IMG/VR virus record: IMGVR_UViG_3300028844_001239 | Location: 1-41,930 of that record | Origin: a virus | Length of the DNA stretch: 41,930 nucleotides | Strand: one strand, 5' to 3' | Part shown: one piece after another, positions 1 through 41,930 of the stretch | Numbering within the stretch: position 1 is the stretch's first letter | Layout of the letters: every line of letters starts with the position of its first letter | Position numbers and translations under genes: made by a program | The notes under the pieces: generated by a model | What the model was told of the DNA's origin: nothing | The model's input: only the letters and a program-made list of their open reading frames with translations | Database searches by the model: none

Positions 1-607
1 TAACTTTCTTGAGTTGGTTCGTAAATGTAACCTTCATAGCAAGATAGTTGTTGACAGTATACTTGAAGAATGAAGCTTCTACAGGAGACATGGTGATAGT
101 CTGTGCAGGGTTAGCCAAAGAGAAGTAGTTATACAATCCTTCTAAGTGGGATGCTGCTTCCTGCTGCTGTACACCAAAGATTCTATAACGTGCATTAGTC
201 ATACCTTCTTTGGCATTACTCTCATTTAAGAACTCAGGCTCATATACAATACGCCCATCGATACGTGATAAACGATCAATAACGTCAGGTGTGACAGTTG
301 ATTTGATTACAATAAATGCATCAGTCTGATTTACTAAACGCATTACAGCATCATCAATAGCCTTAGTATCAATGCCACCGTCATCAGATGCAGGTGTGGG
401 CAAGCAAATAAACACACAGTTTGGTTGCCATGCACAAAGATCTTGTAGTGTGCTATCACTAACCTTTGGATCTACAATAAACTTCTCAACAGAGTTTGTA
501 GAGAAAATATAGTCAACGGCTTTACCTACAAAGCCATGTCCAATAATACCTAGTTTAAAGTTTTGCTCTCTGCGTTTTACTACAGGTTGCAGTTCAGGTT
601 CTTCCAT
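1..607 (-). CDS. UDP-glucose/GDP-mannose 6-dehydrogenase family protein, partial
   Basis: The 202 visible codons read open to the window edge, so the C-terminal part is missing. The N-terminus has a Rossmann NAD-binding loop (GIIGHGFVGKAV, about residues 19-30), then family landmarks in order: CLPTPASDDGGID, IKSTVTPD, EPEFLNESNAKEG and EASFFKYTVNNYLAMKV. Family members oxidise the 6-hydroxymethyl group of a nucleotide sugar to a uronate with NAD+. The catalytic Cys region would lie outside the window. The ATG at 605-607 overlaps the end of the upstream cytidylyltransferase gene by 14 bases, which supports this start. It closes a run of sugar-nucleotide genes. The family is confident; the exact substrate is not determinable. 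Confidence 0.85.
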   Translation of the reverse strand, partial: MEEPELQPVVKRREQNFKLGIIGHGFVGKAVDYIFSTNSVEKFIVDPKVSDSTLQDLCAWQPNCVFICLPTPASDDGGIDTKAIDDAVMRLVNQTDAFIVIKSTVTPDVIDRLSRIDGRIVYEPEFLNESNAKEGMTNARYRIFGVQQQEAASHLEGLYNYFSLANPAQTITMSPVEASFFKYTVNNYLAMKVTFTNQLKKV

Positions 608-1034
608 CTTCTATATCCTTCATAAGCTCTTTGTTATATACTCTTTCCCTCAAGTCAGTAGAGGAAAATCTATGATCTCTTTTGTTATACTTTATCTCAA
701 TACCCCTTTTGGCACATATCTTTCTGCCTGTAAAGGTAGTATCTTTATACTCTTCTCCGATTATTCTAACATGTATTTCAAACAATTGCAAGATGTCTTC
801 TAAATCTTTTTCAGATTCATAAGGAATTATTTCATCCACATACTTAACCCCCTGTAGTTGAGTCCATCTCTCAACTAGACTTTGAACTGGTGGATTTTTT
901 TCTTCTCTGTCTTTAGATGGATCTACCTGCAATCCACATATCAAATAATCGCAATGGTTTTTTGCTTCTCTTAACATAGCAATATGACCTGCGTGAAGCA
1001 AGTCAAATGTGCTAAATGTGATACCTGTAATCAT
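594..1034 (-). CDS. Cytidylyltransferase-like protein (TagD/glycerol-3-phosphate cytidylyltransferase family)
   Basis: This 146-residue protein has the nucleotidyltransferase signature at its N-terminus (TFDLLHAGHIAML, with the HxGH motif at about residues 14-17). Near the C-terminus it has SSTDLRERV, which matches the ISSTxLR element of TagD-like enzymes. The length fits the family. Such enzymes couple CTP to a phosphorylated small molecule (glycerol-3-phosphate, phosphocholine or a sugar phosphate). Its ATG overlaps the stop of the cupin gene as ATGA, so translation is probably coupled. Neighbours KdsA, KdsB and a nucleotide-sugar dehydrogenase point to activated-sugar supply. The substrate is unknown. 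Confidence 0.85.
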   Translation of the reverse strand: MITGITFSTFDLLHAGHIAMLREAKNHCDYLICGLQVDPSKDREEKNPPVQSLVERWTQLQGVKYVDEIIPYESEKDLEDILQLFEIHVRIIGEEYKDTTFTGRKICAKRGIEIKYNKRDHRFSSTDLRERVYNKELMKDIEDGRT

Positions 1035-1510
1035 GTCTTTAAATATGGTCCATCTTCATCACGATCAATGGTAAACGTCACTGAGCTTCCGTCTCCTCGC
1101 TGAAAGCCAAGGGCAGTTTCATCGTATGTGGTGGAAACAGATATAGTATCCTCATCCTCTTGATCATCCATATGATAACCAACAGACTCACGTTCAATAT
1201 CGTTGTGATTAAACTCTGCCCAATAGAGTTCGTATGCAACTCCTATTTCTAGGCATTCGAACTGATGATAAAGACCAGGCTTAACCTTATGATAATCGCC
1301 TTCATTGAGAATCGTAACATCACATAAATCATAGTCACGTTGCCATGTACGAATAAGCATTCTGCCTGACTCTACATAGAACCCATTCCACTTATAGCGG
1401 TGCAAATGCTTAGAACATACACCACCCTCTTCCATTTCAATACGATGAAACTCTAAAGCACCATTTGCTTCAATCAGTTGTGTCGTACCCCATACTTTAC
1501 CTGCTTTCAT
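1031..1510 (-). CDS. Cupin-fold protein
   Basis: This 159-residue protein carries a single cupin domain. Metal-ligand-like residues sit in KHLHRYKWNGFYVESGRM (about residues 34-51), and a second motif follows at GDYHKVKPGLYHQFEC. The N-terminal KVWGTTQLI resembles the start of phosphomannose-isomerase-type cupins. The C-terminal third is acidic and unrecognised. It lies between kdsB and a cytidylyltransferase gene and overlaps both, so a role as a sugar isomerase or epimerase, or a metal-dependent accessory in sugar metabolism, is plausible but inferred. The ATG start overlaps the kdsB stop. Confidence 0.7.
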   Translation of the reverse strand: MKAGKVWGTTQLIEANGALEFHRIEMEEGGVCSKHLHRYKWNGFYVESGRMLIRTWQRDYDLCDVTILNEGDYHKVKPGLYHQFECLEIGVAYELYWAEFNHNDIERESVGYHMDDQEDEDTISVSTTYDETALGFQRGDGSSVTFTIDRDEDGPYLKT

Positions 1511-2174
1511 TCCATATCCTCACATCTTCTGGTGTATTAATTTCAACTCCGTTAAACACGCATGGCAATACACCGATATCCCATCCATTCTTTAGCCAAC
1601 GCAGTTGCTCTAGTTCTTCGATCCGTTCTTCACGTGTGCCTGTCAAACTAGGATACATTTCTAGTACATTACGTTTGTATCCATAGATTCCTAAGTGCCA
1701 ATCACCATATCCTGTCATACCTCTTCCAAACCACAAACATTTATCAGAAGCTCTTATTAGCTTAACAGTATTAGGATCATTCAGTTGTTCCTTCGGCATC
1801 ATTGCACACATGGTAGTAATACTGTAGTTTTTTAAATGCCAAACAGTCTTTTCAATCATTTCTTGTGTTACATCAGGCATATCACCTTGTACATTTATAA
1901 ACTGATTATACTTATTAAAAAAGTCATTAGCGATTGCGCCAGAACATCTATCAGTACCATTATCATAATCGATTTGATCAATCCAACACTTCTTGGGTCC
2001 AAATAGATTATAGATCCTCAAGTCATCTGTTAGTACAAAGGTGTCTAATCCAGATTTCTTACATTCATTATAAACACGAACAACCATAGGAACACCATCT
2101 AACTCAGCTAATGGCTTGCCAGAAAAACGTGTGCTACCATATCTAGCAGGTATAAGAATAGCGGTAGATGTCAT
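1497..2174 (-). CDS. kdsB: 3-deoxy-manno-octulosonate cytidylyltransferase (CMP-KDO synthetase)
   Basis: This 225-residue protein makes CMP-KDO from CTP and KDO. It opens with the nucleotide-binding signature IPARYGSTRFSGKPLAEL. It continues with DNGTDRCSGAIA (the GTDR element), INVQGDMPDV (the family QGDxP metal-binding stretch) and HLGIYGYKRNVLEMY, and ends with EQLRWLKNGWDIGV and EINTPEDV. All are KdsB landmarks. It is slightly shorter than typical bacterial KdsB (about 245-250 residues). The ATG lies inside the kdsA 3' end (32-base overlap), so the two consecutive pathway steps are translationally linked. KDO is normally the inner-core sugar of Gram-negative LPS. Confidence 0.93.
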   Translation of the reverse strand: MTSTAILIPARYGSTRFSGKPLAELDGVPMVVRVYNECKKSGLDTFVLTDDLRIYNLFGPKKCWIDQIDYDNGTDRCSGAIANDFFNKYNQFINVQGDMPDVTQEMIEKTVWHLKNYSITTMCAMMPKEQLNDPNTVKLIRASDKCLWFGRGMTGYGDWHLGIYGYKRNVLEMYPSLTGTREERIEELEQLRWLKNGWDIGVLPCVFNGVEINTPEDVRIWNESR

Positions 2175-2907
2175 TCACTGTCCTTTCAAAATCTTCTAAC
2201 CTTAACATATTAGAACCATCACTTGGAGCATTATCAGGGTCTGCATGTACTTCTAGGAAAAAGTTTTTAACGCCCATAGCAGAGGCAGCACGAGTAAGAC
2301 TTGGAACGTAATCACGATTACCGCCACTCGATTTCCCCTTTCCTCCTGGTTTTTGGACAGAGTGGGTAATATCAAAAACAATAGGTACATCGTAATAGTC
2401 AAGCATATACTGAATCCCAGTAAAATCAACAACCAAAGTATTGTATCCAAAACTTGTACCTCTTTCTGTGATCCAGACTTCTTCAGCTTCTTTTGTTTTA
2501 GAGAGAACACCATGCATATCCCATGGTGCTAAGAACTGACCTTTCTTGATGTTGACAATCTTACCTGTTAAACAGGCGGTTAGCAATAGGTCTGTCTGCC
2601 TACATAAAAATGCAGGTATTTGTATCACATCAACGAAATCTTTGACTATATCAATGTCATCTTCTGAATGTACATCAGTGAGGATCTTAACATCAGGAAA
2701 AGTTTTCTTTATCTCTAAGAAATCCTGTATAGTCTTGATCATACCTCTACCACGAAATCCATCAATATGGGTTCTATTGGCTTTGTCGTATGATGCTTTA
2801 AAGATGTATTCAATATTCAGTGAATCGCATACACGCTTACACTCCTTGGCAATCTCTAACGATTGCTCTAATGTTTCATGTTGACATGGACCAGCAATAA
2901 TTCTCAT
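2143..2907 (-). CDS. kdsA: 3-deoxy-8-phosphooctulonate synthase (KDO-8-P synthase)
   Basis: This 254-residue protein condenses phosphoenolpyruvate with arabinose-5-phosphate to give KDO-8-phosphate. Motifs in order are IIAGPCQHETLEQS, FKASYDKANRTHIDGFRGRG, LTDVHSEDD, IQIPAFLCRQTDLL, NIKKGQFLAPWDM, FDITHSVQKPGG and FLEVHADPDNAPSDGSNM. These cover the PEP- and A5P-binding residues. The length is just below the usual 275-285. The first ATG overlaps the preceding 49-residue gene as ATGA. No KdsD isomerase or KdsC phosphatase is seen in the window, so the phage would rely on the host for those steps. Confidence 0.95.
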   Translation of the reverse strand: MRIIAGPCQHETLEQSLEIAKECKRVCDSLNIEYIFKASYDKANRTHIDGFRGRGMIKTIQDFLEIKKTFPDVKILTDVHSEDDIDIVKDFVDVIQIPAFLCRQTDLLLTACLTGKIVNIKKGQFLAPWDMHGVLSKTKEAEEVWITERGTSFGYNTLVVDFTGIQYMLDYYDVPIVFDITHSVQKPGGKGKSSGGNRDYVPSLTRAASAMGVKNFFLEVHADPDNAPSDGSNMLRLEDFERTVNDIYRYSYTC

Positions 2908-3053
2908 TTGGCGCTCAGTTCTGTAATACGCTTGTGTGCAGAGTTTAGCTGTTCTTGTAAATCTCTTACGTTTTTCTTTAACATTTCTATTGTTTTACCT
3001 TGAGAAATAATGATCTTTCTATTTTTCTCTGCTTCCATTTCATCTGGTAACAT
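2904..3053 (-). CDS. Small coiled-coil protein, 49 aa
   Basis: This short gene fills the space between the glycosyltransferase and kdsA genes. It starts at ATG 3051-3053, with a purine-rich GGGAGTAGG stretch just upstream, and ends with a TGA that overlaps the kdsA ATG. The product begins MLPDEMEAEKNRK and is charged, with heptad-like spacing of I/L/V from about residue 14 to 46, so a short coiled coil is likely. I do not recognise a family. The ATGA coupling and the ribosome-binding site make it a credible gene. Confidence 0.65.
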   Translation of the reverse strand: MLPDEMEAEKNRKIIISQGKTIEMLKKNVRDLQEQLNSAHKRITELSAK

Positions 3054-3056
3054 GTC

Positions 3057-3965
3057 CTACTCCCAATAATCATCAATAGTACGTCTACCAATGTTCTCTC
3101 TACCGATATCTATAAGCTTCATGCCATACTCAGGATCTTTAGAGTATTCTACGCCATCAACTTTTATTAATCGGTTCTTTCTAAATGGCCTGTAGTCAAC
3201 ATGATGATGCCACCGATTAAACTTCCAAACCACTTCTGTAACATCAGGATGCATTTCCTTTAGCATTTCTGACTTAGGTAGCGTACCCTCTTCAGCATAG
3301 AACTCTTTTGTATTACCACCACCTACACGTTGAGTTGTACCCTTGTCAGCTAGAAAGGCATTGAACTGTACAGTACACCAACCATCCTTTAATGCCCTTA
3401 GAGACAGATCAGTATCTTCATTATATCTGCCACGCCATCTGTAAGGAATATCATTACGGATCAGCAGACACGAATATATTCTTGTATTAAAGATAAGAGG
3501 TGGCACAGGATCAGTAGCCTTACAAAACTTACTATAGTTTGGTCCTGCAATAGCAACATTAGTATACCTATCACAGAAGTCTTCCATAGCCCTGAACCAT
3601 GACAGTGTTCTGACCGCAACCTTTACGTTCCTATTTAGACGGTGAAAGTCATAGATGTTGTCATCCATAACCCAATGCCATTTAGAACCATACGTCTGTA
3701 TAGAATGATCATGTGCAAAGTTCCTAGCAGCGCCTGGCCCCTTGCTCTTAGTATCCTCTAAATCATCAAACGTATCATAAGTATTCTGATATATCGGATC
3801 AAGAACCAATAGCTTATCACGATCAAAGTGCTCTGCATATCTGTCTAGCTGATCTTCTTCAACCACGATATGATAGTCCACAGAAAGCCTATCAAGAAGC
3901 TCTGCAGTCTTGCACTGATCCCAACGGTTCTTGGAAACCACATATACAGGATACTTATTTCTCAT
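3057..3965 (-). CDS. TAGT-type (TET/JBP-associated) glycosyltransferase
   Basis: This 302-residue protein resembles the phage TET-associated glycosyltransferase (TAGT) family, also related to GREB1. It starts with a nucleotide-sugar-binding-like strand (YPVYVVSKNRWDQ), then GPGAARNFAHDHS, then HWVMDDNIYDFHRLN with an acidic DDN that probably binds the metal and sugar donor. It continues with NTRIYSCLLIRNDIPYRWRG, RYNEDTDLSLRALKDGW and FNRWHHHVDYRPF. TAGT proteins are predicted to add sugars to hydroxymethylated bases in phage DNA; this is known only from comparative genomics as far as I recall. It overlaps the methyltransferase-like gene upstream (ATGA) and lies next to KDO synthesis genes. 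Donor and acceptor are unknown. Confidence 0.8.
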   Translation of the reverse strand: MRNKYPVYVVSKNRWDQCKTAELLDRLSVDYHIVVEEDQLDRYAEHFDRDKLLVLDPIYQNTYDTFDDLEDTKSKGPGAARNFAHDHSIQTYGSKWHWVMDDNIYDFHRLNRNVKVAVRTLSWFRAMEDFCDRYTNVAIAGPNYSKFCKATDPVPPLIFNTRIYSCLLIRNDIPYRWRGRYNEDTDLSLRALKDGWCTVQFNAFLADKGTTQRVGGGNTKEFYAEEGTLPKSEMLKEMHPDVTEVVWKFNRWHHHVDYRPFRKNRLIKVDGVEYSKDPEYGMKLIDIGRENIGRRTIDDYWE

Positions 3966-4468
3966 TGCGGATTATTTACCCAATAGATTGTGTTTGGTGG
4001 CAGGAACCCATGAATAAACCAAGCGTTGCCAAACATAGGAGACCCACCACCTGTGAAGTCCACACGATTATTATAAACCAATGCAGACATACCATAGTCC
4101 ATGAACATTTGTCCACGTCTTTTACCTTGAAATGATGCAACAGGCAAGAACAACGCAAATGGCTTGCCTAGATCATAACAATGTCTGATAAACTTATCCT
4201 TTAGACTGTAGGGTGGATTTGTAATAACACCATCATACACATCACCATACACACAATCAAAGAAGTCACGTCCATCAGATCCAACCATATTATAGCCGTA
4301 TTTGTGAAATCCGTCAAGTATATTCGAACTCTTTCCACTCGTAGCTTCGTAGTAGGTTTTATCTTTATCTAAGTATTCTAGTAATGGCAGAACTTGATCT
4401 GATGGTGTATAGCACTCATCACTCTCTGCAGTATTAGAAAGTTGTTTCAGAATGTTAAGACTAGTCAT
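3962..4468 (-). CDS. DNA N6-adenine methyltransferase-like protein (NPPY)
   Basis: This 168-residue class I methyltransferase-like protein has the NPPY catalytic motif (ITNPPYSLKDKF, about residues 79-90) preceded by a compact SAM-fold (YYEATSGKSSNIL, then GSDGRDFF). FALFLPVASFQGKRRG follows the catalytic motif. It is short, with no obvious target-recognition domain. Phage homologues are usually annotated as adenine-specific DNA or RNA methyltransferases. It overlaps the TAGT gene (ATGA), so both may act in nucleic-acid modification. The substrate is unproven. Confidence 0.7.
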   Translation of the reverse strand: MTSLNILKQLSNTAESDECYTPSDQVLPLLEYLDKDKTYYEATSGKSSNILDGFHKYGYNMVGSDGRDFFDCVYGDVYDGVITNPPYSLKDKFIRHCYDLGKPFALFLPVASFQGKRRGQMFMDYGMSALVYNNRVDFTGGGSPMFGNAWFIHGFLPPNTIYWVNNPQ

Positions 4469-4502
4469 CGTCTATCCACCGTAGTCCTGCATTTTTTCCA
4501 TG

Positions 4503-4727
4503 TTATAATTTTGGATGCCAAATACTTTTTGTCTTGACATTAACTTTCTGTCCGATAAGTTCACCAAACTCTTTTAGATCCTCTTTAGTTTCAAAACGAA
4601 CAATGATCTTTGCATACGGTTCGTCTTTCTCTTGTACGAACTCAGGCATATTTACCCATTCTTCTTCAGGAAGATTACCTGCTTTTAACTCACCATCAGA
4701 ATCTAAAAAGTCTAGTAAAGTACTCAT
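4503..4727 (-). CDS. Small conserved phage protein, probably prematurely terminated (74 aa)
   Basis: The product has an acidic N-terminus (STLLDFLDSDGELKAG) and the block FETKEDLKEFGELIGQKVNV followed by KTKSIWHPKL, a pattern I associate with small conserved phage proteins of unknown function. It ends at TAA 4503-4505. In the same frame beyond that stop, 13 more codons read HGKNAGLRWIDDD and end at TAG 4461-4463, which overlaps the methyltransferase ATG. That gives the usual gene-junction geometry here, so the TAA looks like a recent nonsense change or a sequence error. The start overlaps the upstream stop as ATGA. Confidence 0.65.
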   Translation of the reverse strand: MSTLLDFLDSDGELKAGNLPEEEWVNMPEFVQEKDEPYAKIIVRFETKEDLKEFGELIGQKVNVKTKSIWHPKL

Positions 4728-5671
4728 GATATAACTCCATTCTTGTATGCGTACTCTAGAGCGTTGTTTGCCTCTACATGTAAAGGTCTGTGCTCATATC
4801 TATTTCCAGTGTCTCTGTCTATCTGTCTGCACAGAGTTTCTATCTCAGTTGCAGTAATAGCATACTGCTTCTCAACAGCATTGCTTGCTATGGATACCAT
4901 AATCTTATAGATCATAGCATACCTACCACTATTGTCTATCCCTGCAATACTCTTGAAGTCACGCACAAGGTTCTTGTTCACGAATGGACAGTCTTCATAT
5001 GATGAATAAACTATATCTGTATTACTCATCTTATCTTTACGATAGTCTAGGATCTGTCTCTGCCATTCCTCAGGTAAACGATCCATAAAGTTCTTACTAT
5101 CTTTCTTTTCATTATACTCCCACTTTGACATTAAGTCAACAGGGTTTATATAGCTACCGCTAGTATTAGTAAAAATAAAGTTGAAAGCGTCATTGTACGT
5201 AGCAGGGATATAATACATTCTAGATAGATCTTTAGTTTGTTTATCTCCAATCGAATCGAGTTCGGAGTTGAGTGCGAACCAGAAATGTTTGATAGACTCT
5301 CTTTGCACAGTTGCTCTAAGAGGGAAGACAAGTCTAAACTTCGGTAGACCATGCTTGCTGCTTGCAGTAGAATAGCAAACAAAATAGTACTTACCATAAG
5401 TGCTAATAAGCTCATCTTTTAGATCCCCCTCAAACGTGTGATCATCAACATCAACAGCAGCCCAACCTGCCCAATGCAATACATTTTTGTTGGATCGTGT
5501 AGTTCCAGTTTCATAGACAGCAGGAGAAATAAGTTCCGCATTTTTCTTTCCTTCTAGTGGTCTCTCTGAAAGCTTGTACAGAAACTTCTCAAACTTATCC
5601 CACTCATCGAAGTCTAGCTTACGATGAGTTTGATTATCATATTGGCTTTCAAATATAGTTGCTGAATACAT
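4724..5671 (-). CDS. Primase-like (archaeo-eukaryotic primase type) protein
   Basis: This protein is 315 residues from the ATG at 5669-5671, which overlaps the polymerase TAA as TAATG. A longer in-frame start exists at 5716 but would lie inside the polymerase gene. The core WAGWAAVDVDD (acidic DVDD), then CYSTASSKHGLPKFRLVFPL, then DLSRMYYIPATYND resembles the catalytic region of AEP/RepB-type primases found in plasmids and phages. The C-terminal part (ATEIETLCRQIDRDTGNRY, NNALEYAYKNG) resembles a primase-associated helical domain. It sits directly downstream of DNA polymerase, consistent with replication. The assignment rests on motif pattern only. Confidence 0.55.
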   Translation of the reverse strand: MYSATIFESQYDNQTHRKLDFDEWDKFEKFLYKLSERPLEGKKNAELISPAVYETGTTRSNKNVLHWAGWAAVDVDDHTFEGDLKDELISTYGKYYFVCYSTASSKHGLPKFRLVFPLRATVQRESIKHFWFALNSELDSIGDKQTKDLSRMYYIPATYNDAFNFIFTNTSGSYINPVDLMSKWEYNEKKDSKNFMDRLPEEWQRQILDYRKDKMSNTDIVYSSYEDCPFVNKNLVRDFKSIAGIDNSGRYAMIYKIMVSIASNAVEKQYAITATEIETLCRQIDRDTGNRYEHRPLHVEANNALEYAYKNGVIS

Positions 5672-8160
5672 TATGTAAAGAAGTCTTCTAGTGTTGCTCT
5701 GGGTTCTACATGCCACCCTATAGCGTCTAGAATAAACTTCAAGGGTTCGATGAATGATTTCTCAAACATTATATCATAGTCAACGTACTTATGCAAGTGT
5801 ATTTCTGCAGGTAATACTGCAGGAAACGATATCACATTTTCTCTGATAGGGTTCGGCTTGCGTAGATAAATGAACTTAATCTTCTCACCGTTCTTGATAG
5901 TCTCATACCTGCGCTCTAGAGAGTTGTCTTTGATTGATTTGTTGTACAACAAAGAACCTCGCACATGAATGGGCGTACCCTTTAAGTAAATATCTTGATT
6001 GGATCTCCACTTATCAACATCACTTACACCTCTTGGGAATGCCACTGCCTCAGGTGGTAGAGACTTAAACTCTGCCCTAAACCGTGAAATATAATCTTGT
6101 GTCTCTTGCTCTGTACCTTCAATAATCACACGAAAGATCTCTTTGAACTTATTACGAACAACTTCAGGTGTAGATGACTTGATAGCCTCAATGCCCATCA
6201 TCTTAAGCTTTGGTTGTGCGTACTGCACCCCTTCGTTATTATGAACGTTTAGGATATACCGTTTCTTGGCAGTCCATATTCCACGATCAGCAATAGCCTC
6301 TCTTGCCATAACCATACGTGGCTTATAAGCATTCATCTTCTTGAATAGTTTACTGTAAGACTTCTCAAGAACTTTCTCAAAGTGTTCTTCACAGATTTTA
6401 CTTAATGTCTTGACAGTATCTTTGGGGTTTAGTTTGTCCACCAAAGGACCAAAGTTAATGTACAGCGAGTCAGTATCGATAGCTATAACATAGTCCTGAC
6501 CTAGCGTGTCCATGAGTTTATTCATCTCATCGTTGATAGCGTTCTCTGCCCAACGAATAGACAACTGACCTGATAGTGTAATGCCTTCTGCAATACGCAT
6601 ATCGAAATAACGAAAGTATTGATTGCCTAACGCACCATACAAAGAGTTGAGCAAGATCTTAATAGCCATCTGTCTATTCTCTAACTGATTGATCTCACGT
6701 TCTAATTCAATAGTCTTATTCTTTTCGTATGCCTGTTGAGCAAGTAGCATAGACTTCTTGATGACACTACGCTCTTCATAGTAGTTCTCAATAATCTTTG
6801 GAAGGATGCCTTGAAACTCTTTTGTGTATGCTGAACCATTTGCAGCAACAGACACGCCTTCAGTATCACAATCCTTTTCAAGATAGTAGTCAACACCATG
6901 CGGAAAAGTCTTACCGCCTATCAGCGTCTCAGGTGACATGTTATATTGTACAATCAAGTTAGGATACAGACTGTTCAAGTCAAACGATACTACCCAATCA
7001 TGAGCACCAACATAGGGATCTTTGACGTATCCTCCGGGGTAAGAAGATTTCATTTTCTGTCTGTTTGGTGGAACAATAATATTCTTGGCGTTTAGTTCAC
7101 GATAAATGATAGAATCCCATATGGCAGTAGTGCCAAAGGTATCACCATAGTTCACACCACCACGATATGCCATAGTCACAGCAAGAGTGATTAGGCCCAT
7201 CTTTTCTTCTAGTCGCTCAATGAGTTCCACGTCACGAATATTATAGTCAATAAACTTCTGATGATCTTCTTTGTACAATGTGTACAGGTTACCATGTTCT
7301 TCGTAGGATAACTTGCGCTCACCTAGCACCACATACGCAATATGATCTAACTTATAAGACTCCTGTGCTCCATACGAGTATCCAAACTTCTGAAACAGAT
7401 CGTAGTAATCAAGTTGCTGAACGCCAGTGATCTCAAAGGCATCCATACGTTTGCCCTTGATGTGCAACTCACGCTGAGAAACCAGCCCCCATGGGGATAG
7501 ACGCTTGACTGCTTCCTCAGATCCAATACGCTTGATACGATTAACAAGATATGGAATGTCGAATAGTCTGACGTTCCAACCTGTGATCACATCAGGACAG
7601 TTATTGGTCCACCATTCTACAAATTTGGCAAGTAGTTCGGTTTCGCTATTACATTGACGATACTGTACAATAAGATCGTCTTTGTATACATTCTCCGCAT
7701 CATACTCATCAAGACCCCACACATGATATACCTCACTTAGGCTTGACTTGAGTGCTATAGAGATAACAGGATGTGCTGCGTCTTCAGGAAAAGGGAAGCC
7801 CTCATCAGAAGCAACCTCAATGTCAATGTTACACACATCAACCTTGCTTCGATCAAACTTTATCTCTGAGGGAAACTTATCAGTGATAAACTGCTGTACA
7901 AAGTTCTGGTTACCATATACATCTAGATTATCTACATCTTTATATCTTTTTAGGAAGTCTTTTGTATCAGACATAGAAGAGAAGCAGATCTCTTCAAGCT
8001 GAACACCATCCATTGCTGTATGTTTGGCTGTTTTCTTTTTGGATGGCAAATACAGTTTTGGTTCAAACTTGTACTTGGCCTCTATTCTTTTGCCGTAGTT
8101 ATTTACTCCACGATACAGGATAGAGTTGCCGTATCGATTAACGCTAGTATAAAAGTTCAT
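5671..8160 (-). CDS. 43: DNA polymerase, family B (T4 gp43-like)
   Basis: This 829-residue replicative polymerase has a 3'-5' exonuclease domain: ExoI DIE at 113-115, ExoII NVRLFD at 196-201, ExoIII YNIRD at 306-310. Polymerase motifs follow: A DLNSLYP at 394-400, [10 protein letters not shown] at 501-509, C DTDS at 562-565. The C-terminus ends LEDFFT, the kind of hydrophobic tail used to bind the sliding clamp gp45. The length is somewhat below T4 gp43 (898). The start has a strong GGAGGATAT site directly before ATG. All catalytic residues are present. The clamp, clamp loader and late sigma factor genes lie elsewhere in the window. Confidence 0.98.
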
Positions 8161-8179
8161 ATATCCTCCAAACTTACAC

Positions 8180-8927
8180 TCAGCTATTATAATATAGTTT
8201 ATTTAGAAAGTCAACCGCTTTTGGATGCATTTGTTTATTACATCCTTTGCACGGAGATTTTTCTCTTTTTCCTTTTAGTAAATCTTTTTGAAATGATTTT
8301 AAAATATCGTTCTCAGACAAGTACTCTTTTATTGTTTGTGTATGAACATTCTCTAACACAGTTGGATTGAACCACTCATTACAACACAGATTGTAATCGC
8401 CATTGTAGTTTATATATACAACATAAAAGGGCTTTTCACAAAACAGCCCATACTTAGGGTGTCTAGGATTAGATTGTGTTAGTTCATTTTCGATTGCGCC
8501 AGCTCTGTTATGATATACATTTTTTGCGCTAGTGCGTTTGTCTACAACATGAAAATCATATTTATCTGTAGCTTCTTGTGGCGTTAGTTTAGACTCGTCA
8601 TAAATGCTATAATCTACTTTATGTAGTTTATTTATCTTATCAAGGTATTTGTCTACTCTATTTCCATTAGTAGAAAGCTTTACCTTAAAGGCAGAAAGCT
8701 TGTCAAGTATATCTGAAAAGTTTGGATGTAGTGTTGGTTCTCCCCTTCCAGATATGTGAAAGGTAACACTTTGTATTTCTTTTGCATGTTTTATAATAAC
8801 ATCTAAAGTATCCAAAGACATGTTTAGATTTGAGTTAGGATAACCAGAACTCCTTGGACAAAAAGCACATTTCATGTCACAGAGTTCTGTTATATTTAAT
8901 TCAATAATAGTTATAGATTTTTTCCAT
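8180..8927 (-). CDS. Radical SAM protein, 5' end frameshifted at an A6 run
   Basis: The open frame encodes the radical SAM core, with a CxxxCxxC cluster motif at [10 protein letters not shown], then [11 protein letters not shown] (GGE-like) and [12 protein letters not shown]. The C-terminal region has further cysteines (FCEKP, CCNEW, CKGC) that could bind an auxiliary FeS cluster, SPASM-like. The first Cys of the motif lies upstream of the only in-frame ATG (8873-8875), so that start would give a dead enzyme. An ATG at 8925-8927 followed by an A6 run (T6 at 8918-8923) would give [20 protein letters not shown] if one A were removed. The true start is therefore probably 8927 with a one-base indel. 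The substrate is unknown. Confidence 0.75.
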
Positions 8928-9054
8928 CAATCGTATGAGTTCCCGAATTGTGTAAAGCCCATCTAAAGCTATCCCACATATCCCACCCTTCTGATCTAAG
9001 TTTGGCATACCATTGTTTAAATCTTCTATATCGTAGGATCATACTGTTCGCCAT
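8911..9054 (-). CDS. Small hypothetical protein, about 47 aa
   Basis: This short frame begins MANSMILRYRRFKQWYAK and ends HTIDGKNL. It is basic and aromatic-rich (RYRRFKQWYAK, WDMWDSFRWAL). The start could be ATG 9052-9054 or 9040-9042; both overlap the 3' end of the upstream membrane-protein gene. No family is recognised. Its 3' end runs through the same A6 run that disrupts the radical SAM start, so its last residues would change if that run is miscounted. Support comes from position in a contiguous chain of small genes and from gene-like composition. Confidence 0.5.
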   Translation of the reverse strand: MANSMILRYRRFKQWYAKLRSEGWDMWDSFRWALHNSGTHTIDGKNL

Positions 9055-9223
9055 TATATCCGGGGTAACTTTGACCTTTATGTACCCCTGAGTTACAGCC
9101 CACAACTACTACAAGTAAAAAGATTATAGACCAGAGAGTAACCCTTTTGCTCCACATAATGAATGCGTCAAAAGTTCTCTCTGCTTCTGCCTGTGCAGCC
9201 GCTCTTACTTCTTCGTCTGTCAT
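9026..9223 (-). CDS. Small membrane protein resembling aa3-type cytochrome c oxidase subunit IV
   Basis: This 65-residue protein has a soluble N-terminus MTDEEVRAAAQAEAERTF, then DAFIMWSKRVTLW, a single membrane span (about residues 29-43, SIIFLLVVVV) and a polar C-terminus. The ERTFDAFIxWS...TLWSIIxLL pattern resembles the short subunit IV of alphaproteobacterial aa3 cytochrome c oxidases. The stretch VVGC at the end of the span also fits a lipobox, so an inner-membrane lipoprotein is an alternative, although the N-region is unusually long for a signal peptide. The start overlaps the preceding stop as ATGA. A role in host respiration is inference. Confidence 0.6.
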   Translation of the reverse strand: MTDEEVRAAAQAEAERTFDAFIMWSKRVTLWSIIFLLVVVVGCNSGVHKGQSYPGYNGEQYDPTI

Positions 9224-9399
9224 AAAGATCTTGTTCCATAGTATGAGCGATATATCTCAGATAGTTCATGCTGATCAGTAGATTCTTGTACAACATATTC
9301 TTCTTTATCAATCCTGTGACCATCTGCGATAGCCATAGCATCCTCTAAACGTGAAGCTACGGCTAATATTTCTCCATCTTTTTTTCTGATTATATGCAT
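9220..9399 (-). CDS. Hypothetical protein, 59 aa
   Basis: The chosen start is ATG 9397-9399, because it overlaps the TAA of the upstream 56-residue gene as TAATG; the frame extends six codons further upstream without need. The product MHIIRKKDGEILAVASRLED begins like a small soluble alpha/beta domain and continues with AMAIADGHRIDKEEYVVQES. It resembles short conserved phage proteins of unknown function; no catalytic motif is visible. It is coupled to its neighbours on both sides. Confidence 0.6.
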   Translation of the reverse strand: MHIIRKKDGEILAVASRLEDAMAIADGHRIDKEEYVVQESTDQHELSEIYRSYYGTRSL

Positions 9400-9569
9400 T
9401 AGTTTAAACCAAAACAAGGAAGTATATTAAGATTGCAATACCGACCATAATCCTCAAGACCTACCATTGCCATCAGCATTAGTACTGGCACAACAGCAAT
9501 CATAAAAAATATAACTAAGAAAGCCCATCCCAATCCTTTAGTTGTACAATAATGTGTTTGCTCACTCAT
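9399..9569 (-). CDS. Single-span membrane protein, 56 aa
   Basis: This short gene starts at ATG 9567-9569 and ends with the TAA at 9399-9401 that overlaps the next ATG. The product starts MSEQTHYCTTKGLGW, has one strong hydrophobic segment (AFLVIFFMIAVVPVLMLMAM, about residues 16-35) and ends with a short cysteine-containing tail (EDYGRYCNLNILPCFGLN). No family is recognised. The TAATG coupling and near-perfect gene spacing support it as real. It is one of at least four small membrane proteins in this stretch. Confidence 0.6.
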   Translation of the reverse strand: MSEQTHYCTTKGLGWAFLVIFFMIAVVPVLMLMAMVGLEDYGRYCNLNILPCFGLN

Positions 9570-9570
9570 A

Positions 9571-9810
9571 TCAACGCTCCGCTAATATTATAGTATTCTG
9601 AGAATCATGGTAATCTCCGCTTTCATAGTAATCACGAAAAGCTTCTTCTTTTATCATTACACCATCTTTTACACGATAGGTTATGATTTCTCTACGAACA
9701 ACTCCATTAGTGTTTGCCTCGAATATAGATTTAAATGGACCTTCATCACTCATTTTCATAAAATCACCTGCTGTAGTAAACTTCAAATCTTGCATTTCAT
9801 TATTCATGTT
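9571..9810 (-). CDS. Conserved small phage protein, 79 aa
   Basis: The start is taken at ATG 9808-9810 (MNNEMQDLKFTTAGDFMKM), which overlaps the end of the upstream gene by 11 bases; an in-frame ATG at 9831 would overlap more. The body reads GPFKSIFEANTNGVVRREII then KEEAFRDYYESGDYHDSQNT. This pattern recalls small conserved proteins of marine T4-like phages with no assigned function. There are no membrane segments or catalytic motifs. It probably belongs to the same transcript as its neighbours. Confidence 0.6.
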   Translation of the reverse strand, partial: NMNNEMQDLKFTTAGDFMKMSDEGPFKSIFEANTNGVVRREIITYRVKDGVMIKEEAFRDYYESGDYHDSQNTIILAER

Positions 9811-10228
9811 CGCCGCCAAGACCTCTCCCATTATAAAAACCATATGGCTTGCGCTTTGCTACTTCAAAGGTAGCCACGGTTATTGCAACTGCGGCTAGTA
9901 GTAATGCGTGTAGCATCATGCTAACTACTCCTGCCCACATGCTACCTGCAATAATACCAAACACAATACACCACATCCAAGCTAGTACTTGCATGATCAT
10001 GTGGCGTGTATTTAAATCAGGAATATTCTTTAATGGATTAGTATTATGATCCATTACTACATTCCAACAGTTATGTACCCATTCTCTCATTGATATGACC
10101 TTTCTAAAAGTTACTTTTAAAGGATAGTGTGCATCAACATCGTCACGAAATTCAATGGCATCGTTAATGTCATTAAACTTTTCAGAGACTTTGCGATCTC
10201 TAAAAAATGCTGTTACCTTATACATCAC
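9800..10228 (-). CDS. Membrane protein, 142 aa
   Basis: The N-terminal half is soluble (MYKVTAFFRDRKVSEKFNDI, then DDVDAHYPLKVTFRKV). The C-terminal half contains two hydrophobic segments, about residues 80-98 (VLAWMWCIVFGIIAGSMWAG) and 102-122 (VSMMLHALLLAAVAITVATF), and ends KRKPYGFYNGRGLGGEHE. This suggests a two-span inner-membrane protein. Function is unknown. The start overlaps the stop of the 76-residue gene upstream (10225), so the two are coupled. ATG 10228 or the adjacent ATG 10225 could serve as start. Confidence 0.65.
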   Translation of the reverse strand: MMYKVTAFFRDRKVSEKFNDINDAIEFRDDVDAHYPLKVTFRKVISMREWVHNCWNVVMDHNTNPLKNIPDLNTRHMIMQVLAWMWCIVFGIIAGSMWAGVVSMMLHALLLAAVAITVATFEVAKRKPYGFYNGRGLGGEHE

Positions 10229-10455
10229 TTTCTCTCTGATACAAACTCGTAAAGTTTTTCAGCTTGGGATTTTATTTCATCTGGATTTAAAGCTTTTGGT
10301 ACATACTGTTTCCAAGCTTCTAGTGCCTGTTCAGTATCTTCCTTATACATTCCTAACATTTTATTGGCAAGTTCTACTTGCATGTCGTAATGTTTGTCTG
10401 CGATTTCTTTTGCCATGTTTAATACATCATAGCGGATTTGATATGGATTTGACAT
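10225..10455 (-). CDS. Conserved small phage protein, 76 aa
   Basis: The product starts MSNPYQIRYDVLNMAKEIAD and is helical and charged (KHYDMQVELANKMLGMYKED), ending EKLYEFVSERK. It resembles a small protein of unknown function conserved in marine T4-like phages. A TAGGAGACTTAA site precedes the ATG. A T4-type late promoter (TATAAATA, 10545-10552 on this strand) and a strong hairpin (10492-10513) lie upstream, so this gene probably heads a late transcript. Confidence 0.7.
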   Translation of the reverse strand: MSNPYQIRYDVLNMAKEIADKHYDMQVELANKMLGMYKEDTEQALEAWKQYVPKALNPDEIKSQAEKLYEFVSERK

Positions 10456-10491
10456 TTAAGTCTCCTATTTTTTGTGTTGTGTGTGTGACTA

Positions 10492-10513
10492 AGAGGGCGA
10501 TCTCCCGCCCTCT
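10492..10513. other. Strong stem-loop upstream of the 76-aa gene
   Basis: An 8-bp perfect stem (AGAGGGCG/CGCCCTCT) with a 6-base loop. Read on the plus strand it is followed by AACTTTTT, like an intrinsic terminator; read on the minus strand, where all nearby genes lie, it has no T-run after it. It lies a few tens of bases after a late promoter, so it would sit in the 5' leader of that transcript. Confidence 0.7.
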
Positions 10514-10533
10514 AACTTTTTAAGGTCTTCTCA

Positions 10534-10683
10534 TTATAAAGATGTATTTATAATACATTCACTTTCTTGGCTGTACGCATCATATACTGCATAAAAACCT
10601 ATTAATATACAGACAAGAATCAGCGTAGACATTACTGCAAAGCATGCCAAACCAAGTCTTTCGACCAACTCTGATGTCATCAT
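10534..10683 (-). CDS. Single-span membrane protein coupled to atpE, 49 aa
   Basis: The start ATG (10681-10683) overlaps the atpE TAA as TAATG, with a second ATG immediately after it. The product [18 protein letters not shown] has a hydrophobic segment at about residues 11-34 (STLILVCILIGFYAVY) and a short polar tail ending INTSL. No family is recognised. Direct coupling to an ATP synthase subunit c homologue suggests co-expression in the inner membrane; a functional partnership is speculation. The late promoter for the next gene lies within its last codons. Confidence 0.6.
   Translation of the reverse strand: MMTSELVERLGLACFAVMSTLILVCILIGFYAVYDAYSQESECIINTSL
10545..10552 (-). promoter_or_regulatory. 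T4-type late promoter TATAAATA
   Basis: An exact TATAAATA on the minus strand, about 90 bases upstream of the 76-residue gene start. It overlaps the last codons of the 49-residue gene. gp55 in this window is the expected sigma factor. Confidence 0.55.
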
Positions 10684-10904
10684 TATACGGCAAACATTAG
10701 TAGAAGTGCAACAAGAAATGCAAAGATTCCTAATGCTTCTGCAAATGCTATACCGACAAACATTGTTGAGTTGTCAGCCTTTTTAGGCATGTGCTTTAAT
10801 ACACTACCCACTACCATTGAAACTCCGATAGCTGCACCGCCCATTGCGAAGGTTGCTAGTCCTGCGCCAATATATGCGCCCATTGTTGCGATATCACCGG
10901 TCAT
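10683..10904 (-). CDS. atpE: F-type ATP synthase subunit c (proteolipid) homologue
   Basis: This 73-residue hairpin of two membrane helices has the hallmarks of the F0 c-ring subunit. Helix 1 is glycine-rich ([20 protein letters not shown], residues 9-28). A polar loop (KHMPKKADN, 37-45) follows. Helix 2 ([20 protein letters not shown], 49-68) carries Glu56, which matches the essential proton-binding carboxylate in the family AEALGIF context. Length and C-terminal LLMFAV are typical of alphaproteobacterial AtpE. The loop Arg-Asn/Gln-Pro that contacts gamma/epsilon reads His-Met-Pro here, an unusual change. The gene starts inside the end of the upstream gene (GGGAGA site) and is coupled downstream by TAATG. 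It lies in an operon with Hsp20 and DUF1127. No other ATP synthase gene is present in the window. Confidence 0.9.
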
Positions 10905-11073
10905 TTTGCAATCTCCCGATTTCCATCATACAACGTTTGGATTCCTCTATCATACCCATTCTTGCGAGTTCCGCTGCCGCTCTCGAATATCCTATCATCT
11001 GCGTGTAGCGATCTAATGAAGACCACAAACCCGACAAGGGTGAGAAGACATAGTTTGCTACTAAAGCTGTCAT
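10894..11073 (-). CDS. Hypothetical protein upstream of atpE, 59 aa
   Basis: The start is taken at ATG 11071-11073, which overlaps the DUF1127 stop as TAATG; an in-frame GTG nine bases upstream is less likely. The product begins [19 protein letters not shown] and continues with a helical, basic region [20 protein letters not shown]. The second half loosely resembles DUF1127-type short helical proteins, but I cannot assign it. Its 3' end overlaps the atpE start by 11 bases, so expression is linked to the c-subunit homologue. Confidence 0.6.
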
Positions 11074-11300
11074 TAAACCCACCCTTTTAGATTTTCATTT
11101 GAACGTGCAACATAATAGATTTCACCACGTGAAAGTCCAATATCTGCTAACTCATAATCAGTAAGTCGGCCTAGTTCTTTTTCAGTTTCACGGATCATTT
11201 TGCGATTCGCTCTATGCTGAATAAGAGTTCTTAGTGCTTCGATGATAGTTTCAATTGCCCTCGTTGAGTAGCTGTGGGCTGCTAGTATTGCTTGTGTCAT
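11073..11300 (-). CDS. DUF1127 domain protein
   Basis: The start is taken at ATG 11298-11300 after GAGGAAACAAA. The 75-residue product ends with the DUF1127 signature (ELGRLTDYELADIGLSRGEI, then YYVARSN), a short arginine-rich domain common in alphaproteobacteria. In bacteria, small DUF1127 proteins have been tied to phosphate or carbon metabolism and RNA turnover; here the role is unknown. The gene starts inside the hsp20 3' end (about 50 bases) and ends by TAATG at the next gene. Its presence supports an alphaproteobacterial host. Confidence 0.85.
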   Translation of the reverse strand: MTQAILAAHSYSTRAIETIIEALRTLIQHRANRKMIRETEKELGRLTDYELADIGLSRGEIYYVARSNENLKGWV

Positions 11301-11721
11301 TTTGTTTCCTCGTTTGACCAATATTGATTTTACGAGGACGCATTTCTTCAGGGATCACATACTGCAAATCAATTGCCAGAATGCCATCTTGAATATCTGC
11401 TCCGTTTACATTTACATGTTCGGACAGCCTAAAGGTTCGTTTAAATTTCTTTGTCGAAATGCCACGATGGATAAACTCTCTACCTTTAGAGACATGTTCC
11501 CCTGTAACAGTCAAGGTTCTATCTTTAACTTCTACAGTTATCTCATCTTGTGAAAAACCTGCGATAGCAAGTTCAATCAAGTAATCCGACTCAGATGTTC
11601 TAATGATATTATGAGGTGGATAATGATCTTGAGCATGTTTCGCCGTGAACTCTAGTTCACTGAACAGATGGTCAAAACCAACAAAAGATGAACGTGGGAA
11701 TAGTTGTTGTAAGCCTGTCAT
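11251..11721 (-). CDS. hsp20: Small heat shock protein Hsp20 (IbpA-like)
   Basis: The start at ATG 11719-11721 follows a strong AAGGAG site; a longer frame from 11745 is less likely. The 156-residue protein has an alpha-crystallin domain (NIIRTSESDYLIELAIAGF, then EITVEVKDRTLTVTGEH and FKRTFRLSEHVNVNGADIQD) and a C-terminal IxI motif (KINIG). sHSPs are ATP-independent holdases and are common in marine T4-like phages. After the IxI motif an unusual tail (TRKQNDTSNTSSPQLLNEGN) runs over the DUF1127 start. A sigma70-like promoter and a late promoter lie just upstream. Confidence 0.92.
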   Translation of the reverse strand: MTGLQQLFPRSSFVGFDHLFSELEFTAKHAQDHYPPHNIIRTSESDYLIELAIAGFSQDEITVEVKDRTLTVTGEHVSKGREFIHRGISTKKFKRTFRLSEHVNVNGADIQDGILAIDLQYVIPEEMRPRKINIGQTRKQNDTSNTSSPQLLNEGN

Positions 11722-11782
11722 TGTTATCTCCTTTTGAGCAAGCAAGATTATATTACAGCCAGATTATTCTGCACTGCAACAT

Positions 11783-11790
11783 TATTTATA
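11783..11790 (-). promoter_or_regulatory. T4-type late promoter upstream of hsp20
   Basis: An exact TATAAATA on the minus strand about 62 bases upstream of the hsp20 ATG. It lies just downstream of a sigma70-like promoter, so the operon could be transcribed both early and late. Confidence 0.65.
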
Positions 11791-11796
11791 ACATAT

Positions 11797-11825
11797 AATA
11801 TAGTACAAGTTATGCTATTTGTCAA
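11797..11825 (-). promoter_or_regulatory. Sigma70-like promoter upstream of hsp20 operon
   Basis: On the minus strand, TTGACA (11820-11825) and TATATT (11797-11802) are separated by exactly 17 bases. This near-consensus promoter lies in the non-coding gap between the JmjC-like gene and hsp20 and would drive hsp20, DUF1127, the 59-residue gene, atpE and the 49-residue gene. Confidence 0.65.
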
Positions 11826-11844
11826 TACCTAATATGCAAAAAAG

Positions 11845-12366
11845 TTAAGACCAACCAAAAGAAAATCCAACTCTAGAACTATCAGGCACTGCACAATGAA
11901 ATACGCCTGTAGGCACATATACAAAATCACCCTGTACTAGTCTTTTAGAGAATGTAGACTTCGTAGTCATACTCTGTGTACTATCATTATAGTCACAACC
12001 ATTCTCAAAGATTTTCCAAGGCATAGATCCTTTTATCATCACAAAGAATACTTCCATACCATCTTTGTGAGGTGGAGATGCTAGAGCGTTAGGACTAAAA
12101 CCTGCATAGCAATGGCAAGATATATCTAAAGTGTTAAGTATCTTTCCTAATTCAACTTTGACATTTCTAACAATAGAAAAATCATTAGTTTCAACATTAG
12201 CCCATATCTTGTGCGGATCTCTTGCTCTAGTATTGCCATTAAGAAATGATTGATCGAAGTACGGTACTAGATCATCCCAACTAGGAAAAACATTTTTAGA
12301 AAGATCTAACTGTCCATGAAATGCTTTCCTATTTGCTATAGCATCTGCTAGTCCGTCTGGGATCAT
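11845..12366 (-). CDS. JmjC/cupin-like Fe(II) oxygenase family protein
   Basis: This 173-residue protein has an HxD...H metal triad: His100-Lys-Asp102 in SPPHKDGMEVFFVMIKGSMP and His157 in YVPTGVFHCAVP. The pattern (HxD, then K/G-x-W, then GDxxYVPxGxxH) is that of JmjC/cupin_8-like 2-oxoglutarate-dependent hydroxylases acting on proteins or RNA, or of a non-enzymatic cupin. The ATG follows the regA stop by two bases. It lies at the end of the regA-gp62 run. The substrate is unknown. Confidence 0.65.
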   Translation of the reverse strand: MIPDGLADAIANRKAFHGQLDLSKNVFPSWDDLVPYFDQSFLNGNTRARDPHKIWANVETNDFSIVRNVKVELGKILNTLDISCHCYAGFSPNALASPPHKDGMEVFFVMIKGSMPWKIFENGCDYNDSTQSMTTKSTFSKRLVQGDFVYVPTGVFHCAVPDSSRVGFSFGWS

Positions 12367-12368
12367 TG

Positions 12369-12740
12369 CTATTTATTCCCAATATTATACTTTGGGCAAA
12401 GCTCCCAATCACTTTTTTCTTTGTAGGGAATGATTTTAATCAGACGTAATGGAGCACATGGATATTCAGCATCCTTATTTGCCCAATCAAGCAACCCCCA
12501 ATCACTTAGTAATGTAGCGATTGTGTTCCTACGCTCAACGTCTGTCTGTTCTAGATTTGCTTTTTTGCCATCAAGCATAAACAGTTCTTTAAAGTGGACT
12601 ATAAAGTATCTACCCTGTTTATGTAAGATATGGCACGATTGAAACAACTTCTTGTCTTTACGTGAAGCTACACCAATACGTGTAAGTGTTTCTCTTATTT
12701 TTAAAAAATCATCTGGTTCATTTAAAGTGACTTCAAGCAT
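12369..12740 (-). CDS. regA: Translational repressor RegA
   Basis: From the ATG at 12738-12740 the protein is 123 residues, nearly the T4 RegA length (122). It aligns from residue 1: MLEVTLNEPDDFLKIRETLT, then SCHILHKQGRYFIVHFKELF, then DVERRNTIATLLSDWGLLDW and ELCPKYNIGN at the end. An upstream GTG (12779) would add 13 residues but lacks T4 counterparts. RegA binds initiation regions of early phage mRNAs, including its own, and lowers their translation. The order gp44...gp62-regA matches T4 apart from the inserted island. The site before this ATG is weak, in keeping with regulation. Confidence 0.93.
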   Translation of the reverse strand: MLEVTLNEPDDFLKIRETLTRIGVASRKDKKLFQSCHILHKQGRYFIVHFKELFMLDGKKANLEQTDVERRNTIATLLSDWGLLDWANKDAEYPCAPLRLIKIIPYKEKSDWELCPKYNIGNK

Positions 12741-12765
12741 ATCGCTTGGCACCCATTCGACAATG

Positions 12766-13149
12766 TTATTTTCTTCCACCTTTGTTCACCTTCTTTTTTA
12801 TTATTATTATTTGTTCAGGTGATAAGAGGGGTAGAACTTGTTTGGCTTTGTCTTTACTGTAACCATAGTATTCTTGTACCGCATCAATATCACTTTCACT
12901 TTCGGCTTTCATCCATTTCGAAAAACGTTTCCGCTTTCGAACTATATTTATAAGAAAGTGATATTGTAGTTTATTGTCAAGATGATGGTACTGGTTCACC
13001 ACATTAGCAAGACCAACAGTGTCATTAAAATAAGAAAGAGACCTATTAGTATGAAAAGGGCTATATCCTCGTTCATCTATGTCATCCTTCATTATGTCTT
13101 TTTTGTTGTCGTTAATACTTGTTACATAATCAAAAAGTTTAGGCATCAT
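12766..13149 (-). CDS. 62: Clamp loader small subunit (T4 gp62-like)
   Basis: The product, 127 residues from ATG 13147-13149 (an adjacent ATG at 13146 is better spaced from AAGGA), begins MMPKLFDYVTSINDNKKDIM. It continues with YSPFHTNRSLSYFNDTVGLA, HHLDNKLQYHFLINIVRKRK and EYYGYSKDKAKQVLPLLSPE. This pattern matches gp62 of marine T4-like phages, which are shorter than T4 gp62 (187). It forms the 4:1 gp44/gp62 clamp loader. Its start overlaps the glutaredoxin stop. In T4 it directly follows gene 44; here about 4.7 kb of cargo separates them. Confidence 0.88.
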   Translation of the reverse strand: MMPKLFDYVTSINDNKKDIMKDDIDERGYSPFHTNRSLSYFNDTVGLANVVNQYHHLDNKLQYHFLINIVRKRKRFSKWMKAESESDIDAVQEYYGYSKDKAKQVLPLLSPEQIIIIKKKVNKGGRK

Positions 13150-13442
13150 ATTCCTTGTTCTATTCCACTGTCCTGCCAAGGCCATTCGGTCAAGGTAGTT
13201 TCCATAATCAATCGTTCAAGTTCTTCAGGAGTATATTCTCTGGTATTAGGATTAGTATTTATATGTACATCATTCGCATACAACTGAGGTACAGTTCTAT
13301 GACCCTGTTCTTTCATAAATGCTAAAGCCATTTCATCTTCTTTAATATCTATAGTATAATACGAAATATTTACTTTGTCTAGCATTTCTTTCATTAAATC
13401 GCAAAAACCACAATTTGGTTGGGTGTATAATCTTATGCTCAT
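13146..13442 (-). CDS. grx: Glutaredoxin
   Basis: This 98-residue thioredoxin-fold protein has a CGFC active site (YTQPNCGFCDLMKEML, Cys at about residues 11 and 14), the cis-Pro motif RTVPQLY and the C-terminal helix EYTPEELERLIMETT. The ATG at 13440-13442 follows AATAAGGAGAAG. Phage glutaredoxins usually reduce ribonucleotide reductase; here the nearest redox enzymes are the island's desaturase and oxygenases. It sits between the desaturase and gp62 genes. The C-terminal tail (TEWPWQDSGIEQGI) is an extra, unassigned extension. Confidence 0.9.
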   Translation of the reverse strand: MSIRLYTQPNCGFCDLMKEMLDKVNISYYTIDIKEDEMALAFMKEQGHRTVPQLYANDVHINTNPNTREYTPEELERLIMETTLTEWPWQDSGIEQGI

Positions 13443-13455
13443 CAACTTCTCCTTA

Positions 13456-14172
13456 TTAATTCTTTAGACAATATTTTATTACCCAACCAGTAGGATCTAA
13501 CTGATACCATTTAACTTGATTTGAATATCTACTACTATCATCATGATGATTCTTATGCCAACCCTCACCGACTGTAAGTATTGCACATAAGATATTGTTA
13601 TTAGGTTTACCCCCAAAGTGGTTTAACCAGTTCAGAATTATTCCTGTAGAATAAAATGCATAAAGATTAACAGTACCCATAACAAGTCCGGGAAGCACTG
13701 GATCAATCAGCAATAGTATTAGATTAATAGTGAATATAACTCTAAAGTAATGTTTTTGACAACGCTTAACGTGTTTATCCGTAATAAGATCTTTGATCAA
13801 CCTTCTATGTAGTTTAGGTTCTTTATAAAATCCTAATAATATTTGCCACCATTTAAGAGTGGTTGGTGAATGAATATCTTCTTCTGTATCACTGTGCTGA
13901 TGATGCCATCTATGGATTGCACAAATAGTAATCGGCTTACCAATACCCTGAATTGCGCCTAACCACAAAAGAATGAATTTTCGGATACTTCCTGTTTGAT
14001 AACTTCTGTGGATAAAATATCTATGCCATCCTGCATACCCACCTATCATTACTACGAGAACTGCCCAAACAATCGATGCAGCCATAGTATATGTAGATGA
14101 GTTAAGAAAACTGTATAGAACAGTAAAATGACTACTCAGCCATAATAATCTTAGTTTAGTTGCGTATGTCAT
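13456..14172 (-). CDS. Membrane fatty acyl desaturase (delta-9/stearoyl-CoA type)
   Basis: This 238-residue membrane protein has the three histidine boxes of the acyl-CoA/acyl-lipid desaturase family: HRYFIH (50-55), HRWHHQH (87-93) and HKNHH (206-210), plus the accessory NHFGG near 184. Together these bind the diiron centre. Hydrophobic segments flank the boxes (about 30-48, 66-84, 143-175). It inserts a double bond in an acyl chain using O2. It is shorter than many relatives but keeps all ligands. The start overlaps the upstream stop as ATGA and the gene closes the metabolic island. Phage relatives occur in marine T4-like phages. Confidence 0.9.
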   Translation of the reverse strand: MTYATKLRLLWLSSHFTVLYSFLNSSTYTMAASIVWAVLVVMIGGYAGWHRYFIHRSYQTGSIRKFILLWLGAIQGIGKPITICAIHRWHHQHSDTEEDIHSPTTLKWWQILLGFYKEPKLHRRLIKDLITDKHVKRCQKHYFRVIFTINLILLLIDPVLPGLVMGTVNLYAFYSTGIILNWLNHFGGKPNNNILCAILTVGEGWHKNHHDDSSRYSNQVKWYQLDPTGWVIKYCLKN

Positions 14173-14756
14173 ACCTCAGATAACCTTGATATAAAACTTT
14201 CGTCTATATTATCATTAAACTTCCAAGTGCTAAAATAATATATAGTTTGATCAACACCACGAAAGTTAGCCTCTGTCCACTTCATATCAGCACGATTTCC
14301 CATGATTAGTCGCAGCAGTTTTTCGTTCTTCCATTTGCCGATATCTTTATTTATAGATAAGTGCCTAGTAAAGAAAACAGTGTCTATATTATCAGATTCT
14401 AGCATAGGCTGAAGATGCTTTCTATACATATTATGCTCTTCTCTTAAAAATCTTAAATCTAGTTTTTTAAATGAGTTAAGCTTATACCATCTACTAAAGG
14501 TTCTTATAACATTTGATGGTAGATTGTCGTATTGATTGGCAAACCATCCCATAAACGGCTTGTCATTTTGCAACCAAAGAACCGCATACTTAAAGTTATA
14601 TTCAGAAAGTCTTTGGTAAGTAAATGGATCATCAATAAGAGACTTTGTGTTTCTTGTGTCTGTTCCTACAGACCAAATAAATTCATCCACGTACTCATCT
14701 CTGCGATCAGTAATATAAAGTTCATATCCATTTTCATCAGGCTGTCGAAGTAACAA
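14169..14756 (-). CDS. Unknown protein of the halogenase/adenylase island, 195 aa
   Basis: I do not recognise this family. It is soluble, rich in aromatic and charged residues (YAVLWLQNDKPFMGWFANQY, KKLDLRFLREEHNMYRKHLQ, TIYYFSTWKFNDN). It has alternating alpha/beta character that could fit a small acyl- or acetyltransferase, but no signature is visible. The only reasonable start is TTG 14754-14756, preceded by GAGGA, overlapping the adenylation-enzyme stop by 20 bases; the next ATG is about 68 codons in. Its stop overlaps the desaturase ATG. Coupling on both sides suggests it works in the same pathway. Confidence 0.6.
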   Translation of the reverse strand: MLLRQPDENGYELYITDRRDEYVDEFIWSVGTDTRNTKSLIDDPFTYQRLSEYNFKYAVLWLQNDKPFMGWFANQYDNLPSNVIRTFSRWYKLNSFKKLDLRFLREEHNMYRKHLQPMLESDNIDTVFFTRHLSINKDIGKWKNEKLLRLIMGNRADMKWTEANFRGVDQTIYYFSTWKFNDNIDESFISRLSEV

Positions 14757-15738
14757 TTTCTTGATTCCTCTTCACTTTTCTGAGATTATCGTCAACTTCA
14801 ATACGACTAACTTTCTTAGGTACAACCTCATAAGCACAGTGATGCTTAGATACAAAATCCTTTTCATCCATATTTCCAGTATAATAAATCACACACTGGT
14901 GGTTAACTTTCTGACAAAGTGCTAAGTCTGCACCACTGTCAACCGCAACCTTCTCTAGCTGTTCAGGATATACTCTGTCTCCACAGTTTTCCATTTTAAA
15001 AGCATTGTGCTTTCTACCTGCAAAGAAAAACTCACCATCTTCAGTATACTCTATAAGATCTCCACTGTACCACCAATCATCCTGATCTTTATATTTACAT
15101 GCCCATTCTATAGATCCATCTTCATGATTAATGTTTTTATAATCGATCATAGGATTGATATCATTGAAGTGATATATGTCCTGCTTCTCAGTTGACATAA
15201 TCAAAGGTGGAACTTCAGTGCTTCCATATGCAGTATTAACTTTCTTAGCACCTTTAGCTCTTAGATCTTCCATCATACCATTAGGTGTCACGTCACTACC
15301 AACTTGAGCTAGTCGAATATTACTAAGATCAAGGTTCTTCCATTTTTTATGTTTATGCCATGTCTTCCAAACATTAGGTAAGATTAGTGTGTGAGTGGGA
15401 TTGATTTCTTTAAGTCGATCAGGATAGTTCGACACAGTAGTTTCAATGAACACGTCACAGTTGGCAACTGCACATGGATACAGACTCATTGTAGTAAATC
15501 CAATACCTCTTGGATTGTACAGTGCCAACATACTACTATTAGAGTTTAAGTCAAAATATTCTGCGTTATACTCAGCTATTGAACGCATAAGCTTTTCATT
15601 GTGAGTAAACACTTTAGGCTTGCCTGTAGTTCCACTTGTTGAAACTGTCACGTTCCAGTTTTCTAGGTAATCTATAACTGATGATCGAACATGATCATTA
15701 TCACAATCTAAATACTCTATACCGTCAATGTAAATCAT
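14737..15738 (-). CDS. Minimal AMP-forming adenylation enzyme (ANL superfamily)
   Basis: The 333-residue protein carries the core ANL motifs: P-loop TSGTTGKPK (34-42), AYGSTEVPP (170-178), WYSGDL (223-228), GRKHNAFKM (241-249) and a C-terminal lysine in LRKVKRN (319-325) at the A10 position. It activates a carboxylate as acyl-AMP and may pass it to CoA or a thiol. The P-loop starts only about 34 residues in, so the usual long N-terminal subdomain is nearly absent; most relatives have about 500 residues. The gene overlaps both the halogenase and the 195-residue gene. The substrate cannot be read from the sequence. No carrier-protein gene is visible nearby. Confidence 0.88.
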   Translation of the reverse strand: MIYIDGIEYLDCDNDHVRSSVIDYLENWNVTVSTSGTTGKPKVFTHNEKLMRSIAEYNAEYFDLNSNSSMLALYNPRGIGFTTMSLYPCAVANCDVFIETTVSNYPDRLKEINPTHTLILPNVWKTWHKHKKWKNLDLSNIRLAQVGSDVTPNGMMEDLRAKGAKKVNTAYGSTEVPPLIMSTEKQDIYHFNDINPMIDYKNINHEDGSIEWACKYKDQDDWWYSGDLIEYTEDGEFFFAGRKHNAFKMENCGDRVYPEQLEKVAVDSGADLALCQKVNHQCVIYYTGNMDEKDFVSKHHCAYEVVPKKVSRIEVDDNLRKVKRNQEIVTSTA

Positions 15739-17377
15739 TTTCTAAAACCTCTGAATATGTTGCACCATCATACATTTTTTCTCTCAAGTAGTCATATATA
15801 TGAGGCGCATATTCAGATAAAGCTTCACCTTTATTTTTTATAAAATCAAAGTTAGCCTGTGCAAGTGGCATAAGAGATTCATTTATTTGTATATCGCAAT
15901 AATCGTCAAAATGATCAAGATATAACTGCTGTTGCGCCCACTGATAATCTAAAAATATATTACGACCTGTGTAACCTCTTGGTGACCTGTATTCTTGCCA
16001 GTTCTTTATGGCATCCTCTGAGTTGTTACCCCACTTTTTCCACATAGGAGAGTCCTGTCTCTTAGACAATGTGAAGTGATAGCTAATAAAATCTGCTATT
16101 TGTTTCTCTAGCTTTTGTTGATGTTTACTATAGGCTTTTTTAGATATTTCTGGTATATCCATATGTGTATACTTTTGCAATACCTGATCTAGAATTTGTA
16201 TACAACTCTGCGCTACGTAAATACTATTAGCTTCCATAGGATCAACAAATCCCTGACCCATACCAACACCAACAACATTTTTTACCCAAGCATCTTCATA
16301 CCAACCAGATTCCCATTCAATTAATCTTGGTTCTTTTATGAAGTCATACCCATTCCAATACTTAATGAAACGCTCTCTAGCTGAGTCGGCATCTTCTGAG
16401 TTCTTATCGAAGATATAACCAGATCCCATTCGACTATACAATGGTATAATAAAGTTCCAGCCATTCTTTTGGGCATAACTTTGAGTGTAAGGTCTCATCT
16501 CTTTATAAGGATCTTTATATTTTACAGGCGCAACTACTGCAGATTGCGTAGGCAGATGAGTTAACTGTTTCCATCTAGTAGGCATCTGTTTCATTAACAA
16601 TCTATGAAATCCTGTGCAATCAACAAAGATATCACCTTCAATATTACTACCATCTTTTAAATCTAAAGATGATATATTACCATCATCAGATTTGTTTATC
16701 TTATGAACATACCCCTGTATCCATTCAACGCCAAGAGGAAGAGCAACCTGTTCTCTTACAATGACAGGAAATCTTTCAGCATCAACGTGCCATGCATAAC
16801 TTCTCAAATCCCCTGTAAGCAAATCATCTTCCATATCGTAAGGAGATTTATTTTTCATAGCAAAGTGATATTGGTCACAAGTATACTCTGCGACATCCTC
16901 AACTGAAATCACGCCATCTCTAACTAACTGTAACGCATAGTCATAGCTTTTATTATCTACACCAAACTTACCATTATTGTCATAAAAGAAGTCTTCCTGT
17001 TTTAGTTTATTATAAAAGCTTTTCTTGAACACACCATCTCTATGTGTCAACGAAAAATGATAAAACTGTCTTTGGGATTTAGGCGCATTCCAATGATCAG
17101 TAACATGGGGTTTATCTGTTTCGCTATTCCAACCTACAAAATCATTACCTAACTTGTAGATAGATCTAGTTCCTTTCATCCATGCTTTTTCATCAACATC
17201 TAACCAAGATAGCATGTCTCCAAGTTGGGGAATAGTGCTTTCACCGACTCCTAAAATAGGTACTTCAGGAGACTCTACCAATGTAATCTTCAGATTACTT
17301 TTTGAATGTCTTTTAGCTAACAGTGCTGCAGTAAACCATCCTACAACACCGCCCCCAACTATAACTATTTTTCGCAT
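15725..17377 (-). CDS. Flavin-dependent (tryptophan-type) halogenase
   Basis: This 550-residue protein starts at ATG 17375-17377, overlapping the oxygenase stop; a TTG start 12 bases upstream is less likely. FAD-binding GxGxxG is at residues 8-13 (GGGVVG), then LGVGESTIPQLGDML (42-56), Lys75 in IYKLGNDFVGW, WNFIIP at 307-312 (family WxWxIP with Phe for the second Trp) and GFVDPMEANSIYVAQ (376-390) with Glu382. By motif alignment Lys75 and Glu382 match the catalytic Lys/Glu pair of PrnA/RebH-type halogenases. Relatives occur in marine cyanophages; one, VirX1, has been reported to iodinate many substrates. No flavin reductase gene is seen. The substrate is unknown. Confidence 0.93.
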   Translation of the reverse strand: MRKIVIVGGGVVGWFTAALLAKRHSKSNLKITLVESPEVPILGVGESTIPQLGDMLSWLDVDEKAWMKGTRSIYKLGNDFVGWNSETDKPHVTDHWNAPKSQRQFYHFSLTHRDGVFKKSFYNKLKQEDFFYDNNGKFGVDNKSYDYALQLVRDGVISVEDVAEYTCDQYHFAMKNKSPYDMEDDLLTGDLRSYAWHVDAERFPVIVREQVALPLGVEWIQGYVHKINKSDDGNISSLDLKDGSNIEGDIFVDCTGFHRLLMKQMPTRWKQLTHLPTQSAVVAPVKYKDPYKEMRPYTQSYAQKNGWNFIIPLYSRMGSGYIFDKNSEDADSARERFIKYWNGYDFIKEPRLIEWESGWYEDAWVKNVVGVGMGQGFVDPMEANSIYVAQSCIQILDQVLQKYTHMDIPEISKKAYSKHQQKLEKQIADFISYHFTLSKRQDSPMWKKWGNNSEDAIKNWQEYRSPRGYTGRNIFLDYQWAQQQLYLDHFDDYCDIQINESLMPLAQANFDFIKNKGEALSEYAPHIYDYLREKMYDGATYSEVLENDLH

Positions 17378-17892
17378 TCTAAAAACCAAGTAACTAATAC
17401 AAGTCTTCGTCCTTGCTGCACTTCATAAACCCCATGAAATAGATTGGGGCTATATATCAAAGTATCTCCATTATAAACTGGACCAGGCATCATAGACCAC
17501 ACACTTTCAGCCTTTTCATCCTTTGCAAAGTAAGCTTGACCGCCTTTTAAATCACTTGATATATCAATCATAGTTATAACTGAAAGGTGAGACTGCTCTA
17601 AAGAATCACGATGACCTTTGCACCAAGAGCCTTCTACATAATCAATTAACTTTGCAGACCCTGGTTTATATTTTCGGTTTGTGGTTCTTTCTATCATGGG
17701 TTTTATAATGTCAATAGTCATATCTAAAATAAGTTCATCACGTACTTCAGCTTGCCAAGTTTTCATGACATTGTAGTTTACTTCTAAGTATTTTTTATTC
17801 TCTTCAAAATAATCAGTCAAGTACTTACAAGCACTTTGAGATAATGTTTTTTCATTCATAGCAATAAACTGTGTATCTTTAATATTGATCAT
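17365..17892 (-). CDS. 2-oxoglutarate/Fe(II)-dependent oxygenase (prolyl 4-hydroxylase type)
   Basis: This 175-residue protein has the double-stranded beta-helix triad: His94 and Asp96 in CKGHRDSLE, His153 in YSPNLFHGVYEV, and 2OG-binding Arg in QGRRLVLVTW (162-163). The order and spacing match P4H-like dioxygenases common in marine phages. It hydroxylates (or otherwise oxidises) a substrate using O2 and 2-oxoglutarate. The start overlaps the gp44 stop (ATGA) and the stop overlaps the halogenase start, so it is the first gene of the metabolic island. Protein or small-molecule substrates are both possible. Confidence 0.88.
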   Translation of the reverse strand: MINIKDTQFIAMNEKTLSQSACKYLTDYFEENKKYLEVNYNVMKTWQAEVRDELILDMTIDIIKPMIERTTNRKYKPGSAKLIDYVEGSWCKGHRDSLEQSHLSVITMIDISSDLKGGQAYFAKDEKAESVWSMMPGPVYNGDTLIYSPNLFHGVYEVQQGRRLVLVTWFLECEK

Positions 17893-18827
17893 TTAAATCT
17901 TACCTGTGCCATTATTTCTGTCATACACGCTACAATATTTAGCTCATGATCAGCAACGAATGCATCTTTATATTGATAGTCTGCTAATATAAGAATGAGT
18001 TGCGGAATGCTCTGAGATTCTACATACTCATTAACATTATCGTATAGAGAACGAAATATTGCATTAGTATCCATATCCATATTGTCAACAACCCAACGGC
18101 GCATGCCCTTGAAGTTCTTGTCTTTTAGTGCAGATACCAAGTTAGATATATTGCTGTTGCCACTACTGTCAACCACACTAATGCTACCGTTACCGCCAAT
18201 CGAATATCTTTGCGCCTCATTAAGAACTCTTCTCCAATCAGGCGCATGCTTCATAACTAAATCCACAGAAGCCTTCTTATCAATGTTTACACTCTCTTGT
18301 GATAATATATATAAAAATCTCTTATGGAACTGTGCCGCAAGTTGAGCAAGATCTTTCTTAGTTGTATTGAACTCATACACACCACAACGTGAATGTAAAG
18401 GTTCGATAATACGATTCTTGAAGTTGCATGTGAGAATAAACCTACAGTTATTACTGAACTCTTCTATGAAGGCACGTAATGCAGGTTGAGTTGATTGCGG
18501 ATTTAGATAATCAGCCTCATCTAGGATAACAACCTTGTAGCCACCCTGCAGAGAAACTGAGGATGCAAACTGTTTAATCTTTCCACGTAAGGTATCAATA
18601 TTACCTTCTTCTGAACCATTGATTAGAATATAATCTAAGTCTAACTCATCACACAAAGCTTTTGCTACAGTAGTCTTACCAAGACCTGCAGTGCCTGTGA
18701 ATAACATGTTTGGAAGTTCTTTAGTTGCTACAATAGCTTTAAAGGTATCTTTAAGCGATTTAGGTAATACACAATCGTCAATAGTGTTTGGGCGATACTT
18801 TTCTACCCACAAAAAATCTGTAGTCAT
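17889..18827 (-). CDS. 44: Clamp loader large subunit, AAA+ ATPase (T4 gp44-like)
   Basis: The 312-residue protein has an N-terminal FLWVEKYRPNTIDDC, Walker A TAGLGKTT (about 46-53), Walker B VVILDEADYLN, sensor LTCNFKNRIIEP and the arginine-finger SRC motif (LHSRCGVYEF). The helical collar follows. It loads the gp45 clamp onto DNA with gp62. An adjacent ATG (18830) is an alternative; AGGA spacing favours 18827. It starts just after a terminator hairpin, with a TATAAT-like element in between, so it may have its own promoter. Confidence 0.97.
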   Translation of the reverse strand: MTTDFLWVEKYRPNTIDDCVLPKSLKDTFKAIVATKELPNMLFTGTAGLGKTTVAKALCDELDLDYILINGSEEGNIDTLRGKIKQFASSVSLQGGYKVVILDEADYLNPQSTQPALRAFIEEFSNNCRFILTCNFKNRIIEPLHSRCGVYEFNTTKKDLAQLAAQFHKRFLYILSQESVNIDKKASVDLVMKHAPDWRRVLNEAQRYSIGGNGSISVVDSSGNSNISNLVSALKDKNFKGMRRWVVDNMDMDTNAIFRSLYDNVNEYVESQSIPQLILILADYQYKDAFVADHELNIVACMTEIMAQVRFK

Positions 18828-18864
18828 CATAGTCCTAACGGATAAACATTATATAAAAGGTTAA

Positions 18865-18884
18865 AGGTAGCCCGAAGGCTACCT
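18865..18884 (-). terminator. Intrinsic terminator after the gp45-linked small gene
   Basis: An 8-bp stem AGGTAGCC/GGCTACCT closed by a TTCG tetraloop on the minus strand, followed by TTTAACCTTTT. It starts a few bases after the stop of the 75-residue gene and separates it from gp44. Confidence 0.8.
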
Positions 18885-18886
18885 CT

Positions 18887-19114
18887 CTAAGTTTCTGCAG
18901 CTTGATCCTGCTGATAGGTTTCTGCCATTTGAATAAGTTGCACAGATTGGTCTCGTAGTTGACCTAGAGTTGATAACTCTTCACCCTTGACTGCGCCTCG
19001 CTGTACCATAGTATCAATCACTGCAACAGTAGAACGACACACACGACTTGCCATATCATAGATAGGAGCATGAGATTCATGTGCCAGTTTTACTTCATCT
19101 TCTTTTTTAGTCAT
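18887..19114 (-). CDS. Conserved small phage protein between gp45 and gp44, 75 aa
   Basis: The ATG at 19112-19114 has GGAG six bases upstream and is preferred over the ATG at 19126. The product MTKKEDEVKLAHESHAPIYD is helical and continues with VAVIDTMVQRGAVKGEELST and LGQLRDQSVQLIQMAETYQQ. It resembles a small conserved marine T4-like phage protein found with the sliding clamp; function is unknown. Its stop is followed at once by a strong terminator hairpin (18865-18884). Confidence 0.7.
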   Translation of the reverse strand: MTKKEDEVKLAHESHAPIYDMASRVCRSTVAVIDTMVQRGAVKGEELSTLGQLRDQSVQLIQMAETYQQDQAAET

Positions 19115-19129
19115 CGTATTCTCCATATT

Positions 19130-19795
19130 TTATGACTTTGGTTTTTCTAAAGCAACCCAATACTTCAGGTTACCATCAGAGCTAGTAAACTCTGAAATAA
19201 GTTTTGATGAGATTTTAACCTGATAATCATTTGAGATCATTTTCAGATTATGGATATTTATAATGTATTTAAAAGTGTCTTGAGTATACCCCCCATCTAC
19301 AATAACAGAATATGTATTAGCGGTATTATTTTCAGGATCACTAACAGATAATCTGATAGCGCCATCATCAGATTCGATAATCATCTGACTGTGACCAAAA
19401 ATACTAGCCGCACGTTTTAATGCATTTAGAGTACTGACATCCAAATCAAACCACACATCAGCATCTGGCATTGTAATAGGTTTAGTAGGACTTGTCAACA
19501 TCTCAGTATCAGCATAGTAATACTTAATGAGTTCTCTACCTGATTGTCCATTGATATTCATAAAGCTATCTTCGAATCGTACACGTGGAGTATCAACTAA
19601 TCCAAGCATATTAAGAAACTCAGTAAGATCATAAATACCTACAATGCTGTCAAAAGTCTCTGCAACCTCGGCTTCAGCTAGAATATTTTTTGCTTCACTG
19701 ATAGTCATGATTTTATTACCCGGGCGAATAACAATATTGCCATTGATGCCTGAGAAGTTCTTTAGTACGTTTACTGTTTCTGCACTGATTTCCAT
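19130..19795 (-). CDS. 45: Sliding clamp, DNA polymerase processivity factor (T4 gp45-like)
   Basis: This 221-residue protein (T4 gp45 is 228) begins MEISAETVNVLKNFSGINGN and has clamp-like repeats: GIYDLTEFLNMLGLVDTP, ADVWFDLDVSTLNALKRAA and INIHNLKMISNDYQVKISS. It forms the trimeric ring that tethers gp43 and, with gp55, activates late promoters. The ATG overlaps the gp46 TAA as TAATG. Context between gp46 and gp44 matches T4. Confidence 0.95.
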   Translation of the reverse strand: MEISAETVNVLKNFSGINGNIVIRPGNKIMTISEAKNILAEAEVAETFDSIVGIYDLTEFLNMLGLVDTPRVRFEDSFMNINGQSGRELIKYYYADTEMLTSPTKPITMPDADVWFDLDVSTLNALKRAASIFGHSQMIIESDDGAIRLSVSDPENNTANTYSVIVDGGYTQDTFKYIINIHNLKMISNDYQVKISSKLISEFTSSDGNLKYWVALEKPKS

Positions 19796-21507
19796 TATTT
19801 AATCCTACTGAAGTTTTTATCTTTGTATATTTCAATTTTGTTTGCAAACCTATTCTCTACCATCTCACCCTTATGGGAGATAACGAATATATTTGTATCA
19901 TCATCTAAACTATAAATGATTTTCATCAGATTGTCAACCCCTTCGTGGTCAAGAGATGAATCAAATGTCTCATCTAATATTAGTAGATTAGTTGCCACAC
20001 TGTTTTTCATCTTGGCAATATGCCGCCATGTGAATAGCAATGATAGATCTATACGTTGCTTTTCGCCTTCTGAGAAAGACTCGTAAGAGAAGTTATCCCT
20101 GTGTCTAGATCTGATGGTCTCTTGAAATGCTTCGTTAAGATTGAAAGACACAAAGAAGTCTAGTGTCTGTAAATACTTATTGACAAGCATGTTTATAACA
20201 GGTAAGTACTCTTTCACGATTTTAGTCTTGATACCTGTGTCTTTTAACATTTCACCAATAACAATATTGTAGTTAGTTTGCTCGTTCAACACAAGCTTCT
20301 GTTCAACTAAAGAGTTACTAGTATCCACAAGTTGTTGAAGTTCTTCGTTAGCCGCATCCATGTCCACGTTCTGATCAAGACCACTGATCTCTTTCTGTGT
20401 ACGATCAATAGAGGATTGGAACTGTGATATAGATTGGTTATTAGCCGCTAAGTCGCTTTGATACCCTCGACATTTATCTATGATATTTACTGTAGAGGAT
20501 AGAGCTTGGTGTACTTCTTGTAGTCCTTCATCTGCTTTATTAAGTCCTTGTTGTAGTTCCTTCGCTCTGCCTTTGCCTTCCAACACATGGGTCTCTTTTG
20601 TTTCATCACTGATGGCTTGATCACAGGTAGGGCAGATATCATTTTTCTCGAAGAACTGGACTTCTTTAACGATCTTCTTGATTTCAATATTGAACTTCGT
20701 CTTGTATGCTTCAAGGGATTTGATTTTATCTTCTTGTTGTCCTCTTTGAACATCTGCATTCGGTAGTTGAGATTGAATGGAATCACTAAGCTCTTTGTTC
20801 TTTCCATGTAGAGTCTCGATTTCATGTCGGCAATCTTCGATGAGTTGGAGCTTCGCTTCTTTTTGCTCTGTGTTGATTGCCTTGACATCTTTGATGTATT
20901 TCTTCTGTGCATCAATTTTAGTGTTTGTGAGGGCATGCTGATGAGTAACATCTTTGATCTGATCCTTGAGTAATGAAGTCTTTTCTTTTAGAATACTATT
21001 CATCTTTGAAAACACATTAATGTCCAGAAGATCCTCAATAACATCTCTACGATTCTGTGCTGAGAGTTGCATGAAAGGAATGAAGGAAGAAGAACCCAAC
21101 ACAACAATCTGATGAAAGCTTTTATGATTTAGCTTCAAGATGTTTTGCTCAAGGATCTTCTGGTACTCTTTAGCATGTGAAGACTGATTAAGCAGTACTC
21201 CATTATGCATTATTTCAAATATGTTTGGTTTGATACCCCTACGAATAAGGTACTCAGAACCATGTACAGTAAACTCAACCTCGACTAAACAGTCTTTATT
21301 ATTTATTGAGTTTACTAGTTGTGGTTTAGATATGTTACGATGTGCTTTACCAAACAGCGCAAAAGACAACGCATCAAGCATTGTAGATTTACCTGCACCA
21401 TTGTGACCTATCACTAACGTAGATTTGTGTGCTGTGAAGTCTATCTTAGATAAGTTATTACCTGTACTAAGAAAGTTCTTCCAAGCCAAAGTTTTAAATA
21501 TAATCAT
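19795..21507 (-). CDS. 46: Recombination nuclease subunit, Rad50/SbcC-like (T4 gp46)
   Basis: This 570-residue SMC-like ATPase has Walker A GHNGAGKST (34-42), a central coiled coil with a zinc hook CPTC (Cys292/Cys295), ABC signature SFSEGEKQR (about 475-485) and Walker B LLILDETFDSSLD. It pairs with gp47 for end resection in recombination-dependent replication and host DNA breakdown. The ATG overlaps the gp47 stop (ATGA). Confidence 0.97.
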   Translation of the reverse strand: MIIFKTLAWKNFLSTGNNLSKIDFTAHKSTLVIGHNGAGKSTMLDALSFALFGKAHRNISKPQLVNSINNKDCLVEVEFTVHGSEYLIRRGIKPNIFEIMHNGVLLNQSSHAKEYQKILEQNILKLNHKSFHQIVVLGSSSFIPFMQLSAQNRRDVIEDLLDINVFSKMNSILKEKTSLLKDQIKDVTHQHALTNTKIDAQKKYIKDVKAINTEQKEAKLQLIEDCRHEIETLHGKNKELSDSIQSQLPNADVQRGQQEDKIKSLEAYKTKFNIEIKKIVKEVQFFEKNDICPTCDQAISDETKETHVLEGKGRAKELQQGLNKADEGLQEVHQALSSTVNIIDKCRGYQSDLAANNQSISQFQSSIDRTQKEISGLDQNVDMDAANEELQQLVDTSNSLVEQKLVLNEQTNYNIVIGEMLKDTGIKTKIVKEYLPVINMLVNKYLQTLDFFVSFNLNEAFQETIRSRHRDNFSYESFSEGEKQRIDLSLLFTWRHIAKMKNSVATNLLILDETFDSSLDHEGVDNLMKIIYSLDDDTNIFVISHKGEMVENRFANKIEIYKDKNFSRIK

Positions 21508-22565
21508 GCTATCTCTAAAGACTGTGCCTCTATCATGAGCGAAGACATTTCTTTTTTGATTCGGTCTTTGTCCAAATCAGTATCTACCGCATCCACATAA
21601 GTATACAACAATTCTGAAGTATCTTCAACAGAAATCTCACCGTCTTTTACATTTTTTCCAACAAACTCTTCAAAGTTTTCAGCAATCTTTAGTTCTAAGA
21701 TCTTACATGACTGTACCTTATCAACAAATCTATCAAACCCATATAGGTCTGACTTGTTGATTACCACAATCTTTACGAACTTTCCATCAAGATCAGCGAA
21801 AGGATAATCCCCATAATCATTATTAGTGTCATCATATCTGATACGATGGAACAAAGTGTGTGGATTACGAACAGGAATAAGACTCCTAGTTTCTGTGTCC
21901 AATACATGAAAATATTTGTTATCGTGTGCATCATTCCAAAAGAACTCCATTTGTGAACCAAGATACTCAATATTATCTTGCATCGATTTAGTATGAAAAT
22001 GACCTGAAAGTACTTTCTCGAAACGTTTAAACACTGAACGTTCTAGTCCACCTTCAAACTTAATACCTTTCATCATCTCATAGCCATTGATTTCAAAGTG
22101 ACCACCTAACCAATCACACTTGGCAGTCTCTAGGAACTTCATAGTTTTTTCTTCATTCTCAGCATCAATCCACGGCACTAGTCCAATACTGAACCCATCA
22201 TACTCCATGACAGTTGGATCAGATATGATATTGATCTCGTTCATGTAATGACCAAGGAGTTCCTTAAGAGAGTTTAGTTCTCCTGTATTCTTGTAGAAGG
22301 TGTCATGGTTTCCTCGTATAATATCCATTGTGATTCCAAAGTCTCGTAGAGGCTTGAGAAAATGTTTCCGATTACAGTTAAGTGCTCTAAAATTAATGTA
22401 CTTTCGATTATCGTAATAATCGCCCAAGTGAATAATATGAGTAATATTATTTTCCACAAGATACGGAAAAAAGGTATCAGTATAGAATTTATCAGCGTTG
22501 GCAATAAACATATCGCTACTATTACGTATGCCACAGTGAGTATCATTTAGTATCGCTATCTTCAT
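21504..22565 (-). CDS. 47: Recombination nuclease subunit, Mre11/SbcD-like (T4 gp47)
   Basis: This 353-residue metallophosphoesterase has the conserved motifs NDTHCGIR (7-14), HLGDYYDNR, RGNHDTFYKN, GHFEINGYEM and LSGHFHTKS, which supply the two-metal site. It forms the gp46/gp47 complex. The start overlaps the gp55 stop as ATGA, and the end overlaps the gp46 start. Length is close to T4 gp47 (339). Confidence 0.97.
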   Translation of the reverse strand: MKIAILNDTHCGIRNSSDMFIANADKFYTDTFFPYLVENNITHIIHLGDYYDNRKYINFRALNCNRKHFLKPLRDFGITMDIIRGNHDTFYKNTGELNSLKELLGHYMNEINIISDPTVMEYDGFSIGLVPWIDAENEEKTMKFLETAKCDWLGGHFEINGYEMMKGIKFEGGLERSVFKRFEKVLSGHFHTKSMQDNIEYLGSQMEFFWNDAHDNKYFHVLDTETRSLIPVRNPHTLFHRIRYDDTNNDYGDYPFADLDGKFVKIVVINKSDLYGFDRFVDKVQSCKILELKIAENFEEFVGKNVKDGEISVEDTSELLYTYVDAVDTDLDKDRIKKEMSSLMIEAQSLEIA

Positions 22566-23161
22566 AAAAAATCGCTTAAGTCCGAATCAACAGAGACTGT
22601 CTTCTTAAGGCGCTTAGTGGCTTTCTTCTCTTCTTGTGCAAATATTTTAAACTCATCATCTTTCTCCTTCACTTTATCAATGCGGTCTTTCAACGTATCT
22701 ACGAATGCTTGTACTGCAAGTGTAGATCCATCTTCACCGTTTGTAATAATATATTCTTCAATGCCAGAGGATGCCATATATTTTATTTTAACATCTTGCT
22801 GTTTCTTTTCTTTTGCAATGCGCCTGAGAAAAGCGTACCATGAAATCTGAGTAAAATATGCAAAGGCATTAGGATTACCTGTACGTGTGGCTGCTTCGAT
22901 ATTATAGTTTTCTATAGCCTTGAGACAGTTCTCAACAGCATCCATCACCATCTCTTCACGATACGTATATCGAATAAAGTTAGATTTATGTGACAAGCCT
23001 TCAGATATCTTAAGAAAACAAGATGCGATATAATCGGGTACGATAGGTAGTGGGGTTTCTGCTTCTTTAGCAGATTTAACTTTAGTACAATATTCTACAA
23101 CAGCTAGAGAAAACTCTTTGTTGTTTACGTAATGAATACTTTTTCGCTTTTCTCTTGCCAT
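22562..23161 (-). CDS. 55: Late transcription sigma factor (T4 gp55-like)
   Basis: The start is ATG 23159-23161, downstream of a sigma70-like promoter; a longer frame from 23212 would run through the promoter. The 199-residue protein resembles gp55: YIASCFLKISEGLSHKSNFI, YTYREEMVMDAVENCLKAIE, NAFAYFTQISWYAFLRRIAK and EKKQQ. The C-terminus SDLSDFL fits the clamp-binding tail that links gp55 to gp45. It directs host RNA polymerase to TATAAATA late promoters, several of which occur in this window. Confidence 0.93.
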   Translation of the reverse strand: MAREKRKSIHYVNNKEFSLAVVEYCTKVKSAKEAETPLPIVPDYIASCFLKISEGLSHKSNFIRYTYREEMVMDAVENCLKAIENYNIEAATRTGNPNAFAYFTQISWYAFLRRIAKEKKQQDVKIKYMASSGIEEYIITNGEDGSTLAVQAFVDTLKDRIDKVKEKDDEFKIFAQEEKKATKRLKKTVSVDSDLSDFL

Positions 23162-23183
23162 AATAAATCCTTCAATAAGCTTG

Positions 23184-23212
23184 AGTATATCAGATATTTT
23201 TTTTCTAGTCAA
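23184..23212 (-). promoter_or_regulatory. Sigma70-like promoter of gp55
   Basis: On the minus strand, TTGACT (23207-23212) and TATACT (23184-23189) are 17 bases apart, about 23 bases upstream of the gp55 ATG. This fits early or middle expression of gp55, gp47, gp46 and gp45 by the host RNA polymerase. Confidence 0.65.
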
Positions 23213-23230
23213 GTGCTTTTTTTACTTGAC
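23208..23230. repeat. Inverted repeat spanning two divergent -35 elements
   Basis: A perfect 7-bp dyad GTCAAGT/ACTTGAC with a 9-base spacer rich in T. Each arm contains the TTGAC of one of the two divergent promoters, so a regulator binding here could control both. It may also simply reflect two -35 boxes facing away from each other. Confidence 0.6.
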
Positions 23231-23254
23231 GAATCACTCACTCGTGTATATAAT
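23226..23254 (+). promoter_or_regulatory. Divergent sigma70-like promoter on the plus strand
   Basis: TTGACG (23226-23231) and TATAAT (23249-23254) are spaced by exactly 17 bases on the plus strand. No plus-strand gene follows; transcription would run antisense to the 141-residue gene. Confidence 0.5.
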
Positions 23255-23286
23255 AAAAGAGTGGTTAGTTGAGGTAGGTAATATAC

Positions 23287-23712
23287 CTAATGTATTCTAT
23301 CATTTTTAGATGGAAAGTTTAATACGTTATCATATTCAGACTGATCTGAATCATTATCATAGATCTGTTTCATTTTCTCAACATACTTTTCTACTTTTTC
23401 AAGTAGTTCTTCTTCAGATAGTTCATTATTTGCTATAGCTTCTTGATAGTTCTTAAGCATAACAAGATCAGGATTACCTTCTCCCATTACATGGGTTCCT
23501 TCTAGAGATATGAACTTCTCATCTCCTTCTTGAAGTGCCATCCATGGTCTAAATGCATAATACCTATTACCCTTTTCATCAAAGGTAGTTCTTATCATTA
23601 AGACTCTACGAATAACCATACCAGTAAAGTCATCTGAAGGCCATTCAACAACCTCACAGATTATTTCTTCTCCACTGACTAGTTTAAATTGTTTTATTTC
23701 TTTCATACTCAT
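23287..23712 (-). CDS. Conserved phage protein downstream of uvsW, 141 aa
   Basis: The start ATG overlaps the uvsW stop as TAATG. The N-terminal half (MKEIKQFKLVSGEEIICEVV, then MVIRRVLMIRTTFDEKGNRY, then YAFRPWMALQEGDEKFISL) has a small beta-barrel look like an Sm/LSm-type fold. The C-terminal half is acidic and helical (EEELLEKVEKYVEKMKQIYD). It is a conserved marine T4-like phage protein of unknown function. A possible antisense promoter on the plus strand points into its 3' end. Confidence 0.65.
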   Translation of the reverse strand: MSMKEIKQFKLVSGEEIICEVVEWPSDDFTGMVIRRVLMIRTTFDEKGNRYYAFRPWMALQEGDEKFISLEGTHVMGEGNPDLVMLKNYQEAIANNELSEEELLEKVEKYVEKMKQIYDNDSDQSEYDNVLNFPSKNDRIH

Positions 23713-25199
23713 TATATATCTACCTTAACAATCTTATATTTAAACTGCTCTTTTTCATATATCTTTACTCTTTCTGCTGAGTGAAGTAATGTGTAGTTTC
23801 TTCTTGTTTTCCAATGCAGATCATCTGCGACATCAAATAACTTTGTTTGTCTTCCATTGTCTGACTGTCGAAGACCACGCCCAATACTCTGCAAAACTTT
23901 GATTTGGGATTTGCTTGGTGAAGCGAATATGATATTATGAAGATTGCGAATATTAATACCAGTGCTGAATGTTCCCAAGGATGCGACAATGATTGAGTCC
24001 TTTTGCTTTTCCACGATCTTTCTAATGGCTTCTCTATCATCTGTCTTCACATCACCACTTACAAAAAATACTTTTCTTTTTTCTCCACACTTGTCTTGTA
24101 TCATCTCAAAGAGAGGTTTTCCATGAGCATCCACACGATTGTATAAGACAAGAGTATTTCCCTCAGAATCCAAAGCCAGATTAGAAATGAGCCTATTACG
24201 AGACTCGTTTCCAATGATAAAGTCAATCTCTTCCTGATAAGTTCTTTTACCAAAGTTTTTTCTAACCTCTTCTGAATAGTTTAGTAATAGTACCTTTATA
24301 TCTAAATCTGCTAGGGTATTATCATCTTGTAAGGCTTTGGTTGTTGTAACGCTGTACACCGGCCCGAATAGCCCTTCTAGGACTAATTTGTGAGTTAGTG
24401 TGCCATCAAGCGTTCCTGTGGTTCCAAACCTATATTTTGCCTCTGTTGCTTTATTCATGATAGATGATAATGACTTTGACTTAAAGCCATGACATTCATC
24501 ACCTATAACCATACCAAACTGTTCAAACCATTTCTTAGGGTATTTATATATGCTTTGCCACGTAGATATTACTATGGCTTTATCTGTGTTCTTACTCTTA
24601 CCTGAGTATATTTTATGCATTCCCTGTTCACCCATGCCATAATCGATAAAGTCTTGATGCATTTGTTCAACCAAAGATGTTGTGGGAACAATGATCAGAA
24701 CACGTCCTGCTTTTGGATAACCAACCCCTTCTGTAACATATTGTAACCAAAACTTAGCAAGGATGTAAATCATGAATGACTTGCCAGATCCTGTAGGAGA
24801 AAGAAGTATTCCTCTACTACGCTCCATTGCTGTCTTAACTGCATCGTACTGATAGTCTCTAGGTTGAAATGGCAGGTTGTCATTTTGCAGGTAATGATCT
24901 AACTCACTGACATCATCTTTTACTAAAGGAAATCCATACCTAGTTTCTTCTGTGTCTAGGGTGTAGCCACGTTCTTCACAAAACTTTACAAGGTAAACAT
25001 ATAGCCCTGCATTCAACTCACCTGTCATTCTGTTGAATAGTTTTATCTTACCATCCCATATTTTATTTTTATAGGCTGGCATAAACTTGTACCCCGGAAC
25101 ATAGAAAGAGAAATAGTCAGATAGTTCATATGCGAACCCACCTTCGCAATCAACATACATCATACTATAATCTTTTAGTTTGACTGTAATATCAGCCAT
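23712..25199 (-). CDS. uvsW: DNA/RNA helicase UvsW
   Basis: This 495-residue superfamily 2 helicase has an N-terminal substrate domain, QxxR-type motif FQPRDYQYDAV, Walker A SPTGSGKS (134-141), DECHG motif II, motif III GTTGTLDGT and motif VI QSIGRGLRQ. UvsW (T4: 503 aa) unwinds branched DNA and R-loops and helps shift replication from origin to recombination mode. The start overlaps the nuclease stop. All key motifs are intact. Confidence 0.96.
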   Translation of the reverse strand: MADITVKLKDYSMMYVDCEGGFAYELSDYFSFYVPGYKFMPAYKNKIWDGKIKLFNRMTGELNAGLYVYLVKFCEERGYTLDTEETRYGFPLVKDDVSELDHYLQNDNLPFQPRDYQYDAVKTAMERSRGILLSPTGSGKSFMIYILAKFWLQYVTEGVGYPKAGRVLIIVPTTSLVEQMHQDFIDYGMGEQGMHKIYSGKSKNTDKAIVISTWQSIYKYPKKWFEQFGMVIGDECHGFKSKSLSSIMNKATEAKYRFGTTGTLDGTLTHKLVLEGLFGPVYSVTTTKALQDDNTLADLDIKVLLLNYSEEVRKNFGKRTYQEEIDFIIGNESRNRLISNLALDSEGNTLVLYNRVDAHGKPLFEMIQDKCGEKRKVFFVSGDVKTDDREAIRKIVEKQKDSIIVASLGTFSTGINIRNLHNIIFASPSKSQIKVLQSIGRGLRQSDNGRQTKLFDVADDLHWKTRRNYTLLHSAERVKIYEKEQFKYKIVKVDI

Positions 25200-25863
25200 T
25201 CTCTTTTTGTTCTCTGTACATTTGTCTCACTTTAATAAACTCTTGTAGGTAATCGTGTGTATTGACCTTAAACACTTGTGGTTCGTTATGATCCACTGCA
25301 ATAATAATCACACCTTGCTTGATAGGCACACCCGTGCGCTCATAGAATGCTGCAGCATAAAAAGATGCTTGAATAAAATAGTTGCTGATCCATTCTACTT
25401 TCTTTGGCTTACGACTTGTTTTGAAGTCAATAACTGACAACTCGCCATCGTACTCAGCAATACAGTCCACTTGACCTGCACACTGTAGTCTGTCACTGTA
25501 AAGATATTCTTCTTGAAACCAAATGTTATTTACTTTATGATCTATGATATCTTTTATATGACTAAACGTGAATAGGTTGTTAGGTAAAACATCCTTATCC
25601 CAATCTTCAAGATTGTCAAGATAATCTTCTGCTAACTTGTGTACAGAAGTACCTCTTGTTGCTGCTTGATGAGAGATTTTATTGGCTTCTTCTTCGCCAA
25701 CTCTTTTACGCCACTTCATAATACTATCTCTACTTAAGAGACTTAGTACTGTGGTGATAGAAGGATAGGCATTGCCATCAGGAGTAAAATACTTACGTCC
25801 ACCCTTCGCTGTCTTCCTAGTCATTTTTGGTAAACTAATACCATGATCTACATGATTAAACAT
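25192..25863 (-). CDS. PD-(D/E)XK nuclease (RecB/Cas4-like exonuclease)
   Basis: This 223-residue protein has a RecB-family nuclease core: RGTSVHKLAEDYL, CAGQVDCIAEYDGELSVIDF, KTSRKPKKVEW (GxxD...D-x-K) and FIQASFYAAAFYERTG (QxxxY-like). The N-terminus has YPSITTVLSLLSRDS, as in phage exonucleases of this type. It sits between uvsY and uvsW, so a role in recombination or DNA-end processing is likely. The ATG overlaps the uvsY stop as TAATG. Confidence 0.9.
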   Translation of the reverse strand: MFNHVDHGISLPKMTRKTAKGGRKYFTPDGNAYPSITTVLSLLSRDSIMKWRKRVGEEEANKISHQAATRGTSVHKLAEDYLDNLEDWDKDVLPNNLFTFSHIKDIIDHKVNNIWFQEEYLYSDRLQCAGQVDCIAEYDGELSVIDFKTSRKPKKVEWISNYFIQASFYAAAFYERTGVPIKQGVIIIAVDHNEPQVFKVNTHDYLQEFIKVRQMYREQKENG

Positions 25864-26309
25864 TATCCACCTGCTTCAAATACTTTCCATTTTATCATAT
25901 TACCAATAGTTTGATGACGCCACTTCAAGGTATCAACTATATCTGTAAGTGTATTTATAAGGGTCTTTAGGTACTCTATTTTCAACTCAGACTCTTGTAT
26001 TTCTTTATCAGAGTCATAGTAATGGTTCATGTCTCCTTTAAGAACTTTGAGACCATCAAGAGGATCGTAATCCCAACCACGTGCTTCTATTTCAAACTGA
26101 TCCATCTTACCGTTGTAGTATAGCCACTTGTCTTTGAGTAAAGACTTTTGATCCATCTCATATTTCTTGAGACGCAACTTAGCATTGGCTAATGCACCAA
26201 GATACTTAGCATGTAGGTTAGGTGTTAAGCGAGAGGTTTCTGCTAAATCATTTCTAGGGATTTGACAATCTTCTTGCCAAGCCTCAAGGACATCTTCTAA
26301 TGTTTTCAT
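25863..26309 (-). CDS. uvsY: Recombination mediator UvsY
   Basis: This 148-residue protein is close to T4 UvsY (137). Motifs include LEDVLEAWQEDCQIPRNDLA, TPNLHAKYLGALANAKLRLK, KDKWLYYNGKMDQFEIEARG and LKWRHQTIGNMIKWKVFEAG. UvsY loads the UvsX recombinase onto gp32-coated single-stranded DNA. UvsX and gp32 are not in the window. It is followed by the nuclease and uvsW genes, forming a recombination block. Confidence 0.93.
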   Translation of the reverse strand: MKTLEDVLEAWQEDCQIPRNDLAETSRLTPNLHAKYLGALANAKLRLKKYEMDQKSLLKDKWLYYNGKMDQFEIEARGWDYDPLDGLKVLKGDMNHYYDSDKEIQESELKIEYLKTLINTLTDIVDTLKWRHQTIGNMIKWKVFEAGG

Positions 26310-26327
26310 AATGTACTTTCGTTGTGG

Positions 26328-26870
26328 TTACTTCAATTCAAAATAAGAAAATCTAAACGATGCAGGAAATGTTATAAATGTAACGTCACCTGAGGTTGAC
26401 TCTAATGTCATATCCCCTAGACTTGTTGGCATACTATCTATATATCTTATCTGCCTGACTTTGTTGTTATGGCTACTCAAAATGCTAAGTGTTATGTCTG
26501 CATATGTTGGCGGCTTTGTAGATGTTCTACCTAACGGTGTTCTGTCTTCTTGTTCGATAGTTCTCTGCAACCAGTTATACATTTCAGTGTACGCATTTAA
26601 ATTTTCATCAACAATAATCATAGCAGTTAATTCACCAAATGTCAACTTGTCTCCTGTGAACGGCACAGAGGTGACCCTCTTGAATGGCATCTCTACAGGG
26701 TTAGATGACAGAGAAGGGTGCAATACAGTCTGAGCAAAGAACTCTAGGTTCTGAAAATGCTTGTGGTCTATAGTAAGTTTGAATGCATTAGGCTGCAGGT
26801 AGTTGACATTGTTCAACCCTGATGATGCTGATGATGTTAGTACTTCTATACTAGGATTTAATGTAGGCAT
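26328..26870 (-). CDS. Tail-tube-like virion protein (tail completion/tube initiator type)
   Basis: This 180-residue protein reads NYLQPNAFKLTIDHKHFQNL, EFFAQTVLHPSLSSNPVEMP, GELTAMIIVDENLNAYTEMY and NWLQRTIEQ, then ends FPASFRFSYFELK. The pattern resembles tail-tube-fold proteins of marine T4-like phages, such as gp19/gp54 relatives or the gp3 tail completion protein found near gp23 and uvsY; I cannot choose between these. A late promoter TATAAATA at 26901-26908 on this strand supports a virion role. Confidence 0.6.
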   Translation of the reverse strand: MPTLNPSIEVLTSSASSGLNNVNYLQPNAFKLTIDHKHFQNLEFFAQTVLHPSLSSNPVEMPFKRVTSVPFTGDKLTFGELTAMIIVDENLNAYTEMYNWLQRTIEQEDRTPLGRTSTKPPTYADITLSILSSHNNKVRQIRYIDSMPTSLGDMTLESTSGDVTFITFPASFRFSYFELK

Positions 26871-26900
26871 AGGTTGTTCCTAAAAAACTTTATATACCTC

Positions 26901-26908
26901 TATTTATA
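26901..26908 (-). promoter_or_regulatory. T4-type late promoter upstream of the tail-tube-like gene
   Basis: An exact TATAAATA on the minus strand about 31 bases upstream of the ATG at 26870, in the gap next to the divergent plus-strand gene. Confidence 0.65.
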
Positions 26909-26911
26909 TGC

Positions 26912-26940
26912 TTGACAAACACTATTTGATATGTTACAAA
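26912..26940 (+). promoter_or_regulatory. Sigma70-like promoter of the plus-strand gene
   Basis: TTGACA (26912-26917), a 17-base spacer and TACAAA (26935-26940). It lies about 32 bases upstream of the ATG of the acidic 79-residue gene. Confidence 0.65.
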
Positions 26941-26971
26941 AGTATGTAATCAAGAGAAAGAGAGAATCGTT

Positions 26972-27211
26972 ATGATCGCTATGCCTTATACTTACATTAC
27001 TCCAATGTCTTTTGAAGAAGCTTCTAGTCTTATCAAGACATGGGCTAACAACGAATTGCTTGAAAGTATGGAGCTTCTTTTAGATACTTACAATGATTTC
27101 ATGAATGAAGATCCTGATGAAGATGCTGAAGATGATTTCTATGATACCTATCAGTATGAAATCAGTGCCTATAATAAAGTGTTCGCTGATATGCAACCTT
27201 TGTTTGCATAA
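26972..27211 (+). CDS. Acidic small protein, lone plus-strand gene (79 aa)
   Basis: This is the only plus-strand gene in the window. It follows a sigma70-like promoter (26912-26940) and a GAGAGA site, and ends at a bidirectional terminator. The protein is very acidic, with about 18 Asp/Glu and only 2 Lys, concentrated in MNEDPDEDAEDDFYDTY. It is otherwise helical (FEEASSLIKTWANNELLESM). No family is recognised. Independent promoter and terminator between gp23 and a tail gene mark it as a moron-type insertion, probably expressed early. DNA mimicry or inhibition of a host DNA-binding protein is a guess from charge alone. Confidence 0.8.
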   Translation: MIAMPYTYITPMSFEEASSLIKTWANNELLESMELLLDTYNDFMNEDPDEDAEDDFYDTYQYEISAYNKVFADMQPLFA

Positions 27212-27214
27212 AAA

Positions 27215-27266
27215 AAGGCCCACCGAAGTGGACCTTAGTTGGGAGGGTTGAACCCCTCCCTTTTTT
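27215..27266. terminator. Bidirectional terminator between the plus-strand gene and gp23
   Basis: Two hairpins. The first (27215-27236) has stem AAGGxCCAC/GTGGxCCTT with a TTCG-type loop on the minus strand followed by a T-run, and so ends gp23 transcripts. The second (27241-27260) has stem GGGAGGG/CCCTCCC followed by T6 on the plus strand and so ends the plus-strand gene. Both genes run into this site. Confidence 0.9.
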
Positions 27267-27276
27267 ATATTTAATC

Positions 27277-27981
27277 CTATGTGAGGATATTGTCCACACG
27301 GAAGATTCTGTAGTACTGGTTTGTACGTGCAGTTGCAAGACCATCTGCAGGTGAAGCACCTACGAATGGGTTTGATGCCATGCCATAACGAGTTTTGAAC
27401 CCGATACGTGGCTGGAAATCATCCTCGCCTACGGCACGAACCATTGTCAACGGTACGTATGGGCAGTAGAATACACCTGCGTCATATGGGTTTGTACCTT
27501 TGTAGCCTACGTTGATGTAGTCTGCAGTTGCATATGGATCAATGTATACACGCATACGACCATTCAGAACACCTGCGAAAGTGTTACCTGTGTCATCAAC
27601 ATTCAAGTTGGTTGACAGTGCAGGTGAATAGTCCAACATGCCTGAAGCAGCCAAAGCAGAAGCAACGTCTGAAGAACAGATAATGAAGTTACCTTTACCT
27701 CTACGTGTTTCTTTTGCGATTACGTTTGCTTCACGATCAAGCTGTACGCCCAAGCCTTTGAACTTCTCAGCAGACCAACGACCATCAGCATCGCTTGACA
27801 AGTCAAAGATACCTTTGGTTGTTACGTTTGCTTGACGTGCGCCGACTTTAGCTTGGCTGTTGATTGTACGGATTACTTCACGGTTGATTTCCGCAAGAAT
27901 CTCTGTTGACAAGATGTTTGCCAACTCTGTTTCAGCGTCAAGACCATGAATAGCTTTCAGATCCTGTGCCAGTTCCAGAGT
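27277..27981 (-). CDS. 23: Major capsid protein gp23, C-terminal part (frame-disrupted)
   Basis: The gp23 landmark LELAQDLKAIHGLDAETELA begins at 27978 in this frame, ahead of the first ATG at 27922-27924. The rest is classic gp23: ILSTEILAEINREVIRTINS, GNFIICSSDVASALAASGML, VDDTGNTFAGVLNGRMRVYI, TNPYDAGVFYCPYVPLTMVR and QPRIGFKTRYGMASNPFVG. It must be fused to the upstream fragment to form a capsid protein, but the two frames differ by one base. It ends just before a strong terminator hairpin pair. Confidence 0.9.
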   Translation of the reverse strand, partial: TLELAQDLKAIHGLDAETELANILSTEILAEINREVIRTINSQAKVGARQANVTTKGIFDLSSDADGRWSAEKFKGLGVQLDREANVIAKETRRGKGNFIICSSDVASALAASGMLDYSPALSTNLNVDDTGNTFAGVLNGRMRVYIDPYATADYINVGYKGTNPYDAGVFYCPYVPLTMVRAVGEDDFQPRIGFKTRYGMASNPFVGASPADGLATARTNQYYRIFRVDNILT

Positions 27982-28502
27982 GTGTACGCATCACCTGTGT
28001 ATGGAGCATAATCTGCACCAGAGTCAACGATAGAACCACCGCCATCTGTGTCAGATACGCCAGCCAAACCTGATGGTGAACCGTTAGCAGTTACTGCTGA
28101 GTCACCTGAGAAGCCTACTGCAGCTTCGTTGAACAGTGCTTCATCATCAACTGATACACCAGCTTTTGTGGTTTTGTACTTTGACTTCATTGCGAAGATC
28201 AAACCAGTTGGACCTGACATAGGCTGAACACCTGCAACGTCATATGCCATCATGTTTGGCATCGCACGTCTTACGAGTGAGATCAGGATTGGGTTCCAGT
28301 TATCTGCTGCACCAGTTGCTGCAGTACCTGCACCTGCAGCGTTAGCTGCGGTTTCTTGTAAACCTTGCTCACGCAGGGCATTTTCTGTGTTTTCAAGAAC
28401 GGCTGCAGTAACAGAACGCTTGTGTGCATCGGTAATAGTACCTGCAGACTCTTCGTTCAATACTGGAGACCATTTCTCTACGAGACGATCATAAGTTTCC
28501 AT
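27957..28502 (-). CDS. 23: Major capsid protein gp23, N-terminal part (frame-disrupted)
   Basis: This part starts METYDRLVEKWSPVLNEESA with a good site (AAGGAGATCC). It includes the gp23 hallmark NWNPILISLVRRAMPNMMAY, DVAGVQPMSGPTGLIFAMKS, then a Gly/Ser/Asp-rich region SGLAGVSDTDGGGSIVDSGA. At TGDAYT it runs into an out-of-frame junction and stops at 27957-27959 with LWNWHRI. The stretch normally containing the SIEK...TAKSRALKAEY segment is missing, so the gene seems to have lost about 40 codons plus a frame step. See the finding on this junction. Confidence 0.88.
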   Translation of the reverse strand: METYDRLVEKWSPVLNEESAGTITDAHKRSVTAAVLENTENALREQGLQETAANAAGAGTAATGAADNWNPILISLVRRAMPNMMAYDVAGVQPMSGPTGLIFAMKSKYKTTKAGVSVDDEALFNEAAVGFSGDSAVTANGSPSGLAGVSDTDGGGSIVDSGADYAPYTGDAYTLWNWHRI

Positions 28503-28519
28503 AATTGGATCTCCTTAAC

Positions 28520-29461
28520 TTATTTAGTTTTTCTTAGGGCTTGTAAATATTGCTCCATCATCGCTGAAGTTTCTACAGCTTCATCGGCTGTGTCATCTTC
28601 TGACTCTTCTGCGATAACAGATGTAGCGGTCTTCTGTGAGAAGTATGATTCTTTCAGTGTCAACACCTTAGAGGCGAATGACTCTGCATCATCAAAATCT
28701 ACAGATTCTGCTAGTTTGGCAAGCTTTTCAACCTGAGTTTCTGCCAGATCTTTTGACGCTTCACGAATAATCGCATCACGCTTGTAAGATACTAGCTCTT
28801 CTTGGATTGTCATAGCTTTAGCAACGGCTTCGTTGTACTGTTCTTCTAGTTCTTCGTTAGCTGTTGCCAGTTCGTCTACTAGGTCAACTTTGGACTCAGG
28901 AACTTCAACATAAGATTCTACAAACAAGTCTTTCAACTTATCCATGAAACCTTCTGCGATTTCTGAACGAAGTCCAGATTGAATCGCAAGTTTGTTTTCT
29001 TCCATCCAATTTTCAACCACATAGTTGAGGTAGCTGTCTACTTTCTCAACAAGATCAGCTTTTGTTGACTGAATTTCTTCATCAAGTTGTTCTTGATATT
29101 CAGTTTCCAAACGGTTGATCTCTTCTGAGATTTTTGACTTTACCGCTGCTTCAAAGATTACTGCAGTTTTGGCTTTAAACTCATCGCTGAGTGTTGCCTC
29201 AGATTCAACAAGAGCATTTAAGTCTTCACTAAAATCTCCATCAATCTCTACTGACTCCGCTTTCATTGGTGTTGCAGAACCCTTTTGCATTGGTTCGCTG
29301 TTACTCTTATCACCTTTACGCTTTTTAGCTGCAGGTGCTTTAGTCTCTGCTGCATCATTAGCAGCAAGCGACTGAGCTTCAGCATTCTTAGGATCGTGTG
29401 CTTCTTCGACTTCCATCTCGTCTAGAAGTTCCACATCCTGCTCTTCGATTTGATCAGTCAT
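28520..29461 (-). CDS. 22: Prohead scaffold protein (T4 gp22-like)
   Basis: The start ATG 29459-29461 follows an in-frame AAGGAG site. The 313-residue protein is highly charged and helical, with coiled-coil regions (SKISEEINRLETEYQEQLDE, ELATANEELEEQYNEAVAKA), as expected of the assembly core removed by gp21. It contains ENWMEENKLAIQSGLRSEIA, a familiar stretch in T4-like scaffolds, and ends MMEQYLQALRKTK. It lies directly between the protease and gp23 genes, as in T4. Confidence 0.9.
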   Translation of the reverse strand: MTDQIEEQDVELLDEMEVEEAHDPKNAEAQSLAANDAAETKAPAAKKRKGDKSNSEPMQKGSATPMKAESVEIDGDFSEDLNALVESEATLSDEFKAKTAVIFEAAVKSKISEEINRLETEYQEQLDEEIQSTKADLVEKVDSYLNYVVENWMEENKLAIQSGLRSEIAEGFMDKLKDLFVESYVEVPESKVDLVDELATANEELEEQYNEAVAKAMTIQEELVSYKRDAIIREASKDLAETQVEKLAKLAESVDFDDAESFASKVLTLKESYFSQKTATSVIAEESEDDTADEAVETSAMMEQYLQALRKTK

Positions 29462-29475
29462 GTTTGACTCCTTAA

Positions 29476-30132
29476 TCATGTTTGTTTCAATAACGAGAGG
29501 AAATTTTTATACTCACGAACCTGCGTCTCATAAAGATCCGCACGTGGAGCACGTTTGATTTCAGTCTCTATTCTTTCAATTTCTTGAGCTTCAATGATGC
29601 CATTATTCCAGACCCACTCAACACCTTCCATTATTCCATTAACAAAAGCATTTGGTGCAGATGGATCTTGTACGATATCAACCGTATTAAGCATAAAGTC
29701 ATCTTTGACGTACATAGTTCCGTTACGTTGCTCAAGGCTACCCATACCACGAGTCGAGACACCTAGTTGAACACCACCTTCTAGTAAACCTTTTACAATA
29801 TTACCCATCGGAGTATCCAGTATCTGTGCCTTACCCACAACATCATTTCCCTTCCAAGAAAGTTCTGTGATCTTGTGAGATACTTTATCCAAGTTAACAG
29901 TTGGTCCATCAGGGTGATTTAACTCACCCACCGCTCTGTTCTTGGAAACTTGTTCTGAAACATATTTATCTACAGCCTTTTCCATAATAGGCTTTGGGTA
30001 GACACGTCCGTTTCTATTCTTAGATTCAGCTTGCATGAAGACACCCTCAATCACATGTGATTTAGATCCATCTTCTTTTTTCTCTACGATGCACTGAACA
30101 TTTGTTTCAGTGTATTCTGTGATAAGCTTCAT
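29476..30132 (-). CDS. 21: Prohead protease (T4 gp21-like)
   Basis: The start at ATG 30130-30132 gives MKLITEYTETNVQCIVEKKE, as in T4-like gp21; a longer frame from 30159 overlaps the upstream gene. The 218-residue protein has ESKNRNGRVYPKPIMEKAV, the His-containing GELNHPDGPTVNLDKVSHKI and the Ser-containing LGVSTRGMGSLE. These are the catalytic segments of the herpes/T4-type capsid maturation protease. It cleaves the scaffold and gp23 at the prohead stage. Confidence 0.94.
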   Translation of the reverse strand: MKLITEYTETNVQCIVEKKEDGSKSHVIEGVFMQAESKNRNGRVYPKPIMEKAVDKYVSEQVSKNRAVGELNHPDGPTVNLDKVSHKITELSWKGNDVVGKAQILDTPMGNIVKGLLEGGVQLGVSTRGMGSLEQRNGTMYVKDDFMLNTVDIVQDPSAPNAFVNGIMEGVEWVWNNGIIEAQEIERIETEIKRAPRADLYETQVREYKNFLSLLKQT

Positions 30133-30136
30133 CTGG

Positions 30137-30352
30137 TTAACCTTTATATTGCTTGACAAACTCTTTAGCCATCTTCTCAGCTTCTTTCTGAGATTTATAA
30201 CTATCTAGTCTATCACCATCGATGTACACAACAAAACCATTTTTTTCCTTAGTGATCTTTACAGGAATACGATCAATCTTAGTATCTAGGATTGTGTTCC
30301 CAGAAGGCTTTCTTCCTGCAAGTTCTCTAATATCTTTAAATGTTTTTGTCAT
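30137..30352 (-). CDS. Small prohead-region protein in the gp68 position, 71 aa
   Basis: This small basic protein (MTKTFKDIRELAGRKPSGNT, then VKITKEKNGFVVYIDGDRL, then SYKSQKEAEKMAKEFVKQYK) lies between gp67 and gp21, where T4 has the core protein gp68. It is about half the T4 gp68 length (141) and the link is by position only. A late promoter TATAAATA (30370-30377 on this strand) precedes it. It is common in marine T4-like phages with an unassigned role. Confidence 0.7.
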   Translation of the reverse strand: MTKTFKDIRELAGRKPSGNTILDTKIDRIPVKITKEKNGFVVYIDGDRLDSYKSQKEAEKMAKEFVKQYKG

Positions 30353-30369
30353 GTTCTTTATTTTTCTTT

Positions 30370-30377
30370 TATTTATA
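30370..30377 (-). promoter_or_regulatory. T4-type late promoter upstream of the gp68-position gene
   Basis: An exact TATAAATA on the minus strand, 18 bases upstream of the ATG of the 71-residue gene, in the gap after gp67. Confidence 0.65.
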
Positions 30378-30397
30378 CTAAAAAGATTTTTGGTATA

Positions 30398-30670
30398 CTA
30401 TTGTTCTTCTTCATCTTCTTCTGTATCATCTTCTAGCTCATCTAATGCGGCTTCAACTTCTTCCTCTGAAGGATCATCATCATCTAACTCAGCTTCTGCA
30501 CCATTGAACATCTGATCTGCTACTGCAACCTTTTCTTGGTCAAGCGCATCAGACATTTTGTTTGCTAAAAGTTCGTGAAATGTTGGCGCAGCTTTAGAAA
30601 AATCTTTATCTACAACAGCATCAATAAAATCGTGTAGTTTTGTGTCTGGACTCATTTGCGGTTCACTCAT
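30398..30670 (-). CDS. 67: Prohead core protein (T4 gp67-like)
   Basis: The 90-residue protein has a helical N-terminal half (KLHDFIDAVVDKDFSKAAPT, FHELLANKMSDALDQEKVAV) and a very acidic tail (EEEVEAALDELEDDTEEDEE). T4 gp67 (80 aa) has the same layout and a similar xxLxxEKxAxA pattern. It is part of the internal prohead core. The ATG overlaps the portal stop as ATGA. Confidence 0.82.
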   Translation of the reverse strand: MSEPQMSPDTKLHDFIDAVVDKDFSKAAPTFHELLANKMSDALDQEKVAVADQMFNGAEAELDDDDPSEEEVEAALDELEDDTEEDEEEQ

Positions 30671-32181
30671 TGGTCTTCATCCTCATCATTGTTTATTTCT
30701 CCAGCTTGCGTTTCTTTTGCAATCTGATCTTTCATTTGTTTCATACCATCATCATCTAACATCAAAATGTTTTTCATGACATACTCTTTAGAGAAGAACT
30801 CTCCGACATACTGTTGTACTTGATCAAGAGTTTGCAATCTGTTTGCAAGTAACTCAGCATCCTTAAGTTCCGTAAAATGGTTATCCCTTATATAGTCAAT
30901 CGAAACGTCATTCTTCCACTGATCCCAATCTTCTTCAGTAATCAAACCTTTCATGATTAACTGTTTCTTAAGGATCTCTGTGAATAGCATTCCAAATCTA
31001 TTACGAAGTCTATCAACAAACTTTTGGAACTTGACTTCATCTCTAGAGATTTCTGTAGATCTTCCTAAAGAGAACTGTGCCTCTTGCTCTAATCTATTGA
31101 TAGGTACATTCAGTGAACGGTATAATCTCTTTTGAAAGTAGATAATATCATCAATCTGCCCAAGGTTTTCACCACCAGGCAATGTAGAAATCTCTGTACC
31201 TCTGCCACCTTCTCTACGTGGCAACCAAAAGTCTTCAAGCATTGACATGTGCTTACGATCATCTCTGATCTTACCTGTGTCAGCATCATAGACAAGTTTG
31301 TTGCGATAACGTGCCATGATATCTTTCATGTACGTTTCTGCCTTACCTCTTGGTAAGTTGCCAACATCAATGTAGAAGATGCGTCTCTCAGGTGCTCTAG
31401 CTAGTCTGTAAATAACTAGCGAGTCTTCCATCATACGCAACTGGTTAATCGGTTTCAGTGCTTTATGTAAGTGAGAAACGACACGCTTACGGTCAACATC
31501 CAAAAGACCTGATGTGACATAACTAACAGAGTCTGTAGAAAGCTTTACACCCTGATTAGTACCGCCCGGTTTCTCCTGATAGATGTAGAACTCATTGACA
31601 TTATCAATAAGACTTGCACCAGTTACAGGATCTTTTTTCTTCTTTACTTCTTTTACTTTACGAATCTTTGTTGCATCAACAGGTCTGATCTCTTGAATAC
31701 CTAGCTTTAGGTTCTTCTCATCAACAACCAAGTGATGATAGATACGACCATCGACATACCAACGTCTGAATATATCATGACCTAAATCGTTAAAGTTTAG
31801 CATCGAAACAACGTTTTCGAATTCTTCATTGATTTGTTTCTTGAGTGACTCGCTTAGACCCTCAACTTTATCCATAGTCAAGGATATTGAGCTTTCGCCT
31901 TCACCTGAAATAACAGATTCGTTTACAATATCCTCAATGGCTGCGTCTACCTCAGGATGAGTGGCAACTGCACGATATTGTCTAATGTTCTGTAAGTTAT
32001 CTTTAGCGTGATCTTCACCACCAAGGTTTACGTAAGTACCATAATGAGCACCTGCAGCAGTAACGTATCCTGCACCATCCTGATCTGTGGGTGGCACAAT
32101 AGATTGTAGCTTCTCTTGAGAAGTATCTTTTTTACGTTTTATTTCAAAACCAAATAATGTAACGCCGTTGTTCTCAGCCAT
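30667..32181 (-). CDS. 20: Portal vertex protein (T4 gp20-like)
   Basis: The start is ATG 32179-32181 (MAENNGVTLFGFEIKRKKDT) behind AGGATTTAAT. The 504-residue protein contains QYRAVATHPEVDAAIEDIVN, DIFRRWYVDGRIYHHLVVDE, RMMEDSLVIYRLARAPERRI and FQKRLYRSLNVPINRLEQEA, which are hallmark portal stretches. The C-terminus is acidic. It forms the dodecameric DNA channel and docks the terminase. Its late promoter and a strong 5' hairpin lie between it and gp19. Confidence 0.96.
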   Translation of the reverse strand: MAENNGVTLFGFEIKRKKDTSQEKLQSIVPPTDQDGAGYVTAAGAHYGTYVNLGGEDHAKDNLQNIRQYRAVATHPEVDAAIEDIVNESVISGEGESSISLTMDKVEGLSESLKKQINEEFENVVSMLNFNDLGHDIFRRWYVDGRIYHHLVVDEKNLKLGIQEIRPVDATKIRKVKEVKKKKDPVTGASLIDNVNEFYIYQEKPGGTNQGVKLSTDSVSYVTSGLLDVDRKRVVSHLHKALKPINQLRMMEDSLVIYRLARAPERRIFYIDVGNLPRGKAETYMKDIMARYRNKLVYDADTGKIRDDRKHMSMLEDFWLPRREGGRGTEISTLPGGENLGQIDDIIYFQKRLYRSLNVPINRLEQEAQFSLGRSTEISRDEVKFQKFVDRLRNRFGMLFTEILKKQLIMKGLITEEDWDQWKNDVSIDYIRDNHFTELKDAELLANRLQTLDQVQQYVGEFFSKEYVMKNILMLDDDGMKQMKDQIAKETQAGEINNDEDEDQ

Positions 32182-32203
32182 ATTAAATCCTAATATTAGA
32201 GGT

Positions 32204-32226
32204 AGGTGGGCCACCACAGCCCACCT
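32204..32226. other. Strong stem-loop at the 5' end of the gp20 transcript
   Basis: An 8-bp perfect stem AGGTGGGC/GCCCACCT with a 7-base loop. It begins about 8 bases downstream of the gp20 late promoter (minus strand), so it would form almost at the 5' end of the late mRNA. No T-run follows on the minus strand. Confidence 0.75.
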
Positions 32227-32233
32227 TAACTTT

Positions 32234-32241
32234 TATTTATA
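32234..32241 (-). promoter_or_regulatory. T4-type late promoter upstream of gp20
   Basis: An exact TATAAATA on the minus strand between gp19 and gp20, about 53 bases upstream of the gp20 ATG. Confidence 0.7.
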
Positions 32242-32246
32242 CTACT

Positions 32247-32774
32247 TTAAGAAGTAGTCGCTGCTTCCCAATATTGCATTTGGAATTCAACAGTGAACCT
32301 TTCAATCTCATTTTCTGAAGCATAGTTCAGATCGATTGCGGATACTGCTGTTGGGAAACACCCACGAAAGTTATAAGTCTTTAATGTAGAACCATCTTTG
32401 TCGATTTGATCAACAACAAGGTCTGCTTCGTAATCTACAGGGTTTGTTAAACCAGTATTTGCACTATGTGCATTCATACCGTTCATCCAACGTTCCATAG
32501 CGTTACGAACATTAAAGTCTGTATCGTTAATAATAGTAGGTGACCACGTTTCGAATGTACGGTCTCCTGCCATCTTTAACTGTCTACCACGAAATGGTAC
32601 AATGATTGTACCCATAGTGGAAGCAGGAAGTTGTGCTGCTTCACACAAGAAAGATGTAAGTTCTACATCTCCGTTTGCATAGCCCGGAAAGTTAATCGTA
32701 GCTTTGAAGAGATTTGGTCTCGCTCCACCGCCACGTAACTTGGCTTTAAAATCATCTACGCCTAGTACTGCCAT
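32247..32774 (-). CDS. 19: Tail tube protein (T4 gp19-like)
   Basis: The 175-residue protein (T4: 163) has VDDFKAKLRGGGARPNLFKA at the N-terminus, then FLCEAAQLPASTMGTIIVPF, FRGRQLKMAGDRTFETWSPT and the end NEIERFTVEFQMQYWEAATT. This is the standard gp19 pattern of marine T4-like phages. It stacks as hexamers to make the tail tube. It lies between sheath and portal genes, as in T4. Confidence 0.95.
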   Translation of the reverse strand: MAVLGVDDFKAKLRGGGARPNLFKATINFPGYANGDVELTSFLCEAAQLPASTMGTIIVPFRGRQLKMAGDRTFETWSPTIINDTDFNVRNAMERWMNGMNAHSANTGLTNPVDYEADLVVDQIDKDGSTLKTYNFRGCFPTAVSAIDLNYASENEIERFTVEFQMQYWEAATTS

Positions 32775-32788
32775 TTTCTATCTCCCCT

Positions 32789-34393
32789 TTATACCGATAG
32801 TCCGGCGACTTCTTCAAAGTCAACGCCAGATCTTACAGCTACAAAGTTAAGAGTGATGTAGTTGATAGAACGTGCTGGCTTAATGAAGATGTTCGCAATA
32901 AACTCGTTTCTATCTATTACTGCAGCAGTATTGTTTGTTTCATCGCATACAACCCTAAAGTCTGTGATACCTCTACGTCCTTTGATCTCTCTCAGGAAAG
33001 GCTCTACGATATTAACGAACTCCGCTCTTGTGAACTCATCATTGAGTTCGAACAAAGTGTTTCTTGCTGCTAGTGCAATCGCTCTTTCGACAACGTTAAA
33101 CAACCTACGAACATTGACACGATCAAATGCTGATGGTCTGTTCATGTGTGTTTTGTCACCATACAATAAGATACCTTGACCCGGTAAGTTAGCAATCGGG
33201 TTGATACCTGCCTTATATAGCGTGTCTCTTTGAGTTTTAGTTGGAGTATAAGCTAGGCTTGTTACGCCCAAGTATTGACCTCTACGTGAACCTGCAGGTG
33301 AGAACCATGGTGCAGAGTTTGCATCTGAAGCTGCCATGATACCTGCTGTTTGACCTGCTGCAGGTGTATGGATGTACTTGTCGTTATATTTGTCGTATAC
33401 TTTTAACCAGTTGTTATCGACAAAGGCATATGAACTGTATGCATATGCGCCTACGTCTGTAACGGTTGCGGCTACTGGATCTGCATTGCCTACGACTGAG
33501 GCTGATGCAGGTGATGTTACAACAACACAATCTTTACGAGTTGTACCTGCTGTTACAATAAGATCATCAACCAATGTATCCTGATCTCCTGCAACCACTT
33601 GTCCTGGTGCAATCAGGAAGTCCACTTCGATAGTGTCCTTATCTTCAAACTGATTAAATCCTGCTAGATATGCAGAAGTTGGTGCTGCAGTGCCATCATC
33701 CCCATCACCCAAAGACATTGAACCTGTGCTATCTACGTGTGTAGTAGCATATATCCACTCAGATTGTCTGTTGATGACATTCTTCATGTAGTTAGAAGTA
33801 CCGTCTGCTTTGATAGCATCTGTAGCACTTGATACGAATGGATATCTCTCTAGAACAGTTCCTGCTGTTCCTGTGATTGTGCCATCTTCGTCAAGAACAA
33901 GAACGTGGCGTTCATTTCCTGCAGGAGTTGCGTCAAACTGTGCTTTGTACGCAGCGCCCCAAGATGTCCAGTTGGAATCGTTTGTCCAAACAACTTGAAG
34001 TGAGTTGCCAAGAGCACCTGCATTTCTTGCATAAAATGTGCCTGTAAGACCTGTAGCGTTATCAAATGCTGTGTCGTTTTTGATCAGATGTGTGGCATCT
34101 GAATCAGCAGCGTTCAGTGCGTCTGAGTCTGCTACACGAACTACTTGTAAAGCATTTGAGAATTTTAAAAAACCTGCCGCAGTGTGAAAATCTACGGTAT
34201 GTGCATCATCAGGAGCACCGAAGGTAGCGGCAAGACTTGCTTCATTGTCTATTAGTACTGCCTCTTCGATTGGCCCCCAACGAAATTTCCCTGCAAAAGC
34301 GCCAGTAGTTGTCTGTACATTAGGCACACCGCCTGTAAGATCAACTTCCTTAACGACAATCGCTGGGGATTCTGATGGAGCAAATATTGCCAT
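32789..34393 (-). CDS. 18: Tail sheath protein (T4 gp18-like)
   Basis: The 534-residue protein begins MAIFAPSESPAIVVKEVDLT and includes TTGAFAGKFRWGPIEEAVLI, a variable Gly/Asp-rich middle and a conserved C-terminal region (NPIANLPGQGILLYGDKTHM, FDRVNVRRLFNVVERAIALA, KGRRGITDFRVVCDETNNTA). The sheath contracts to drive the tube into the cell. A late promoter lies at 34458-34465 on this strand. It is shorter than T4 gp18 (659), typical of marine relatives. Confidence 0.96.
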   Translation of the reverse strand: MAIFAPSESPAIVVKEVDLTGGVPNVQTTTGAFAGKFRWGPIEEAVLIDNEASLAATFGAPDDAHTVDFHTAAGFLKFSNALQVVRVADSDALNAADSDATHLIKNDTAFDNATGLTGTFYARNAGALGNSLQVVWTNDSNWTSWGAAYKAQFDATPAGNERHVLVLDEDGTITGTAGTVLERYPFVSSATDAIKADGTSNYMKNVINRQSEWIYATTHVDSTGSMSLGDGDDGTAAPTSAYLAGFNQFEDKDTIEVDFLIAPGQVVAGDQDTLVDDLIVTAGTTRKDCVVVTSPASASVVGNADPVAATVTDVGAYAYSSYAFVDNNWLKVYDKYNDKYIHTPAAGQTAGIMAASDANSAPWFSPAGSRRGQYLGVTSLAYTPTKTQRDTLYKAGINPIANLPGQGILLYGDKTHMNRPSAFDRVNVRRLFNVVERAIALAARNTLFELNDEFTRAEFVNIVEPFLREIKGRRGITDFRVVCDETNNTAAVIDRNEFIANIFIKPARSINYITLNFVAVRSGVDFEEVAGLSV

Positions 34394-34457
34394 GACTGTT
34401 TCCTTTTCCAGTAATCGAATTATATGTTTTCATTATACGGTTATATTCAATCACTTG

Positions 34458-34465
34458 TATTTATA
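34458..34465 (-). promoter_or_regulatory. T4-type late promoter upstream of gp18
   Basis: An exact TATAAATA on the minus strand in the gap between gp17 and gp18, about 65 bases upstream of the gp18 ATG. Confidence 0.7.
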
Positions 34466-34470
34466 ATAAA

Positions 34471-36069
34471 TTAAAACTCGATGTTCCATTGCCAATCTTT
34501 GTTAACTTTCCATCCTTTCATCTTGTCACCTTCAAGGACAGCTTCATCAAACTTATCTTCTTCATTATGATCTTCTATAAATCCAAATGGTGTTATGTCA
34601 TTTTCGATTTCTTTCATACGTTGCTCGAACATCATTTCTTTTAGATTAACGTCAGTAAGCTCTTCAAAGTTATTACCAACAGCAAAGTATCCGAACATCA
34701 CAAGATTCATCATCAAATCATCATGATTTCCTTCTGATGCTTCGAAGGAAACTCCCTTCGCAACAAAAGTAGACATTTCTGTGATTGTTTGTGGATCAAC
34801 TATATTCAACTTACCGTTTTCTATAATGTCCTTTATAGCAGAACAACCAATACGTTTGACTTTTCTGTTCATCTCCACACCAATACGGTCTGCCTTAATA
34901 GCAGATTCCATATGAAGGTTTTCGTACTCTAAGTCTTGATATAAACCGTTAGTGACTAGTGTTCCCTGATCATTTGATTCAATGATAACATATGCTTCAT
35001 TGTACAAAGTTGCGTACTTATATATAATGTTAGGGTAGAGTATTGGAGAGATAGTATTATTGCGATAAACAGCAACCTGCTTAAAAGGTCTTTGGCTAAT
35101 ATCGATCACATTAAATGTAGAATAGTCCTGTCCTCTACCCTTCGAAACATCTACTGTCATCACATAGTTATGTTTTTTATTTGGCGGTTCATATACAAGA
35201 AGATCTCCCCCCTCTAATACTTCCACATGAGGGGTTGCTTGTTGTTCTAAAAGAACATGTGCTGCAATAAGAGTATCTCCTGTGCCAAAGAAAGTGTTAC
35301 CAAACTCTTGATCAAACTGCAACTGAGAAGTGTTTGATATAGTCTTTGCTTTCCATTCATCATCACGACCGGGGACATCCCACCAATCAACTCTGAAAGG
35401 TATGAACTCATTCACCTTTTGCATTGCACCTTCCCACAACTTGTGGTACATGTTACCGATACCATTTGCTGTAGAGGTGATAATAATTTGAGTATCTTTA
35501 CCAGATGATACAACAGGATAAGTTGAAGTATAGAAGTCAGCCGCTTTCTCAACAAATGCGAACTCATCCAAGTACAGAAGGTTTACTGACATACCACGAA
35601 TAGAAGAGCCTGATGTAGCAGCAGAAACAATACGACTGTTATTACTAAACTCAATACTTCTTTTGTTAAGAGCTTTACATCCAGGTTGTAAAAAGAATGG
35701 CAGATTCTCTAGCATCAAATGAATACGACCCAACATCTCCTGTGCAGTAGCGCCTTTGTTTGCTAGGATTGCAATAGTTTTTTCAGGACTAAACAGTGCA
35801 TACCAAAGAAGATATGCAACAGAAGAAATAGATTTTCCTGACTGTCTACAAGCAAGCACAATGCTAAACCTGTTTTCCATAAAATGGTCAAACATTTTTT
35901 GCTGATATGGGTAAAGTTCGAAGTTGACAAGACCCCTATCAAGGTGTATAATTTTACAATAGTTCTTAGCAAAATAGCTAGGATCTTTCATACACCTTGC
36001 GTATTCTTGAAACTCTTTCTTAGTATATTGTTGCTGAACCCCATCACGTTTAACGTTAGGGTTACCCAT
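34471..36069 (-). CDS. 17: Terminase large subunit (T4 gp17-like)
   Basis: The start ATG 36067-36069 (MGNPNVKRDGVQQQYTKKEF) follows the gp16 stop; an in-frame GTG at 36099 overlaps gp16. The 532-residue protein has Walker A ACRQSGKS (about 73-80), Walker B LLYLDEFAF and nuclease motifs MTVDVSKGRGQDYSTF, IESNDQGTL and EGNHDDLMM. It packages DNA into proheads by headful cutting. All catalytic residues are present. Confidence 0.97.
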   Translation of the reverse strand: MGNPNVKRDGVQQQYTKKEFQEYARCMKDPSYFAKNYCKIIHLDRGLVNFELYPYQQKMFDHFMENRFSIVLACRQSGKSISSVAYLLWYALFSPEKTIAILANKGATAQEMLGRIHLMLENLPFFLQPGCKALNKRSIEFSNNSRIVSAATSGSSIRGMSVNLLYLDEFAFVEKAADFYTSTYPVVSSGKDTQIIITSTANGIGNMYHKLWEGAMQKVNEFIPFRVDWWDVPGRDDEWKAKTISNTSQLQFDQEFGNTFFGTGDTLIAAHVLLEQQATPHVEVLEGGDLLVYEPPNKKHNYVMTVDVSKGRGQDYSTFNVIDISQRPFKQVAVYRNNTISPILYPNIIYKYATLYNEAYVIIESNDQGTLVTNGLYQDLEYENLHMESAIKADRIGVEMNRKVKRIGCSAIKDIIENGKLNIVDPQTITEMSTFVAKGVSFEASEGNHDDLMMNLVMFGYFAVGNNFEELTDVNLKEMMFEQRMKEIENDITPFGFIEDHNEEDKFDEAVLEGDKMKGWKVNKDWQWNIEF

Positions 36070-36076
36070 GTAGGTA

Positions 36077-36451
36077 TCATTTATCTGAGGTATAGTCACT
36101 TATATCTACCACGTTACCTTGTTCATCATCACTGTCTTCTGACAAAAGCATTCTCTGCAAATCACTTGTAGAGCCTACAAATAGATTGTTTGTTGTATTT
36201 TGAGGAAGTTCTTTTGGAGCTTCTTCTTTATGATACTCCTTTTTCTTCTTATGAAGATCTAGAAGATTACCATTAACGTCTGCCATGTTTTTCATCATGC
36301 CTGATAGAACTTCAAATGCACGTGGATGTTCAGTAGCACGTGCCACTTCCATCATTTCTTCAAGTGCTTCAGAACCCTTGACCAACAAGTCGTAATAAGT
36401 TTTCCTAGCAAACTCAAAGTCGTTGTCTACATTTTTAGTTTCTTCTGTCAT
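36077..36451 (-). CDS. 16: Terminase small subunit (T4 gp16-like)
   Basis: This 124-residue helical protein reads FEFARKTYYDLLVKGSEALE, EMMEVARATEHPRAFEVLSG and MMKNMADVNGNLLDLHKKKK, the gp16 signature. The C-terminal part is acidic and ends DISDYTSDK. It regulates gp17 and recognises DNA for packaging. It sits directly upstream of gp17 as in T4. Confidence 0.94.
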   Translation of the reverse strand: MTEETKNVDNDFEFARKTYYDLLVKGSEALEEMMEVARATEHPRAFEVLSGMMKNMADVNGNLLDLHKKKKEYHKEEAPKELPQNTTNNLFVGSTSDLQRMLLSEDSDDEQGNVVDISDYTSDK

Positions 36452-36454
36452 CGA

Positions 36455-37234
36455 TCAAAACGGAGCCTCAAAATCAAAAGTTTCATTAAATCCATAATCG
36501 CTATCTGCAGATGCCAAAGCAGGGTTTGTTGTCACAGATATTTTTCCAATCTGAACATCTGAATCTGCTAACCCACCACCTATCTCATTCACATTATTTA
36601 TAGAAGTTCTAATGATGCCAACCTCATTGATTCCACCGTAGAAGTTTACTCTCATATCAAAAGAGAGTGTGTATATAATAGTTCTACGTGCTTCTAATGT
36701 TCCCTCATAATCGTCATTAAAATCTACACCTGTTAAAGTTATTGGAGTGTCTTCAGTGATATTAGGATAGTCGGCAAAAGGTTTAATTGTTAAACTATAC
36801 TGTGGATTGAATGTTGGTAAGATCTGTTCAACAATCTGCAAAGCATCATCCTGAGTTTTTGCATAGATACTTAACTGAAATCCGATATTATAAGGAACAA
36901 AACTATAGAACTTGTTTCTTAGATTAGATGTGCTACCTGATTGGGTAAAGTTGTTCATCTTCTGAAGTTGTCTCTGAGCATCGTATTGAATACCAGTAAT
37001 CTCAAAAGACATTCTAGGAAGCTTGATGGCAACTTTAGTATCGGTATCAAGATCAGGATTTTCCCTGATACGTTCAAGAAACTTTCTCTGTGGACCATAA
37101 GACAATGGAACTTTTACTTGACTTATTACTTGGTTTGAGCTATTTTTACGTAGTACATAAAGGTTATTGAACAGTGTGCCAAATACGGCTACACTTTTTC
37201 TTATCCTTTGATGATAGAAATGTGTTCCAAACAT
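36455..37234 (-). CDS. 15: Proximal tail sheath stabilisation protein (T4 gp15-like)
   Basis: This 259-residue protein begins MFGTHFYHQRIRKSVAVFGT, followed by LFNNLYVLRKNSSNQVISQV, VPLSYGPQRKFLERIRENPD, PYNIGFQLSIYAKTQDDALQ and EQILPTFNPQYSLTIKPF. These are gp15 landmarks. It caps the tail at the neck side. It precedes gp16 with only a few bases between. Confidence 0.94.
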   Translation of the reverse strand: MFGTHFYHQRIRKSVAVFGTLFNNLYVLRKNSSNQVISQVKVPLSYGPQRKFLERIRENPDLDTDTKVAIKLPRMSFEITGIQYDAQRQLQKMNNFTQSGSTSNLRNKFYSFVPYNIGFQLSIYAKTQDDALQIVEQILPTFNPQYSLTIKPFADYPNITEDTPITLTGVDFNDDYEGTLEARRTIIYTLSFDMRVNFYGGINEVGIIRTSINNVNEIGGGLADSDVQIGKISVTTNPALASADSDYGFNETFDFEAPF

Positions 37235-37236
37235 AG

Positions 37237-37476
37237 TTAACCTTTATATATTTCCTGAAGATGATCTTCAAACTGTTCCACCTTGGATAATCTATTAGGC
37301 CAAAGGATATAATCCTTTTCTGGATTTGCCTTAAGATTATTAAGAAGAGGTACAATGGCATTGTATAAGTTATTTAGCCGCTCTTCTGCAGACGATGCTG
37401 TGGCAGATACTTTCTGTACTGCCTCTAGTTCATCTTCATCAACGGCTGTAAATCCAAAATCAAACATATCACTCAT
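37237..37476 (-). CDS. Conserved small protein between gp14 and gp15, 79 aa
   Basis: The start ATG overlaps the gp14 TGA as TGATG. The product begins MSDMFDFGFTAVDEDELEAV and continues ERLNNLYNAIVPLLNNLKAN and WPNRLSKVEQFEDHLQEIY. This small protein recurs at this position in marine T4-like phages; its function is unknown, possibly neck or assembly related. Confidence 0.75.
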   Translation of the reverse strand: MSDMFDFGFTAVDEDELEAVQKVSATASSAEERLNNLYNAIVPLLNNLKANPEKDYILWPNRLSKVEQFEDHLQEIYKG

Positions 37477-38378
37477 CAGTTATTCTCCGGGTCACCAAAT
37501 GGGTTGTTCTCAGAGAAGTCTAAGAAGTCTGCACCGATTGTACTAAAGTCTGTGTTCTGTTCATTCTGACTAATCTGATTATCTTCTGCTACTGCAGAAA
37601 CTGTTGCAGTAGCCAGTGTTCCTCCCAAGTCTAAAGAAGTTGTACCAGTAACAAATCTATTGGCAACAAACTCATGATAGTTTCCATCATTTGCGCCGAT
37701 ATGAATAAGCTTAAGAACATTATCTGAGTCTGAGAATGCAGCAACTTCCCCTGACATGATAACTCCTGAGGATAGTGTCTGATTTACAGTTTCCCCTACT
37801 GTAAAGCCACCCCCTGCACTGTCAAGGGTAAGTAAGTACTCATATGCATAAGACCGTTCAATGCCATCAATAGCATCAATATTTGTATCAAAGTCTTCAT
37901 CACTGTATTCAAACTTCTCACATCTAAGTTTATATGTTGCTAAGTTACTTAGCTGATAGAATGGTTGTTCGTGCTCTACTGCCATAATCTGAAACATAGA
38001 GTTAGACAACGGTAAGTATACTAGATCACCTTCTCTAGGTCTAGTGCTATTAATCTCATTATCAAAACGATTTATGGTTGTTGTCCATCTACGTCTTGCC
38101 ACAACAAACGTTGCCTGATCCCTGATCTCTACGCCAAACTTTGTGAATAGATCTCCTTCCCCATCAAACCCTTCTGTATTCTCAATATACATTTCCACTT
38201 TATAAGATGAGTTAAACCTTGAAGGAACATCGTCTCCAAAAATCCTATCTTCATTTACAATATCTCTTGGAAGATAGTACACATCTTGACCAAACATCTT
38301 TAAGGACTCTATGACAATATCTTCATAGAGGTTCTGTTCTGAGTGTACTTTTTGACTGAAGTATAGATTAGTTGCCAT
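37476..38378 (-). CDS. 14: Neck protein (T4 gp14-like)
   Basis: The 300-residue protein (T4: 256) begins MATNLYFSQKVHSEQNLYED and has SLKMFGQDVYYLPRDIVNED, DLFTKFGVEIRDQATFVVAR, RPREGDLVYLPLSNSMFQI and QLSNLATYKLRCEKFEYSDE. It ends FLDFSENNPFGDPENN, typical of gp14. An insertion (VGETVNQTLSSGVIMSGEV) lengthens the C-terminal third. It joins head to tail with gp13. Confidence 0.94.
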   Translation of the reverse strand: MATNLYFSQKVHSEQNLYEDIVIESLKMFGQDVYYLPRDIVNEDRIFGDDVPSRFNSSYKVEMYIENTEGFDGEGDLFTKFGVEIRDQATFVVARRRWTTTINRFDNEINSTRPREGDLVYLPLSNSMFQIMAVEHEQPFYQLSNLATYKLRCEKFEYSDEDFDTNIDAIDGIERSYAYEYLLTLDSAGGGFTVGETVNQTLSSGVIMSGEVAAFSDSDNVLKLIHIGANDGNYHEFVANRFVTGTTSLDLGGTLATATVSAVAEDNQISQNEQNTDFSTIGADFLDFSENNPFGDPENN

Positions 38379-38379
38379 G

Positions 38380-39132
38380 TTAGCCTACAAAGAAATCTGC
38401 AGGAAGTTCATGTTCCAAACGGATTCTCTCTCTTAATCTTTCGATATCTTGTAACGCATCTTCATAGATTTGTCTACCGTTTATTGTGACCCCTCCAGGC
38501 ATCTGCATTCCTTCAAACTTGATAAGGTTTGCCCCCCACTGATGTTTGATAAGTGCTGTAGTATATTCTTTTAACCACAAGTCATTCCATACTGCTGTGT
38601 GAGTAGCACCATCAATAACACTATAGACTTCTGCTACAATATATTCACCTTCTTTGATATCGCCATCATCAAAGTTACCATGAATATATAAGCGGTTTTG
38701 TTTCCTTACATACTCTACCTGTGGAGTTCCATTTAATCTCATATCAAGTAGAGAAAGATATTGTTGTACTTGCTCATAGTATGCAAGATCTCCAACATAA
38801 GAACCCATGTTGGCTATATCGTTCATATGCATTTGGTATTTGACACTAAACATGTTACGTGAGAACAAACCTTGCTCTAACTTAAATAGTTTGGTGACTT
38901 GTTGAACATCAGAGGATATAGGAACATACTTATTAGTAATATCATCTGCAGTCAAGAGGTGTTGAATATATCCTCTATATGTGGCTTCTGAATGAAACTC
39001 CCTGAAATACTGTAGAGCCTCATCTACACGATCTTCTATCTGATCTTCATCCACGTTGATTTCGATGACAGGATCACCTAGTCTGCGTAAGCAGTAATCT
39101 ATTAAGCCTTGTCTTGAACTAGGGTTAGCCAT
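38380..39132 (-). CDS. 13: Neck protein (T4 gp13-like)
   Basis: The 250-residue protein reads QGLIDYCLRRLGDPVIEINV, DEALQYFREFHSEATYRGYI, YTTALIKHQWGANLIKFEGM and LPGGVTING-like MPGGVTINGRQIYEDA. This matches gp13 of T4-like phages. It is the first gene after a late promoter (39154-39161 on this strand). It forms the neck with gp14. Confidence 0.93.
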   Translation of the reverse strand: MANPSSRQGLIDYCLRRLGDPVIEINVDEDQIEDRVDEALQYFREFHSEATYRGYIQHLLTADDITNKYVPISSDVQQVTKLFKLEQGLFSRNMFSVKYQMHMNDIANMGSYVGDLAYYEQVQQYLSLLDMRLNGTPQVEYVRKQNRLYIHGNFDDGDIKEGEYIVAEVYSVIDGATHTAVWNDLWLKEYTTALIKHQWGANLIKFEGMQMPGGVTINGRQIYEDALQDIERLRERIRLEHELPADFFVG

Positions 39133-39153
39133 GTTTTGTTCCTATTTTAACAG

Positions 39154-39161
39154 TATTTATA
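39154..39161 (-). promoter_or_regulatory. T4-type late promoter upstream of gp13
   Basis: An exact TATAAATA on the minus strand, about 22 bases upstream of the gp13 ATG, directly after the fibre-like gene stop. Confidence 0.7.
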
Positions 39162-40379
39162 TTAGTTCAAAAGAGTTCCAGATGCATCGTAAACATCAAT
39201 ACGATAGTGTGAACCATGCTGCCCATCAAGTAAATCAGCGTCCATACCTTTACCTGCACCCCCAAAGTATGCATGTAGTTCACTTGAGTCTATACTAAAA
39301 GTTCTACTTGCTGCAATAGTACCCCCACCTGCTAAACCAGTACCTGCTGTTAATGTTACATTAGTATGGTTGATATGTTCGTTGCCCACGAAACCTGACA
39401 AGTTGTCATGAACAATCTGACCATCATTGGTTGATATAGCGCCAGTACTGTTATTGTAGCTAATACCTGTACTACCACTCACTGCAGTTCTTGTCAATTC
39501 TTGTGTATAGACAGGCTGTACAAATGAACCACCATCTGCAGTGTTGATTGTTAATGCACCTGCAGCAGAGTCAAATGATGTTGAACTAACACCTGCCACT
39601 GAAACTGTACCTATACTATCAACCAATCCTTGAGAGTTCACAGTTATTATTGGAACCAAAGAAGCAGATCCAAATGTTCCTGTGGTTCCAAGTGCAGATG
39701 CTCTAGAGACAAGTGTTCCTGATGTTGGTAATGTTACACCTGTTGTTCCTGTAGTTGTTAAAGTAACAGCATGCCCACCACTTGTGATCAGATTACCTGC
39801 TAGTGTCAGATCTCCTGTAAGGCTAATGGTCCTATTGGCATTATTAATATCAAGCGTAAGAGTTCTGTCTGCTGTTAGTGCAGGGCTTGCGTTATTAGAT
39901 ACGATAAGAGTTTCATAATCTGTGGTAGTAACATCTCTAAGACCAAAGGTAGTAATATCATTAATAGATAAAGGACCATTGATATCAGCGCCATTTATCG
40001 TAGGGCTAGTTAATGTCTTATTAGCAATGGTTTGTGTTGCTTGAGTACCCACAACATTGTCACCACTAACTGCAGCACTAAGTTGAGATAGAGTTGTTAC
40101 TAGAGTATTGTTACTTAAGTTAATAGTTTTGTTTGTAAGGGTTTGTACACCAGTTCTTGTAGCAATGTGATCACTGTCGATGGAAATAGTCGCAGCAAGT
40201 GCATGTGCAGGAGCGGTCACATCTAATCCTGCTGCACCTGTTAGCGTTTTAACATAGTTACCGCTAGTACCTGAATCTAGTAATATTGTTGTTGTGCCAA
40301 TAATAGACACGATCCCTGCAGAGTCTACAGGACTTTCACTAAATGAAGTGCCTAAAAAATCACTAAGTTTTTGTACCAT
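39162..40379 (-). CDS. Tail fibre-like virion protein, 405 aa
   Basis: The protein is rich in Thr/Ser/Gly/Asn with many short beta-prone repeats (QTLTNKTINLS, QTIANKTLTSPTIN, LTGDLTLAGNLITSGG, GTGLAGGGTIAASRTF) and ends DADLLDGQHGSHYRIDVYDA. This is typical of phage fibre or appendage shafts, and the LLDGQHGSxYR element recurs in marine phage fibres. The receptor-binding part, if any, is not evident. It lies just before the neck genes, with the late promoter for gp13 at its end. Confidence 0.75.
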   Translation of the reverse strand: MVQKLSDFLGTSFSESPVDSAGIVSIIGTTTILLDSGTSGNYVKTLTGAAGLDVTAPAHALAATISIDSDHIATRTGVQTLTNKTINLSNNTLVTTLSQLSAAVSGDNVVGTQATQTIANKTLTSPTINGADINGPLSINDITTFGLRDVTTTDYETLIVSNNASPALTADRTLTLDINNANRTISLTGDLTLAGNLITSGGHAVTLTTTGTTGVTLPTSGTLVSRASALGTTGTFGSASLVPIITVNSQGLVDSIGTVSVAGVSSTSFDSAAGALTINTADGGSFVQPVYTQELTRTAVSGSTGISYNNSTGAISTNDGQIVHDNLSGFVGNEHINHTNVTLTAGTGLAGGGTIAASRTFSIDSSELHAYFGGAGKGMDADLLDGQHGSHYRIDVYDASGTLLN

Positions 40380-40397
40380 CTTTACACTTTCTTATGG

Positions 40398-41930
40398 TTA
40401 TGCTTGGGCTTCGCCCCATCTTAACTGAATAGTTCCTTTCACATCACCTGATTTAACGAAAGCATTGATAGCCAAAACATCTGGACCATCTGGATATTTA
40501 TAGTCACCGCCCAAAGGTGCGCCTGATAGTTCTTTCAAACCGCCTAGTTCTAGAATGGTTGTAAGAGCATCCGCTCTAGATGCATTACATACAAAGGCGA
40601 AGATTCTTTCGCCAGGTAATGCGTAAGTTCCTGATGACCAAGTAATATCATCTTTCTCTGCAACTTGAGCAAATGATGGTTGTCCACCATCGTTCACAGC
40701 ATTCAATGATTTCCAACTAGCATCAGAGAAATTTCTTGGGTTAATGATACCCTGAACAACCACCTCACCTGATGAAGACGAACCACGTGACAATCCAACT
40801 GCACACTGCTGTAGAAGAAGCTGTGATCTATTGAGAAGTTCTTTTGCACCTAATCGACCAACAGAAGAGTTAGACACTGAAGGAGCTAGTCTCAAACAGA
40901 ATGATGTGATTGGAGTTGTACCAATCTTATCACCACTTGTATTGTGTGAGTTTGAGTAGTTAAAGATATAACCTCTATCGAAGTCAAACCCGCCATCCAT
41001 CACTAGGGCAGAACCCCAATGTGATAGTGTTGGGGAACAAGTGTTGGAAATCTCAATAATACCTGTGTTACTACTATGTCCTACCGCCCCACCTGCAGTA
41101 AGGTTATTTGTAGTACCTTGAAGATATTGTGATAGAGTAGCTGATCTTGTGCAACCTGTAAAGTTACCTGCACCATCTGTAACGCTTCTACCTGTATATG
41201 TAATGATTTCATTGTCAATCATTAATGTACCAGTGTCATCAAACTCTTGTAAGTTTGCCCCGGGAATACTTGTAGCATTACTATCAATAGTATTGGTGAG
41301 GAAAGTAATAGGCGAATCATTCTCAATAGAATATCTAACAGGAAGGTTACCAGATCTCATGTAAGCTTCGTTATTGACGTTGTTGTTCTTCATTCTGTGG
41401 ATGTATAACCATCTACCATCATCACCCCTAACCATGAAGTGAATGAATCCTGCACCATACCATGAATATTCAATACCAATCATTTGCATCTTACCGAAAT
41501 CCCAATGGTATCCTGAACCACCACTGCCATCAGCTTTATCCATATTCCACTTAGATTGTGGTATTCTAGTTTCAGTAATTTTCTGGGATCTTACTCCTCC
41601 TTGAGTTATTCCTCTATAATCAGGGGTAATAAACATAGAGGTGTTACTAACAACCTGTGTAACAAAGTGTGTCATACCTCTAATGGTAATACGTGAACCT
41701 GCACGAACTTGCTCACTAAATCTAGTGTTAGCACCAGTTATTGAGTTACTGTTTTGGGTAACAGTCATAGTTCCTGAAATGTTGTCTGTAGATGATCTCT
41801 TAACACAGAACATTTGATTACCATCATATTCAAAGAAGATGCCGTTTTGATCGTCAAACATACCTGCACGAACAGCAGCGCCTACCCAACCTTTTACATA
41901 CACTTTACACACTTCGTTTAGTACTGCTGT
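40398..41930 (-). CDS. Virion structural protein, partial (N-terminus beyond window)
   Basis: The frame is open to the right edge, with six codons (TAVLNE) preceding the first possible GTG start at 41912, so the true start is outside. The visible 510 residues read VYVKGWVGAAVRAGMFDDQN, GIFFEYDGNQMFCVKRSSTD, KWNMDKADGSGGSGYHWDFG and KMQMIGIEYSWYGAGFIHFM, a pattern of a large conserved structural protein of marine T4-like phages, possibly baseplate or fibre associated. It ends VKGTIQLRWGEAQA. Exact function is unknown. Confidence 0.75.
   Translation of the reverse strand, partial: TAVLNEVCKVYVKGWVGAAVRAGMFDDQNGIFFEYDGNQMFCVKRSSTDNISGTMTVTQNSNSITGANTRFSEQVRAGSRITIRGMTHFVTQVVSNTSMFITPDYRGITQGGVRSQKITETRIPQSKWNMDKADGSGGSGYHWDFGKMQMIGIEYSWYGAGFIHFMVRGDDGRWLYIHRMKNNNVNNEAYMRSGNLPVRYSIENDSPITFLTNTIDSNATSIPGANLQEFDDTGTLMIDNEIITYTGRSVTDGAGNFTGCTRSATLSQYLQGTTNNLTAGGAVGHSSNTGIIEISNTCSPTLSHWGSALVMDGGFDFDRGYIFNYSNSHNTSGDKIGTTPITSFCLRLAPSVSNSSVGRLGAKELLNRSQLLLQQCAVGLSRGSSSSGEVVVQGIINPRNFSDASWKSLNAVNDGGQPSFAQVAEKDDITWSSGTYALPGERIFAFVCNASRADALTTILELGGLKELSGAPLGGDYKYPDGPDVLAINAFVKSGDVKGTIQLRWGEAQA

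Follow-up and report, generated by a model that had tools for sequence, protein, structure and literature searches.

A recurrent halogenase, adenylating-enzyme and putative acyltransferase gene set in uncultured phages that may build a halogenated N-acyl compound

Phage halogenases are already known (PMC8407142, PMC10452541), and the characterised viral enzyme is VirX1 of cyanophage Syn10, which prefers iodide and uses free aromatics as substrates (PMC8407142). Viral halogenases have so far been regarded as solitary auxiliary genes, for which no natural substrate is known. In the stretch of DNA analysed here, termed the window (41,930 nucleotides, positions 1-41930 of a 44,317-base virus record), a halogenase gene (HAL) is found next to genes for a miniature acid-activating enzyme (ANL) and a protein that models as a GNAT-like acyltransferase (UNK). 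HAL has the flavin-dependent halogenase fold and the catalytic Lys/Glu pair in common with VirX1 and the halogenases of isolate cyanophages and pelagiphages, but it is 24-30% identical to the isolate-phage enzymes, falls into a separate clade, and belongs to a clade with WxFxI in place of WxWxIP. Furthermore, no relative of ANL was found in any of 50,697 GenBank phage records.

TyzA N-acylates Tyr or Phe, and its cluster includes tailoring enzymes (PMC10404671). FeeM/TyzA and the LuxI-type synthases have a GNAT-like fold as modelled for UNK, and LasI is at rank 19 among the listed structural matches of UNK; however, these enzymes show no significant sequence relation to UNK, and the phage cassettes add an ANL enzyme and a halogenase. 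A further likeness, which comes from gene content, is that to jamaicamide-type cassettes, as ANL, membrane desaturase and flavin halogenase occur in both. The jamaicamide pathway has an ANL gene (JamA), a desaturase gene (JamB) and a halogenase gene (JamD), and a carrier protein, whereas no carrier protein was found in the T4-slot records searched, in which a GNAT-like enzyme takes the place of the PKS/NRPS. Biosynthetic clusters of phages (Dragos et al., 2021, as cited in PMC10452541) are described there as infrequent, with bacteriocin clusters in the majority and temperate phages as the usual carriers. Phage-borne biosynthetic genes are common to both, but the set described here is small-molecule-like and is carried by phages with a T4-like replication module. 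No paper on this gene set was found in the literature that we covered in part. Our data indicate a compact mobile gene set that is kept as a unit across different uncultured phages and whose probable product, made during infection, is a small molecule that is both halogenated and acylated.

Gene content of the slot between gp44 and gp62

The window contains a T4-like replication module with the sigma factor, gp47, gp46, gp45, gp44, gp62, regA and gp43, of which gp45-gp47 were named from position and synteny with Phage C48C1. It also encodes a TET-associated glycosyltransferase, KdsA/KdsB-like sugar genes and a radical-SAM/SPASM protein. An earlier reading of this DNA, made from the sequence only, had named the gene families between gp44 and gp62, and all of them were confirmed on the minus strand by open reading frames and profile matches, with that of the 2OG oxygenase weak and below its cut-off (Table 1). 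The end-to-start overlap that it had described for the first five genes was also found, with 25, 14, 20 and 4 nt, and gp44 and the 2OG gene overlap by 4 nt. TTG starts are used in the ORF calls for HAL, UNK and GRX, with an ATG at codon 5 of HAL and codon 2 of GRX. No core assembly enzyme (PKS, NRPS, RiPP or similar) was recognised in the island.

Table 1. Genes of the gp44-gp62 slot and its borders in the window
Feature	Position	Strand	Evidence and remark
gp44 clamp-loader large subunit	17889..18830	-	phrog_168 2.7e-114; left border of slot
2OG-Fe(II) oxygenase-like	17365..17892	-	PF13640 E 8e-5, below cut-off; optional gene
HAL, flavin-dependent halogenase, 554 aa	15725..17389	-	PF04820 1.3e-89; core gene
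ANL, miniature AMP-forming acid-activating enzyme, 333 aa	14737..15738	-	PF00501 8.7e-15; core gene
UNK, GNAT-like acyltransferase (by fold), 195 aa	14169..14756	-	AF2 model and Foldseek; core gene
DES, membrane fatty-acid-desaturase-like	13456..14172	-	PF00487 4e-10; optional; co-varies with UNK and ANL
GRX, glutaredoxin	13146..13445	-	PF00462 2.3e-15; slot gene, outside cassette
gp62 clamp-loader small subunit	12766..13185	-	phrog_225 1.5e-42, PF16790 8e-11; right border of slot

Purifying selection acts on HAL, ANL, UNK and DES, with dN/dS values of 0.065, 0.091, 0.078 and 0.048, respectively, in the comparison of the window with its close relative L002; the 2OG gene is under laxer constraint (0.49). 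Many viral contigs show the genes in this order again, and dN/dS of the four genes lies at 0.05-0.09, so that the arrangement is not due to chance.

The halogenase, the miniature ANL enzyme and two putative acyltransferase families

Halogenases have been described by a GxGxxG motif, a catalytic Lys (K79 in PrnA), a Glu (E346 in PrnA) and an FX[DE]PX[EFL] motif (PMC8407142). HAL matched PF04820 with 301.6 bits (cut-off 21) in the profile search and contains GGGVVG at 12, K79, FVDPME at 381 and E386, and the catalytic pair already recognised in the sequence-only reading, Lys79 and Glu386, is invariant across 11 aligned sequences. WxWxIP has the variant form WNFIIP in HAL, and in all sampled members of the HAL clade the second Trp is replaced by Phe and the Pro is variable; this motif is also missing from some active halogenases (PMC8407142). 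HAL is a member of the flavin-dependent halogenase family, and halogenation activity is predicted. The flavin reductase partner of a halogenase can be replaced by another one (PMC8407142) and does not define the enzyme family, and no PF01613 flavin reductase was detected in 16 records, which are mostly fragments.

ANL matched PF00501 with 54.8 bits (cut-off 29.9), with the match opening at profile position 170. Its start lies about 33 residues ahead of the A3 loop, and the usual N-terminal subdomain is missing. Nevertheless, the motifs TSGTTGKPK, YGSTE, SGD, GRKHNAFK and RKVKR are all there and nearly invariant among relatives (the set scored was A3, A5, A7, A8 and the A10 lysine). The structure model (pLDDT 70, moderate confidence) matches ANL enzymes of the MenE/4CL type, and also the Dyadobacter protein 4gs5 (350 aa, 15% identity in the structural match); since miniature ANL proteins like 4gs5, also of about 350 aa, exist elsewhere, we filed ANL as a mini-ANL. 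Two genome-contig scans for a cellular source of HAL and ANL, each on short peptide patterns (two patterns), gave no halogenase and one distant ANL relative in Halomonas, with 23% identity.

UNK matched no family in Pfam or NCBIfam, and its single PHROGs match was weak (E 8e-4), to a 'transcriptional regulator' over 28 residues. The AlphaFold2 model of UNK (pLDDT 83) gave 191 Foldseek matches in the PDB with E<=0.001, and the 50 listed ones were all GNAT-fold acyltransferases. UNK thus models as an acyltransferase by its fold, and we term it GNAT-like and not a canonical GNAT, as the acyl-CoA motif [QR]xxGx[GA] is absent from 12/12 UNK sequences. The motif is likewise absent from 9/9 sequences of a second putative acyltransferase family, whose members are genes of the tail-type and L134-type phages and of the T4-slot phage L133, where the gene sits in the UNK position. 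The two could not be treated as one sequence family, as hhalign showed no relation and they are linked solely by slot and gene order. Assignment of the second family to FeeM (PF21926) was also rejected, since its matches of 12.8-15.8 bits were below the cut-off of 27 and control genomes matched in the same search; UNK had no match to PF21926. Matches of the second family to TAL effectors were an artefact of repeats, in which many copies scoring about 5 bits each had been added up.

Among the other genes of the island, DES matched PF00487 with 40.2 bits (cut-off 29.7) and has the three histidine boxes HRYFIH, HRWHH and HKNHH, and the 2OG protein reached 23.9 bits against PF13640 (cut-off 27), with HRD at 94 and H153..R seen.

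Co-occurrence, movement and genomic contexts of the cassette

For a survey of the slot, 80 viral contigs were chosen by gp44 alone as the nearest of at least 600, and their gp44-gp62 intervals, 70 of them intact, were read with profile HMMs. HAL, ANL and UNK occurred together in 6/70 intact intervals, and none of the three was present in the other 64, one of which (L142) encodes a desaturase and, at 24 bits, a protein weakly matching the second family, with neither HAL nor ANL. The surveyed phages are related and the counts are therefore not independent, so that 1/C(70,6) cannot be taken as a probability. gp44 and gp62 were adjacent, as in T4, in 11/70 intervals, and their distance ranged from 0 to 5.3 kb across the 70 phages. 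GRX was present in 39/70 intervals, and its counting among the members of the island was not borne out, as 33 of the 64 intact intervals without the island contain it. The survey thus identifies the slot as a hotspot, GRX as a slot gene, and HAL-ANL-UNK as a cassette. In a second set of 18 intact cassettes, comprising protein-search relatives and the window, HAL and ANL were found in all 18 (the ANL copy of L021 is decayed), UNK in 17, and the second-family gene in one (L133). 2OG and DES had been listed among the genes of the island, but they were not borne out as fixed members, being present in only 7/18 and 9/18 cassettes; the cassette core is HAL, ANL and an acyltransferase, and 2OG and DES are optional.

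The synonymous distances between the window and L003 are low for HAL (dS 0.16), ANL (0.24) and UNK (0.24) and high for the flanking genes gp44 (2.28), GRX (1.44), gp62 (1.55) and regA (1.34), which shows that HAL-ANL-UNK moved as a block. Pairwise-distance correlations among HAL, ANL and UNK are weak (0.19-0.27), those of DES are 0.85 with ANL and 0.73 with UNK (28 pairs), and that of gp44 with gp62 is 0.71. Together with the block movement, these correlations indicate that the gene set survives although single members are exchanged.

ANL-adjacent halogenases were found in four contexts, the T4 slot, the L072 type, the ketosynthase type and the tail type, and they form one clade (support 100/97) that excludes all 10 sampled halogenases of isolate cyanophages and pelagiphages. 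Outside the T4 slot, in L072/L073, the tail type and L134-L137, HAL and ANL are direct neighbours or one to two genes apart. The tail-type cassettes are flanked by a tail-fibre-like gene and a radical-SAM gene and have the order ANL-HAL-second-family gene in L079, L080, L101 and L103, with the second-family gene ahead of ANL in L078. L134-L137 have the order ANL-HAL with a full-length ANL that is distant from the mini-ANLs, and in L134 and L135, the records whose downstream genes were read, a second-family gene, a ketosynthase, a desaturase and a gene for a 132-aa protein follow in varying order; an ACP is encoded elsewhere in two ketosynthase-type records. In the ANL tree, the mini-ANLs form one group and the full-length ANLs of L134/L135 are on a very long branch. 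One HAL clade thus has partners from two ANL lineages that are far apart and from two acyltransferase families that are not detectably related.

HAL and ANL are not strictly paired. Tail-type and other phages have ANL but no HAL, among them the tail-type phages L056-L065 and many of L082-L113, and in L021 a decayed ANL that has lost its P-loop lies beside intact HAL and UNK. The ANLs of L056-L065 nest inside the T4-slot ANLs, which indicates that ANL also travels alone. Independent occurrence in other phages, with no co-inheritance, had been named as the observation that would speak against a coherent biosynthetic island; this analysis was carried out, and co-inheritance is favoured by the all-or-none presence in the 70 intervals, the block transfer seen with L003 and the four contexts. 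The island is therefore upheld as coherent by joint presence, block movement and recurrent HAL-ANL pairing. A cyanobacterial host was considered and set aside, as the marker psbA was not found in 19 records, although this is weak evidence as most of these are fragments.

Proposed pathway and alternative explanations

A joint function of HAL, ANL and the acyltransferase is well supported, and we infer the product, the host and the benefit to the phage, as well as the order of reactions and the identity of acyl group and amine. The GNAT-like UNK changes the earlier idea of acid activation followed by tailoring into one of acid activation and transfer to an amine. With moderate confidence, we propose a mobile phage biosynthetic cassette with a core of HAL, ANL and a GNAT-like acyltransferase or its substitute family, and with a halogenated N-acyl compound as the product. 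ANL would adenylate a carboxylic acid (fatty or aryl) and hand the activated acyl group to CoA, to a host acyl carrier protein, or to the acyltransferase directly, and the acyltransferase would transfer it to an amine, of which an amino acid or a comparable small amine is the most likely. HAL, served by a flavin reductase of the host, would halogenate an aromatic or unsaturated part of the substrate or product. Roles suggested earlier for such a product are those of a small effector, a modified lipid, or a deterrent of superinfection or grazing. A flavin reductase and CoA/ACP of the host are assumed because no PF01613 was detected in the 16 records and no carrier protein in the T4-slot records searched, with most records being fragments. 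The decayed ANL of L021 and the ANLs without HAL show that the parts are usable separately.

The same observations on ANL also fit independent auxiliary genes that have gathered in a permissive slot and act, each alone and without a shared pathway, on host metabolites. The hotspot character of the slot with its variable length (0 to 5.3 kb in 70 phages), the cultured-phage halogenases without an ANL relative and the weak distance correlations within the trio point in this direction, but the all-or-none presence and block transfer of HAL, ANL and UNK, and the recurrence of the same halogenase clade, from context to context, beside two ANL lineages and beside two acyltransferase families, make this explanation rather unlikely. 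It is also unlikely that the cassette puts a halogenated acyl group on a macromolecule, such as phage DNA, a tail protein or a surface glycan, for defence or receptor adaptation. The glycosyltransferase, sugar and radical-SAM/SPASM genes of the window, the position of tail-type cassettes between tail-fibre-like and radical-SAM genes, and the precedent of Mom of phage Mu, a GNAT-like DNA-modifying enzyme, would agree with such a decoration. However, only 3/19 records with a cassette or ANL encode the glycosyltransferase, the 147-kb record not being one of them, Tet/JBP was not found in a search run without a positive control, and the acyl chemistry indicated by desaturase, ketosynthase and carrier protein is lipid-like. 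For DNA hypermodification in particular, the glycosyltransferase is unlinked to the cassette, and with the same Tet/JBP result this candidate was rejected.

Lipid-like chemistry could also mean membrane-lipid remodelling, in which an unusual desaturated and perhaps halogenated aminolipid alters the envelope of the infected cell. The co-variation of DES with UNK and ANL, the desaturase and weak second-family match of L142 in the absence of HAL and ANL, the ketosynthase of the ketosynthase-type phages and the ACP in two of their records are in line with this. Nevertheless, we regard it as quite improbable, as DES is missing from 9 of the 18 intact cassettes, no gene specific to lipids was recognised, and a halogenase is not known to be required for such lipids.

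We keep the small halogenated N-acyl compound as the preferred product. More tentatively, phages that in some cases have a T4-like replication module and are probably lytic may devote a pathway, put together anew on several occasions, to such a molecule, a viral natural product made during infection for which one halogenase clade, so far phage-only, would have been combined with different adenylating and acyltransferase partners. If true, phage infection would yield a chemical product that differs from the reported bacteriocin clusters of phages, and the cassettes would offer new halogenases as well as compact adenylating enzymes. As the halogenase clade is kept with an acid-activating enzyme and an acyltransferase in otherwise dissimilar phages, the question of the substrate of phage halogenases becomes testable.

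Tailoring may be carried out by DES, by oxygenases and, in relatives, by a CMD-like protein. Small CMD-like proteins are encoded in L003, L004, L015 and L053, with PF02627 matches below the cut-off (E 2e-4 to 0.04), and in a comparison by eye they resemble the 132-aa protein of L134/L135. In some relatives the same place is taken by a different protein, which has an HxD motif.

Cassette variation in related phages

The operon of contig L135 carries its AMP-forming acid-activating enzyme (ANL) at full length, and the same record encodes an ACP outside this ANL-halogenase operon. In contig L021, the P-loop and C-terminus of ANL are gone, with the halogenase and the GNAT-like acyltransferase intact beside the decayed gene. 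In L142 the stretch from gp44 to the glutaredoxin gene contains a desaturase and the weak second-family match, and neither halogenase nor ANL. A DUF6356 protein immediately precedes ANL in the tail-type phages, as well as in L077 and L093, and a protein of similar look follows ANL in L072 and L073.

Neighboring genes in the window

The JmjC/cupin-like oxygenase is present in most relatives sharing the clamp-loader slot. Further to the left, the KdsB-like and KdsA-like proteins together suggest CMP-Kdo synthesis.

Coordinates of features (window unless a contig is named; 594-4468 is in its left part)
Feature	Position	Remark
Operon: ANL, halogenase, second-family (other acyltransferase family) protein, ketosynthase, desaturase, CxxC..H protein	L135:8601-15341	
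Decayed ANL	L021:2910-3557	216 aa
Desaturase, second-family acyltransferase match	L142:8436-9783	match weak
DUF6356 small membrane protein	L079:7653-7871	
Small radical-SAM/SPASM protein	8180-8875	231 aa; adjoins gp43
JmjC/cupin-like oxygenase	11845-12366	immediately after regA
RfaE-like adenylyltransferase	within 594-4468	
Cysteine-dioxygenase-like cupin	within 594-4468	
Cytidylyltransferase	within 594-4468	KdsB-like
DAHP-synthase-family protein	within 594-4468	KdsA-like
TET-associated glycosyltransferase	within 594-4468	
DNA methyltransferase	within 594-4468	partial profile match
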